Source: Rhodospirillaceae bacterium (lineage in GTDB: Bacteria; Pseudomonadota; Alphaproteobacteria; UBA828). From it: a DNA stretch of 46,160 nt. A program made the position numbers and the translations under genes. This document shows positions 1 through 46,160 of this stretch, in pieces (the stretch's first letter is position 1; each line of letters opens with the position of its first letter). The DNA lies in the NCBI GenBank assembly GCA_018666805.1, contig JABIXB010000041.1, positions 1 through 46,160 of the forward strand, in the 5' to 3' direction. Below the pieces are notes generated by a model. The model did not search any database. It saw only the letters and a program-made list of their open reading frames with translations, and was not told the DNA's origin.

Positions 1-1
1 C

Positions 2-415
2 GATTCGCGTACCGGCCTCGGCCTCGACGAAGCGATTAAGCGCGGCCACGCCTTTGCCGATGCCGGCGCCGACGTGATTTTTATCGAATCGCCTGAATCG
101 GTCGAGGAGTTGGAGATTGTCGGCCGCTCGTTCGAGAAGCCAACGCTGGCCAACATGGCGGATGGCGGCAAGACGCCAATCCTGCCCGCTGATCAACTCC
201 AGGATATGGGATTCTCCGTCGCCATCTTTCCCGGCCTTGGCATGTTGGTCGCCGCCGCAGCCCTCGAATCCGCCTACCGCTCACTGCTGAAAGACGGCAC
301 CAGCGCCAATCTCGACACGCCGATGATTGGCCTAACCGACATGCACAAGCTGATGGGCTTCGAGGAAGTCTGGGCGTTTGAGCGCAAATGGGCACGCGGA
401 GAAGCGGCCGAATAA
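2..415 (+). CDS. Isocitrate lyase/PEP mutase family protein, 3' part
   Basis: This is the C-terminal 137 residues of a protein that starts left of the window; the frame is open from base 2. The segment begins DSRTGLGLDEAIKRG and contains AGADVIFIESPES and GLGMLVAAAALESAYR. These match the second half of the TIM barrel of the isocitrate lyase/phosphoenolpyruvate mutase superfamily (2-methylisocitrate lyase PrpB, carboxyphosphonoenolpyruvate phosphonomutase, oxaloacetate decarboxylase). Members cleave or form C-C or C-P bonds on small oxo-acids using Mg2+. The catalytic KKCGH-type loop lies upstream, outside the window, so the exact substrate cannot be chosen. The gene converges on hyuB and shares its terminator. 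Confidence 0.85.
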   Translation, partial: DSRTGLGLDEAIKRGHAFADAGADVIFIESPESVEELEIVGRSFEKPTLANMADGGKTPILPADQLQDMGFSVAIFPGLGMLVAAAALESAYRSLLKDGTSANLDTPMIGLTDMHKLMGFEEVWAFERKWARGEAAE

Positions 416-440
416 AACCCACTCAGGATATCGCCAATAA

Positions 441-470
441 AAAAGGCGGCGCTTGCGGGCGCCGCCTTTT
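441..470. terminator. Bidirectional rho-independent terminator
   Basis: A perfect 12-bp inverted repeat, AAAAGGCGGCGC (441-452) and GCGCCGCCTTTT (459-470), encloses a 6-base loop. Each strand reads into a T-rich run: TTTTCTTTTG on plus and TTTTTTATTGG on minus. It lies between the convergent lyase-family gene and hyuB and should terminate both. Confidence 0.9.
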
Positions 471-500
471 CTTTTGTGCCGTTATCCGGCGGGTGTGGTG

Positions 501-2426
501 TTACTCGGCTGCAGCACCCGTTTGCCGGGCACGTTCATCGCGTTCTCTGAGCGCCTTGATGATGTGCTTGCGGAAGACCGGTGCCTGCGGCGGCTCAAGG
601 CCGGTTTCTGCCTTGCATGCAGCACGGAGTTCTTCGATCTCGCCGCCGCGGTCGATCAATTTTATCTCGCTCCGCTCGCCGCGCATTTTGTCCCTGAGCG
701 CGTTCGTCGCATTTTCATCGACGCTGATATCGTCATTGAGAACGACACCGTAGCGCTTGGCGCCTTCCATGGTGACGAGACCGCGATCGACCTCGAGGGC
801 GACCAAAGCCGGATCGCGCTCGAACGGATCGCCCCAGCCGCCGCCGCCCCAGGTGTGGAACAGCAACAGATCGCCGGCCTCGACCTTAATGTGGTCGACC
901 TTGGGCTTCAGCAATTCGGTGGTGCCATCGGCGCGGATGATTTCCTTGCGGCTGCGCCGGCCCGGCTGGCCGCCAACCACACCCCACGGATAGGTTAGCC
1001 AACGATCATCATGCAGCGACATTTCGCCCGGCTCAAGCGCACGATAGCCAATCGTGATACCGTTGCCGCCACGATGCAGGCCCGGACCGCCTGAATCTGG
1101 AATTGATTCATAGATATCAATTCTGAGCGGGAAGTAGGCTTCGAGGAATTCATTCGGCACATTGGTGAAGCTCGGCCAGAGTGAATGGCCATCCGGGCCA
1201 TCGCCGGCGGGCCGGCCAGGAATGCCGCCGAAACCGATCTGGTAAAGCTGATACCACTCGCCTTGCTTGTCATAGCCCGAATACATGAAATGCGGGCTGT
1301 CGGAGAAACCGGCCGCAACCATGTAATCCGGATTACGCTGGCCAAGGAGTCCGCCGAGCACGTCGAAAATACGCGCCAACGCATGGGTGCGCGATGACAG
1401 CGCCGCCGGCTTCAGCGGTTTTAACAATGTGCCGGGTGGAATACGCACATCGACATGATCGTAGAAACCATCATTAAACATGATCTGCGGATCAAAAATA
1501 TTGATCATGTAAACGCCGACGAACATCTTAAACATCTCCTCATTGAGGAGAAAATTGATCGAGCTGTCCGATTGCGGATCCGTGCCTTCGAAATCGAAGA
1601 TCAGCAAATCATCTTCGCGCCACATGGTGCAGGCCATCTTGTACGGCCCCATGCCCTTGCCGTCATCGTCAATATAGTCCTCGAAATAGACTTTCTCATC
1701 TTCGCCGACGGAGTTTTGGATCAAATGCAGCATAGCGCGGCGATTGCGCTCCAACAGCTCTTGCATAGCGGACTGAACCATATCGACGCCAAAGCGCTCG
1801 CACAGTTCCAACAGGCGCTTCTCGGCGAGGCGCACAGCCGCCACCAGGGCGTTGAAATCGCTGAAATTCCATTGCGGCATACGGCATTGATGCAGGATCA
1901 CCTTGAGCACATCGTCCTGCAGCTCGTCTTCCTTATAGATCTTGACGATCGGAATGACGACGCCTTCTTCGTAAAGTTGCGCCGCATCCGTTGGCAGTGA
2001 ACCCGGCACCTTGCCACCGACATCGGTCATGTGACCGAACATCGCGGCGTAAGCGATCAAGCGGCCGTCCAGGAAGACGGGGCGCATCACCAGCCAATCC
2101 GGCGCGTGGCTGATCGCGCCGGCGCAGCTATAAGGATCGGAGGTGAGGAATACATCGCCCTCCTCAATGGTGCCGTCATACAGGCGATTGAAGCCATGAA
2201 TGAAGGAGCCGAACTGGCCCACCACCATCTTGCCGTCCGGGCTCGCGATCATGGGAAATTCGTCATGCTGCTCACGGATCCCCGGCGACATGGCGGTACG
2301 GTAGAGCACCGCGTCCATCTCGTAGCGCGCGCTTCTGAGCGCACTTTCGATGATATCGAGGGTGATCGGATCGAGATCGACCTTTTTGAAGGGTTCGCTA
2401 TTGGGCTGAATGATCTTGGCTGGCAT
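501..2426 (-). CDS. hyuB: Hydantoinase B/oxoprolinase family protein (first hyu set)
   Basis: This 641-residue protein belongs to the HyuB family (N-methylhydantoinase B, 5-oxoprolinase C-terminal half, acetone carboxylase alpha-like). With HyuA it forms an enzyme that uses ATP to activate a cyclic amide or ketone for ring opening or carboxylation. It starts with DLDPITLDIIESALRSARYEMD, continues with the MSPGIREQHDEF and GQFGSFIHG region, and ends with the Gly-rich GDLLLFHTWGGGGWGDPFERDP typical of the family. The usual NDPY..GGxHxPD metal-site motif reads SDPYSCAGAISHAPDW, a divergent version. TAGGAG sits 8 bases before the ATG. It lies 10 bases after hyuA, last in the pot-hyu set, and ends at the shared terminator. 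It is less like the two HyuB proteins near 24 kb than those are like each other, so the substrate probably differs. Confidence 0.9.
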   Translation of the reverse strand: MPAKIIQPNSEPFKKVDLDPITLDIIESALRSARYEMDAVLYRTAMSPGIREQHDEFPMIASPDGKMVVGQFGSFIHGFNRLYDGTIEEGDVFLTSDPYSCAGAISHAPDWLVMRPVFLDGRLIAYAAMFGHMTDVGGKVPGSLPTDAAQLYEEGVVIPIVKIYKEDELQDDVLKVILHQCRMPQWNFSDFNALVAAVRLAEKRLLELCERFGVDMVQSAMQELLERNRRAMLHLIQNSVGEDEKVYFEDYIDDDGKGMGPYKMACTMWREDDLLIFDFEGTDPQSDSSINFLLNEEMFKMFVGVYMINIFDPQIMFNDGFYDHVDVRIPPGTLLKPLKPAALSSRTHALARIFDVLGGLLGQRNPDYMVAAGFSDSPHFMYSGYDKQGEWYQLYQIGFGGIPGRPAGDGPDGHSLWPSFTNVPNEFLEAYFPLRIDIYESIPDSGGPGLHRGGNGITIGYRALEPGEMSLHDDRWLTYPWGVVGGQPGRRSRKEIIRADGTTELLKPKVDHIKVEAGDLLLFHTWGGGGWGDPFERDPALVALEVDRGLVTMEGAKRYGVVLNDDISVDENATNALRDKMRGERSEIKLIDRGGEIEELRAACKAETGLEPPQAPVFRKHIIKALRERDERARQTGAAAE

Positions 2427-2436
2427 GTCGATACTC

Positions 2437-4491
2437 CTAGGCGCTGGTCGGGCGGATGATAATGGTGCCGAACTGGTCGACGTCGCCGGCGTGGTCCGAC
2501 AGAATCAGCGTCGTCGAATCCATTTCTGTGACGATCGCAGGCCCGACGATCCGATTGCCCGCTTTGAGCTTCGAACGGTCGTAAATCTTGGCGTCCTGCT
2601 CACGATTGTCCATGTAAACCTGTGTCGTGGCAACCACAGCCTCGGACGGGTCTTCCCCGCCTTCCGGCAAGGTGGCGGCGGCAACGAAAGTCTCTTTGCC
2701 CTGCACGATTGCGCGCAACGTAACGATCTCATGCTCAGCATCGAGCGCGAAGGTAAACAATTGGGTATGCATGTCGTCGAATTTGCGGCGCAGCAGGTCC
2801 AGGCCTTCCTTCTCGAATTCGGCGCCGGTGAAGTTGACCGGAAGTTGAAGTCCCTGGCCGTGATAGCGCAGATCCACTTCGAATTCGACCGACTGTTCGT
2901 CCCTGGACACGCCCTCGGCATCGAGCTCGGTGTGGGCACGCTCCTCTAATTCACCGAGGATCTTCGCCACATCGGCTTGCGAAATTTCCGAGAATTGCCG
3001 CACCACACTGCGCGATGCTTCGTCCGTCACCCGCGTGGTGGCATCGCCGTAGGCACAGAGCACGCCCGGCGAAGGCGGAATGATCACCGGCCAGGCGCCC
3101 ATCAGCTTGCCAAGCGCGTTGGCATGCAACGGCCCGGCGCCGCCGAAGGCAATGAGCGCGAAGTCACGCGGATCGAAGCCCTGCTGCACCGATACGAGAC
3201 GCAAGGCGCCGAAGATATTCTCGTTGACGATATCGATGATGCCGGCCGCTGCGGTTTTGAGATCAAGGCTGAGTGCATCGGCAATGGTCTGCACCGCCGC
3301 TGTGGCCGCGGGCACGTCGAGCTTCATTTCGCCGCCGATCAATTCCGGCGGCAGATAACCGAGCACCACATTGGCGTCCGTCACGGCGGGCCTGTCGCCG
3401 CCCCGGCCATAGGAAGCCGGGCCGGGGTTGGCACCGGCGCTTTCCGGGCCGACGCGGAGCGCTTTTGTCAGTTCCGGCACGTGAGCGATGGAACCGCCGC
3501 CCGCACCAACGGTGCGGACATCAAGCGACGAGGCACGTACGGTGATATCGCCGACCGTGGTTTCGCGCCGCTTGCGCGGGATGCCATCCTGGATCAAGGC
3601 CACATCGGTCGAGGTGCCGCCCATGTCGAGGGTAAGCAAATCCTTGAAGCCTGCCTGCTTTGCGATCCAGAGCGCACCGGCAACGCCACCGGCGGGGCCG
3701 CTCATCAACACGTTGACCGGCGAATTGCGCGATGCTTCGACAGAGGACAGGCCGCCATCGGAGCGCAGGATATGGAGATGTGCGTTGACCTCGCGCTTCT
3801 TCATCTCATTGCTGAGATTGGACAGATAGTCGCGCACTACCGGCGCCACATAGGAATTAGCGACCGTGGTGATGGCGCGCTCATATTCATACATTTCCGG
3901 CAGCACTTCGGAGGAAATCGAAACCGGGACATCGGGCATGATCTCCTCGGCAATTTCGCGGATGCGCGCTTCCGTCTCGCCATTGGCATAGGCATTGATC
4001 AGCGAGACCGTGAGCGCCTGAATGCCGCGCTTCTTCAAGCCTTCGAGCTTTCCGCGCAGATCATCTTCCTCGAGCGCCTTGACCAATCCGCCGCGCGCAT
4101 CACGCCGCTCTATCGCTTCAATCGTCGCCTCAAGCGGCGCCAAGGGCTCCGGCTTCGGCCAAATGATCCAACCGGCCAAAATGCCCGGTACGAAAGAGCG
4201 TGCGATTTGCAGTACCTGGCGGTGGCCTTCGGTCGTCACCAAGCCGACGCGGGCACCCTTGCCCTCCAAAATCGTGTTTGTCGCCACCGTGGTGCCGTGC
4301 ATCACGTGCGTGATATCGCCGGGGTTCACATTGGCGCTGCCGCATACTTTTTCGATGCCGCCAAGCACGCCGATGGATGAATCTTCCGGGGTTGAGGGGA
4401 CTTTGGCGCGGTAGGTTTCGCCCGACGCCTCGTCGATCAGGAGGAGGTCGGTAAAGGTACCTCCGACATCCACTCCCAAGCGGTAAGCCAT
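2437..4491 (-). CDS. hyuA: Hydantoinase A/oxoprolinase family protein (first hyu set)
   Basis: This is a 684-residue HyuA-family ATP-binding subunit with the ASKHA-type fold. The N-terminal phosphate-binding motif is LGVDVGGTFTDLLLID, followed by HGTTVATNTILEGKGARVG. The second nucleotide motif is LTLDMGGTSTDVALI, then VGAGGGSIAHV, GANPGPASYGRGGDRPAVTD and ALIAFGGAGPLHANALG. All conserved nucleotide-site stretches are present and the length is normal. The start is supported by AAGGAG 7 bases before the ATG. HyuA phosphorylates the substrate lactam or enol and HyuB completes hydrolysis or carboxylation; candidates are N-methylhydantoin, 5-oxoproline, hydantoins or a ketone. It follows potC after a 135-base gap, which suggests the importer brings in its substrate (inference). 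Confidence 0.92.
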   Translation of the reverse strand: MAYRLGVDVGGTFTDLLLIDEASGETYRAKVPSTPEDSSIGVLGGIEKVCGSANVNPGDITHVMHGTTVATNTILEGKGARVGLVTTEGHRQVLQIARSFVPGILAGWIIWPKPEPLAPLEATIEAIERRDARGGLVKALEEDDLRGKLEGLKKRGIQALTVSLINAYANGETEARIREIAEEIMPDVPVSISSEVLPEMYEYERAITTVANSYVAPVVRDYLSNLSNEMKKREVNAHLHILRSDGGLSSVEASRNSPVNVLMSGPAGGVAGALWIAKQAGFKDLLTLDMGGTSTDVALIQDGIPRKRRETTVGDITVRASSLDVRTVGAGGGSIAHVPELTKALRVGPESAGANPGPASYGRGGDRPAVTDANVVLGYLPPELIGGEMKLDVPAATAAVQTIADALSLDLKTAAAGIIDIVNENIFGALRLVSVQQGFDPRDFALIAFGGAGPLHANALGKLMGAWPVIIPPSPGVLCAYGDATTRVTDEASRSVVRQFSEISQADVAKILGELEERAHTELDAEGVSRDEQSVEFEVDLRYHGQGLQLPVNFTGAEFEKEGLDLLRRKFDDMHTQLFTFALDAEHEIVTLRAIVQGKETFVAAATLPEGGEDPSEAVVATTQVYMDNREQDAKIYDRSKLKAGNRIVGPAIVTEMDSTTLILSDHAGDVDQFGTIIIRPTSA

Positions 4492-4626
4492 GATTCGCTC
4501 TCCTTATGAAATTCCGCCGAAGCGGCTCGCTAGATGGTTTGCCACTAAGGGCGATTTGTAGAAACGGTGCGGGCCGGGCCAATCAAGCGCCGGCCTGGTC
4601 TCCGATGGCGGTCGTTGTTGGCCGGG

Positions 4627-5475
4627 TCATCCTTCCGCCTTCGCTTTTTTCAAACCGAGGCCCTGGCGCCGCTTGGCCATGAAATAGACGACGAGAAATG
4701 TGCTAAAAATGATGGTCAGGGAAAACAAGGTGGTCATCGTACCGATTGCGTAAATCGTCGGTGTGGCGGCCAGGGACAGGGCGTTCACCAACTCAACCGG
4801 TAGGGAATTGTCCTCGCCGGCCACGTTCGAAATGCGCGGATATTCGTCGTAAGACAGGGTAAAGCCGAACAACGCCACGCCGACCAGGCCCGGAAGCGTG
4901 ATCGGAATAGTGACATTGCGCAGCGTCTGCCATTGGCTGGCGCCTTGGTCCCGGGCAGCCTCTTCGAGGCGCGGGTCAAGGCGGCTGAAAACAGCCAGCA
5001 TGATCAACACGCCGAACGGCAGGGTCCAACTAAGATGCGCGCCGAGGCCACCGGACCACCACTGGCTGACCAATCCGAGATTCGAAAATCCGATACCGAT
5101 ACCAAGGCTGATCAGGATGGAGGGACAGATCAAGCTGGCAACCACCACATAGAAGACAATGATATTGCCCTTGAAGTTCTTGCGGAAGGCCAGACCGGCG
5201 AGGAACGAGATGCCCATGGTGAGCACCATCGAGATCAAGCCGAGAATGACCGAACGGCCGAACGGCCAACGGAAATCGCCGATATATTGCGGATCGAAGA
5301 CTTCACCGAAATAAAACAGCGAAAAACCCTGCATCGGGAACGACAGCGACGCGTTGTCAGCCTGGAAAGACAGAAGGACGATGATGATGATCGGGCCGTA
5401 GAGGAATAGCAAATAGAGATAGAACAGGGTCGCGCGCGGCCAATAGCCCGGAGCTCTTTTAATACCATCGCGCAT
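4627..5475 (-). CDS. ABC transporter permease, PotC-like
   Basis: This 282-residue inner-membrane permease has six predicted membrane helices. The first is LFYLYLLFLYGPIIIIVLLSF, and the C-terminal helix is followed by a basic tail, MAKRRQGLGLKKAKAEG. The cytoplasmic EAA loop is visible as EEAARDQGASQWQTLRNVTIPITLPG, which docks on the ATPase. It resembles spermidine/putrescine PotC and other permeases of the family-1/8 binding-protein class. It starts 2 bases after potB and pairs with it to form the channel. The binding protein is not a close PotD relative, so the cargo may be another compound, perhaps the hydantoinase substrate. Confidence 0.9.
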   Translation of the reverse strand: MRDGIKRAPGYWPRATLFYLYLLFLYGPIIIIVLLSFQADNASLSFPMQGFSLFYFGEVFDPQYIGDFRWPFGRSVILGLISMVLTMGISFLAGLAFRKNFKGNIIVFYVVVASLICPSILISLGIGIGFSNLGLVSQWWSGGLGAHLSWTLPFGVLIMLAVFSRLDPRLEEAARDQGASQWQTLRNVTIPITLPGLVGVALFGFTLSYDEYPRISNVAGEDNSLPVELVNALSLAATPTIYAIGTMTTLFSLTIIFSTFLVVYFMAKRRQGLGLKKAKAEG

Positions 5476-5477
5476 AT

Positions 5478-6347
5478 CTAAAGCTGCCTTCTCACATCGA
5501 CCAGCCGCATAATGCCGCCCACTAAAAGCAAGACCGCCAGGAGCAGGATCATTGCCGTGGCGGCGGCCGGTGGATATTGCACATTGTAAATTTGGTTGGC
5601 CATTGAGGCTGCAACCGTACCGACCTGCGAGCCACTAAGGATTCGGATCGTTGTGAAGTCACTGGCGACCAGGGCAATAACGAATATCGTACCAATGGCG
5701 ATGCCAGGTTTGCACAGCGGCAGGATGATATTCCACAAAATCTGGATCGAACTGGCGCCATTGTCACGCGCCGCCTCGATGAGATCCTTATTGATGCGCG
5801 CCATCACGTTGAACAGCGGCGCCATCATGAAGAGCGTGAAAATCTGGATATAGGAGAGCAGCACTGCGAATTCGGAGAACAGCAGGAATTTAAGCGGCTC
5901 GTCCGAAAGTCCAATGCCCACCACCGCCTGATTGATGATGCCCTCCGTGCCGAGGAATGGCATCCAGGCAACCGTGCGAATGACCGCGGATGTCCAAAAG
6001 GGTACGACGCAGAGCAAGAAAAGAAGCATCTTCGTCCTGAGTTTCACCAGATCGAAAACCAGGAAATAGGCCAGCGTGAAGCCGAGAACGAATGTCACCA
6101 CCAACGTTATCAGCAGCATTTTTCCGGTTTGCAGATAATTGGTGACGGTTAGGGATCGGGTGAAAATTTTCTCATAGTTTCTGAATGTCCAGACACCCTC
6201 AAGCGTCATGAAGCCGTCAAACTTCCACAGGCTAAGAATAATGATGACGATCACCGGCCCAACGAGAAAGAGCGTGAGTGTGATCACCAACGGCGATATC
6301 TGAAATAAGGTGGAATAGCGGTTAAATATCGCTGTCAACCCCGCCAT
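5478..6347 (-). CDS. ABC transporter permease, PotB-like
   Basis: This 289-residue permease has a long N-terminal helix (FQISPLVITLTLFLVGPVIV), about six membrane spans and the EAA loop IEAARDNGASSIQILWNIILPLCKPG. It is the first of two permease subunits, stop-to-start adjacent to the PotC-like gene, in the order seen in potABCD operons. A transcription terminator lies between it and the upstream binding-protein gene, so it is probably expressed at a lower level than that gene. The family match is clear; the substrate is unknown. Confidence 0.9.
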   Translation of the reverse strand: MAGLTAIFNRYSTLFQISPLVITLTLFLVGPVIVIIILSLWKFDGFMTLEGVWTFRNYEKIFTRSLTVTNYLQTGKMLLITLVVTFVLGFTLAYFLVFDLVKLRTKMLLFLLCVVPFWTSAVIRTVAWMPFLGTEGIINQAVVGIGLSDEPLKFLLFSEFAVLLSYIQIFTLFMMAPLFNVMARINKDLIEAARDNGASSIQILWNIILPLCKPGIAIGTIFVIALVASDFTTIRILSGSQVGTVAASMANQIYNVQYPPAAATAMILLLAVLLLVGGIMRLVDVRRQL

Positions 6348-6373
6348 AAATGCGTTCCCAATAATCGAAAATT

Positions 6374-6421
6374 CAAGAAAAAAGAGAAAAAGAGATGCGG
6401 GACGCCGGAGCGCCCCGCATC
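6374..6421 (-). terminator. Intra-operon terminator/attenuator after the binding-protein gene
   Basis: Read on the minus strand, GATGCGGG pairs with CCCGCATC (6394-6401 with 6414-6421). The stem has a 3-bp inner extension past one A-C mismatch and a 4-base loop. It is followed directly by TCTTTTTCTCTTTTTTC. It sits between the solute-binding protein stop (6437) and the first permease. A partial terminator here is a common way to make more binding protein than membrane subunits. Confidence 0.75.
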
Positions 6422-6436
6422 AAATTATTCCTGGCC

Positions 6437-7735
6437 CTAGGAGGCCATGAACTCGTTCCAACGGTCGGTGAGATATTCGTTCTCATCCATGACCGAGTTC
6501 CATACCGCGATCCGGCCCATACGGTTCTTGTAGGAGCCACCGTCACGCACGGCGCCCACTTTCTCCATGAGCTTGCCGAACGGGCTGTAAATATCAACCG
6601 TCGCCGGCTTGCCTTCCATCCAGAAATCCCATTCCGCCGCAGGCAGATATTTCTTGGTGTTCTGCCACGTCACGACGTAATAGCCTTGGCGCGCGAAGAA
6701 TGCGCCGGCCGTACCGGAATGGTACCAGGTCACATAATCATAGACCGCGCCCAGCTTCTTGCCTTCGAGATGACGCGGCAGCATGTGGCCGAGGGTCCAG
6801 GAGCGATAGCCCTCCTTGAGATCCTGATAGGTGCACGACACGCCTTGCTCGCGCACCGCCGTCACCGCCGGCGACCACATGGACTGGATCACCACTTCGC
6901 CCGAAACCATGAGCTGAACCGACTCGTTGAAGGTCGACCACAGAACACGCCAATGGCCGCTCTTCTTAAGGTCGATGAGACGGTCGATCGAGAAGTCGAT
7001 CTCCTCGCGGGTCATATTGCCCTTGTCACCATATTCGATTTCGCCATTGGCCTGGAACGCCATGGCGGCGTCCATCAAACCGATCTGCGGGAAGGCGACG
7101 AGCGCCGAGCGGCCGGCGAACTCAGGATTGATGAGCTCTTTCCATGAATCGATCGGGCGGCCGATGATGTCGGGGCGAATGCCCAACGTATCCGCGTTAT
7201 GCAGCACCGGATGGTGTGTGATCCACTTGGTCGAACCGGGATCGACGAAATCTCTCGCTTCCGGACCGGAGGTGTAACCCACCTGGCTCGGGTTCTGGCC
7301 ATCGCCATACCATGCGTCCGGCCAAATCTTACCCGGCGCCTTATAAAGATCGACCACCTGGTCCCATTCCGGCAGCTTGGTGGTGTCCCACGCCTGGAAT
7401 TTACCGGTCGGCCACATCGCCCGCAAGAGCATCATGGGCGGCTCGAATAGATCGGCCGAAGCAGACTGATTAATGCCGCGCGCCATAATATCAGGAATCT
7501 GCGCCGCAGTTTGCTTCACATTGAAGGGCAGAGCCTCATTGGCCATGGCCTCCAACTGCGGCATATTGGAAACCGCCATGCCGACTGTCCGCACGGTGAT
7601 GTCCTCTTGCGCCCAAATGGTCGGAAAACCGCCGATTGTCGACCCGGCCGCTAGACCAGCCACAGCGGCTGTACCTTTGAGCACGTTGCGACGGCTCAAA
7701 CCTGTTTTTGCCTTGCCGTTTGTATTTTTACTCAT
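6437..7735 (-). CDS. Extracellular solute-binding protein, Tat-exported, PotD class
   Basis: This is a 432-residue periplasmic binding protein of the family-1/8 (PotD/spermidine-putrescine) class that captures the cargo for the adjacent permeases. The N-terminus carries a twin-arginine signal, SRRNVLKGTAAVAGLAAG, with the Arg pair at residues 15-16 and a likely cleavage near PTIWAQ|ED, so it is exported folded. The start chosen is the second of two close ATGs, because AGGAG (7743-7747) is 7 bases from it and only 1 base from the first. The mature protein shows FEPPMMLLRAMWPTG, SWKELINPEFAGR and VSGEVVIQSMWSPAV, the usual two-lobed pattern. The ligand cannot be read from sequence. Co-transcription with hyuA-hyuB points to a nitrogenous ring compound or polyamine-like molecule (inference). 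Confidence 0.88.
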   Translation of the reverse strand: MSKNTNGKAKTGLSRRNVLKGTAAVAGLAAGSTIGGFPTIWAQEDITVRTVGMAVSNMPQLEAMANEALPFNVKQTAAQIPDIMARGINQSASADLFEPPMMLLRAMWPTGKFQAWDTTKLPEWDQVVDLYKAPGKIWPDAWYGDGQNPSQVGYTSGPEARDFVDPGSTKWITHHPVLHNADTLGIRPDIIGRPIDSWKELINPEFAGRSALVAFPQIGLMDAAMAFQANGEIEYGDKGNMTREEIDFSIDRLIDLKKSGHWRVLWSTFNESVQLMVSGEVVIQSMWSPAVTAVREQGVSCTYQDLKEGYRSWTLGHMLPRHLEGKKLGAVYDYVTWYHSGTAGAFFARQGYYVVTWQNTKKYLPAAEWDFWMEGKPATVDIYSPFGKLMEKVGAVRDGGSYKNRMGRIAVWNSVMDENEYLTDRWNEFMAS

Positions 7736-7775
7736 ATTCATACTCCTCGCCTGTCATTTGCCTGATTTTTGCAAA

Positions 7776-7804
7776 ATTATAACGCTCCCACACCACTTGG
7801 TCAG
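7776..7804 (-). promoter_or_regulatory. Sigma70-type promoter for the binding-protein gene
   Basis: On the minus strand a CTGACC -35 (7799-7804) is followed after exactly 17 bases by a perfect TATAAT -10 (7776-7781). The -10 is about 40 bases before the start codon, in the gap between the ATPase gene and the binding-protein gene. It would give the binding protein its own transcript inside the operon. Confidence 0.6.
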
Positions 7805-7837
7805 CCTGGCCACGGCACCTCAGCCGCTGGGGAGGTC

Positions 7838-8959
7838 CTAGTCGAAGCTCTCCCCGATTAGGTTTTGGCTGCCCAATGCTTGCTCCAACGTGCGGCCGTC
7901 TTCAACAGCCCAGACGGCATGTACATTGTCGCCTACTTTCGCCGGATTACCGAAAAATTCCTGATCGTCGATGACCGCGACCAAACGTTCATCGTTCGGT
8001 TTGATGATTGTCACCTTGACCCAATTGCCCTGATATTCGATGGCGTGGACGATGCCGGCCACCGAATTCTTACCTTCCGCATGGTCGCTGGCGAGATGGA
8101 TCTTATCACGCCGGACACCGAAGCTCAGATCGCCGCTAACGTCCTGTCCATTGGCTTTCAGGCCGTAAAGCTCACCATCGCCGCCTTTAAGAGTGGTCTC
8201 ACCGTTTTCCGTACCAGCTACTGTCGCATTCACAACATTCCAGCCACCCATGAATTCGGCCACATAAGTGGTTTTGGGCTGATTGTAAATTTCCTCCGCC
8301 GTACCGGCCTGCTCGATATGCCCGGTATCCATCACCACCACCATATCGCCCATGGCGAGCGCTTCAGGCTGGGTGTGCGTCACATGGATGAACGAGATGC
8401 CGAGATCCTGCTGGATAAACTTCAATTCCGCGCGCATATGCAGGCGCAGATACTCGTCAAGTGCCGATAACGGCTCATCAAGCAACAAGACCTTCGGTTT
8501 GGTAATCAGCGAGCGGGCCAGGGCAACACGCTGCTGCTGCCCGCCTGACAATTGCTCCGGCATGCGATCCGCCAGAGGCTCAAGCTGCACACTCTTCAGC
8601 ACTTCGTATGCCTGTTCACGGCGCTCCGATTTGCTAACGCCCTTCATTTTCAGGCTGAACGCCGCATTGTCCAATACCGTGAGGTGTGGAAACAGGGCAT
8701 AGCTCTGAAACATCATCGACGTGCCGCGCGACCCAGTGGGGAGGCCGATAACAGAAGAACCACCGATCGAGATATCACCCTCGCTCAGCGTCTCGTGCCC
8801 CGCAATCATGCGCAGCAGAGTTGTCTTGCCGCAGCCACTCGGTCCCAACAAGCAACAATAGCAGCCGTCGGGAATGGTCAAATTCACGTCCTCGACCGCC
8901 ACCGTTGGGCCGAACACTTTCTTGACATCCTTAATTACGATCTCGCCATCACCTGCCAT
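7838..8959 (-). CDS. ABC transporter ATP-binding protein, PotA-like
   Basis: This 373-residue ATPase energises the importer. Walker A is GPSGCGKTT, the Q-loop is MMFQSYALFPHLTV, the signature is LSGGQQQRVALARSL, Walker B is VLLLDEPLSALD and the switch His is in HVTHTQPEALAMGD. The C-terminal third is a TOBE/OB regulatory domain (FGVRRDKIHL, VHAIEYQGNWVKV), as in PotA and other carbohydrate/polyamine importers. It is the first gene of the minus-strand pot-hyu set, divergent from the acyl-CoA dehydrogenase gene across a 291-base gap. AAAGGA lies 11-12 bases before the ATG, a loose ribosome site. Confidence 0.93.
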   Translation of the reverse strand: MAGDGEIVIKDVKKVFGPTVAVEDVNLTIPDGCYCCLLGPSGCGKTTLLRMIAGHETLSEGDISIGGSSVIGLPTGSRGTSMMFQSYALFPHLTVLDNAAFSLKMKGVSKSERREQAYEVLKSVQLEPLADRMPEQLSGGQQQRVALARSLITKPKVLLLDEPLSALDEYLRLHMRAELKFIQQDLGISFIHVTHTQPEALAMGDMVVVMDTGHIEQAGTAEEIYNQPKTTYVAEFMGGWNVVNATVAGTENGETTLKGGDGELYGLKANGQDVSGDLSFGVRRDKIHLASDHAEGKNSVAGIVHAIEYQGNWVKVTIIKPNDERLVAVIDDQEFFGNPAKVGDNVHAVWAVEDGRTLEQALGSQNLIGESFD

Positions 8960-9075
8960 GGCAACAAAACGTCCTTTTTTCTATTTTTTCCTATTTCACG
9001 CTCGAAGCCTGAGCGACGGGCATAACCATTCAAGCCCAATAAATTCACGATTCCCCATAGAGGCCTACAGGGTTC

Positions 9076-9102
9076 AAGATAATGCCCCCCGAGGCAAGTC
9101 AA
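9076..9102 (-). promoter_or_regulatory. Possible promoter for the pot-hyu operon
   Basis: On the minus strand TTGACT (9097-9102) and TATCTT (9076-9081) are separated by 15 bases. This is shorter than the ideal 17, so the assignment is tentative. It lies about 120 bases upstream of the ATPase start in the divergent intergenic region. Confidence 0.3.
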
Positions 9103-9189
9103 TTCTTCGCGTGCCGCCATTCCGTAAGATCAATTTCTCTGGCTAAAGGAAATACCTTCCCAAAGGCTATGTCACAAGCATATTTTACA

Positions 9190-9201
9190 TTGTCCGGACA
9201 A
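9190..9201. promoter_or_regulatory. Perfect palindrome TTGTCCGGACAA, candidate operator
   Basis: This 12-bp perfect palindrome lies 49 bases before the acyl-CoA dehydrogenase start and directly before a TATAGT -10-like hexamer (9204-9209). A TTTACA (9184-9189) precedes it, but at only 14 bases' spacing. The GT..AC arrangement fits operators of GntR-type or similar dimeric repressors. No such regulator gene is nearby, so the binder is unknown. Confidence 0.45.
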
Positions 9202-9250
9202 ATTATAGTGTGGCGCACTTAAACAGGCCACATAAAAGGAGAATTCTTAC

Positions 9251-10423
9251 ATGCAGCGCGAACCATCTCCGGCTTTCGACCCGCAAGAGGAGGAGATGAT
9301 CCTGGACGGGATCGAGCGCTTTCTCGAGCGCGACGTCAGACCGTATGTCGCTGAGCTCGAAGCCAACGATACGTATCCGGAGGACATCGTCACCAAAATG
9401 AAGGAGCTCGGCCTGTTCGGCGCCACCATCTCCGCCGATTATGGCGGCCTCGGGCTGCCGGCGACGACCTACGCCAAGATTGTTGAAAAGATCTCCGCCA
9501 CCTGGATGTCGGTGAGCGGCATCATCAATTCGCACCTGATCATGGCCGCAGCTGTCGAGCGGCACGGCACAGACGCGCAAAAAGAAAGCTATCTGCCACG
9601 CTTCGCCAGCGGCGAATTGCGCGGTGGCGTGGCCCTGACCGAGCCCGACGCCGGCACGGATTTGCAAGCCATCCGCACTGTGGCGAAACGCGACGGCAAT
9701 CAAGGTTACACGGTCAACGGCGCCAAGATGTGGATCACCAACTCGATTCACGGCAATTGCGTTGCGCTGCTCGCCAAGACCGATCCGGAGGCGGAGCCGC
9801 GCCACAAAGGCATGAGCCTGTTCATTGCCGAGAAAGGCCCCGGCTTCAAGGTCAGCCGCAAGCTGGAAAAACTCGGCTACAAGGGAATCGATACCGCTGA
9901 GCTGGTGTTCGAGGATTATTATGTCGAGGCTGACCGTCTGATCGGCGGCGAAGAGGGCTTCGGCTTGAAGCAGGTATTGAGCGGCTTGGAACTGGGCCGC
10001 ATCAATGTCGCGGCGCGCGGCGTCGGCATCGCCCAGGCAACGCTCGACGAATCGGTCAAATACAGCCAGATACGCAAAACATTCGGCAAGGCGATCTGCG
10101 AGCATCAGGCGATCCAGCTCAAGCTCGCCGACATGGCGACCCGGGTCGAGGCGGCGCGTCTCCTCACCGAGCGCGCAGCGGAAGCCTATCAACGCGGCGA
10201 GCGGGCCGACATGGAAGCCGGCATGGCGAAATTGTTCGCCACCGAAGCGGCAATGGATAACGCCTTGGACGCCATGCGGATACACGGCGGCTACGGCTAT
10301 TCCAAAGAATATCCCATCGAGCGCATGTTCCGCGACGCGCCGCTGCTGCTGATAGGCGAGGGGACGAATGAAATTCAACGTATCGTCATCGCCCGTCAAC
10401 TTATCGGGCGTAACCCGGTCTGA
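9251..10423 (+). CDS. Acyl-CoA dehydrogenase
   Basis: This 390-residue FAD-dependent acyl-CoA dehydrogenase introduces an alpha-beta double bond into an acyl-CoA and passes electrons to electron-transfer flavoprotein. It shows the N-terminal helical domain, the middle-domain signature GGVALTEPDAGTDLQAIRT and MWITNSIHGN, and the C-terminal AIQLKLADMATRVEAARLL and HGGYGYSKEYPIERMFRDA. IGEGTNEIQR carries the expected catalytic Glu. AAAGGAG is 9 bases before the ATG. Its stop overlaps the start of the CoA-transferase gene. The pairing suggests catabolism of one short- or branched-chain acid that is activated by CoA transfer and then dehydrogenated. Confidence 0.95.
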   Translation: MQREPSPAFDPQEEEMILDGIERFLERDVRPYVAELEANDTYPEDIVTKMKELGLFGATISADYGGLGLPATTYAKIVEKISATWMSVSGIINSHLIMAAAVERHGTDAQKESYLPRFASGELRGGVALTEPDAGTDLQAIRTVAKRDGNQGYTVNGAKMWITNSIHGNCVALLAKTDPEAEPRHKGMSLFIAEKGPGFKVSRKLEKLGYKGIDTAELVFEDYYVEADRLIGGEEGFGLKQVLSGLELGRINVAARGVGIAQATLDESVKYSQIRKTFGKAICEHQAIQLKLADMATRVEAARLLTERAAEAYQRGERADMEAGMAKLFATEAAMDNALDAMRIHGGYGYSKEYPIERMFRDAPLLLIGEGTNEIQRIVIARQLIGRNPV

Positions 10424-11637
10424 TGGCGACACCCTCTCTACCGCTGCGCGGCCTCAAGCTTATTACCATTGAGCAGTACGGCGCGGCGCCGTTCGGCACG
10501 ATGTATCTGGCCGATCTCGGCGCCGAAGTGATCAAGATCGAAAATCACCACAGTGGCGGTGAGATGGGCCGCCATGTGGTGCCGTATTCGGAGGATGGCG
10601 ACAGTCTTTTTTTCCAGACCTTCAGCTGCAATAAAAAGTGCATCGCGCTCGATCTCCAGTCACCCGCCGGGCATGAGGTGCTGGAGCGCCTTGTCAGCGA
10701 CGCGGACGCGTTGATCAACAATCTGCGTGGCGACCTACCAGCCAAGCTCGGCCTCGACTATGCGGCGCTCAGCCCGATCAAGGCGGATATTGTTTGCGTT
10801 CATCTCTCAGCCTATGGGCGCGATAATGAGCGCGCCGCTTGGCCCGGTCTCGATTACGTCATGCAGGCCGAGGCCGGTTATCTCTCGATGACTGGCGAAC
10901 CCGATAGCCCGCCGACCCGCATGGGCCTCTCCATTGTCGATTTCATGGCCGGATTGACCGCCGCGCTGGCGCTCCTCGCCGGTGTCATGGGCGCGCGCTC
11001 AAGCGGCAAGGGGCAGGATTACGACACTTCTCTGTTTGACGTTGCCATGGGCAATTTGAGCTACCCCGCGACCTGGCATCTGAATGAAGGTTTCGAGCCG
11101 GTGCGCATGCCGCGCTCGGGCCATCCCTCTCTGGTGCCGAGCGAGATGTATCAGACGGCAGATGGCTATATTTTCATCATGACCAACAAGGCGAATTTCT
11201 GGCCACGCCTGTGCCAGGCGCTGGACAAGCCGGAATGGATCGACGATCCGCGTATGGTTGATTTTCAGGCGCGCCTCGACAATCGCGAAAAGGTCGTGCG
11301 GTGCCTCGAATCGGTGTTTGTCACACGCAGCACGGATGCCTGGCTCGAACGCCTGCATGGCCAACTGCCCTGTGCCCCGGTCAATAATGTGAAAGCGGCG
11401 CTGGCCGGCGATTTTGCCGCGGCGCAACGGAGCGTACAGAGTGTGCCCCATCCGACGCGCGGCGAGGTGAAGATGGTACGCCAGCCGATTTTGATTGACG
11501 GCGAAGTGGCGCCCCGCCGCGCAGCCCCTGCGCTCGGCGCGGACACCGCCGAGGTTCTTAGTCAAGCCGGCTATAGCGATGCGGAAATTGCAACACTCGA
11601 AGCCGATGGGGTAGTTGCCTTAGGCCGGGCTGAGTAG
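10423..11637 (+). CDS. Family III CoA-transferase (CaiB/BaiF type)
   Basis: This 404-residue protein is of the CaiB/BaiF/formyl-CoA transferase family, which moves CoA between carboxylic acids through Asp-anhydride intermediates. It begins with LRGLKLITIEQYGAAPFGTMYLADLGAEVIKIE, the family N-terminal signature. GLDYVMQAEAGYLSMTGEP and SIVDFMAGLTAALALLAG hold the expected catalytic Asp. The start ATG shares its A with the TGA stop of the dehydrogenase gene, so translation is coupled. The 3' end overlaps the convergent MmgE/PrpD gene by 18 bases. Likely role: activating the substrate that the upstream dehydrogenase oxidises (inference). Confidence 0.93.
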   Translation: MATPSLPLRGLKLITIEQYGAAPFGTMYLADLGAEVIKIENHHSGGEMGRHVVPYSEDGDSLFFQTFSCNKKCIALDLQSPAGHEVLERLVSDADALINNLRGDLPAKLGLDYAALSPIKADIVCVHLSAYGRDNERAAWPGLDYVMQAEAGYLSMTGEPDSPPTRMGLSIVDFMAGLTAALALLAGVMGARSSGKGQDYDTSLFDVAMGNLSYPATWHLNEGFEPVRMPRSGHPSLVPSEMYQTADGYIFIMTNKANFWPRLCQALDKPEWIDDPRMVDFQARLDNREKVVRCLESVFVTRSTDAWLERLHGQLPCAPVNNVKAALAGDFAAAQRSVQSVPHPTRGEVKMVRQPILIDGEVAPRRAAPALGADTAEVLSQAGYSDAEIATLEADGVVALGRAE

Positions 11638-13044
11638 TTCGGCAACCGAAGCCGGTGTGCTGTTGCCATCTAAATCGAGGATCGCATTCAGCACCCGCTC
11701 GACACGCTCCGGCGCGAAGGTCAATTCGGCGTTGGCGCGGAACTTGGCGACGATCTCATCAGCGCTAAGCGGCCGCTCATCGGCGCCGCGGTTGATCTGT
11801 TCGCGGTGGCTGAGCTCGCGCCCGTCATTTAACGTAACAACCACTTCACCCGAAAAGTATTTCGGATAGGCGGATTCGGGATCGGGCTCACAGGTTACCT
11901 TGTCGCACTGCGCCAGGATGTCCGCATCACCAAATACTTCCGGCTCGAGCTCGGCCAACGTCAATTGACCACGCATCAGGATGCTGGCGATAGCGTAAGG
12001 AATACTGAACTGTGCCTCGTAACCGCTCGCCGGGCGTTGCTTTTTCTCCAACGGATCACACACCAGGCTCATGCAATCAGCCGCGACACGGGCGCGGACG
12101 GAAACCACATCATCGGCCTTAAAGCCATGCTCGCGCACCAGCGCCGCCATGGCATCCGCCGAGGAGTGCACCAGATGGCAAGCCGGATAAGGCTTGATGC
12201 CGATGCGCAGCATTTCCCAATCGCTGCCGAGGTCGTGCGTGCACGCGGCCCAATCAATTGTATCGCCCGTCTCGGTGAAACAATCATAAAGGCCGAACTG
12301 GCCCTCATAGGGTTTGCTCGGCCCCTTGAAACCCTGGCGCGCCAATTCCGCCGCCGTAATGCCAACGACGCTGGCCCAGCCGGCGTGAAGGCGCTTGTTC
12401 CACGCCCCTTCCTCGAGAAATCCGAGCGTGCCCGAGGCCATGCCGAGAACGATGCCCTGGGCGTCCTGCAATTGCGCGCGGGTCAGCCCCCCTGCCCGGC
12501 CAGCGGCAATCGCCGCGCCGTAAGCGCCGACCACGCCGGTTGGGTGAAAGCCCTTGCGGTGAAAGCCGCCGGTCGCCGCCATGCCAATGCGCGCATCGAC
12601 CTCGATCGCGGCGAGATAGGCGATCAGCATCTCGCGTCCGGAAATGGCATGTTTCTGGCCCATCGCAAGAAGTGTCGGAACGGCGGTGCAGGTCGCGTGC
12701 AACACACCGGCAACATGGGTGTCGTCAAAATCGAGGGCGTGAATGAGAAAGCCGTTCATCTGCGCCGCATCGCGCAACGGCAGGCGTACCGGCATACCGA
12801 TCACCGGATAAGGCCCCTCCCCGGCCAGACCGCTCATCGCCGTAAGCGTCTTATGGCTGTAATCGTAGCGGCTGGCGGCAAGGCCAATGCCGAGCGCATC
12901 CAGGATATGCAGCTTAGCGCGCTCGATCACCGGCGCCGGAATATCTTCCCAGGACAGCGCACGGGCAAAGCCGGCGAGCGTGTCAGAAATCGGCGTCTGA
13001 TGAATAAATTCGGGTGCGGAGACGATATTCTCGGCATGTGCCAT
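11620..13044 (-). CDS. MmgE/PrpD family protein
   Basis: This 474-residue protein is of the MmgE/PrpD fold (2-methylcitrate dehydratase, cis-aconitate decarboxylase, iminodisuccinate epimerase). The N-terminal helical domain shows IERAKLHILDALGIGLAASR, followed by AQMNGFLIHALDFDDTH, with the His-Asp-rich segment that lines the active site. AGWASVVGITAAELARQGFKGP and GIKPYPACHLVHSSADAMAAL are also family hallmarks. The family's chemistry is too varied to give a substrate. It is divergent from nothing obvious; its neighbours are a CoA-transferase (convergent, 18-base overlap) and a phosphotransferase upstream on the same strand. Confidence 0.9.
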   Translation of the reverse strand: MAHAENIVSAPEFIHQTPISDTLAGFARALSWEDIPAPVIERAKLHILDALGIGLAASRYDYSHKTLTAMSGLAGEGPYPVIGMPVRLPLRDAAQMNGFLIHALDFDDTHVAGVLHATCTAVPTLLAMGQKHAISGREMLIAYLAAIEVDARIGMAATGGFHRKGFHPTGVVGAYGAAIAAGRAGGLTRAQLQDAQGIVLGMASGTLGFLEEGAWNKRLHAGWASVVGITAAELARQGFKGPSKPYEGQFGLYDCFTETGDTIDWAACTHDLGSDWEMLRIGIKPYPACHLVHSSADAMAALVREHGFKADDVVSVRARVAADCMSLVCDPLEKKQRPASGYEAQFSIPYAIASILMRGQLTLAELEPEVFGDADILAQCDKVTCEPDPESAYPKYFSGEVVVTLNDGRELSHREQINRGADERPLSADEIVAKFRANAELTFAPERVERVLNAILDLDGNSTPASVAELLSPA

Positions 13045-13118
13045 GGTGAGCGGCTTTCGTTGTGAAACTCGGCGAACGGTAGCACCGGGCGCGAATGCGG
13101 TAAAGGCGGTGAGCCAGC

Positions 13119-14219
13119 CTAAGTCGCCCTGCCTTGAGCCACCTCGTGGGCAAAGGCCATCAGCCCATTGATGAGTTCGCCAAAGCGCTTAAAACGCTCA
13201 TCGCTCGAAGTGCCGCGCCGGTACTGGGCATAGATCTGCATAAAAATGACGCCGAGCTTGAACATCGCCAGCACGCGATGAAAAAGAAAATCCGAAACAT
13301 CGCGCCCCGAGCGCTCGGCATAGAGGCGCACAATCTCCGCCCGCGCCGGGAAACCGTTGCCGGCGCTCGGCATTTGCCCGAGTTCATGCATGGCCGGCGG
13401 ATCGCCCGGTTCGGTCCAATAGCTCAGAAGGGTGGCGAGATCGAACAGTGGATCGCCGCGTGTGCCTTGATCCCAATCGAGCACCGCGACCGGCGCCAGG
13501 CTGTCGGGACCGAGCAAGACATTGTCGAGTTTGAAGTCATTGTGCAGCAGCGTCGGTGCGCCATCCGGCACCTGGTTGGCTTCGAGCCAATCGGCCACGG
13601 CGACGCCGGCAGCAGGCGGCGCATCGTCGCAGGAAAGTTCCATGCGCTGACGCCAGCCGGCAACGGCGCGCTGCAAAAACCCGGCCGGGCGGCCGAACTC
13701 GCCCAAATCCACATCCGCCGGTTCAACCGCGTGAAACGCGACCAACGTATCGACCAGCATCTCGCCGAGCGCAGCGCCTATATCATCCCGCCCGGCGAGG
13801 AATACCGGCCAACTGCCGCCAATGGTCAGGCCGGCGCGGTATTCCATGATAAGAAAATGATTGCCGATAATTTCCTTGTCGGGTGAATAGTGCAGGCTGC
13901 GCGGGGCCAACGGGAAGGCGCGCCAGAGACGGCTTAAGATGCGGTCTTCGCGCTTCATATCATTGGCGCCAGGCGGAATATCACCCATCGGCGGGCGGCG
14001 CAGCACCGCCGATGCGCCATCCAGCTGGATGAGATAATTGAGATTGCCGAAGCCGCCGGCGAACTGACGCGGCCGATCTCTCTTTGGATCAAAACTGAAG
14101 CCATGTTTCGCCAGGTGCGCCGCCAAGGCGGCCCAGTCCTGAGCCGTCTCCGATTCAGGGACGAGAAAATTTGGTTTGGCGGCGCGGCGCGCCTGTGCCG
14201 CAGCCTCAGCGCTCAGCAT
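13119..14219 (-). CDS. Phosphotransferase family protein (ACAD10/11-like APH fold)
   Basis: This 366-residue kinase-like protein has the aminoglycoside-phosphotransferase fold. The nucleotide-binding start is FAGGFGNLNYLIQLDG, the catalytic loop is LLHNDFKLDNVLL (Brenner motif, catalytic Asp and metal Asn) and the metal-binding motif is VAVLDWDQGTRGDPLFDLA. It resembles the phosphotransferase domain of ACAD10/11 and standalone bacterial homologues found among acyl-CoA dehydrogenases, thought to phosphorylate hydroxyacyl groups so they can be eliminated. The neighbouring acyl-CoA enzymes support that reading over antibiotic resistance. It lies upstream of the MmgE/PrpD gene by 74 bases, probably in one transcript. 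Confidence 0.88.
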   Translation of the reverse strand: MLSAEAAAQARRAAKPNFLVPESETAQDWAALAAHLAKHGFSFDPKRDRPRQFAGGFGNLNYLIQLDGASAVLRRPPMGDIPPGANDMKREDRILSRLWRAFPLAPRSLHYSPDKEIIGNHFLIMEYRAGLTIGGSWPVFLAGRDDIGAALGEMLVDTLVAFHAVEPADVDLGEFGRPAGFLQRAVAGWRQRMELSCDDAPPAAGVAVADWLEANQVPDGAPTLLHNDFKLDNVLLGPDSLAPVAVLDWDQGTRGDPLFDLATLLSYWTEPGDPPAMHELGQMPSAGNGFPARAEIVRLYAERSGRDVSDFLFHRVLAMFKLGVIFMQIYAQYRRGTSSDERFKRFGELINGLMAFAHEVAQGRAT

Positions 14220-14272
14220 CTCTTGTTCCTATCTCGATCAGAGCCACAAGGTAGAAAGTTGCACCGCTCCGG

Positions 14273-15151
14273 TCAACGCGCCGCGCGTGACTTCAAAGCC
14301 GAAAAACGGATGGTGCCGAAGGCGAGCCCAACCAGCACCAGTGCTGCCCCCGCCATGCGTAGCGGACTCACTTCCTCGCCCAATAACAGCGCCGTCGATG
14401 TCATGCCGGCAATCGGAATGATCAGCGAAAACGGCGCCACCGCGCTGGCCGAATTCTTACGCATCAGATAGCTCCAGAGGGTAAAGCCACCGAAGGTCGA
14501 TATGCCACCGAGGAACGTGATCTCGCCGACTTGAAACCAGCTCAGATCGGCAAGAATATGGAAAATCTCGTTTTGTCCCTCAAAACCATAGGAGAGCGCG
14601 AAAAGCGGCAGGATGCCGATCACATGCGCCCAGGCAACAAGGCTCATGACATCATCGGTTCCGGCAACTTTGACGACGATATTGGATGTCGCCCAGGTCA
14701 GGGCGGCAAGGATGACAATGCCGAAGCCAATCAGCGTCGCGCCGCCCGGCATAGTCGAGGCGATAACGACCATACCGGCAAGCGAAATGGCGATACCGGC
14801 ATATTGCGCCCAGCCCGGCTTTTCGCCGAGCAACAGGAAAGCCAACAGAGTGGTGAACAGCACCTGAACCTGCAGCACCAAGGCGGCCAACCCAGCCGGC
14901 ATGCCGAACTGCATGCCGAACAGCAACAGCGACATCTGGATCACGCCCTGAGTGCCGCCGAGCAGCAATATCCAGTAAAACGGGATGCGCGGTACGCGCC
15001 ACAACACCAATACCGGCAGGCCCGCCGCGACAACACGAAGCGTCGACATGAGGAATGGCGGCAGCGTATCCAACAGGTCACGCATCACCACAAATGTGAA
15101 ACCCCAGAGTGTGGTGACGAAAATCGCGAGGGCGATATGGGAAAGGGACAT
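14273..15151 (-). CDS. EamA/DMT family transporter
   Basis: This 292-residue inner-membrane protein has ten predicted helices in two EamA repeats. The first repeat starts IALAIFVTTLWGFTFVVMRDLLDTLPPF; the second contains ALTWATSNIVVKVAG and FGGFTLWSYLMRKNSASAVAPFSLIIPI. These proteins usually export amino acids or metabolites. The cargo cannot be told. It is downstream of the SRPBCC gene by 110 bases on the same strand and may be read through from it. Confidence 0.9.
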   Translation of the reverse strand: MSLSHIALAIFVTTLWGFTFVVMRDLLDTLPPFLMSTLRVVAAGLPVLVLWRVPRIPFYWILLLGGTQGVIQMSLLLFGMQFGMPAGLAALVLQVQVLFTTLLAFLLLGEKPGWAQYAGIAISLAGMVVIASTMPGGATLIGFGIVILAALTWATSNIVVKVAGTDDVMSLVAWAHVIGILPLFALSYGFEGQNEIFHILADLSWFQVGEITFLGGISTFGGFTLWSYLMRKNSASAVAPFSLIIPIAGMTSTALLLGEEVSPLRMAGAALVLVGLAFGTIRFSALKSRAAR

Positions 15152-15261
15152 AGAAAACCTGCCGGAATGAGGGCGGAGATTAGATTGCCCTCCCCGGCGA
15201 GGTCAACGCGGTGACACCGCCGCCGGCTTGATTGGTGGCGGTGCCTACATATGCATTTCTT

Positions 15262-15780
15262 TTAGGCTGTCGCGGGCCGCCCTTCGTTCCCCTTCATCGC
15301 GCCGGCCGAGAGCGGCACGCCGCCACGCCCGATCGTCTCACCGGTGCGGACATGATGCTCAAGCCCGGACAGAACCTGGGTCAGCATCTTGCGCATCATC
15401 GGCTTCATCATCATGGCCCCCATCATCGCGCCCAGGAGCCCGAACTTAGGCTTGAAATTCATGGTGATGGCGATATCCGATTCATGCTCGCCGTGCGGCA
15501 CGACAATAAACTCAACAGCGGCCCGCTTCATCGGCATCGACATTTCACTCAACTCCACATTCATGCGCCGGCCTTGTTCCCACTCGATGATTTTCTCGAC
15601 GACGCTATTGCCATCGTAGAAATTACATTTCCGGCGCGCCCCGACGCCTTCGTTTTTCTCGCTCAGTTGATCGGCCGTCTCGACGAACGGGTGAAAACGG
15701 GCGACACCGCTAAAGTCGGCGAATTGGGTCCACACATCTGCAGCGGATAAACTAAGGCGTTTGTTAATTGTAAGTTGCAT
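15262..15780 (-). CDS. SRPBCC (START-like) family protein
   Basis: This 172-residue protein is of the polyketide cyclase/dehydrase-like SRPBCC superfamily, a helix-grip fold with a hydrophobic pocket. It opens with ITKRLSLSA-type strand residues (MQLTINKRLSLSAADVWTQF) followed by ARFHPFVETADQL, the usual pattern. The C-terminal part is Met-rich (GAMMGAMMMKPMMRKML), which is unusual and looks like an amphipathic or membrane-touching helix. AGGAGG lies upstream of the ATG at good distance. A GGAC-N6-GTCC operator lies 23 bases before the start and matches one before the TetR gene, so it is probably a repressor target. The ligand is unknown. Confidence 0.85.
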   Translation of the reverse strand: MQLTINKRLSLSAADVWTQFADFSGVARFHPFVETADQLSEKNEGVGARRKCNFYDGNSVVEKIIEWEQGRRMNVELSEMSMPMKRAAVEFIVVPHGEHESDIAITMNFKPKFGLLGAMMGAMMMKPMMRKMLTQVLSGLEHHVRTGETIGRGGVPLSAGAMKGNEGRPATA

Positions 15781-15802
15781 GATCTTCTTCCTCCTGAGTT
15801 AT

Positions 15803-15816
15803 GGACTAAATGGTCC
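15803..15816. promoter_or_regulatory. Operator GGAC-N6-GTCC before the SRPBCC gene
   Basis: GGACTAAATGGTCC is an inverted repeat placed just upstream of the ribosome site of the SRPBCC gene. Both half-sites match those of the second copy at 16464-16477, upstream of the adjacent TetR gene, with identical spacing. This is the layout expected when a TetR repressor controls itself and its neighbour. Confidence 0.6.
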
Positions 15817-15834
15817 TAAATAAACAAAAAAATA

Positions 15835-16416
15835 CTATTTGATCGCCTGCATTGCGGTGGCGGATATATCGCGCAGCATGGGCGCATCGAAGCCCGATTT
15901 GCTGAGGCAGATCATGCCGGCCAGACACGCCATGATGTAGCGCGCCAGTGATTGCGCGTCCTTGGCTGTAACGATCTCACCGGCCACCTGACCACGCTCA
16001 ATGGCGCGCGCATAGGCCTGTTCGACCATGCCCTGCGCCGCCAGCAATGTCTTCGCCACCGCTTTGTCACGCGCGCCGAGTTCAAGGGTGGTGTTGGCAA
16101 TCAGGCAACCACGGCGTGGCCCCGGCGCCGTCATCATCTCGATAATCATCTCAAAGCGTTGTTCGATGGCGCCCAGCGCCGATGGGCCCTCTTCCAAAAC
16201 GGTCAAGGACGGCTCCACCATATTCTCTATATAATGCTGCAACGACGAGAGCAGCAGTTCATGCTTGCTGCCGAAGGTGTCATAGAGGCTTGATTTGCTG
16301 AGCCCGGTCGCCTTGGTGATTTCACTGAGCGAGGCAGATTCATAACCGCTGCCCCAGAACAACTGCATGGCGTCATCCAATGCGTCGCTCTCGTTGAATT
16401 CACGAGGTCTCGCCAT
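15835..16416 (-). CDS. TetR/AcrR family transcriptional regulator
   Basis: This 193-residue repressor has an N-terminal helix-turn-helix of TetR type: ALDDAMQLFWGSGYESASL, then SEITKATGLSKSSLYDTFGSK. The C-terminal domain contains GPRRGCLIANTTLELGARD with a single Cys at about residue 104, placed as in NemR-like regulators that sense electrophiles through a Cys; redox or electrophile sensing is therefore possible but unproven. The ATG at 16416 is preferred to a TTG two codons upstream. GGAC-N6-GTCC operators before this gene and before the downstream SRPBCC gene suggest autoregulation and control of the SRPBCC-EamA unit. Confidence 0.92.
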   Translation of the reverse strand: MARPREFNESDALDDAMQLFWGSGYESASLSEITKATGLSKSSLYDTFGSKHELLLSSLQHYIENMVEPSLTVLEEGPSALGAIEQRFEMIIEMMTAPGPRRGCLIANTTLELGARDKAVAKTLLAAQGMVEQAYARAIERGQVAGEIVTAKDAQSLARYIMACLAGMICLSKSGFDAPMLRDISATAMQAIK

Positions 16417-16463
16417 GCTCAATCATCACTTAAAAAATTCATTGCGCCTAGCCTACACAATAC

Positions 16464-16477
16464 GGACCGAGCAGTCC
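16464..16477. promoter_or_regulatory. Operator GGAC-N6-GTCC before the TetR gene
   Basis: GGACCGAGCAGTCC lies 48 bases before the TetR start. On the minus strand it fills the spacer between ATTTAA (-35-like) and TATTGT (-10-like), so bound protein would block the promoter. It shares both half-sites and the 6-base spacing with the site at 15803-15816. Confidence 0.6.
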
Positions 16478-16487
16478 ATTAAATCTT

Positions 16488-17405
16488 TCACCCCTGTTCT
16501 TGACTTTTGCGCGGCAGGATGACGAAGAATAGTCCGAGGAAAAGCGGCACCAGGGCAATCAGCACCCAGAAGCTGAGCCGCTCGTTAAAAAAAGCCATGC
16601 CCCAGAGTATTCCGGTCAGCGGGGTGATGAAATTCACCGTGGTGAAGAACACCGGCCCCATCAGCATAACCAGTTCCAGAAAGAGATAGATACCTAGGCC
16701 CTGGACCAGGCCTGAAAGCACGAGCGCCCATTCGGCATCTCCAAAGCCGCTGCCAAACGCCCAAAATTCGCCGGTGGCAAGCATGGCGATAAAGAGGATC
16801 GGCACCGGGGCGAGGAAATAACCGGCGCTAAATGAAAGCGAGTCCATGGCAGGTGGACGCATCAGCGCTGCCGCAATAGTGGTCGTGGCGTATCCCAGCG
16901 GCACGATCAGGGCGATCAGGATCCACACCACCAGGTCACGCGATGGCAGGCTCGAATCGGGCGCCACGATCAAAACGATACCGGCGATGCCGATGATCAG
17001 GCCGAAAAACTTAACCCACCAGGCGCGCTCGAGGCGAAATATGACGGCGCCGAGATAGGTCAACATCGGCGCAAGCGCGATGATCATGCTCAATACGCCC
17101 GACGGCACGCCATGCCCGACAACCATGGCGACAATAATATAGGGGATGGCTAAGCCGGACGCGCCGGTAACGGCATAACATTTGAGATGGGCTACTGAGA
17201 CACGGGGCGGCTTGCGGAACAACAGCGCGAGCACGAACATGACGACGCCGGCAACGACACCCAGCCAGAAAACGTAGGCAGTGAACGGAATACCACCGCG
17301 CACCGACACGCCGGCCAGAGAATAGGTCAGGCCATAGGCAACACCGGTGACGAACAGCATAAAGAGAGGCGCGGCAAGGCGCGGCCTAAGAACTGCGCTA
17401 TTCAC
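16488..17405 (-). CDS. EamA/DMT family transporter
   Basis: This is a 305-residue ten-helix membrane protein with two EamA repeats. The first includes LFMLFVTGVAYGLTYSLAGVSVRGGIPF, the second LSGLVQGLGIYLFLELVMLMGPVFFTTVNFITPLTG. The start is a GTG; GGCGG a few bases upstream is a weak ribosome site, and no better in-frame start lies nearby. It is distinct in sequence from the EamA gene at 14-15 kb. It lies just upstream of the TetR operator, on the same strand. Likely export of a small metabolite; cargo unknown. Confidence 0.88.
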   Translation of the reverse strand: MNSAVLRPRLAAPLFMLFVTGVAYGLTYSLAGVSVRGGIPFTAYVFWLGVVAGVVMFVLALLFRKPPRVSVAHLKCYAVTGASGLAIPYIIVAMVVGHGVPSGVLSMIIALAPMLTYLGAVIFRLERAWWVKFFGLIIGIAGIVLIVAPDSSLPSRDLVVWILIALIVPLGYATTTIAAALMRPPAMDSLSFSAGYFLAPVPILFIAMLATGEFWAFGSGFGDAEWALVLSGLVQGLGIYLFLELVMLMGPVFFTTVNFITPLTGILWGMAFFNERLSFWVLIALVPLFLGLFFVILPRKSQEQG

Positions 17406-17493
17406 AAGCGCGCCGCCTGATTGATTCCGCTACCCGCCATATTCATACTCTTCATATTTTCGGCAAATCGTACCGCCATTGAGACGCAACAGG

Positions 17494-17523
17494 TTGGAAC
17501 TTAACCACGCCACGCGCTAGAAT
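17494..17523 (+). promoter_or_regulatory. Sigma70-type promoter for the NTF2-hydrolase-oxidoreductase operon
   Basis: TTGGAA (17494-17499) and TAGAAT (17518-17523) are separated by 18 bases, and the -10 ends 39 bases before the first start codon. It is the best promoter in the 157-base divergent gap. Confidence 0.5.
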
Positions 17524-17562
17524 GACGCCTCCAATTCCCAAGCATACGAGATAAGCGGACAT

Positions 17563-17970
17563 ATGGTGGCCCTGACCAGAGAGCAGATGATCAATATGGT
17601 TGAACAGAGCTATTTCGGCAATGTCGACAACAAGGAGGTGGAAGCTGTCCTCGACTGCTTCACCGCCGACGCGGTGTTCACCGTGCAATCCGCCTTTACC
17701 TCCTATGAGGGGCGCGACAGTGGGATTAAAAACTTTTACCAAAGCGTCACGGCCGGCTTCGAGAAAATTTGGCATGGCGATTTTGAGCATATCGTCGATG
17801 TGGAATCGCAACGTATCTCGACCCAGTTCAATGTGCGCCGCACCGATCTTAGTGGCGCCGAAGCCAGCATGAGCAATTGCAACGTGTTCCGCTTCGAAGA
17901 CGGAAAATTCAACCAGGTTTTTGTCTATGCCAGCGGGGGCAATCCCCTCGTACCGCAAGGCAAGAAATAG
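17563..17970 (+). CDS. NTF2-like/SnoaL-fold protein
   Basis: This 135-residue protein has the cone-shaped NTF2 fold. MINMVEQSYFGNVDNKEVEAVLDCFTADAVFTVQ is the typical first helix pair and strand; FRFEDGKFNQVFVYASGG is the final strand pair. Members are small cyclases, isomerases or accessory proteins. It is the first gene of a plus-strand trio, 12 bases before the cysteine hydrolase gene, and may act on the same pathway. The ribosome site is weak, and an ATG 8 codons later is a possible alternative start. Confidence 0.8.
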   Translation: MVALTREQMINMVEQSYFGNVDNKEVEAVLDCFTADAVFTVQSAFTSYEGRDSGIKNFYQSVTAGFEKIWHGDFEHIVDVESQRISTQFNVRRTDLSGAEASMSNCNVFRFEDGKFNQVFVYASGGNPLVPQGKK

Positions 17971-17982
17971 AGGAGTAAAGCC

Positions 17983-18624
17983 ATGTCATCGGACGCAGAT
18001 ATTTATAAACATCAGAATTTCGGCAACCCGCTCGGCTTGGGTGACAAAGTCGCCCTGCTGATTGTCGATTTCGTCAACGGTTTCGACGATGCCGACCAGT
18101 TCGGTGGCGGCAACGTCACGGAAGCGTGCAACAATACGGTCGGCCTCCTAAAGGCCTGCCGTGAGCTGAATTTGACCATCGCCCATACCCGCGTGGTGCT
18201 CGCGGATGACGGCTCGGACGACAACATCATGGCGATCAAAGTACCGGCGCTGAAAAACTTGACCGAGAACGCACCCGGCAGCCACATCGTCGAACGCCTG
18301 AAGCCGCTTCCAGGTGAGATCATTGTGCGCAAGCGCTTGCCTTCGGCCTTCTTCGGCACAGATCTCGCGCCCAATTTCACCATGCGCCGCATCGACACCG
18401 TTCTGGTCACCGGTTGCACGACGAGCGGCTGCGTGCGCGCCAGCGCGGTCGACGCCATGTGCCACGGCTTCCGCCCGATTGTTATCAGTGATTGCTGCGG
18501 CGATCGCGCCTTGGGGCCGCACGAAGCCAATCTGTTCGATCTTCGGCAAAAATATACCGACATCATGACGCGCGACGAAGTCATTGCTGAGTTGACCGCG
18601 CGCCAGGCTCAGGCCGCCGAATAA
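17983..18624 (+). CDS. Isochorismatase-like cysteine hydrolase, N-carbamoylsarcosine amidase-like
   Basis: This 213-residue hydrolase has a clear catalytic triad: Asp29 (LLIVDFVNGF), Lys117 (IIVRKRLPSAFFGTDL) and Cys150 (VTGCTTSGCVRASAVDAM). The spacing between Lys and Cys (33) matches that known for Arthrobacter N-carbamoylsarcosine amidohydrolase. GFRPIVISDCCGDRALGPHEANLFDL is also typical of that branch rather than of isochorismatases. The expected reaction is hydrolysis of an N-carbamoyl amino acid to the amino acid, CO2 and ammonia, in the cytoplasm. The two hyuAB sets elsewhere in the window could make such a substrate, although they are in other operons. GAGG in AGAGGAG precedes the start. 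Confidence 0.85.
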   Translation: MSSDADIYKHQNFGNPLGLGDKVALLIVDFVNGFDDADQFGGGNVTEACNNTVGLLKACRELNLTIAHTRVVLADDGSDDNIMAIKVPALKNLTENAPGSHIVERLKPLPGEIIVRKRLPSAFFGTDLAPNFTMRRIDTVLVTGCTTSGCVRASAVDAMCHGFRPIVISDCCGDRALGPHEANLFDLRQKYTDIMTRDEVIAELTARQAQAAE

Positions 18625-18657
18625 GCATCACAACGACAACCAGGACAGGGAAGAAAA

Positions 18658-19686
18658 ATGAAAGCGGTGGTCATTCGCGAACATGGCGGCATCGAGAAGC
18701 TGCTCTATGAAGATGTCGAACAGCCCTCAGCCGGGCCCGGCGAAGTATTGGTCAAGATCGGCGCCAGCGGCGTCAATCATCTCGATCACGATCTGCGCGA
18801 AGGCATCGCCGGCTTCGGCGTCGACCTGCCGCATGTCATGGGCGTGGAAGGCGTCGGCGAAGTGGTCGAGCTCGGCGAGGGCGTGTTGAGCGCCACGATT
18901 GGCGACCGGGTCGCCATCGATTTTCCTCAGGGAGACCCGCAAAGCAACATGTGGCTGAGCGGTCTCGATGGCGTCGACTTCACCCATGGTCGCATCGGCG
19001 TGACCCAATGGGGCTGCCATGCCGAATATACCCGCTGCTTAGCGACATCGCTGATGCCGCTCCCTGATAGCCTATCCTACGAAAAGGCGGCGGCCTCGAT
19101 CGTCGGCTTCGGTACGTCTTGGCATATGGCCGTGACTCTGGGCGAAGTACGCGCCGATAAAACGGTGCTGATCAACGCCGCCGGCAGCGTCGTCGGCACC
19201 TCGGCCATTCAGGTCGCCAAGCTGCACGGCGCGCGCGTCATCGCCACCGCCGGCTCGGATGCCAAGCTGGAAAAGGCCAAGGAGCTCGGCGCCGACGAGG
19301 TGATCAATTACACCAACCAGAGCATCCGCGAAGAAGCGCTTAAAATGACCGACGGTTTCGGTGTCGATCTGGTGATCGAATCGGTCGGCGGCGACGTGCT
19401 GGTACAGAGCATCGATGCGGTGTGTGAAAACGGCCGCCTGATCACCTGCGGTGCGCATGCGGGTGAAGTTGTGCCGATCAACATCATCGAATTGTTCCGC
19501 AAACACATGATGCTGCATGGCAGCCATTTCGCCGGCAGGCGCGAAGTGGCGCATGTCCTCAAGCTGGTTGCGGAAGGCAAGCTCAGTCCAGTGATGAATG
19601 CAGTGATGCCGTTCAGCGAAGTGCAGGAATCGGCCCGCAAGACCGCAGAGCGCGATGTCTTCGGCAAGATGGTATTGGTGCCCTAA
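18658..19686 (+). CDS. Quinone oxidoreductase/zinc-type alcohol dehydrogenase family (MDR)
   Basis: This 342-residue medium-chain reductase has a GroES-like N-terminal domain (GPGEVLVKIGASGVNHLDHDLREG, with MGVEGVGEVVELGEGV). The Rossmann domain shows VLINAAGSVVGTSAIQVAKLHGARVIATAGSDAKLEKAKELGAD. The structural-zinc Cys cluster is absent, so it groups with quinone oxidoreductases or crotonyl-CoA-reductase-like proteins that use NADPH on C=C or C=O bonds. It is 33 bases after the cysteine hydrolase, third of the trio, and ends 4 bases from the convergent alkB-like gene. Confidence 0.9.
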   Translation: MKAVVIREHGGIEKLLYEDVEQPSAGPGEVLVKIGASGVNHLDHDLREGIAGFGVDLPHVMGVEGVGEVVELGEGVLSATIGDRVAIDFPQGDPQSNMWLSGLDGVDFTHGRIGVTQWGCHAEYTRCLATSLMPLPDSLSYEKAAASIVGFGTSWHMAVTLGEVRADKTVLINAAGSVVGTSAIQVAKLHGARVIATAGSDAKLEKAKELGADEVINYTNQSIREEALKMTDGFGVDLVIESVGGDVLVQSIDAVCENGRLITCGAHAGEVVPINIIELFRKHMMLHGSHFAGRREVAHVLKLVAEGKLSPVMNAVMPFSEVQESARKTAERDVFGKMVLVP

Positions 19687-19690
19687 CCTC

Positions 19691-20728
19691 TCAAACCGGA
19701 TGCGCCGCACGCATTGCCTGAACGCGCGGGTTCATCAGGCGAAACCAGAGCGGTGGCACAAGCACGAATAAAAAACTGGTGGCGTAGCCGAACGGTAGCT
19801 TGCCGGCGCCTTCGACCATGCCAAGCCGCTGATAACGCTCGCCCGGGCGCATATGGTGATCGGCGTGGTGAGTTAAGTTGACCAGCAGCCAGCTTGAAAA
19901 GCGGTGATCATCATCCCACGAATGATGCGGCGCCAGGGGTTCCAAACGGCCATTATCAAGCGGGCGTCGCTCGAGCCCGTAATGTTCGAGATAGTTGATC
20001 ACTTCGAGCTGAAACACGGCTGCCAACCCAACGCCGGCCAATACCGGCACGGCCAGCCAACCGAATGCGAAGCCCGCCGCGATATACATTGCCGCCTGCG
20101 CGATAAGCCCGGTTAAAACCCGATTTCGCCAATGATAGGGGCTGCGCTTGCGCCGGCGCATGCGCATTGCTTCCAGCTCCCAGGCCGAAACGAGTCCGCC
20201 CAAGGTGGCCCTTGGAAAAAAGCGGTAAAAACTTTCATTGAGGCGCGCGGTCGCGGGATCCTCTTTTGTGCCGACCGTGCGGTGGTGACCATGCACATGC
20301 TCGATACAGAAATGATGATAGGTAACGCTCACCATCAATATGTCCGCAACGAAACGCTCAAACCAATTTATCCGATGTGTGAGCTCGTGCGCGAAGACAA
20401 TGCCGACCGCACCTGAGACGGCACCGATGGAGAGCGTCATGCCGAAGATTTCAAGCGGCGTCAGCCGACCGAGGGCAAACTCCCATAGCAACCAGATGAT
20501 CAGCGCCACCTGAATCGGCAGCCACAGCATCGGCGCAATGCGATGGATCGGAGAATCGGCTTTCACGAATCCGCCGGTTTCGCCGCGCCCGATCAGCATA
20601 TCGAGGGCGCCGATAACGCCGAAGAGAACAACCGGCGTGAGAAACGTCCAGCCGCCGCCGAGCTGTTGGCCGAGCAAAACCGGCACGAGCACGACGATAT
20701 AAAGAAAGAATGGCAAAGCGTGCAGCAT
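19691..20728 (-). CDS. alkB: AlkB-type alkane 1-monooxygenase/fatty-acid desaturase family
   Basis: This 345-residue membrane di-iron hydroxylase carries the full set of His boxes: HELTH (114-118), HVHGHH (144-149), the alkane-hydroxylase signature NYLEHYGLERR (245-255) and NLTHHADHH (284-292). Several membrane helices precede and separate them. The NYxEHYG box separates AlkB from general desaturases. The expected reaction is terminal hydroxylation of n-alkanes or similar chains with electrons from rubredoxin. The protein is about 50 residues shorter than the best-known AlkB, lacking one N-terminal helix pair; a stop lies in frame upstream, so the start is not extendable. No rubredoxin gene is next to it. 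Confidence 0.88.
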   Translation of the reverse strand: MLHALPFFLYIVVLVPVLLGQQLGGGWTFLTPVVLFGVIGALDMLIGRGETGGFVKADSPIHRIAPMLWLPIQVALIIWLLWEFALGRLTPLEIFGMTLSIGAVSGAVGIVFAHELTHRINWFERFVADILMVSVTYHHFCIEHVHGHHRTVGTKEDPATARLNESFYRFFPRATLGGLVSAWELEAMRMRRRKRSPYHWRNRVLTGLIAQAAMYIAAGFAFGWLAVPVLAGVGLAAVFQLEVINYLEHYGLERRPLDNGRLEPLAPHHSWDDDHRFSSWLLVNLTHHADHHMRPGERYQRLGMVEGAGKLPFGYATSFLFVLVPPLWFRLMNPRVQAMRAAHPV

Positions 20729-20839
20729 AACGTTCCCATTGCGCCGTAAGCCGCATCATCATATGCGCCAACTGGCATAGCACCTACCAAAAGTGAAAAT
20801 AAATGCGACAATGACGGCGACACAACAAGGAGGCGGACG

Positions 20840-21856
20840 ATGGCGAAAAATTGGAAGTGGGGAATCCTCTTCAGCGGGGACAATCTCACCCTGAGTGAAA
20901 CGGTGGCATATGCCCGCCAGGCCGAAGAGGCCGGCGCCGACAGTTTGTGGACCACCGAACTTGGCCGCGATGCCTTCGTGCCGCTCGCCGCCATGGCGGC
21001 CGAATGCAAAAAGGTGCGCCTTGGCACTGGCGTCGCCACCTATGCCCGCCCGCCGGCGATGACCGAGATCAGCGCCATGTCGATGGCCGAACTGACCGGG
21101 GGCCGTTTCATCCTCGGCCTCGGCACCGCGCCGCCGATGTGGAACGAGAATTGGCATCAATTAACGGTCGATAAGCCGGCCAAGCGCATGCGCGAATATG
21201 TCGAGGCAATCCGCGCCATGTGGTCGGCGAGCCCGACCAACTCAATCGATTATAACGGCGACTATATCAAAATAAGCGACTATCGCCGCATCATGGCACC
21301 GCCCTACCCGCCACTGCCGATCTACCTTGCCGCCGTGCAGCCGGCGATGTTGCAGCTGAGCGGCGCCATCGCCGATGGCGTCATCGCCAACCTGCTCAAC
21401 ACGCCGCAATATTTCACCGATATCGTCCACCCCAATATCAAGAAGGGCCTGGCCAAAACCGGGCGCAAGATGGGCGATATTGAAATGTGTTCGCTCAAGG
21501 TCTGTTCAGTCGACAAGGACCGCGAGCGCGCACGTCGGCGGGCACGGCCACCGATCGCCTTCTATTCCAACCTGCCCTATTTCGACCAGGTGCTCGACCC
21601 GGCCGGATTCACCAAGGAGAAACTGGCGATCCGCGCCGCCATGGCCGAGAACGACGTGCCCAAGATGCTCGACCTGGTGACGGAAGACATGATTGACGCC
21701 TTGGTGCTGGCCGGCACGCCGGATGAGGTACGCAAAAAACTGGAGGCGTTCGACGGCCTGTTCGAGACGCTTATTCTCTACTGCCCGATGCCGTGGCTCG
21801 AGCCGGAAGAATCAAAAGACAATCACGCCGCGATGATCGAGACCTTTGCGGCGTAA
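20840..21856 (+). CDS. LLM-class (luciferase-like) flavin/F420-dependent oxidoreductase
   Basis: This 338-residue TIM-barrel oxidoreductase of the bacterial luciferase superfamily starts KWGILFSGDNLTLSETVAYARQAEEAGADSLWTTE, and LGTGVATYARPPAMTEISAMSMAELTGGRFILGLG is the typical flavin/F420-binding central part. The closest general class is F420-dependent methylene-H4MPT reductase-like enzymes. A strong Shine-Dalgarno (AAGGAGG) sits 6 bases before the ATG. It is divergent from the alkB-like gene across 111 bases and might oxidise a related compound. The cofactor (FMN or F420) cannot be decided from the sequence. Confidence 0.88.
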   Translation: MAKNWKWGILFSGDNLTLSETVAYARQAEEAGADSLWTTELGRDAFVPLAAMAAECKKVRLGTGVATYARPPAMTEISAMSMAELTGGRFILGLGTAPPMWNENWHQLTVDKPAKRMREYVEAIRAMWSASPTNSIDYNGDYIKISDYRRIMAPPYPPLPIYLAAVQPAMLQLSGAIADGVIANLLNTPQYFTDIVHPNIKKGLAKTGRKMGDIEMCSLKVCSVDKDRERARRRARPPIAFYSNLPYFDQVLDPAGFTKEKLAIRAAMAENDVPKMLDLVTEDMIDALVLAGTPDEVRKKLEAFDGLFETLILYCPMPWLEPEESKDNHAAMIETFAA

Positions 21857-21858
21857 AA

Positions 21859-22068
21859 TCAGGCCACGCAACAGCCGTCGCCCTGCTGGATCGGCGGGCA
21901 TTTTACGTCGCCGTAAGAACAGAATACGCAGCAATCACCGGCCAGGGGTTTGAGGCGCGTCTTGCATTCCGGGCATTCATAGAAAAAGAGGCAGGAATCG
22001 GTCGGCATTTCCTCTTTCGTTTGCGTCGCACATTCCGGGCAGGTGATAGTTGAGTTCAATTCGATCAT
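21859..22068 (-). CDS. GDCCVxC domain small Cys-rich protein
   Basis: This 69-residue protein has 11 cysteines: two CPxC knuckles (residues 10-13 and 32-35), the GDCCVFC motif (44-50) and a GCCVA tail. It matches the family named after GDCCVxC. Members are small presumed metal-binding proteins, sometimes found near mercury or metal genes; their function is not established. It is convergent with the LLM gene (2 bases apart) and just downstream of the hyuB gene at 22116. Zinc or another thiophilic metal could be bound by the knuckles (inference). Confidence 0.8.
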   Translation of the reverse strand: MIELNSTITCPECATQTKEEMPTDSCLFFYECPECKTRLKPLAGDCCVFCSYGDVKCPPIQQGDGCCVA

Positions 22069-22115
22069 CTTGTGCCTTCTAATTTTTTGCCAGGATCGTG
22101 CGGAAGATAAAGCCG

Positions 22116-23891
22116 TCAGTTCGCTCCGCTGGCCAATTCGCGCCGCTGTTTCTCGCTGGCCGCAATATCGGCTTCACCGTTTGCGCCAAGAACGACGCCA
22201 TAGACGGCAGCCGCCGCCTCTCCGCTGATCCATTTCTCGCGCACATCGCTGGCGACTTCCGCCAGCGGGCGCTCCAGCGGCGAGCCGAAACCACCGCCAC
22301 CACAGGATAGTGACACAATGGTCTCGCCCGCACGCACCGGCACCTGGGCGCACGGCTCCAGCGTCTCAGTCTCGCCATTGGCGTGACGAATATATTGAAC
22401 CGCCCGCCCGCCACGGCCGCCGCCGCGTGCGCCCCGGGCCGGGTAAAGGGTGCCGTCGCTGACATAGCCGACTTCGAGATCACAGCCGTCCGGGCCGAAC
22501 TCCACCTGCATGCCGCCGCCGCCCCGGTAGCGCCCGGCACCGCCGGTATCAGGCACGAAATGGCGGTCTTTGACGAAGATGGGAAAGACCTGCTCGTCCA
22601 CTTCGGCGCTGTCCTGGTAACAGAGGCCGGCATTACCAACATGGCCGATAGTCACCCAGGCATCGGCTGTGGGCGCCGCCGCACCGCCGCCGAAACCGAG
22701 GAAAATCTGGTTGACGAAGGCCTCGCCGGTATCGGGCTTACGGCCCGATATGACGCCGACGCTGGGCGGAATGACGGAACCCACTTCGGCCATGCCGGCA
22801 CCGTCAGCTAATTCCGCGATGGCGCGCTGGACGCCGTTGGCAACATGATCGGCAACATTAGTGGTCGCCACCGAGCAACTTGTCGGATGGAGTGGAATGC
22901 CGACGACGCAATTCTCGCGCAGCAACACGCGAATGCGGCGAAAACTGCCGGCATTGGGCGGCACCGTGTGATCAACCGAATTAAACACGCCGACCATGGC
23001 TGAGGTGCGCGAACAGGCTTCACTCAGATTGAGACCGCAGGGCAGGCAATCCGGATTGTCGCGTAAATCCACTTCAATGACGCCGTCCGCCGGATCGATG
23101 GCGAGCTTGACCTTAACCTCAATACCATCCGGCGCACCTGGGAACGGATCATGGGCGCTGGTAACGGTCATGCCGCCCGCCGGCAGACGTTTGATCTCGG
23201 ACGCCATGCGCTGTTCACTATAGTCGAACCATTGCTCGGTGAAGGCGTCGAGCGTGTCCCAGCCGACCTCGGCGGCGAGCGCCATCAATTCGCGTTCGCC
23301 AATGCGCGCCGCGCCCATCTCGGCGAGATAATCGCCCCACCATTGCTCGGGCACGCGAATGCGCATGCGGCACATGCGGACGATATCCTCGATATCCTGA
23401 AAATTCTCCTGCACCCGTACCGCCGGGAAAATCAGCGCGCCCTCCTGATAAACGTCGCGCGCGCCGCCCATATAAGTGGTCGGCAGCGAATTGCCGCAAT
23501 CGGCCTGATGCGCCTTGGCCACCATGGTAAAGCGGTGGCGGCCATCATCATCCACCACCGGCACCAAAATCGTATGATCCGCCGGATGGGAACAACCGTG
23601 ATAGGGCGAGTTATTGAGGAAGGCATCACCACGCTTGAACACAGGGTGAAACTCCTGCACCGCAGCCGCCATCAAATCGGGGCCGCTCAAGACATGGATC
23701 GGCAGGCTTTCGGCAGCGGCCAAGAGTTGATTGTCGGCGGTGACGATACAGCAGGAAAAATCGCGCGCCGTGTTGAGCACGCCCGAGCGCCCGGTGCGAA
23801 AGAGGGTGTTGGCCATCTTGCGGCAGACGCCCTCAAGGCGCTTGTTGAGGATCGCCATCTGTACGCCATCAAGTGGCGCCGCCTTGCTCAT
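22116..23891 (-). CDS. hyuB: Hydantoinase B/oxoprolinase family protein (second set, distal copy)
   Basis: This 591-residue HyuB subunit has LDGVQMAILNKRLEGVCRKMANTLFRTGRSGVL, the family's N-terminal helix, then FLNNSPYHGCSHPADHT (metal-site region), TMVAKAHQADCGNS and the Gly-rich C-terminal VSLSCGGGGFGSPLERPLA. It is clearly a paralogue of the preceding hyuB (about 60% identical by eye along the whole length), 4 bases away, so the operon carries a tandem duplicate. Both copies keep the same motifs; neither looks decayed. One may be a structural or alternative-specificity partner of HyuA. Confidence 0.92.
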   Translation of the reverse strand: MSKAAPLDGVQMAILNKRLEGVCRKMANTLFRTGRSGVLNTARDFSCCIVTADNQLLAAAESLPIHVLSGPDLMAAAVQEFHPVFKRGDAFLNNSPYHGCSHPADHTILVPVVDDDGRHRFTMVAKAHQADCGNSLPTTYMGGARDVYQEGALIFPAVRVQENFQDIEDIVRMCRMRIRVPEQWWGDYLAEMGAARIGERELMALAAEVGWDTLDAFTEQWFDYSEQRMASEIKRLPAGGMTVTSAHDPFPGAPDGIEVKVKLAIDPADGVIEVDLRDNPDCLPCGLNLSEACSRTSAMVGVFNSVDHTVPPNAGSFRRIRVLLRENCVVGIPLHPTSCSVATTNVADHVANGVQRAIAELADGAGMAEVGSVIPPSVGVISGRKPDTGEAFVNQIFLGFGGGAAAPTADAWVTIGHVGNAGLCYQDSAEVDEQVFPIFVKDRHFVPDTGGAGRYRGGGGMQVEFGPDGCDLEVGYVSDGTLYPARGARGGGRGGRAVQYIRHANGETETLEPCAQVPVRAGETIVSLSCGGGGFGSPLERPLAEVASDVREKWISGEAAAAVYGVVLGANGEADIAASEKQRRELASGAN

Positions 23892-23895
23892 GCGA

Positions 23896-25662
23896 TCAGC
23901 CGCCCTCTCCGGCGCGTAATTTATCCGTCGCCGCCTGGTCGATCACACCGCCGGCGCTGACGACAACACCATAGGCGTCTTTGGCGACATCGACGGAGAT
24001 CCATTTCTCGCGCACATCATGCGCGACCTTATCGGCATCGCGCTCCAGCGGTGCGCCATAGCCGCCACCGCCGCAGGAATAAGACACGATGGTGTGACCT
24101 TCCGGAATGATCGCCTGGGCGCAGGCATCGAGCTGGTGCAGATCGCCATTGAGGTCACGGCGGAACTGATTGGCGCAGGCACCGTCACCGCCGCCGCGTG
24201 TGCCTTCCGGTGCATGATCGTTGCCGTCACTGACATAGCCGACTTCCATATCGCCTTCGGTCGGGCCGAACTCGCAATAGACCGCCTCGCCGCCGCGCGT
24301 GCGCCCAGTGCCGCCCGAATCGGTGATGAAATGACGCCCGGCGACATGCATCGGAAAGCGCATTTCATCGAGCTCGATACTGTCCTGATAGGAGCCACCG
24401 GCATTGCCGATATGGCCGATCGAAATCCAGGCATCGACCTGCGGCCCGGCGGCGCCACCGCCCCAGCCGAGGAAAATTTGGTTCACATAGGGACCGCCTG
24501 TTTTCTCGCTACTACCGGAAATCACGCCGATGCTGGGCGGGATAATTGAGCCCGCGCTCGCCATGCCGAAGCCATCGCCGAGCTCGGCAATGGCGCGCGC
24601 CACCGAATTGCCGACGCGGTCGGCGACATTTGTGGTCGCCACCGAACAGCTTGTCGGATGGCGCGGAATGCCGACGACGCAATTTTCGCGCAGGTGCATC
24701 TTCACGCGGCGGAGTGAGCCGGCATTGGTCGGCACGTCCTCCTGGATGGAATTGAAAATACCGAGCAACACCGAGGATTCGGTACAGGCCTGGCTGAGAT
24801 TGAGACCGCACGGCAGGCAATCGGGATTGTCGCGCAGATCGACTTCGATCATGCCTTCCTCGGGGCGGATTTCGACCTCGACCTTAACATCGATACCGTC
24901 CTCGGCGCCGGGGAAGGGGTCATGGCGGCTATAAGTGGTGGTCTTGCCGGCCGGCATCCGGCGGATCGAGGAGGTCATCAATTGTTCGGAATAATCGAAC
25001 CATTGCTCGGCAAACTGATCCAGCCTGTCCCAACCGACCTCAGCGCCGAGCGAGAGCATTTCACGCTCGCCGATGCGCGCCGCGCCGAGAGCGGCGAGAT
25101 AATCACCCCACCATTGCTCCGGCACGCGGATGCGCATTTCGCACATACGGACGATATCGAGATTGTCCTGGTAATCGGTCTGAATGCGCACCGCCGGAAA
25201 AATCAGCGCGCCCTCGTGATACACATCGCGCGCGCTGCCGTGATAGGTGGTCGGGATCGAATTGCCGCAATCTGCCTGATGCGCCTTGGCCACCATGGTA
25301 AAGCGGTGGATACCGTCATCATCGACGACCGGCACCAGATAAGTGTGATCGGCCGGATGGGAGCCGCCGTGATAGGGCGAATTGTGCAGGAAGGCATCGC
25401 CGCGCTTAAGTTCGGGATGATATTCCTGCATCGCTTCGCACATCATATCGGCGCCGCGCAGCACATGAATCGGCAGGCTTTCGGAGACGTTTAAGAGCTG
25501 ATTATTAGCCGTCACCAGCACGCAGGAGAAATCGCGCGCGCTATTGAGCACGCCCGAGCGCCCGGTGCGCAGAAGCGTGTTCGCCATCTTGGCGCAGATC
25601 GATTCGATGCGCTTGTTGAGAATCGCGAGCTGCACGCCATCAAGTTTTTCGCCATTTGCCAT
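23896..25662 (-). CDS. hyuB: Hydantoinase B/oxoprolinase family protein (second set, proximal copy)
   Basis: This 588-residue HyuB subunit contains FLHNSPYHGGSHPADHTYLVPVVDDDG and TMVAKAHQADCGNS. The central DLRDNPDCLPCGLNLSQAC and the C-terminal VSYSCGGGGYGAPLERDA also fit the family. GGAGGG lies before the ATG. It starts 3 bases after the HyuA stop, so the pair is coupled as usual. The GGSHPADH motif is canonical here, while the distal copy has GCSHPADH. Substrate is unknown; hydantoins, 5-oxoproline or caprolactam-type lactams are candidates. Confidence 0.93.
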   Translation of the reverse strand: MANGEKLDGVQLAILNKRIESICAKMANTLLRTGRSGVLNSARDFSCVLVTANNQLLNVSESLPIHVLRGADMMCEAMQEYHPELKRGDAFLHNSPYHGGSHPADHTYLVPVVDDDGIHRFTMVAKAHQADCGNSIPTTYHGSARDVYHEGALIFPAVRIQTDYQDNLDIVRMCEMRIRVPEQWWGDYLAALGAARIGEREMLSLGAEVGWDRLDQFAEQWFDYSEQLMTSSIRRMPAGKTTTYSRHDPFPGAEDGIDVKVEVEIRPEEGMIEVDLRDNPDCLPCGLNLSQACTESSVLLGIFNSIQEDVPTNAGSLRRVKMHLRENCVVGIPRHPTSCSVATTNVADRVGNSVARAIAELGDGFGMASAGSIIPPSIGVISGSSEKTGGPYVNQIFLGWGGGAAGPQVDAWISIGHIGNAGGSYQDSIELDEMRFPMHVAGRHFITDSGGTGRTRGGEAVYCEFGPTEGDMEVGYVSDGNDHAPEGTRGGGDGACANQFRRDLNGDLHQLDACAQAIIPEGHTIVSYSCGGGGYGAPLERDADKVAHDVREKWISVDVAKDAYGVVVSAGGVIDQAATDKLRAGEGG

Positions 25663-25665
25663 TTT

Positions 25666-27741
25666 CTAACCCTCCGAGGCCGGGTTGATTACCAGGCTAC
25701 CCGACGTTCGCCGCTCCGCCGAGGCGCCGGGGTCAACCACCACGGTGGTAAAGGAAGATTCGATAATCGCCGGCCCTTCCACCGTCGCGCCGCGCTCCAT
25801 ATCCTCAAAACGCAACACCTTGGTATCGACCAGGCCAACATCGGAAAAATAGGCTTTGCGGCTGTCCGGCACATCGACACCACTTGCCGCTTCCTGGACT
25901 TTCCATTCGATGCCATCGCTCAACCGGCAGCGCACATTGGCGCGCCAGCCGACGACCTCCACTTCCGACTTGTTGTCGGCAATGGCGAAGATTTCCTCAT
26001 GGGTGGTGTGGAAGTCATCGCGCAATTCGGCCACCGCTTTGTCATCGGCGATACGATTGCCACGCAGCGGCACCTCGATTTCCCAGATCTGGCTCGGATA
26101 GCGCGCTTCCGCCGTAAACTCGATGATCTGTTCGATTGAATCCGCGCCCGGCCCGGCAATGAATTCGCGGCAACTATTTTCAAGGCTGGTCAACAGCTCG
26201 TTCACCCGTTCGGTTTCGAAATCGGCGGTTTGGGTGTAGAGCGTGCCGCTGAATTCGGCGCGCAAATCCGACATCAAAGCACCCGCCGCGCTGAGCGCAG
26301 CCGCGACATCGGGAATGATGGCGGCCTCGCAACCAAGGCGGCGCGCAATGGCGGTGACGTTCAGGCCGGCAGCACCACCGCCGCCGATCAGCACCGCGCC
26401 GCGCGGATCGATGCCCTGATTGACAGTAATATCCTCAATCGCGTGCACCATGTTTTCGGTCGCAACACTTAAAATCGCGGCGGCAGCTTCATGCAGGCCA
26501 AAACCGAGCTTGTCGCCGACATGGCTTTGAATGGCCTTGGCGGCGGCCTCACGGTCGAGGCTCATGGCGCCGCCGAGGAAGAAATCCGGATCGATCCAGC
26601 CGAGCACCACGGAAGCGTCGGTGACCGTTGGCTCAACGCCGCCCTTGCCGTAACAGACTGGCCCCGGCACCGCGCCGGCACTTTGCGGGCCAATATGGAG
26701 AAGCCCGCCCTCATCGACCCAGGCGATCGAACCGCCGCCGGCACCGATGCTCTTCACATCGACGGCGGGGAAACCGGTCATATGGCCGCGGTAAGGCTCG
26801 CCGATCCAGGTTTCCCGCGTCCAGGGAATGCGCCCGCCACGCACCAGACTGACATCGAAGGTGGTACCGCCGGTATCGGCGACGATCGCCGTATCGGCGC
26901 CACTATCAATCTGCGCATAGGTGCGCCCGGCGAGAGGCGCCATGGCTGGGCCGGAATTGATCGAATGGATCGGCGATTTCGCCATATCGACTGCATCAAT
27001 GGCGCCACCCTGGGTGGTCACCACCAGCACGCGACCGGCAAAACCGGCCTCGCGCAGGCGTGAGTTCAATCCGCCCATATATTTGCCCATCAAGGGTTTG
27101 AGCGACGCATCGATAGCGGCGGAAGAGGCGCGGCGATATTCGCGCAGCGAGGGATTGAGCGCGTGCGATAAAGTGTAGGGCACGCCCGGCAGGTGCTCTT
27201 CCAAAAGCTCGCCGACGCGCTTTTCATGGTCGGCATTGACGATCGACCACAGCAGGCAGACGGCAACCGCTTCGACCTCGGCCTCCTTCAGCTTGGCAAT
27301 AACCTCGACCACCGCATTTTCATCGAGCGCCTCACGCACGCTGCCGTCATATTTGATGCGCTCCGGCACTTCATAGGTGAGCGAGCGCGGCACATAAGGC
27401 TGCGGATAGGGCACGGTGAAATTGAACGGCTCGATCCGCCCGCCTTCGCGCAGGACCAGAATATCGGGGTGCCCCTTCGTGGTGATAAAGGCGGTGCGCG
27501 CTGTATTTCCGGTGATAATGGCATTGATCGCATGGGTCGTGCCATGGATCAGCATATCGCCCTTGGCCAACAGGTCCGGGCGCGAGAGGCCATAATCGGC
27601 GGCAGCCAGATCAAGCGTATCCAGAACCCCGGCAATAGGGTCGGTGGGCGTGGTCGAGGCCTTATACATGCGGACTTCGCCGCTATCGTCCTCAACCACT
27701 AAATCGGTGAATGTGCCTCCGGTATCGACCGCAAATCGCAT
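25666..27741 (-). CDS. hyuA: Hydantoinase A/oxoprolinase family protein (second set)
   Basis: This 691-residue HyuA subunit starts MRFAVDTGGTFTDLVVED; this ATG (27741) is chosen because AGAGGCGG lies just upstream and the family starts here. An open frame extends 19 codons further but has no homologous sequence. Later motifs are HGTTHAINAIITGNTARTA, VADTGGTTFDVSLV, SIGAGGGSIAWVD, GAVPGPVCYGKGGVEPTVTD and VLIGGGGAAGLNVTAIA. It resembles oxoprolinase/N-methylhydantoinase A more than acetone-carboxylase beta subunits. It leads the hyuA-hyuB-hyuB' operon and is divergent from the aminotransferase gene. The 223-base gap up to that gene contains a TGTGATCACA palindrome at 27856-27865. Confidence 0.92.
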   Translation of the reverse strand: MRFAVDTGGTFTDLVVEDDSGEVRMYKASTTPTDPIAGVLDTLDLAAADYGLSRPDLLAKGDMLIHGTTHAINAIITGNTARTAFITTKGHPDILVLREGGRIEPFNFTVPYPQPYVPRSLTYEVPERIKYDGSVREALDENAVVEVIAKLKEAEVEAVAVCLLWSIVNADHEKRVGELLEEHLPGVPYTLSHALNPSLREYRRASSAAIDASLKPLMGKYMGGLNSRLREAGFAGRVLVVTTQGGAIDAVDMAKSPIHSINSGPAMAPLAGRTYAQIDSGADTAIVADTGGTTFDVSLVRGGRIPWTRETWIGEPYRGHMTGFPAVDVKSIGAGGGSIAWVDEGGLLHIGPQSAGAVPGPVCYGKGGVEPTVTDASVVLGWIDPDFFLGGAMSLDREAAAKAIQSHVGDKLGFGLHEAAAAILSVATENMVHAIEDITVNQGIDPRGAVLIGGGGAAGLNVTAIARRLGCEAAIIPDVAAALSAAGALMSDLRAEFSGTLYTQTADFETERVNELLTSLENSCREFIAGPGADSIEQIIEFTAEARYPSQIWEIEVPLRGNRIADDKAVAELRDDFHTTHEEIFAIADNKSEVEVVGWRANVRCRLSDGIEWKVQEAASGVDVPDSRKAYFSDVGLVDTKVLRFEDMERGATVEGPAIIESSFTTVVVDPGASAERRTSGSLVINPASEG

Positions 27742-27964
27742 AATCCCGCCTCTTCCCTCTGTGTGGACCCGGTCCGGACGTGCGCCCGTCGTGCCCACTT
27801 ATTATGTTTTAATTCTGCGCGGCAACGTAACCTGAATCCACCGTCGCGCCAATAGTGTGATCACAGTTTGGCATAGCGGCACAAAAGTGAGCAAAACGAA
27901 TGTTTTTCTCTTTTCCGTTGGGCCGGGCTATCGTCGCATTTCGGAAAACCAGAAGGAATGCGAG

Positions 27965-29293
27965 ATGGCGAGTAATGCGGCCCCGGAACAGGGGCGGAAT
28001 ATTGATTTGGACGGCGCCTATGCAGCCGCCGAAGAGCGCTTCACTGCGGCCAATCCGCAAAGTCTGGCGCAATATCAACGCGCCTGCGAAAGCCTGCCCG
28101 GCGGCAATACCCGCACCGGCATGTATTACGCCCCCTACCCGCTTGCCATGGCGCGCGGCGAGGGCGCCTATATGTGGGATCTCGATGGCCATCGCTACCA
28201 TGATTATGCCGGTGATTTCTCCGCCGGGCTTTATGGTCACTCCAACCCGATCGTTCACGCGGCGGTCAAAGAGGCGCTTGAGGCCGGCGTGACGTTTGGC
28301 TCGGCCAGCGCGCATGAAGCGCGGCTTGCGGCGCTGGTGTGCGCGCGTGTGCCGTCTATCGAGCGCGTGCGCTTTTGCAATTCGGGCACGGAAGCCAACA
28401 TCATGGCCCTGGTGACCGCCAACGCGGTAACAAAGCGCTCGAAGATCATGGTGTTCGAAGGCGCCTATCACGGCGGCACGCTGTCTTTCCCGCCAAGCGG
28501 CTCGCCGATCAACGTACCGTTCGATTTCATCCAAGCGCCCTATAACGATATCGACGGCACCGCTGCGCTGTTTGACCAGCATGGCGACAGTCTTTCGGCG
28601 GTGCTGGTCGAAACCATGCAGGGTGCAGGCGGCTGCATTCCGGGCGCAACGGATTTTCTCGCCCTACTGCGCGAACGCGCGAGCCAACACGGCGCGATCC
28701 TCATATTCGACGAGGTCATGACCTCACGCCTCGGCCCGACCGGACGGCAGGGTGCGCTCGGCATCATCCCCGACATGACGACGCTCGGGAAATATGTCGG
28801 CGGTGGCATGACGGCCGGCGCCTTTGGCGGGCGGGCCGATATCATGGCGCATTACGATCCGCGCGAGAAAGGCCACTTCGTCCATCACGGCACGTTTAAC
28901 AATAATGTGCTGACTCTGGCAGGCGGTGCGGCGGGGCTGGAGAAGGTCTATACGCCCGAGGCTGCAACAGCGCTCACCGCTGCGGGCGAAACCTTACGCG
29001 CACGCCTCAACGAACTCGGGCAAAAACACGGCCTGCCCTTCCAGGCGGCGGGATACGGCTCGCTGATGAACATTCATTTTGTCGACGGTAAAATCCGCAG
29101 CCACAAGGATTTGGCCGGGCGCAATCTCACCGCGCTCGACCTCTTCCATCTGGAAATGATCGCCGCCAGCATCTACATCACGCGGCGCGGCTATATAGCC
29201 TTAAGCCTCGCCCTAAGCGACGATGATCATGATTATTTCGTCGCCGAGGTGGATAAATTCCTCAGTGCCAATGGCAGTTTGATCGCACCTTAA
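27965..29293 (+). CDS. Class III aminotransferase, glutamate-1-semialdehyde aminomutase-like
   Basis: This 442-residue PLP enzyme of fold type I, class III, shows the PLP-phosphate region FCNSGTEANIMAL, the EGAYHGGTLSFPPSG turn, the Asp that holds the pyridine nitrogen (ILIFDEVMTSRLG, residue 249) and the Schiff-base Lys in TTLGKYVGGGM (residue 276). This arrangement is that of HemL-like transaminases rather than omega-transaminases. The ATG at 27965 is preferred since AAGGA is 7 bases upstream; the longer frame to 27857 has no ribosome site. It is divergent from the second hyu operon and shares its stop region with the SDR gene. It may transaminate a beta- or omega-amino acid freed by the hydantoinase (inference). 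Confidence 0.9.
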   Translation: MASNAAPEQGRNIDLDGAYAAAEERFTAANPQSLAQYQRACESLPGGNTRTGMYYAPYPLAMARGEGAYMWDLDGHRYHDYAGDFSAGLYGHSNPIVHAAVKEALEAGVTFGSASAHEARLAALVCARVPSIERVRFCNSGTEANIMALVTANAVTKRSKIMVFEGAYHGGTLSFPPSGSPINVPFDFIQAPYNDIDGTAALFDQHGDSLSAVLVETMQGAGGCIPGATDFLALLRERASQHGAILIFDEVMTSRLGPTGRQGALGIIPDMTTLGKYVGGGMTAGAFGGRADIMAHYDPREKGHFVHHGTFNNNVLTLAGGAAGLEKVYTPEAATALTAAGETLRARLNELGQKHGLPFQAAGYGSLMNIHFVDGKIRSHKDLAGRNLTALDLFHLEMIAASIYITRRGYIALSLALSDDDHDYFVAEVDKFLSANGSLIAP

Positions 29294-30084
29294 TCCAGCT
29301 TATCCATGCCCGCATAGGTTTCGAGATTGGCGTCGATATTGATCGCCTGACCGGAGATATGACGGCCCTGGTGCGAACACAAATAAACCACCAGGTCGGC
29401 GATTTCCTGTTCCTCGACACCGGTGCGCATTGAGATGCGGCTGAGGACGATGTCCTTCATTTCATCGAGAGTGCAGCCCGACGCGTCCGCCTTGGCCTGC
29501 AGCACGCGGCGCGCCCGGTCGTTCAGCACATAGCCGGGCAGGACTGCGTTGACGCTGATATTGCGCGGGCCGAGTTCCATGGCGAGGGTATCGGTGAGGC
29601 CAATGACGGCGCGCTTGGCGGTCGCATAAGGTAGGCGTAGCGGAAAAGCGAGACGTCCGGCAGTCGAGGAAATATTGACAATCGCGCCCTTGCCGGCTTC
29701 GCGCATCAACGGCACGGCGCGGCGCGCGCAATAGAATTGGCCATCGACATCGACACCGATGGTAGAACGCCACTCATCGTCACTGATATCCTCAACCCGC
29801 TTGGTCGGCCCGGCGACGCCGGCATTGTTGATCAGCACATCAACGCCGCCCATGGCCGCTGTGGCGGCCTCAAACAGGCGATCGACATCGGCTGATTTAC
29901 TGACATCGGCGAGCGTCGCGCCGATCTCCGGACGCGCCGATGACAGCGCCTGAATATGATCCTCAACCACATCGCAGACGAATACCGCCGCGCCATTATC
30001 CGCCAGTGTCTCGGCGATGACCCGCCCGATTCCCGAGCCGCCGGCAGTCACCACGGCGCGCCGGCCCTTGCAATTGACATCCAT
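29290..30084 (-). CDS. Short-chain dehydrogenase/reductase
   Basis: This 264-residue NAD(P)-dependent SDR has the cofactor motif VTAGGSGIGRVIAE, the NNAG motif (LINNAGVAGPT), catalytic Ser-Tyr-Lys in NISSTAGRLAFPLRLPYATAKRAV and a PGYV-type loop (AVLPGYVLNDRAR). The VCDV segment after strand 2 favours NAD over NADP. Its last 4 bases overlap the aminotransferase stop, with TTAA shared between the convergent genes. Substrate unknown; hydroxy acids or alcohols from the neighbouring catabolic enzymes are possible. Confidence 0.93.
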   Translation of the reverse strand: MDVNCKGRRAVVTAGGSGIGRVIAETLADNGAAVFVCDVVEDHIQALSSARPEIGATLADVSKSADVDRLFEAATAAMGGVDVLINNAGVAGPTKRVEDISDDEWRSTIGVDVDGQFYCARRAVPLMREAGKGAIVNISSTAGRLAFPLRLPYATAKRAVIGLTDTLAMELGPRNISVNAVLPGYVLNDRARRVLQAKADASGCTLDEMKDIVLSRISMRTGVEEQEIADLVVYLCSHQGRHISGQAINIDANLETYAGMDKLD

Positions 30085-30208
30085 CTGAAGCGTTCCTTCT
30101 ATATTGTTTTTTTTAACCTAACCGGCGCGGGCGAGTTTGCCGAGGGGGATTGTCAGGCCGCCTCCGCACGCGCATAAACGGTGGCAACAAAAACACGGCA
30201 GGTGAGCT

Positions 30209-31333
30209 ATGACAAATTGCGATTTTCTCGTCGTCGGCGCCGGCATGGCCGGCTCCTCTGCGGCCTATGAACTGGCCGCATTGGGCTCGGTTATATTGAT
30301 CGAGCGCGAGGACATTCCCGGCTACCACACCACCGGGCGCTCTGCTGCCGTCTTTACCGAGGCCTATGGCAACCGCGAAATCCGCGGCCTGACCGCATCG
30401 AGCCGTGCCTTTTATGACGCGCCGCCGGAAGGCTTTGGCGACGACCCATTGCTCACACCGCGCGGCGCCCTCTTCATCGGGCGCGAGGATCAACGCGCCA
30501 CCCTGCAACAGCATTATGAGGATTGCCACGCCCAGGTGCCGAGTGTGGCGCTAATCGACGGCGCGGAAGCCTGCCGCCTGGTGCCGATCCTCCGCCCCGG
30601 CTACGCCGCCGGCGCGGTGCTTGAACCGGACGCTATGAGCATCGACGTCAATGCGCTCCATCAAGGCTATCTGCACGGCTTAAAAGCGCGCGGCGGTTCT
30701 TTGGTAACCGACGCCGAATTGATCAGCCTCAAGCGCGAGAGTAACAGTTGGCGGGCGGAGACTCGCGCCGGCACCTTTTCGGCGCCGGTGGTGGTCAACG
30801 CCGCCGGTGCGTGGTGCGATGTGGTGGCCGGGCTGGCCGGCGCCAAACCTGTCGGCCTGGTGCCGAAGCGGCGCACTGCTTTCATCTTCGATGCGCCGCA
30901 AGGCACCGACCCCAATGGCTGGCCGTTGATGGCCGATATCGATGAGGAGTTTTACATCAAGCCGGATTCGGGCCGCCTGCTCGGCTCGCCGGCCGATGAA
31001 ACGCCGATGCCGCCGCAGGATATTCAACCGGACGAATTGGATATCGCCATCGCCGTCGATCGCATCGAGAAAGCAACGACGGTAAAGGTGACACGCATCA
31101 TCAACAAATGGGCCGGCCTGCGTAGCTTCGTTGCCGACAAAACCCTGGTCGCCGGATTTGATGCGGAAGCGGAGGGTTTCTTCTGGCTCGCCGGACAAGG
31201 CGGTTACGGCATCCAGACCGCGCCCGCCATGTCATCGATCACAGCGGCCCTCGCGAGCGGTAGCGATTTCCCAGCCCATGTCGCCGCGCGCGGCGTCAGC
31301 GCCGCCGACCTCGATCCCGCCCGACTGCGTTAG
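30209..31333 (+). CDS. FAD-dependent amino-acid dehydrogenase, DauA-like (DAO family)
   Basis: This 374-residue flavoprotein of the D-amino-acid/glycine oxidase family has the dinucleotide motif FLVVGAGMAGSSAAYELA and the FAD-contact segment GYHTTGRSAAVFTEAYGNREIR, which closely resembles Pseudomonas D-arginine dehydrogenase (DauA). FFWLAGQGGYGIQTAPAMS closes the FAD site. The reaction would be oxidation of a D-amino (or N-methyl-amino) acid to the oxo-acid and ammonia or amine. It is divergent from the SDR gene and near the hydantoinase operon, where D- or N-methyl-amino acids would be made. It ends 4 bases before the convergent hisI. Confidence 0.88.
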   Translation: MTNCDFLVVGAGMAGSSAAYELAALGSVILIEREDIPGYHTTGRSAAVFTEAYGNREIRGLTASSRAFYDAPPEGFGDDPLLTPRGALFIGREDQRATLQQHYEDCHAQVPSVALIDGAEACRLVPILRPGYAAGAVLEPDAMSIDVNALHQGYLHGLKARGGSLVTDAELISLKRESNSWRAETRAGTFSAPVVVNAAGAWCDVVAGLAGAKPVGLVPKRRTAFIFDAPQGTDPNGWPLMADIDEEFYIKPDSGRLLGSPADETPMPPQDIQPDELDIAIAVDRIEKATTVKVTRIINKWAGLRSFVADKTLVAGFDAEAEGFFWLAGQGGYGIQTAPAMSSITAALASGSDFPAHVAARGVSAADLDPARLR

Positions 31334-31337
31334 AAGT

Positions 31338-31721
31338 TTATTCTGATACCGGTTCGCTGATCACAACGACCTGCCCGTCGCGCACAGCACTGTAAAAACA
31401 ATTTGGACGATTGGTGTGGCAGGCTGGGCCGGTTTGCGCCACCTGCAGCAGCAGCGCATCACTGTCGCAATCGTAGCGCAGCTCGACCAACTTCTGCACA
31501 TGGCCTGAGCTTTCGCCTTTACGCCATAGCGCCTGGCGTGAACGCGACCAATAACAGACGCGACCGGTCTCCAACGTCTCGCGCACCGCGTCGGCGTTCA
31601 TATAGGCAAGCATCAACACCTCGCCGGTCTCGGTGCTTTGCGCGATGGCAGGCACCAGCCCGTCACGGTCGAAGCTGAGTTCGGCGATAACTTTCGCGGC
31701 AGTTTCGGAAATTGTGCTCAT
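31338..31721 (-). CDS. hisI: Phosphoribosyl-AMP cyclohydrolase, last gene of a Zur-type operon
   Basis: This 127-residue HisI opens the adenine ring of phosphoribosyl-AMP in step 3 of histidine synthesis. The Zn ligands are all present: Cys85 (YDCDSDALLLQV), Cys101 (GPACHT) and Cys108 (NCFY), with the same 16- and 7-residue spacings as in the archaeal enzyme structure. Asp84/86/88 are the Mg ligands. MLAYMN and SRSRQALWRKGE are intact. The protein is HisI only, without HisE. Its ATG overlaps the stop of znuB (ATGA), so it is translated with the zinc-uptake operon rather than with other his genes. Confidence 0.95.
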   Translation of the reverse strand: MSTISETAAKVIAELSFDRDGLVPAIAQSTETGEVLMLAYMNADAVRETLETGRVCYWSRSRQALWRKGESSGHVQKLVELRYDCDSDALLLQVAQTGPACHTNRPNCFYSAVRDGQVVVISEPVSE

Positions 31722-32560
31722 GGCATTTCTATAGGCTTATGGCGCGCCTGAATCAAATAGCGACGCAGCAGCGCTGCCGGGCCAGCGACGGCGAGGCTGA
31801 GCAAAAACACGAGCAGAGCGGCAACGACAATCGAGGGCCCCGACGGCGTATCCCATTCGAGCGAGCCAAACAAACCGCCTGCCACGGCCAGGCAACCCGC
31901 CACGCTCGCCAGCACCGCCATCTGTTCCGGCGTATGTGCGAGCCGGCGCGCCGCCGCCGCCGGAATGACCAGCAGCGAGGCGATCAGCAATACGCCGACG
32001 ACCTTCATGGCGAGGGCCACGGAAAGTGCGATCAGCAGCATAAAGATGATGCTCACCAGGGTGACGCGCGCGCCTTCGGCCCGGGCCAGTTCCTCATGCA
32101 CCGTGATCGCCAATAAGGGCCGCCATATGAACGCGATGACGATTAATATAACAACACCGCCGGCATAGATCCAAATGAGGTCGGCGTGGCTGACGGCGAG
32201 AATATCGCCGAACAGATAGGCCATCAGATCAAGCCGGGCGCCGTGTACGAAGCTGACCGCAACCAAGCCAAGCGAGAGCGCACCGTGGGCCAAAATGACA
32301 AGCAGCGTGTCTCCAGCCAAGCGGCGTTGGCGCTGCAACAGCAGCAGCATCGCCACCAAGGCAACGCAAACCGCAATGATGCCGAGAGTAAAATCAATGC
32401 CGAGAGCAAGACCAAGAGCGACGCCGAGAAGCGCGCCATGGGCAAGGGAATCGCCGAGATAGGCCATGCGCCGCCACACCACGAAACAGCCAAGCGGGCC
32501 GGCCAGCAGGGCCACGCCGATGCCGCCAATGAGCGCCCGCAGAAAGAAATCATCAAGCAT
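31718..32560 (-). CDS. znuB: Zinc ABC transporter permease ZnuB
   Basis: This 280-residue permease of the ABC-3 (metal) family has about eight membrane helices, with LLAGPLGCFVVWRRMAYLGDSLAHGALLGVALG as the conserved first segment and ALKVVGVLLIASLLVIPAAAAR near the end. The ATG at 32560, 2 bases after the ZnuC stop, is preferred to a TTG two codons earlier. It forms the membrane channel for zinc import with ZnuC and ZnuA. hisI overlaps its 3' end. Confidence 0.93.
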   Translation of the reverse strand: MLDDFFLRALIGGIGVALLAGPLGCFVVWRRMAYLGDSLAHGALLGVALGLALGIDFTLGIIAVCVALVAMLLLLQRQRRLAGDTLLVILAHGALSLGLVAVSFVHGARLDLMAYLFGDILAVSHADLIWIYAGGVVILIVIAFIWRPLLAITVHEELARAEGARVTLVSIIFMLLIALSVALAMKVVGVLLIASLLVIPAAAARRLAHTPEQMAVLASVAGCLAVAGGLFGSLEWDTPSGPSIVVAALLVFLLSLAVAGPAALLRRYLIQARHKPIEMP

Positions 32561-32562
32561 AT

Positions 32563-33354
32563 TCAAGCCCCGGCAGGTGGCTCAGACGGTGTATTTTGCG
32601 GTAACACCTCGCCCGCCAAATCATGGTCGTGGCGGTGGTGATGGTGATAGAGGGCGACGCTCTCGGCGGCGCGCGGGCCGAACAAGGCGACATATTCAGG
32701 ATGAGCACTGACCGCTTCCGGCGCACCGGAGCAGCAAATATGGCCGTTCAGACATAGCACCCGGTCGGTCGCGCGCATCACCATATGGAGGTCGTGACTG
32801 ACCACCAGTACGCCGCAACCGCGCGCCTGCCGCAGCCGCTCGATCAGCTCGAACATGCCGATCTGACCCTGGAAATCGACCTGCTGCGCCGGCTCGTCGA
32901 GAACCAGCAAATCCGGTTCGCGTAATAGCGCGCGGGCCAACAGGACGCGTTGAAACTCGCCGCCCGAAATCTCCTGCACTTGCGAATTGCGCAAATGCGG
33001 CACGCCAACCTCCTCCAGCACTGTGCGAATTTCACCCCGCCCGACTTTCGCCGCCATGCGCAGAAAACGTTGCACCGTGAGCGGCAGGACGGAATCGATC
33101 ACCAGGCGTTGCGGCATATAGCCGATCACCAGGCCAGGCGCTGTCGTGATGCGGCCCTCCTGGTAGGGCGTGAGGCCAAGAACGGCGCGAATCAGCGAGC
33201 TCTTGCCGGCACCGTTGGGGCCGATCAGGCTGACGATCTCGCCAGCCGATATGCGGAGCGTCACGCCGGACAAAACCTGCCGCCCGCCATAGCGCAGGCC
33301 GAGCCCCTCAACCTCGACCAAAGCCGGCGCACCTGTTTCATGTGAAACACTCAC
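32563..33354 (-). CDS. znuC: Zinc ABC transporter ATP-binding protein ZnuC
   Basis: This 263-residue ATPase has Walker A GPNGAGKSS, signature EISGGEFQRVLLARAL, Walker B DLLVLDEPAQQVD (typical ZnuC DEPAQ) and switch VSHDLHMVM. The C-terminus carries the His-rich run HHHHRHDHD (residues 237-245), likely to bind zinc. The start is a GTG with a weak ribosome site. The first codons lie on a 16-base parS-like palindrome (33334-33349), described separately. It follows zur by 37 bases. Confidence 0.94.
   Translation of the reverse strand: MSVSHETGAPALVEVEGLGLRYGGRQVLSGVTLRISAGEIVSLIGPNGAGKSSLIRAVLGLTPYQEGRITTAPGLVIGYMPQRLVIDSVLPLTVQRFLRMAAKVGRGEIRTVLEEVGVPHLRNSQVQEISGGEFQRVLLARALLREPDLLVLDEPAQQVDFQGQIGMFELIERLRQARGCGVLVVSHDLHMVMRATDRVLCLNGHICCSGAPEAVSAHPEYVALFGPRAAESVALYHHHHRHDHDLAGEVLPQNTPSEPPAGA
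33334..33349. promoter_or_regulatory. parS-like ParB-binding site (one mismatch)
   Basis: TGTTTCATGTGAAACA differs from the ParB recognition consensus TGTTTCACGTGAAACA at one central base. It keeps both 7-base arms perfectly inverted. It lies inside the first codons of znuC. I estimate fewer than one such near-match by chance in many windows of this size. Confidence 0.55.
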
Positions 33355-33391
33355 TTTGTGCGCGGCGCTCTTGGCGCTTTATACGTGGCGC

Positions 33392-33901
33392 TCATGACGC
33401 CGTGCATCTCGGGCATTCGCCGTGCAGCTCAACCGTCTGGCGCCGCACTGTGAAGCCGGCCAGTTGTGCCTGGCGCGCCACCGCCTTGCCGATTGCCGCA
33501 CCGTCCATCTCGCTGACATCGCCACACTGCTGACAGATCAGAAACTGCGCATTGTGATCGGCATCGGCGCCGCTACAGCCGACAAACGCATTGAGGCTGT
33601 CGACGCGATGCACCAGGCCGTGCGCCATGAGGAATTCGAGGGCGCGGTAAACCGTCGGCGGGCGCACCGGTTTCTCGCCATCACTCAAGCGATCAAGCAA
33701 ATCATAGGCCTTTACCGCCTTATGGCTGTCCCATATCAGTTCGAGCACGCGCCGACGCATGGTCGTGAGACGCGCGCCGCGCTGGCGGCAGAGGGCATCG
33801 GCGCGGCTGAGCGCGCGGCCGACGCAACGGCCATGCGCGTGATGTGCGCCGTGAAACGCCTTCACCAGCTTTTCGCCATCTGAATTTTCCGCCTTCGCCA
33901 T
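33392..33901 (-). CDS. zur: Fur-family zinc uptake regulator Zur
   Basis: This 169-residue Fur-family repressor has a winged helix (RLTTMRRRVLELIWDSHKAVKAYDLLDRL) and DNA-recognition PPTVYRALEFLMAHGLVHRV. The structural zinc site is two Cys pairs, CQQC (123-126) and CPRC (163-166). A sensing site is likely formed by DADHNAQF and the HGE region. An N-terminal His-rich stretch (FHGAHHAHGRC) is extra. The ATG at 33901 is chosen over a GTG three codons earlier because GAGGAG fits it better. Genome context (znuC, znuB, znuA, Zur box) identifies it as Zur rather than Fur. Confidence 0.92.
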   Translation of the reverse strand: MAKAENSDGEKLVKAFHGAHHAHGRCVGRALSRADALCRQRGARLTTMRRRVLELIWDSHKAVKAYDLLDRLSDGEKPVRPPTVYRALEFLMAHGLVHRVDSLNAFVGCSGADADHNAQFLICQQCGDVSEMDGAAIGKAVARQAQLAGFTVRRQTVELHGECPRCTAS

Positions 33902-33968
33902 TTGTCCCACCGCTCCTCACGCAGCGCTCCATACGCCGCCCCGGGCGACGCCAATCCTCACAATGGGA

Positions 33969-33995
33969 TTGACGAAAAAATGTTACTTTATAACA
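33969..33995. promoter_or_regulatory. Zur box and znuA promoter region
   Basis: TGTTACTTTATAACA (33981-33995) has arms TGTTA and TAACA and fits the alphaproteobacterial Zur palindrome TGTTATANTATAACA at 12 of 14 defined positions. A TTGACG -35-like hexamer (33969-33974) lies just before it, with AACAAT 17 bases further on. Bound Zur would cover the znuA promoter and could also reach the divergent zur-znuCB-hisI promoter. Confidence 0.8.
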
Positions 33996-34007
33996 ATGCA
34001 TTTTAAT

Positions 34008-34859
34008 ATGAAAATACTAAAATACTTTGTCATTGCGGTAGCGCTGATCATTGGTGTGACCGCCAAGGACAGCGCGGCGGAACCGAAAGTGGTGGCCAGC
34101 ATCTATCCGCTGCACGCGCTCGCTGCCGGAGTGATGGCGGGCGTTGGCACCCCGGCCCTACTGCTCGAAGGCGATGTGTCACCACATGATTTCGCCCTCA
34201 AGCCCTCGCAGGCGCGCCTATTGCAATCTGCCGATCTGATCGTCTGGGTCGGCGACGGGCTGGAATATCCGCTCGCCCGATTTCTGCAAAATTTGCCAGC
34301 CGGGCGCTCTCTGCGGTTAACGGAGCCGGGAGCGGCAAGCGGACAAAATCTTCATATTTGGCTTGATCCTGACCGGGCCCAGCAAATCGTTTCGGCCCTG
34401 GTCAACAATTTATCAACCTTGGACCCAGCGAACGCGGCGCGCTACCGGGCAAACGGCGGCAAACTCAATCAGCGTATTGCCGACCTAACGATCGAATTGG
34501 AAGTTCAACTTCAGCCATTCTACGGCACACCCTATATCGTATTTCACGATGCCTATAGCCACTTTGAGCGCCGTTTCGGACTGGCCAACCGGGGTACCGT
34601 CACGCCCAATCCGGAGCGCCGGCCGGGCGCCCGCCACATCCGGCAGATGCGCGAGACAATAGCGGCATCCGGCGCGCGCTGCATCTTCCGCGAACCCCAG
34701 TTTGAACCGCAAACCCTGGCCGCGATCGTCGAGGGCAGCGATATTCATATTGGCCAATTAGACCCTCTCGGGGTTGGACTCGAGCCGAGCGTTAATGGTT
34801 TTTTCCACCTCATGCGCAACCTCGCACAGGATTTTACCGGCTGTTTGTCACGCCCGTAA
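34008..34859 (+). CDS. znuA: Zinc ABC transporter substrate-binding protein ZnuA
   Basis: This 283-residue exported zinc-binding protein has the signal peptide KILKYFVIAVALIIGVTAKDSAA. The Zn ligands are His60 (SPHDF), His116 (LHIWLDP) and His180 (VFHDAYSHF), with an acidic ligand near Asp252 (LDPLG). The ATG at 34008 is chosen since upstream in-frame codons run through the Zur box; an ATG at 33996 is possible. Unlike most ZnuA, the charged His-rich loop between the first two His ligands is missing: only 55 residues separate them. It is divergent from zur. Confidence 0.9.
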   Translation: MKILKYFVIAVALIIGVTAKDSAAEPKVVASIYPLHALAAGVMAGVGTPALLLEGDVSPHDFALKPSQARLLQSADLIVWVGDGLEYPLARFLQNLPAGRSLRLTEPGAASGQNLHIWLDPDRAQQIVSALVNNLSTLDPANAARYRANGGKLNQRIADLTIELEVQLQPFYGTPYIVFHDAYSHFERRFGLANRGTVTPNPERRPGARHIRQMRETIAASGARCIFREPQFEPQTLAAIVEGSDIHIGQLDPLGVGLEPSVNGFFHLMRNLAQDFTGCLSRP

Positions 34860-35210
34860 GACCTCAAAGGCACCGATCACGTCGCCTTGTAACGCATCGG
34901 CGAAATACGCCCCACGATATTTATCTATTATATATCATGATATTAGACTATAACTTGGAGTGATTGGTTGAGCTCGCGATAATCAGCAACGGTATATTAA
35001 ATACTGACTTTGGGTAAACTCGGTGGGCCGAATCTTTTATTGTCCAGGTTTACCTTTTGCTAACGATTAATTTACCAATTTAATTTACTTTTTGTTTACG
35101 ACTGCAGCGTTAGGCGTACAAAACCACCAGGGCGAATTGGTTATTCCATTAATCAAGGAGCGTCGCTTAAGTGAGACGCCGCTAGTGGCTAAGCCTGGGA
35201 GCTAAGATTT
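34860..35210. other. 351-base AT-rich intergenic region before the rpf locus
   Basis: No gene is visible. The region is much richer in A+T than its surroundings (for example 34920-34960 and 35040-35100). It must hold the promoter of the receiver-kinase gene. TTGAGC near 34970 with GTATAT about 18 bases on is one candidate; I do not find a clear one. GGGAG ahead of the ATG at 35211 is the ribosome site. A short imperfect hairpin (GCGTC/GACGC) lies near 35160-35180. Confidence 0.4.
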
Positions 35211-37187
35211 ATGGCAAGCATTGTCATTGTTGACGACCGTGTGACCAACCGCCGAATACTCTCGCGCTTGGCCGCTGAGTTAGAGACAAGGCCCGATGTC
35301 GAAACCTTCAGCGATCCTGTGCTGGCACTGGATTGGCTCGAGCACAATGAACCTGATTTGGTGGTTACGGACTATAAGATGCCCCATCTCGACGGTGCCG
35401 AATTTGTCGAATCCATGCGTCGTCTGCCGACTTGCGAGGATGTTCCGGTGATCGTCGTCACCGCCTATGAGGACAAAGGTTTCCGCTACAACGCTTTGAA
35501 TGCCGGCGCCACCGATTTTCTCCTGAGCCCCGTCGACCACCAAGAATTCCGCGCCCGCGCGCGCAATCTGCTGACCTTGCGCTGCCAACAGAGCCTACTC
35601 AAACGCCGCGCCCTGCAATTACAGGACAGGCTGGAGCTGAATAACCGCCTGCACAAAACCGCGCTCAAAGAAGGCAATGAGAAGCTTCGCCTCGTTATGA
35701 ACACGATTCCGGCGATGATTAATGCCACCGACACCGAGCACCGCTACGTATTCATGAATAATTTTCAGGCCTGGATGCTGGGCGTCGATCCGGAAGACAT
35801 TGTCGGCAAGAGTGCCGCAGCTCTGATGGAGCAGGAATATACCGAGCGCCACCACCGGCTTGACCGCCAGGTATTCGGGAGCGGCGCGTCAATCCCGGCA
35901 TTCGAAGAGGAGTTCTTTGATGCCACCGGACGGCGGCGTATTCTGCTGACGACGAAATCGCCCTTGCGCGACGGTGACGGCGCAGTCGCCAACGTGGTGA
36001 GCGCATCGGTGGAAATCAGCGACCGCAAGGCGGCCGAACTGGCGCTCGAAGACCAGCGCCAATTTCTGCGCGAGGTAATCGACCTCGATCCCAATATTAT
36101 TTTTTCCACCAGCCAGGCCGGAATTATCACGCTTGCCAACGCGGCGATGGCCAAGCTTTGCGGTATCACGGCGGATCAGTTGATCGGCCGCGCCCTGCTC
36201 AATGCCGTGCCGGTCAGCGCCGAGGCGGAGATTTTTCAGTCTGATGGCCAGCAGGTTTTACAAGGCGGCATGAATAAACTGCATACCGAGCGGCAACTGA
36301 CAGACAGCGCCGGTGACGTGCATTTTTTCCAAGTGGTCAATGTCGCCATCGAACTTGGCCGCACACGCACGCCGGCGGCACTCACCGTCGGCAGCGATAT
36401 ATCGGCGATCAAGAAATCACAGCTTGAAATGGACAAAGCCAAACAGGCGGCTGAAATCTCGGACCTCGGAAAATCAGAATTTCTTGCCCATGTAAGCCAT
36501 GAATTGCGTACCCCCCTGAACGCCATTGTCCGCCATTGCGAAATGATCAGCTCACCTCCGACAGGCCCGGCGAGCCAGCCCAACCGGGGCAAGATTGCCG
36601 AGGATATTGGCGCCAATGCACGCCATTTGCTCGGTCTGGTCGACGACATTGTCGATGTCTCGAATTACGAAGCCGGCAAATACACCCTGTTTGATCAGGA
36701 GCTCAATGTCGGCGCAATCATCCGCGATATCGCCCATCAGGTCGAATTGGAGGTCTCGGATGATCCGGTGCAACTGCGCATCGAAATCGCCGCCGACATG
36801 CCGGCGCTGATCGCCGATCCGCTTAGATTTCGCCAGGGAATGCTTAATTTGCTGGCAAATGCAGTGAAGTTTACGCCGCCTGGCGGTAAGGTCTTGGTAC
36901 GCGCGCTGCTAACGGAGCAAGGCGCCGTGCGCATTTCGGTTCAAGACCAAAATAAGGCGGTGAATAAACATGACGGCCCTTTGATGTTGAACCGTTTCGG
37001 GCAGGTCGAGAATGGCATGAACCGAAGCTATCCGGGAAGTGGACTGGACCTGCCGCTGTCGGTCGCCTTCATGAAAATGCACGATGCCGAGCTTGACCTG
37101 TGTAGCCGCGAGGGCGAAGGAAGCGAAGTTACGATTACCTTTCCCGCCATGCGAAGTGCGTGGGAACAAGAGGCATGTACACAGTGA
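35211..37187 (+). CDS. Receiver-PAS-PAS-histidine kinase-like protein with degenerate ATPase domain
   Basis: This 658-residue cytoplasmic protein has an N-terminal receiver (residues 1-125: Asp8/9, phospho-acceptor Asp54 in VVTDYKMPHLDG, Thr84). The usual Lys of the KP motif is Ser106 (LLSPVDHQEF). Two PAS domains follow, about 155-280 and 285-405, then a dimerisation/H-box domain ([16 protein letters not shown], His430). The ATPase domain keeps the N-box (NLLANAVKF, Asn550), but the G1 box DxGxG is VQDQNKAVN and G2 is PGSGLDL, so catalysis is doubtful. It has no membrane segment. It is followed by the rpfC-like gene after 72 bases and most likely receives phosphate from it. The receiver's end resembles that of RpfG, but there is no HD-GYP domain. 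Confidence 0.85.
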   Translation: MASIVIVDDRVTNRRILSRLAAELETRPDVETFSDPVLALDWLEHNEPDLVVTDYKMPHLDGAEFVESMRRLPTCEDVPVIVVTAYEDKGFRYNALNAGATDFLLSPVDHQEFRARARNLLTLRCQQSLLKRRALQLQDRLELNNRLHKTALKEGNEKLRLVMNTIPAMINATDTEHRYVFMNNFQAWMLGVDPEDIVGKSAAALMEQEYTERHHRLDRQVFGSGASIPAFEEEFFDATGRRRILLTTKSPLRDGDGAVANVVSASVEISDRKAAELALEDQRQFLREVIDLDPNIIFSTSQAGIITLANAAMAKLCGITADQLIGRALLNAVPVSAEAEIFQSDGQQVLQGGMNKLHTERQLTDSAGDVHFFQVVNVAIELGRTRTPAALTVGSDISAIKKSQLEMDKAKQAAEISDLGKSEFLAHVSHELRTPLNAIVRHCEMISSPPTGPASQPNRGKIAEDIGANARHLLGLVDDIVDVSNYEAGKYTLFDQELNVGAIIRDIAHQVELEVSDDPVQLRIEIAADMPALIADPLRFRQGMLNLLANAVKFTPPGGKVLVRALLTEQGAVRISVQDQNKAVNKHDGPLMLNRFGQVENGMNRSYPGSGLDLPLSVAFMKMHDAELDLCSREGEGSEVTITFPAMRSAWEQEACTQ

Positions 37188-37259
37188 CGCAACGAAACAT
37201 TAGACCCGGCATTGGTCGCACAGCCGTGCGACCCGGCCATGAGCAAACCAGGTGATGTC

Positions 37260-39872
37260 ATGACGATATTAATGACAGACGACATAAAACCGTTGAATCC
37301 CTTGCAATGGTTCAAACACCGGCTTCGCGGCCGCGCGGACAGCGAGCACGAACAAATCATCGTGCGTATCGCTTTCTACGTCGTGATTCTGGCGCACATG
37401 ACCGTCGTTGCTACCGTCGGCACAGACCATCTTGGCGCCGTGCAAAATTCGACCCTGCTTGCATTCGGTGGCCTGGGCCTCTCGCTGTTGTTTCTCGCCC
37501 ACCTTCTGATTTGGCGGGGCCCCTCGATCCCTCGCCGCGCCGTCGCCATGCTGTTCGACACCGGCGGCATGTATTTGTTCCTCAATATTGGTGAGAGCGT
37601 TAGTGCTGCCTGGTACCCGGTCTTTCTGTTTGTCACGCTTGGCTACGGCTTCCGCTATGGCCAACACTACCTGTTCGCCTGTGCCCTCCTCAGCATCGCC
37701 GCATTCGGCGGCGTCATCTACACATCCGCCTTTTGGCAGATCCACCTTGAGCTCTCTATCGGACTGCTGATCGCACTTCTGGTGATTCCGGCCTACGCCT
37801 CGACGCTGCTTAAAAAACTAACCCATGCCAAGCTTCAAGCCGAGGAGGCGAGCCGCGCCAAGAGTCAGTTCCTCGCCAATATGAGCCACGAATTGCGCAC
37901 GCCGTTGAACGCCATCACCGGTATGTCGGATCTGCTGCTCGGCTCTAAAATCGATAATGAACAACGCGATATGGGCAGCACCATTAAGACATCGGCGCGC
38001 GCCCTTCTCACCCTGATTAACGAGATTCTCGATTTCGAGAAAATCGAGGCCGGCAAGGTCACGATCAGCCATGAGGATTTCGATCTGCACACCACATTGG
38101 CCAGTGTGCGCTCGATCATGGATACCCAGGCCGCCGCCAAGGGGCTGCAATTTAATATCCATATTGCCCCCGACGCGCCCTATCTGTTGCGCGGTGACGA
38201 ACCGCATCTACAGCAAATATTGGTCAACCTGACCGCCAATGCGATCAAATTTACCGAAGCGGGCCGTGTGAGTGTGAATGTCGAAATGAGTGAGCGCTAC
38301 GGCGGCCGGCTTAAAATGTTGTTCGAAGTCTCAGATACCGGTATTGGCGTGCCGCCCAGCCTGACCTCGCGCATCTTTGAAAGTTTTACCCAGGGCGATC
38401 CATCGAGCAGTAAGAAATTCGGCGGCACGGGCCTTGGCCTGGCGATTTGCCGGCAATTGGTCGATCTCATGGGCGGCGAGATTGGCGTTCAAAGTGAAGA
38501 AGGCGAAGGCAGCACATTCTGGTTCTCGGCTGAATTCGACGTACGCGCCTTTGCCGCAGATTCCGTTACGCCGGTGCTGGGCGGGCGCGATGCGCATGCC
38601 CTGATCGTTTGCGGTGATAACGACGAGAGCCGGAATTTGGGCGAAATGCTGCACGGCATCGGTCTCCCGTTCAGCCGCATCGGCCATGCCGCGCGTGCGA
38701 TTATGCAAATTCGCAATCGCCCGTTTGACGAAAATCCGGAAATCGTCTTGCTCGACGAACGTAGCGCTGGCGCCGATGTCGCCTGGTTTGCGTCGCAATT
38801 GCGCGAACAGGAGAGAGGCGATGAGATTTCCGTCGTCGCCATCAATCATGGTCACAGCACCGCCGAAGAGCTGGCCGCAACGCGCACCGATTGTCTCGCC
38901 ATGCTTGAGGCGCCGGTGGAGCAAGCCCATCTTGCCGCCGCCCTGCACGCCGCCTTGGCGCAACGAAATATTGCCTGGGAATCCGGCGATACGGCGAATC
39001 AAACCTGGACCGTCACCGAGCGCAAACCGTTGCGCGTTCTGGTCGGCGAAGACAATCGCGTGAACCGCAAAGTGATCGGTAAGATTCTGCAGCGCGCCGG
39101 TCATTTTGTCGAATTGACAGATGACGGCGAGCACATGCTCGATCTCTTGGAGCAGGATATGTTCGATATCGCCCTCGTCGATATCAATATGCCGGGGTTG
39201 AGTGGCCTGGAAGCGGCCAAGCTCTACCGCTTTACCCACCCCGAGGATCAGCAAATTCCGATCATTGCCCTCACTGCCGACGCCACGGCGGAAGCAAAAC
39301 AGCTAAGTGAGGAAGCCGGCATGGATGTGCATCTCACCAAACCGGTTGATGCGGAACGGCTGCTGCACACCATGGACATGCTGACCACAGCCAAAGGGGA
39401 TAAGACCGGACGCAGTGAAGTGGTAGAGGAGAAAGCGGTGCCGGAAATCGACGACATCAGAAAACATCCACAATTTGAAACGCTGGCGGAACCGGCCGTC
39501 GAGGCGCGCGTGCTGCAAGAATTGCGCGAACTCGGCGGCGGCGATGACTTCTTCGAAGAACTGATTGAGGACTTCGTCACCGACGCAGCAGCACTTCTGG
39601 GCGATATGGCGGAAGCACAACGCAACGGCGCGCTCACCGAATTCCGCGATCATGCCCATGCCTTGCGCAGCAGCGCGGCTAATATCGGCGCGTTGCTCCT
39701 GCACAAAAAGCTGCTCGATTTGCGCGAGATGAGCAAAGCGGAACTCGACAGCAACGGCGCCGAGGCGATGCACGCGCTCAATAGCGAGTTCGCTCAGGTA
39801 AGGGAGTTTTTCGCCAAACAGCTGGGAATTGTCGAGCCGCTGATCAACAGCATTTCGCCTGCCGCAGAGTAG
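37260..39872 (+). CDS. rpfC: RpfC-like DSF sensor hybrid histidine kinase
   Basis: This 870-residue hybrid kinase starts at an ATG with AGGTG 6 bases upstream; the frame opens at a TTG at 37212. There are about five membrane helices at residues 30-185 (with [23 protein letters not shown], like Xanthomonas RpfC). These are followed by [23 protein letters not shown] (His210) and an intact ATPase domain ([27 protein letters not shown]). Residues about 445-565 look like a degenerate receiver without the full acidic pocket. A true receiver follows (Asp641 in ALVDINMPG, Lys694), then an Hpt domain with [12 protein letters not shown] (His800). It should sense a diffusible fatty-acid signal and relay phosphate. 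Confidence 0.85.
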
Positions 39873-39914
39873 AAAACCAAGTAGAAAGCCGAGCAGGGCG
39901 TCGGAATAAAGCCC

Positions 39915-40913
39915 CTAGGAGGAAATGTTTTCGGCGGAGCTACTGCCCAGGGTCGTTTCGCGGCGTTTGTTTTGGGCGCGGACAAGACGGTCCATTTTGC
40001 GCAGGCTTGTATCATCAAGCTCCAACGCGGCGTCCACCCAAATATCCATGATGTCCGTCATTTCCTGGTAATCGACCGGGCTATAACGCCGCCGTACCTT
40101 GTAAAGCGCGCGGCGCGAGGTAAATTGCCGATTGTTGCGCGAGACATATTCATAAAGTGCCTCGCGCCCCTCTCCCGCTTTCACCACCTTGTCGACAATG
40201 CCCATCTCGTGCAGTTCCGGCGCGGTATAAATTTTACCGCTGAAGATAACCTTCTCGGCCAATACCGGGCCGACGCGGCGCGCGAGAAAACTATACGCGC
40301 CCATGCCAGGGAACAGATTGAAAAGAATCTCAGGCAGCCCGCAACGTGCCGTCTCCTCGGCAATGATCACATCGCTGGAAAGCGCCGCTTCAAAGCCACC
40401 GCCCAAGGCCTCGCCCTGAATCAAGGCCACCGTCACGACCGGCAGGCCGAGTTTTTCGGAAGACAGATAGCAGACATCGATACACGCCTTGCCGTATTTA
40501 TATAGCGCCTCGCGGTCACGCCGGCCGACGAGTTCAACGATCAAACGCAAATCGCCGCCGAGATTGAAAATGCCGGGGACATCGGAAGCCCACACCAAAT
40601 AATTAAATGGCGGCGCCATCGGCGCGCTGCCGGACGGGAGATACTTGCTCTTTAAGCGCTCTTGAAAGGTGCCCAGATCGCGCAACAGTCCCGGCGTAAA
40701 AATCGGCCGCTCCGTGTGCCGATGCAAACACCAGAGAATTTTTTCGCGCTCGTCGAGCTCAATCGAAATCTCGTTATAGTCATTTTCGAGAGGGTCAACG
40801 CTCACATAAGACGCCTGATGAAGAGAGCGAATCCGCTCCTCAACATCGGCCTGAGAATCTTCCGTGCTGCGGCCACCGCTTACGACCGAAAAAGGTATGA
40901 CGCTATCAGCCAT
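39915..40913 (-). CDS. rpfF: RpfF-like DSF synthase (crotonase superfamily)
   Basis: This 332-residue crotonase-fold protein has a distinctive N-terminal and insert pattern. PPFNYLVWASDVPGIFNLGGDLRL and KYGKACIDVCYL are features of RpfF rather than of ordinary enoyl-CoA hydratases. The two catalytic Glu residues of RpfF align: Glu175 (GGGFEAAL) and Glu195 (GLPEILFNLFPGMGA), 20 residues apart as in the Xanthomonas enzyme. The product would be a cis-2-unsaturated fatty acid from acyl-ACP or acyl-CoA. ATG 40913 is preferred, with GTGGGA upstream; ATG 40928 and GTG 40964 are alternatives. It is convergent to the rpfC-like gene. Confidence 0.88.
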   Translation of the reverse strand: MADSVIPFSVVSGGRSTEDSQADVEERIRSLHQASYVSVDPLENDYNEISIELDEREKILWCLHRHTERPIFTPGLLRDLGTFQERLKSKYLPSGSAPMAPPFNYLVWASDVPGIFNLGGDLRLIVELVGRRDREALYKYGKACIDVCYLSSEKLGLPVVTVALIQGEALGGGFEAALSSDVIIAEETARCGLPEILFNLFPGMGAYSFLARRVGPVLAEKVIFSGKIYTAPELHEMGIVDKVVKAGEGREALYEYVSRNNRQFTSRRALYKVRRRYSPVDYQEMTDIMDIWVDAALELDDTSLRKMDRLVRAQNKRRETTLGSSSAENISS

Positions 40914-41018
40914 TGGGCTGTCCCACATTTCGTTGCGAAAAATTGCACACCGCAATAGCGGCACGCATTGTCTACCGAACGGAAACCTTAACTGGCTGGC
41001 TGTCGCAGCGCAACATAG

Positions 41019-41033
41019 TTAAGTAAACGTTAA
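41019..41033. promoter_or_regulatory. CtrA-type box TTAA-N7-TTAA in the rpfF/enoyl-CoA hydratase divergent promoter
   Basis: TTAAGTAAACGTTAA is the TTAA-N7-TTAA motif of the alphaproteobacterial cell-cycle and motility regulator CtrA. Read towards rpfF it is TTAAC-GTTTAC-TTAAC, keeping the preferred C after each TTAA. A third TTAA lies 8 bases further (41042-41045). It is about 106 bases upstream of rpfF and 153 upstream of the hydratase gene. The 215-base gap is otherwise AT-rich with no further gene. Confidence 0.5.
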
Positions 41034-41185
41034 TAACTTTTTTAAGAAAAATATTTATGTCGAATCAGTCGCTTATACGCCGCTGCTCATACATGTTATG
41101 AGAGAAACCGCCGCAAACCCGCTGGCACTCTGCCGTTTCTACGGTCATAATCCGGCCGTGAAAACACCAGGAACAAGGCTTGAAT

Positions 41186-41944
41186 ATGCCCAATAACCTA
41201 CAAATCGAGCGCCTCGGTGCCAGCGTGCTGGTGCTCCTCGACAGGCCCGACGTGCGAAATGCGGTGAATTACGAATTGATCGATGAATTCGAGGAAACGC
41301 TGGACGCGCTCAACCGGGATACGGATTGCCGCTCAATCATCATTAGCGGGTCGGGCGAGCGGGCATTTTGCGCCGGCATGGACCTAAACGTCGCGCGTGG
41401 CCTGGATGCGGACAGCTCCGCCGATTGGCTGGTGCGCCTGAAGCGGCTTTATGAAGCGGTGCGGGGGCTCGACAAACCCTCGGTTGCGGCACTGAACGGC
41501 GTCGCCGCCGGCGCCGGCTATCAACTCGCCCTGCTCGCCGATTTACGCGTTGGGCATAAAGCGGCACGCATGGGCCAGCCGGAAATTAATGTCGGTCTCG
41601 CCAGTGTTCTCGGCGCCCATATCATGGCGCCTTTTCTCGGCCATGCCCGCACGGTGGAGCTGACGCTGAGCGGCCGCCTGATGGACGGCGACGAATGTTT
41701 TCGTCTCGGCCTGTTTAATCATCTGGTCGATGCCGCCGAGGTGCACGCCAAGGCGATCGCGGTTGCCGAGGAACTGGCGCAAAAGCCGCCCACGGCCATG
41801 CGCCTTACCAAGCAGCGCTTCCGCGAGGACGGCCAGGCGGCGTTTGACGCCACTTTCGAGATTGCTACCCGCCTGCAACGCGAAGCCTATACCAGTGGTG
41901 AGCCGCAACGGGTAATGGCCGAATATTTCGCCAAGAAGGGCTAA
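41186..41944 (+). CDS. Enoyl-CoA hydratase/isomerase family protein
   Basis: This 252-residue crotonase is about the usual length. SIIISGSGERAFCAGMDLNVARG is the first oxyanion-hole segment, and AALNGVAAGAGYQLALLADLRVGHKAARMGQPEINVG the second. Where crotonases have the second catalytic Glu, MGQPEINVG keeps a Glu. The upstream TTG at 41180 is unlikely; AAGG is 7 bases before the ATG at 41186. It is divergent from rpfF across the CtrA-type box. It could process or recycle signal or fatty-acid precursors, but may simply be a beta-oxidation enzyme. Confidence 0.9.
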   Translation: MPNNLQIERLGASVLVLLDRPDVRNAVNYELIDEFEETLDALNRDTDCRSIIISGSGERAFCAGMDLNVARGLDADSSADWLVRLKRLYEAVRGLDKPSVAALNGVAAGAGYQLALLADLRVGHKAARMGQPEINVGLASVLGAHIMAPFLGHARTVELTLSGRLMDGDECFRLGLFNHLVDAAEVHAKAIAVAEELAQKPPTAMRLTKQRFREDGQAAFDATFEIATRLQREAYTSGEPQRVMAEYFAKKG

Positions 41945-41955
41945 TCCCGGCTAGC

Positions 41956-44067
41956 TCACTCGCCGCGTAATACCACCAGGGCATCGGCAGCGCGTGCGCC
42001 CTCGCCGTGCGGCAACAGCATCAGCGGGTTGATATCGATTTCCTCGATTTCGGGGCAGGTCAGCGCCAACGCGGCGAGGCGCTCCAGAACCGCCGCCAGC
42101 GCGCCAATATCGGCGACCGGCCGGCCGCGGGCGCCATCTAATATGGCAAAGCCTCTCAACTGACGCACCATGGCGTCGGCCTCGCCCGCGCCCATGGGCA
42201 TCACGCGCAGCACATTGTCATCCAGGATTTCGGCGAACACGCCGCCCATGCCGAGCAACACTACCGGGCCGAATATGGGGTCCCGGCGTATCCCGGCGAT
42301 CAGTTCAACCGCCCCCCGTACCATTTCATAAACACCGATACCGGAAATTTTCGCGCCCGGCGCTTCAGCTGCCGTTCTCTCCAGAATATCGCCAAATGCC
42401 TGGCGCAATTCCGCATCACTTGTCAGACCGAGCACCACGCCGCCGATCTCGCTCTTGTGGGCTATTTCAGCGCTATCGATCTTCAGCACTACTGGGTAGC
42501 CGATCTCGCCGGCGATGCTCAACGCTTCTTCAACATTGCGCGCCAGCCCACCTTTTACGTTCTCTATTCCGGCGGCGCTCAAAATAGTGCGGCTATCTGA
42601 TTCGGCTAAAGCGCCCGATGCCACGAAGGCGCTCGCAGCTTGCACAGCGGATGCCATATCGGGCAAGGTCGCCGGCATTGCTGTTGGGCGGAATTCACTG
42701 AACTGAAGCATGGCACGCAGCACCCGCGCCGCCCGCGCCGGCTCGGGATAGACCGCGACCCCGGCCCGGTGCAATTGCGCCACGCCCTCACCCTCGCCGC
42801 CCAACCAGCCGGCCAGCACGGGTTTCTCGCTTTCAGCCGCGACCCCAGCTATAGCATCCGCAATCTCCGAAACATGGCGGCGAATGACACCGGGAAAACA
42901 CAGCACGGCATCGATATTGTTGTCCCTGGCGATGCGCGCCGCATGACGCGCAATGCAATCAGGATCGTCCAACGCCTGAAGCGCGACATCGACCGGATTG
43001 CGCGGCGAGACAAAGGATTGCATGTCGGCGGCGAGCGCTTCTTCCGTGGCGCTTTCGAACGCCGGAACTTCAAGCCCGTTCGCGCCAAGCTGATCGGCGC
43101 AAAGCACGCCGATACCGCCGGAATTGGTCAGGATGCCGATGCGCCGCCCGCGCAGGCGCTTGGTCGTTAGCGCGAAGGCCTCGACGATATCGAATAATTC
43201 ATCGCTATTGTCCGCCTCCAAAATGCCCCACTGGCGAAAGGCGGCCTGGTGGCAGGCGTAGGCGCCCGCCAGCGCACCGGTATGCGAAGCTGCGGCGGCG
43301 GCGCTCTCGGCATTGCGCCCGGCCTTCAGAATGACAAGCGGCTTGCCCGCCGCCTGCGCGATCTCCGCCGCGGCGCGTAATTTTTCCGCGTCGCGCACGC
43401 CTTCCATATAGCCGGCGACCACACGGATGCGGGAATCCCCAGCCATATAGGCTGCGGCATCGGCGAAATCGATGCCCGCCTCATTGCCGGTGCTGACGAG
43501 ATAGCCAAGCCCAAGTCCACGCTGAATACATTCCGTCGCCATGATGCCGCCAAAGACGCCGCTATGGCTGACGAAACCGATCGGCCCGGGCGCGACATCC
43601 TCACGCCCCAATTCGGAAGTAAAATAGGCGACGGTCGAATCGAGAAAATTAGCGATGCCCTGTGAATTGGGGCCGCACAGCACGCTGCCGCCGCTCTGGA
43701 TCAGTTCACGCAGGCGCTGCTCCAACAAAGCGCCTTCTTGTCCGCTCTCGGCGAAACCGCTGCTATAGGCGGTGAAAGCCTTGACGCCAAACGCTTGGCA
43801 GGCCTCGATCATAGAGCAAACAATACGCGCCGGCACGGCCAGGATCGCCATGTCGGGAACCTCGGGCAAGGCATCTATGCTCGGGTAGCATGTCAGGCCG
43901 TCGATTGCTTCATGCTTGGGATTGACCGGAAATATGTCGCCCGCAAAACCGTAGCGCTTGAGATAGGCGATCGGCCGCCCACCGACCCGGCCGAGATCGG
44001 GAGTTGCGCCGATGATCGCAATCGAGCGCGGACTGAGAAGGCCGCGAAGGTCAGAAAGCGCCGTCAT
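41956..44067 (-). CDS. ADP-forming acyl-CoA synthetase (acetate-CoA ligase family)
   Basis: This 703-residue fused NDP-forming synthetase has an N-terminal CoA-binding Rossmann domain (SIAIIGATPDLGRVGGRPIAYLKRYGF), a succinyl-CoA-ligase-like middle with SHTGALAGAYACHQAAF around the phospho-His region, and a C-terminal ATP-grasp domain (GYPVVLKIDSAEIAHKSEIGGVVLGL). It makes an acyl-CoA from a free acid with release of ADP and phosphate. The acid is not identifiable; family members use acetate, aryl acids or pimelate. It ends near the convergent hydratase gene and lies 22 bases after the UgpC-like gene, at the end of that operon. Confidence 0.92.
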   Translation of the reverse strand: MTALSDLRGLLSPRSIAIIGATPDLGRVGGRPIAYLKRYGFAGDIFPVNPKHEAIDGLTCYPSIDALPEVPDMAILAVPARIVCSMIEACQAFGVKAFTAYSSGFAESGQEGALLEQRLRELIQSGGSVLCGPNSQGIANFLDSTVAYFTSELGREDVAPGPIGFVSHSGVFGGIMATECIQRGLGLGYLVSTGNEAGIDFADAAAYMAGDSRIRVVAGYMEGVRDAEKLRAAAEIAQAAGKPLVILKAGRNAESAAAAASHTGALAGAYACHQAAFRQWGILEADNSDELFDIVEAFALTTKRLRGRRIGILTNSGGIGVLCADQLGANGLEVPAFESATEEALAADMQSFVSPRNPVDVALQALDDPDCIARHAARIARDNNIDAVLCFPGVIRRHVSEIADAIAGVAAESEKPVLAGWLGGEGEGVAQLHRAGVAVYPEPARAARVLRAMLQFSEFRPTAMPATLPDMASAVQAASAFVASGALAESDSRTILSAAGIENVKGGLARNVEEALSIAGEIGYPVVLKIDSAEIAHKSEIGGVVLGLTSDAELRQAFGDILERTAAEAPGAKISGIGVYEMVRGAVELIAGIRRDPIFGPVVLLGMGGVFAEILDDNVLRVMPMGAGEADAMVRQLRGFAILDGARGRPVADIGALAAVLERLAALALTCPEIEEIDINPLMLLPHGEGARAADALVVLRGE

Positions 44068-44089
44068 GTGCCGTTACCACAGTCTTCAC

Positions 44090-45190
44090 TCATATGATCT
44101 TTTCGCTCTCGGGGTCGATCACGACAGCCCGGTTCATATCGACCAAAAGGGTCAACTCCGCACCGGGTTTCTCGTCGGCGTAGGCGTCGAGACGGGCCAG
44201 TATGGAAGTCCCACCGATATGAAAATTGATCAGCGTGTTTGCGCCCATGGGCTCGACGATTTCGACTCGGATCGGCAGTGCCTCAAAGCCCGGCTGGTCA
44301 TCGCCTTCGCGCTGGCGGTGCATATGTTCGGGCCGAATGCCAAGCAACACATTACGCCCGGCAGCGCCAGAAAATTCACCGGCGCGCGCCGCCGGCAGGT
44401 GCAAGCGAACATCATCGGCCAAGCGCACGGCGGGTGCTCCGCCATCCAACTCTATTTTGGCAGGAATAAAATTCATCGACGGCGAGCCAAGAAATCCGGC
44501 GACAAATTTATTTGCCGGCCGTTCATAGAGTTCAAGCGGCGCGCCCTGCTGCTCGATGATGCCATCGCGCAACAAAACAATGCGGTCGGCCAGGGTCATC
44601 GCCTCGACCTGATCGTGCGTGACGTAGATCATGGTCGATTGCAAATCCTGATGCAGGCGCTTTATTTCGGTGCGCATTTCATCGCGCAGTTGGGCGTCTA
44701 GATTGCTCAGCGGCTCATCGAACAGATAAAGCTTGGCATCGCGCACCATGGCCCGGCCCATCGCCACGCGCTGGCGCTGACCGCCGGAAAGCTGGCGTGG
44801 CATGCGCTCCACGAGATCCGGGATGCCGAGCATCTCGGCCGCCCGTTTCACCCTCTCCTCTACTTCGGCATTGGGCGTTTTGCGCATTCTGAGGCCAAAA
44901 GCGATGTTTTCAAACACACTCATATGCGGATAAAGCGCGTAATTCTGAAACACCATGGCGACATCGCGATCTTTCGGCCGCACATCGTTCACCACATTGC
45001 CGTCGATGGCGATACTGCCGTCGTTGATTTCCTCGAGGCCGGCGATCATGCGCAACAGCGTGCTTTTGCCGCAGCCCGACGGGCCGACAAGAACGGTCAA
45101 TTCCTTATCGGGAATTTCGAGATCGATGCCGCAGACGGCATGGACCTTGCCGTAGAATTTATGCACGCCGCGTAAGCTTAGTTCCGCCAT
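44090..45190 (-). CDS. ABC transporter ATP-binding protein, UgpC/MalK-like
   Basis: This 366-residue ATPase shows Walker A GPSGCGKST, Q-loop MVFQNYALYPHMSV, signature LSGGQRQRVAMGRAM, Walker B LYLFDEPLSNLDAQLRDEM and switch YVTHDQVEAMTLAD. The C-terminal regulatory TOBE domain is present (FLGSPSMNFIPAKI, LGIRPEHM). It fits sugar or glycerol-3-phosphate importers of the CUT1 class. AGAGGAAGG is just before the ATG. It follows the permease by 18 bases and precedes the acyl-CoA synthetase. The binding protein and the second permease must lie to the right of the window, beyond the insertion sequence. Confidence 0.94.
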   Translation of the reverse strand: MAELSLRGVHKFYGKVHAVCGIDLEIPDKELTVLVGPSGCGKSTLLRMIAGLEEINDGSIAIDGNVVNDVRPKDRDVAMVFQNYALYPHMSVFENIAFGLRMRKTPNAEVEERVKRAAEMLGIPDLVERMPRQLSGGQRQRVAMGRAMVRDAKLYLFDEPLSNLDAQLRDEMRTEIKRLHQDLQSTMIYVTHDQVEAMTLADRIVLLRDGIIEQQGAPLELYERPANKFVAGFLGSPSMNFIPAKIELDGGAPAVRLADDVRLHLPAARAGEFSGAAGRNVLLGIRPEHMHRQREGDDQPGFEALPIRVEIVEPMGANTLINFHIGGTSILARLDAYADEKPGAELTLLVDMNRAVVIDPESEKII

Positions 45191-45208
45191 CGCCTTCCTC
45201 TTTCTCCT

Positions 45209-46009
45209 CTAACCCTTGACCGCGCCCATCGATATGCCACGCACGAGAAAGCGCTGTAGCGTAGCCACAGCGAAAAATACCGGTAGCGTGCCGAGCACGG
45301 ACAATGCCGCGATCTTCGACCAGAAGGTCGACTGGGCGCCGTAATAATGTGTCACCAACACCGGGAATGTCAGAACTTCGGTGCGGGTTAAGATAAGCGC
45401 GAAGATAAATTCGTTCCAGGCGAAGATGAAGGTGAACACGGCGGTCGCGAAAATACCGGTGCGTGCCATGGGAAAGACGATCTTCCTCAGCGCCTGCCAA
45501 CGCGAACAGCCGTCGGTGAGCGCGCTTTCCTCGACCTCGATCGGAATATCCTCAATATAGCCGCGCATCATCCAGATCACGTAGGGCAGGTTGAACGCCG
45601 TATAAAGCAGGATCAATCCGACAAAGCTATCTATCCAGCCGAGCCAGACGAACAGCAGGAATATGGGAAAGACAATGACGATCGGCGGGATCATGCGCTG
45701 CGAGATAATCCAGATCGCCAGATTATCGCCACCCGTTTTAAACCGCGCCAGGCTGTAGGCCGCCGCAGTACCCAATATCATGGCAAAAAACGTGCTGACC
45801 GTGGCGAGGATCAGGCTATTGTATATCGCCCATACATCGCCGCCTTTGAACAATGTGGCGAAAGCTCTGAAAGTCCCGTCAGCCGGAAACCATACAGGCG
45901 GGCGGGCAAAAATCTCACCGGGTGATTTGAACGCCGTAATAAAGAGCCAATAGACCGGAAACAGAAAGATCACGAGCACGACCAGTCCCAGCACGAATCG
46001 CCCCACCAC
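45209..46009 (-). CDS. ABC transporter permease, MalG-like, 5' end abutted by an insertion sequence
   Basis: This is a permease of about 266 residues with six membrane helices. It opens with VVGRFVLGLVVLVIFLFPVYWLFITAFKSP and has the EAA loop EESALTDGCSRWQALRKIVFPMARTG. The reading frame stays open to 46126, but the extra 39 residues come from insertion-sequence DNA read in the wrong frame, so they are not native. The native sequence begins about 46020. The first available starts are two GTG codons (46009, 46006) without a good ribosome site. A few native N-terminal residues may be lost and the operon's upstream promoter may be cut off. Function is likely but expression is uncertain. Confidence 0.8.
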   Translation of the reverse strand: MVGRFVLGLVVLVIFLFPVYWLFITAFKSPGEIFARPPVWFPADGTFRAFATLFKGGDVWAIYNSLILATVSTFFAMILGTAAAYSLARFKTGGDNLAIWIISQRMIPPIVIVFPIFLLFVWLGWIDSFVGLILLYTAFNLPYVIWMMRGYIEDIPIEVEESALTDGCSRWQALRKIVFPMARTGIFATAVFTFIFAWNEFIFALILTRTEVLTFPVLVTHYYGAQSTFWSKIAALSVLGTLPVFFAVATLQRFLVRGISMGAVKG

Positions 46010-46020
46010 GCGACGCCGCT

Positions 46021-46160
46021 TGTAAAGCCCCCGTTCTATGTGCCACTTCCTGAAAGAGTCTCGGGCACTGGTGGACGCATGTTCAGAGCCTGATGCGGGC
46101 GGATATGATTGTACTGTTTCAGCCAAGTTTTGATGACAACCTCAGCCTGTCTGACTGAAC
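46021..46160 (-). mobile_element. Insertion sequence, 3' end (IS3/IS481-like)
   Basis: The right edge of the window holds the end of an insertion sequence whose transposase reads leftwards. The likely boundary is TGTAAAGCCCCC at 46021, a TG-starting terminus as in IS3/IS481-type elements; left of it the permease homology begins. The rest of the element lies outside the window, so the inverted repeat and the target duplication cannot be verified. Confidence 0.7.
46036..46160 (-). CDS. Transposase C-terminus, partial (DDE integrase core)
   Basis: In the frame that ends with TAG at 46036-46038, the translation runs VVIKTWLKQYNHIRPHQ and then ALNMRPPVPETLSGSGT. The YNxxRPHxAL..RPP pattern is the standard C-terminus of IS3/IS481-type transposases with an rve integrase core. 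The N-terminal part, including the DDE residues, is beyond the window. The frame differs from that of the permease open frame that covers the same bases. Confidence 0.85.
   Translation of the reverse strand, partial: SVRQAEVVIKTWLKQYNHIRPHQALNMRPPVPETLSGSGT

Follow-up and report, generated by a model that had tools for sequence, protein, structure and literature searches.

The window analysed in this study is a 46,160-nucleotide stretch of a Rhodospirillaceae bacterium genome (contig JABIXB010000041.1 of assembly GCA_018666805.1). Three adjacent genes of an rpf-type locus lie within it, encoding a receiver-first protein in the position of rpfG, an RpfC-like hybrid kinase and an RpfF-like synthase of the diffusible signal factor (DSF), as listed in Table 1.

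Table 1. Features of the rpf-type locus, with positions in the window.
Feature	Position	Strand	Evidence
rpfG-slot protein, 658 aa, receiver-PAS-PAS-HisKA-HATPase, broken ATP site	35211..37187	+	ORF, Pfam, alignment
Receiver domain (residues 4-117), acidic pair D8/D9, T84	35220..35561	+	PF00072, 82.6 bits; purifying selection
Asp54 codon, phospho-acceptor	35370..35372	+	Residue check, alignment
Ser106 codon at usual receiver Lys position; relatives Ser or Thr	35526..35528	+	Alignment
PAS_4 domain (165-273)	35703..36029	+	PF08448
Second PAS domain (285-368)	36063..36314	+	PF00989
HisKA (DHp) domain (421-489), intact H-box SHELRTPLN	36471..36677	+	Pfam, alignment
His430 codon	36498..36500	+	Residue check, alignment
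HATPase_c domain (536-646), N-box retained	36816..37148	+	PF02518, 60.5 bits
Broken G1 box, D579-Q-N-K-A583 (family D-x-G-x-G)	36945..36959	+	Alignment, frame check
Asp613, G2-box Gly otherwise invariant	37047..37049	+	Alignment
rpfC-like hybrid kinase with hydrophobic segments at the N-terminus, HisKA/HATPase intact, receiver (D641) and Hpt (H800)	37260..39872	+	Pfam; matches solved RpfC receiver 3m6m_D
rpfF-like DSF synthase, convergent with rpfC	39915..40913	-	Family profiles, alignment

The reading frame of the slot protein is free of stops across its 658 codons, and residue checks together with Pfam confirm what an earlier note on this DNA had described: a receiver with Asp54, a PAS-PAS-kinase output, His430, Ser106 (in the context LLSPVD) and a G1 stretch reading VQDQNKAVN. 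That note was correct on the ATP site as far as G1 and missed a second lesion, in the G2 stretch (PGSGLDL), where Asp613 replaces the Gly of relatives. When held against the features of an active HisKA kinase, the H and N boxes (N-box NLLANA) are present and the G1 and G2 boxes are broken, while the HATPase_c score indicates that the kinase fold is retained. The remaining two reading frames across the G1 stretch contain no conserved motif, which rules out a hidden pair of frameshifts in the gene.

The rpfC gene starts 72 bp downstream of the slot gene, and its product combines membrane input, HisKA, HATPase with intact ATP-site boxes (DTGIG and GGTGLGLA), a receiver and an Hpt domain whose match of 23.3 bits falls slightly below the Pfam cut-off of 24.6. 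An extra stretch of about 150 residues between its ATPase and receiver (window 38600-38960) has no Pfam match, resembles a degenerate receiver and is found in most relatives. The RpfF-like protein scores 355 bits against PRK08788 (over the cut-off of 177) and 244 bits against NCBIfam NF053515 (under the cut-off of 550), and the alignment shows both catalytic Glu residues retained, a pair that we take to correspond to E141/E161 of Xcc. Additionally, a second enoyl-CoA hydratase gene lies near rpfF (window 41180-41944), as it also does in G012 and G010; it may take part in DSF turnover or in supplying precursors.

Across the class, an rpfF match was found in at least 23 of 385 genomes, a lower bound based on the best five candidates scored per genome. 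A receiver-PAS protein stands beside rpfC in 17 of these 23; the others comprise one genome (G366) whose slot protein lies beside rpfF without rpfC, two with loci cut by contig ends and three with neither. In every sampled rpfF-rpfC locus with an assembled slot, the gene before rpfC encodes a receiver-PAS protein, and HD-GYP was found neither in the window protein nor in the rpf loci of relatives in the sampled class. The replacement of RpfG suggested earlier for this one genome is thus borne out more widely than was claimed. A literature search, with subscription journals mostly outside its reach, returned no paper listed as describing this arrangement.

The output domains in the slot are a HisKA kinase in most genomes and GGDEF-EAL in G151, suggesting that the slot output is exchangeable. 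The G151 protein (L106:11673-13868) has the order receiver(SPVD)-PAS-GGDEF-EAL and directly ties receivers of this type to cyclic di-GMP enzymes. A separate arrangement is seen in G252, in which two rpfF-like genes occur at separate loci (L104, L110), one beside an EAL-motif protein and neither with rpfC.

The absent receiver Lys had previously been read as a loss, and this did not hold. Ser takes its place (Thr in G036) across all 27 slot proteins and two paralogues, and the motif S/T-P-[VI]-D is common to every relative examined. Damage to the receiver at the Lys position is ruled out, as all relatives and paralogues examined carry Ser or Thr there, and Ser106 is, by its distribution, an ancestral family trait and not the mark of a dead receiver. 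One paralogue in the window's own genome (L019:4443-6455, G000:C131) joins an S-P-V-D receiver and PAS to a different, intact kinase core (AHELNQPL), and its counterpart in the congener G007 likewise lies near a thiolase-like gene.

Orthologues of the slot protein were drawn from the genome's own family, its class and the families of matches. At least 17 full or nearly full orthologues were recovered (37-50% identity to the window protein; a lower bound, with the best three candidates per genome scored), whereas a scan of genome contigs returned no named orthologue and a scan of plasmids none. The rpfC gene directly follows the slot gene in all 17, and rpfF is convergent in all seven orthologue loci with sufficiently long contigs. 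Both the G1 box (D-[STN]-G-x-G) and the G2 box are intact in 17 of 17, leaving the window protein as the only one of 18 aligned sequences that lacks the G1 and G2 glycines; the ATP site was therefore lost on the window's own line. A tree of the receiver and PAS1 places the window protein as sister to G012 and G003 (support 99/97), both of which are intact. A family-wide pseudokinase is ruled out by these counts, and the dead kinase proposed in the earlier note stands for the window genome and fails for the family.

The same note held that intact orthologues would point to a local error, and the losses are indeed unshared. Misassembly or a wrong consensus at the ATP site could also draw on the fragmentation of the assembly, which consists of 317 contigs. 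Such an error would have to account for the loss of three glycines from two distinct boxes along with linked changes in the DHp domain, however, and no alternative frame restores the motif; we consider it scarcely credible.

Loss of ATP use may extend to other slot proteins. The G265 protein has a receiver and HisKA with no detectable ATPase, and the reading frame and codon pattern of its gene are normal through the gene end. The slot protein of G366 (L097:9834-11387) is a receiver(SPVD)-PAS-HisKA_2 protein, also with no detectable ATPase, that adjoins rpfF with no rpfC nearby and is reminiscent of PhyT-type phosphotransferases. With the ATPase undetectable in both, loss would have occurred more than once and looks recurrent among slot proteins, although G265 and G366 form long branches of unsure position in the tree.

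The two halves of the window protein have changed unequally. At positions invariant in the other 17 sequences, it departs at 5 of 22 in the DHp domain and 4 of 18 in the ATPase region, as opposed to 1 of 43 in the receiver (transmitter 9/40 vs. receiver 1/43, Fisher p 0.006). Relative-rate tests against G012 used three outgroups: excess change in the DHp domain of the window protein was found with two (p 0.006 and 0.0005; the third 0.17), and no excess in the receiver, rpfC or rpfF. For the receiver-PAS1 part, dN/dS against congeners is about 0.05, similar to the neighbouring zur-type gene; this estimate spans the N-terminal part only and the whole divergence time, with the congener genes partly assembled. 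The receiver is under strong purifying selection, suggesting that it still has a use or lost it only lately; the transmitter, by contrast, has been altered.

The congeners bear on the main rival explanation, namely that the genus is losing its entire DSF output branch and that the window copy represents an early step of this, its transmitter having been the first part to break. In G007, only the first 54 codons remain (L070:8642-8869, end of G007:C54), breaking at the phospho-Asp and followed by unrelated sequence until the contig end. In G005 (L072:8140-8600, G005:C6), the zur-type gene leads directly to the second enoyl-CoA hydratase, and znuA, the receiver kinase, rpfC and rpfF are absent. 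The G006 gene has a deletion of six residues in its receiver and is interrupted by a contig end, as is the G009 gene; searches of the relatives' sequences did not find the missing remainder in G006, G007 or G009. On a Nitratireductor plasmid, sequence flanking a recombinase gene matches the contig end of G007 (82% over 60 bases), making a mobile element a plausible, putative cause of the break. Loss of the cluster is under way in the genus, and the nine drifted transmitter positions of the window protein agree with decay. Set against it are the uninterrupted frame, the strongly constrained receiver, rates in rpfC and rpfF equal to those of G012, and the intact catalytic residues of RpfF. The window copy may be either an early stage of cluster loss or a reworked survivor, and we regard decay of the whole branch as a possible but rather doubtful account of it.

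Our preferred reading, to which we assign about an even chance as a whole, is that a family of receiver-first PAS histidine kinases stands in for RpfG beside rpfC and rpfF in this class and that the window copy, unable to autophosphorylate, acts through its receiver and an ATP-independent His430. RpfC would sense a DSF-type fatty acid and, most likely, pass phosphate from Hpt His800 to Asp54 of the window protein, a transfer suggested by what is known of the family and by gene order. In most relatives, an active kinase would then come under control of the receiver. The window protein has lost its ATP site, so it probably cannot autophosphorylate and would instead rely on its receiver, its PAS domains and the dimeric, ATP-independent His430 domain, the last probably serving as a phosphotransfer node or as a phosphatase acting on a response regulator from another locus. 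Possible routes after Asp54 lead through His430 to that regulator, through phosphatase control of a regulator or through a phospho-switched scaffold, and the kept H-box favours relay or phosphatase over scaffold. Several points count against the preferred reading. The DHp domain, on which relay or phosphatase activity depends, shows rapid divergence in the window protein; the congeners, with their cluster disrupted or missing, fit decay; the dN/dS estimate is confined to the N-terminal part and spans the whole divergence time; and the long branches of G265 and G366 are of unsure position, G366 moreover lacking rpfC.

A scaffold that ties DSF to another pathway, as raised in the earlier note, is possible. 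In its DivL-type form, the broken transmitter would bind a response regulator or kinase and report the phosphorylation state with no phosphotransfer. DivL, a PAS-rich pseudokinase, operates in this way (PMC4211667), and the retained kinase fold of the window protein suits such a role, but DivL has lost its His (Tyr550) whereas the window protein has His430 and the whole H-box, pointing to a use for the His. We therefore judge a pure scaffold unlikely.

The remaining alternative is that the true RpfC partner is an HD-GYP protein of the RpfG type encoded outside this locus, the window protein being a side branch. The genome does encode three HD-GYP proteins, as the earlier note had thought worth looking for, and one has an N-terminal receiver; none is of the simple receiver-HD-GYP kind. 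By domains named by eye, the receiver-bearing protein is longer and its gene immediately follows a kinase-like ATPase gene of its own, and the other two carry a GAF-like N-terminus and a long membrane-bound sensory N-terminus, respectively. Additionally, an HD-GYP match is absent in three of nine relatives carrying the trio of genes. With these HD-GYP types and the relatives that have no match, a distant RpfG is quite improbable.

Extending the preferred reading from the window to the class yields a more speculative proposal, which we put forward only tentatively: a third DSF arrangement in which the S-P-x-D receiver-PAS protein would be the standard RpfC partner, with ATP use lost repeatedly (window, G265, G366) and the protein retained as a phosphorelay or phosphatase node independent of ATP, so that the signal would run from DSF to receiver to His to regulator and not to cyclic di-GMP. 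If true, a conserved rpfF-rpfC locus with a receiver-first kinase would provide a DSF route that does not need cyclic di-GMP, and recurrent disappearance of the ATP site from an RpfC partner would show in nature how a kinase can become a relay or phosphatase.

The two core DSF pathways described in review, RpfC/RpfG and RpfR, both end in cyclic di-GMP (PMC4504480). In Xanthomonas, the order is rpfG-(rpfH)-rpfC, convergent with rpfF (PMC4504480); the window shares the convergent rpfF-type synthase and rpfC-type hybrid kinase with a receiver gene directly 5' of rpfC, but its receiver is fused to PAS-PAS-histidine kinase and not to an HD-GYP output, rpfH is absent and Lys is replaced by Ser. The RpfR system (PAS-GGDEF-EAL) resembles the family in having a PAS-linked output next to rpfF and, in the G151 slot, GGDEF-EAL, and PAS-GGDEF-EAL (Methylobacterium) and EAL (Sphingomonas) proteins neighbour rpfF on plasmids; the window locus differs in having rpfC and a receiver and no GGDEF or EAL. 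RpfS, which binds DSF (PMC4504480), likewise pairs PAS_4 with a histidine kinase in a DSF setting, whereas the description places its PAS_4 at the N-terminus and mentions no receiver (PMC4504480).

For the kinase itself, ExsG, a soluble histidine kinase, has a receiver N-terminal to the kinase core, as in the window family, and its phosphorylated receiver inhibits that core (PMC3899027). ExsG would be the natural model for relatives with a live kinase, although it has an HWE core, active ATP binding and no tie to DSF. DivL is likewise a PAS-rich histidine kinase lacking kinase activity (PMC4211667), which for the window protein is predicted, and differs in its replaced His. ChpT does not autophosphorylate with ATP and transfers phosphate via its His (PMC3433190), and PhyT acts in a receiver-His-receiver relay from SdrG to PhyR (PMC5898713). 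In both, phosphate travels via a conserved His, ChpT having a kinase-like fold that cannot use ATP and PhyT linking two receivers, and the window protein, with His430 kept and its ATP site lost, may be of this kind. They are separate proteins with no fused receiver-PAS, however, and phosphotransfer has been demonstrated for them experimentally.
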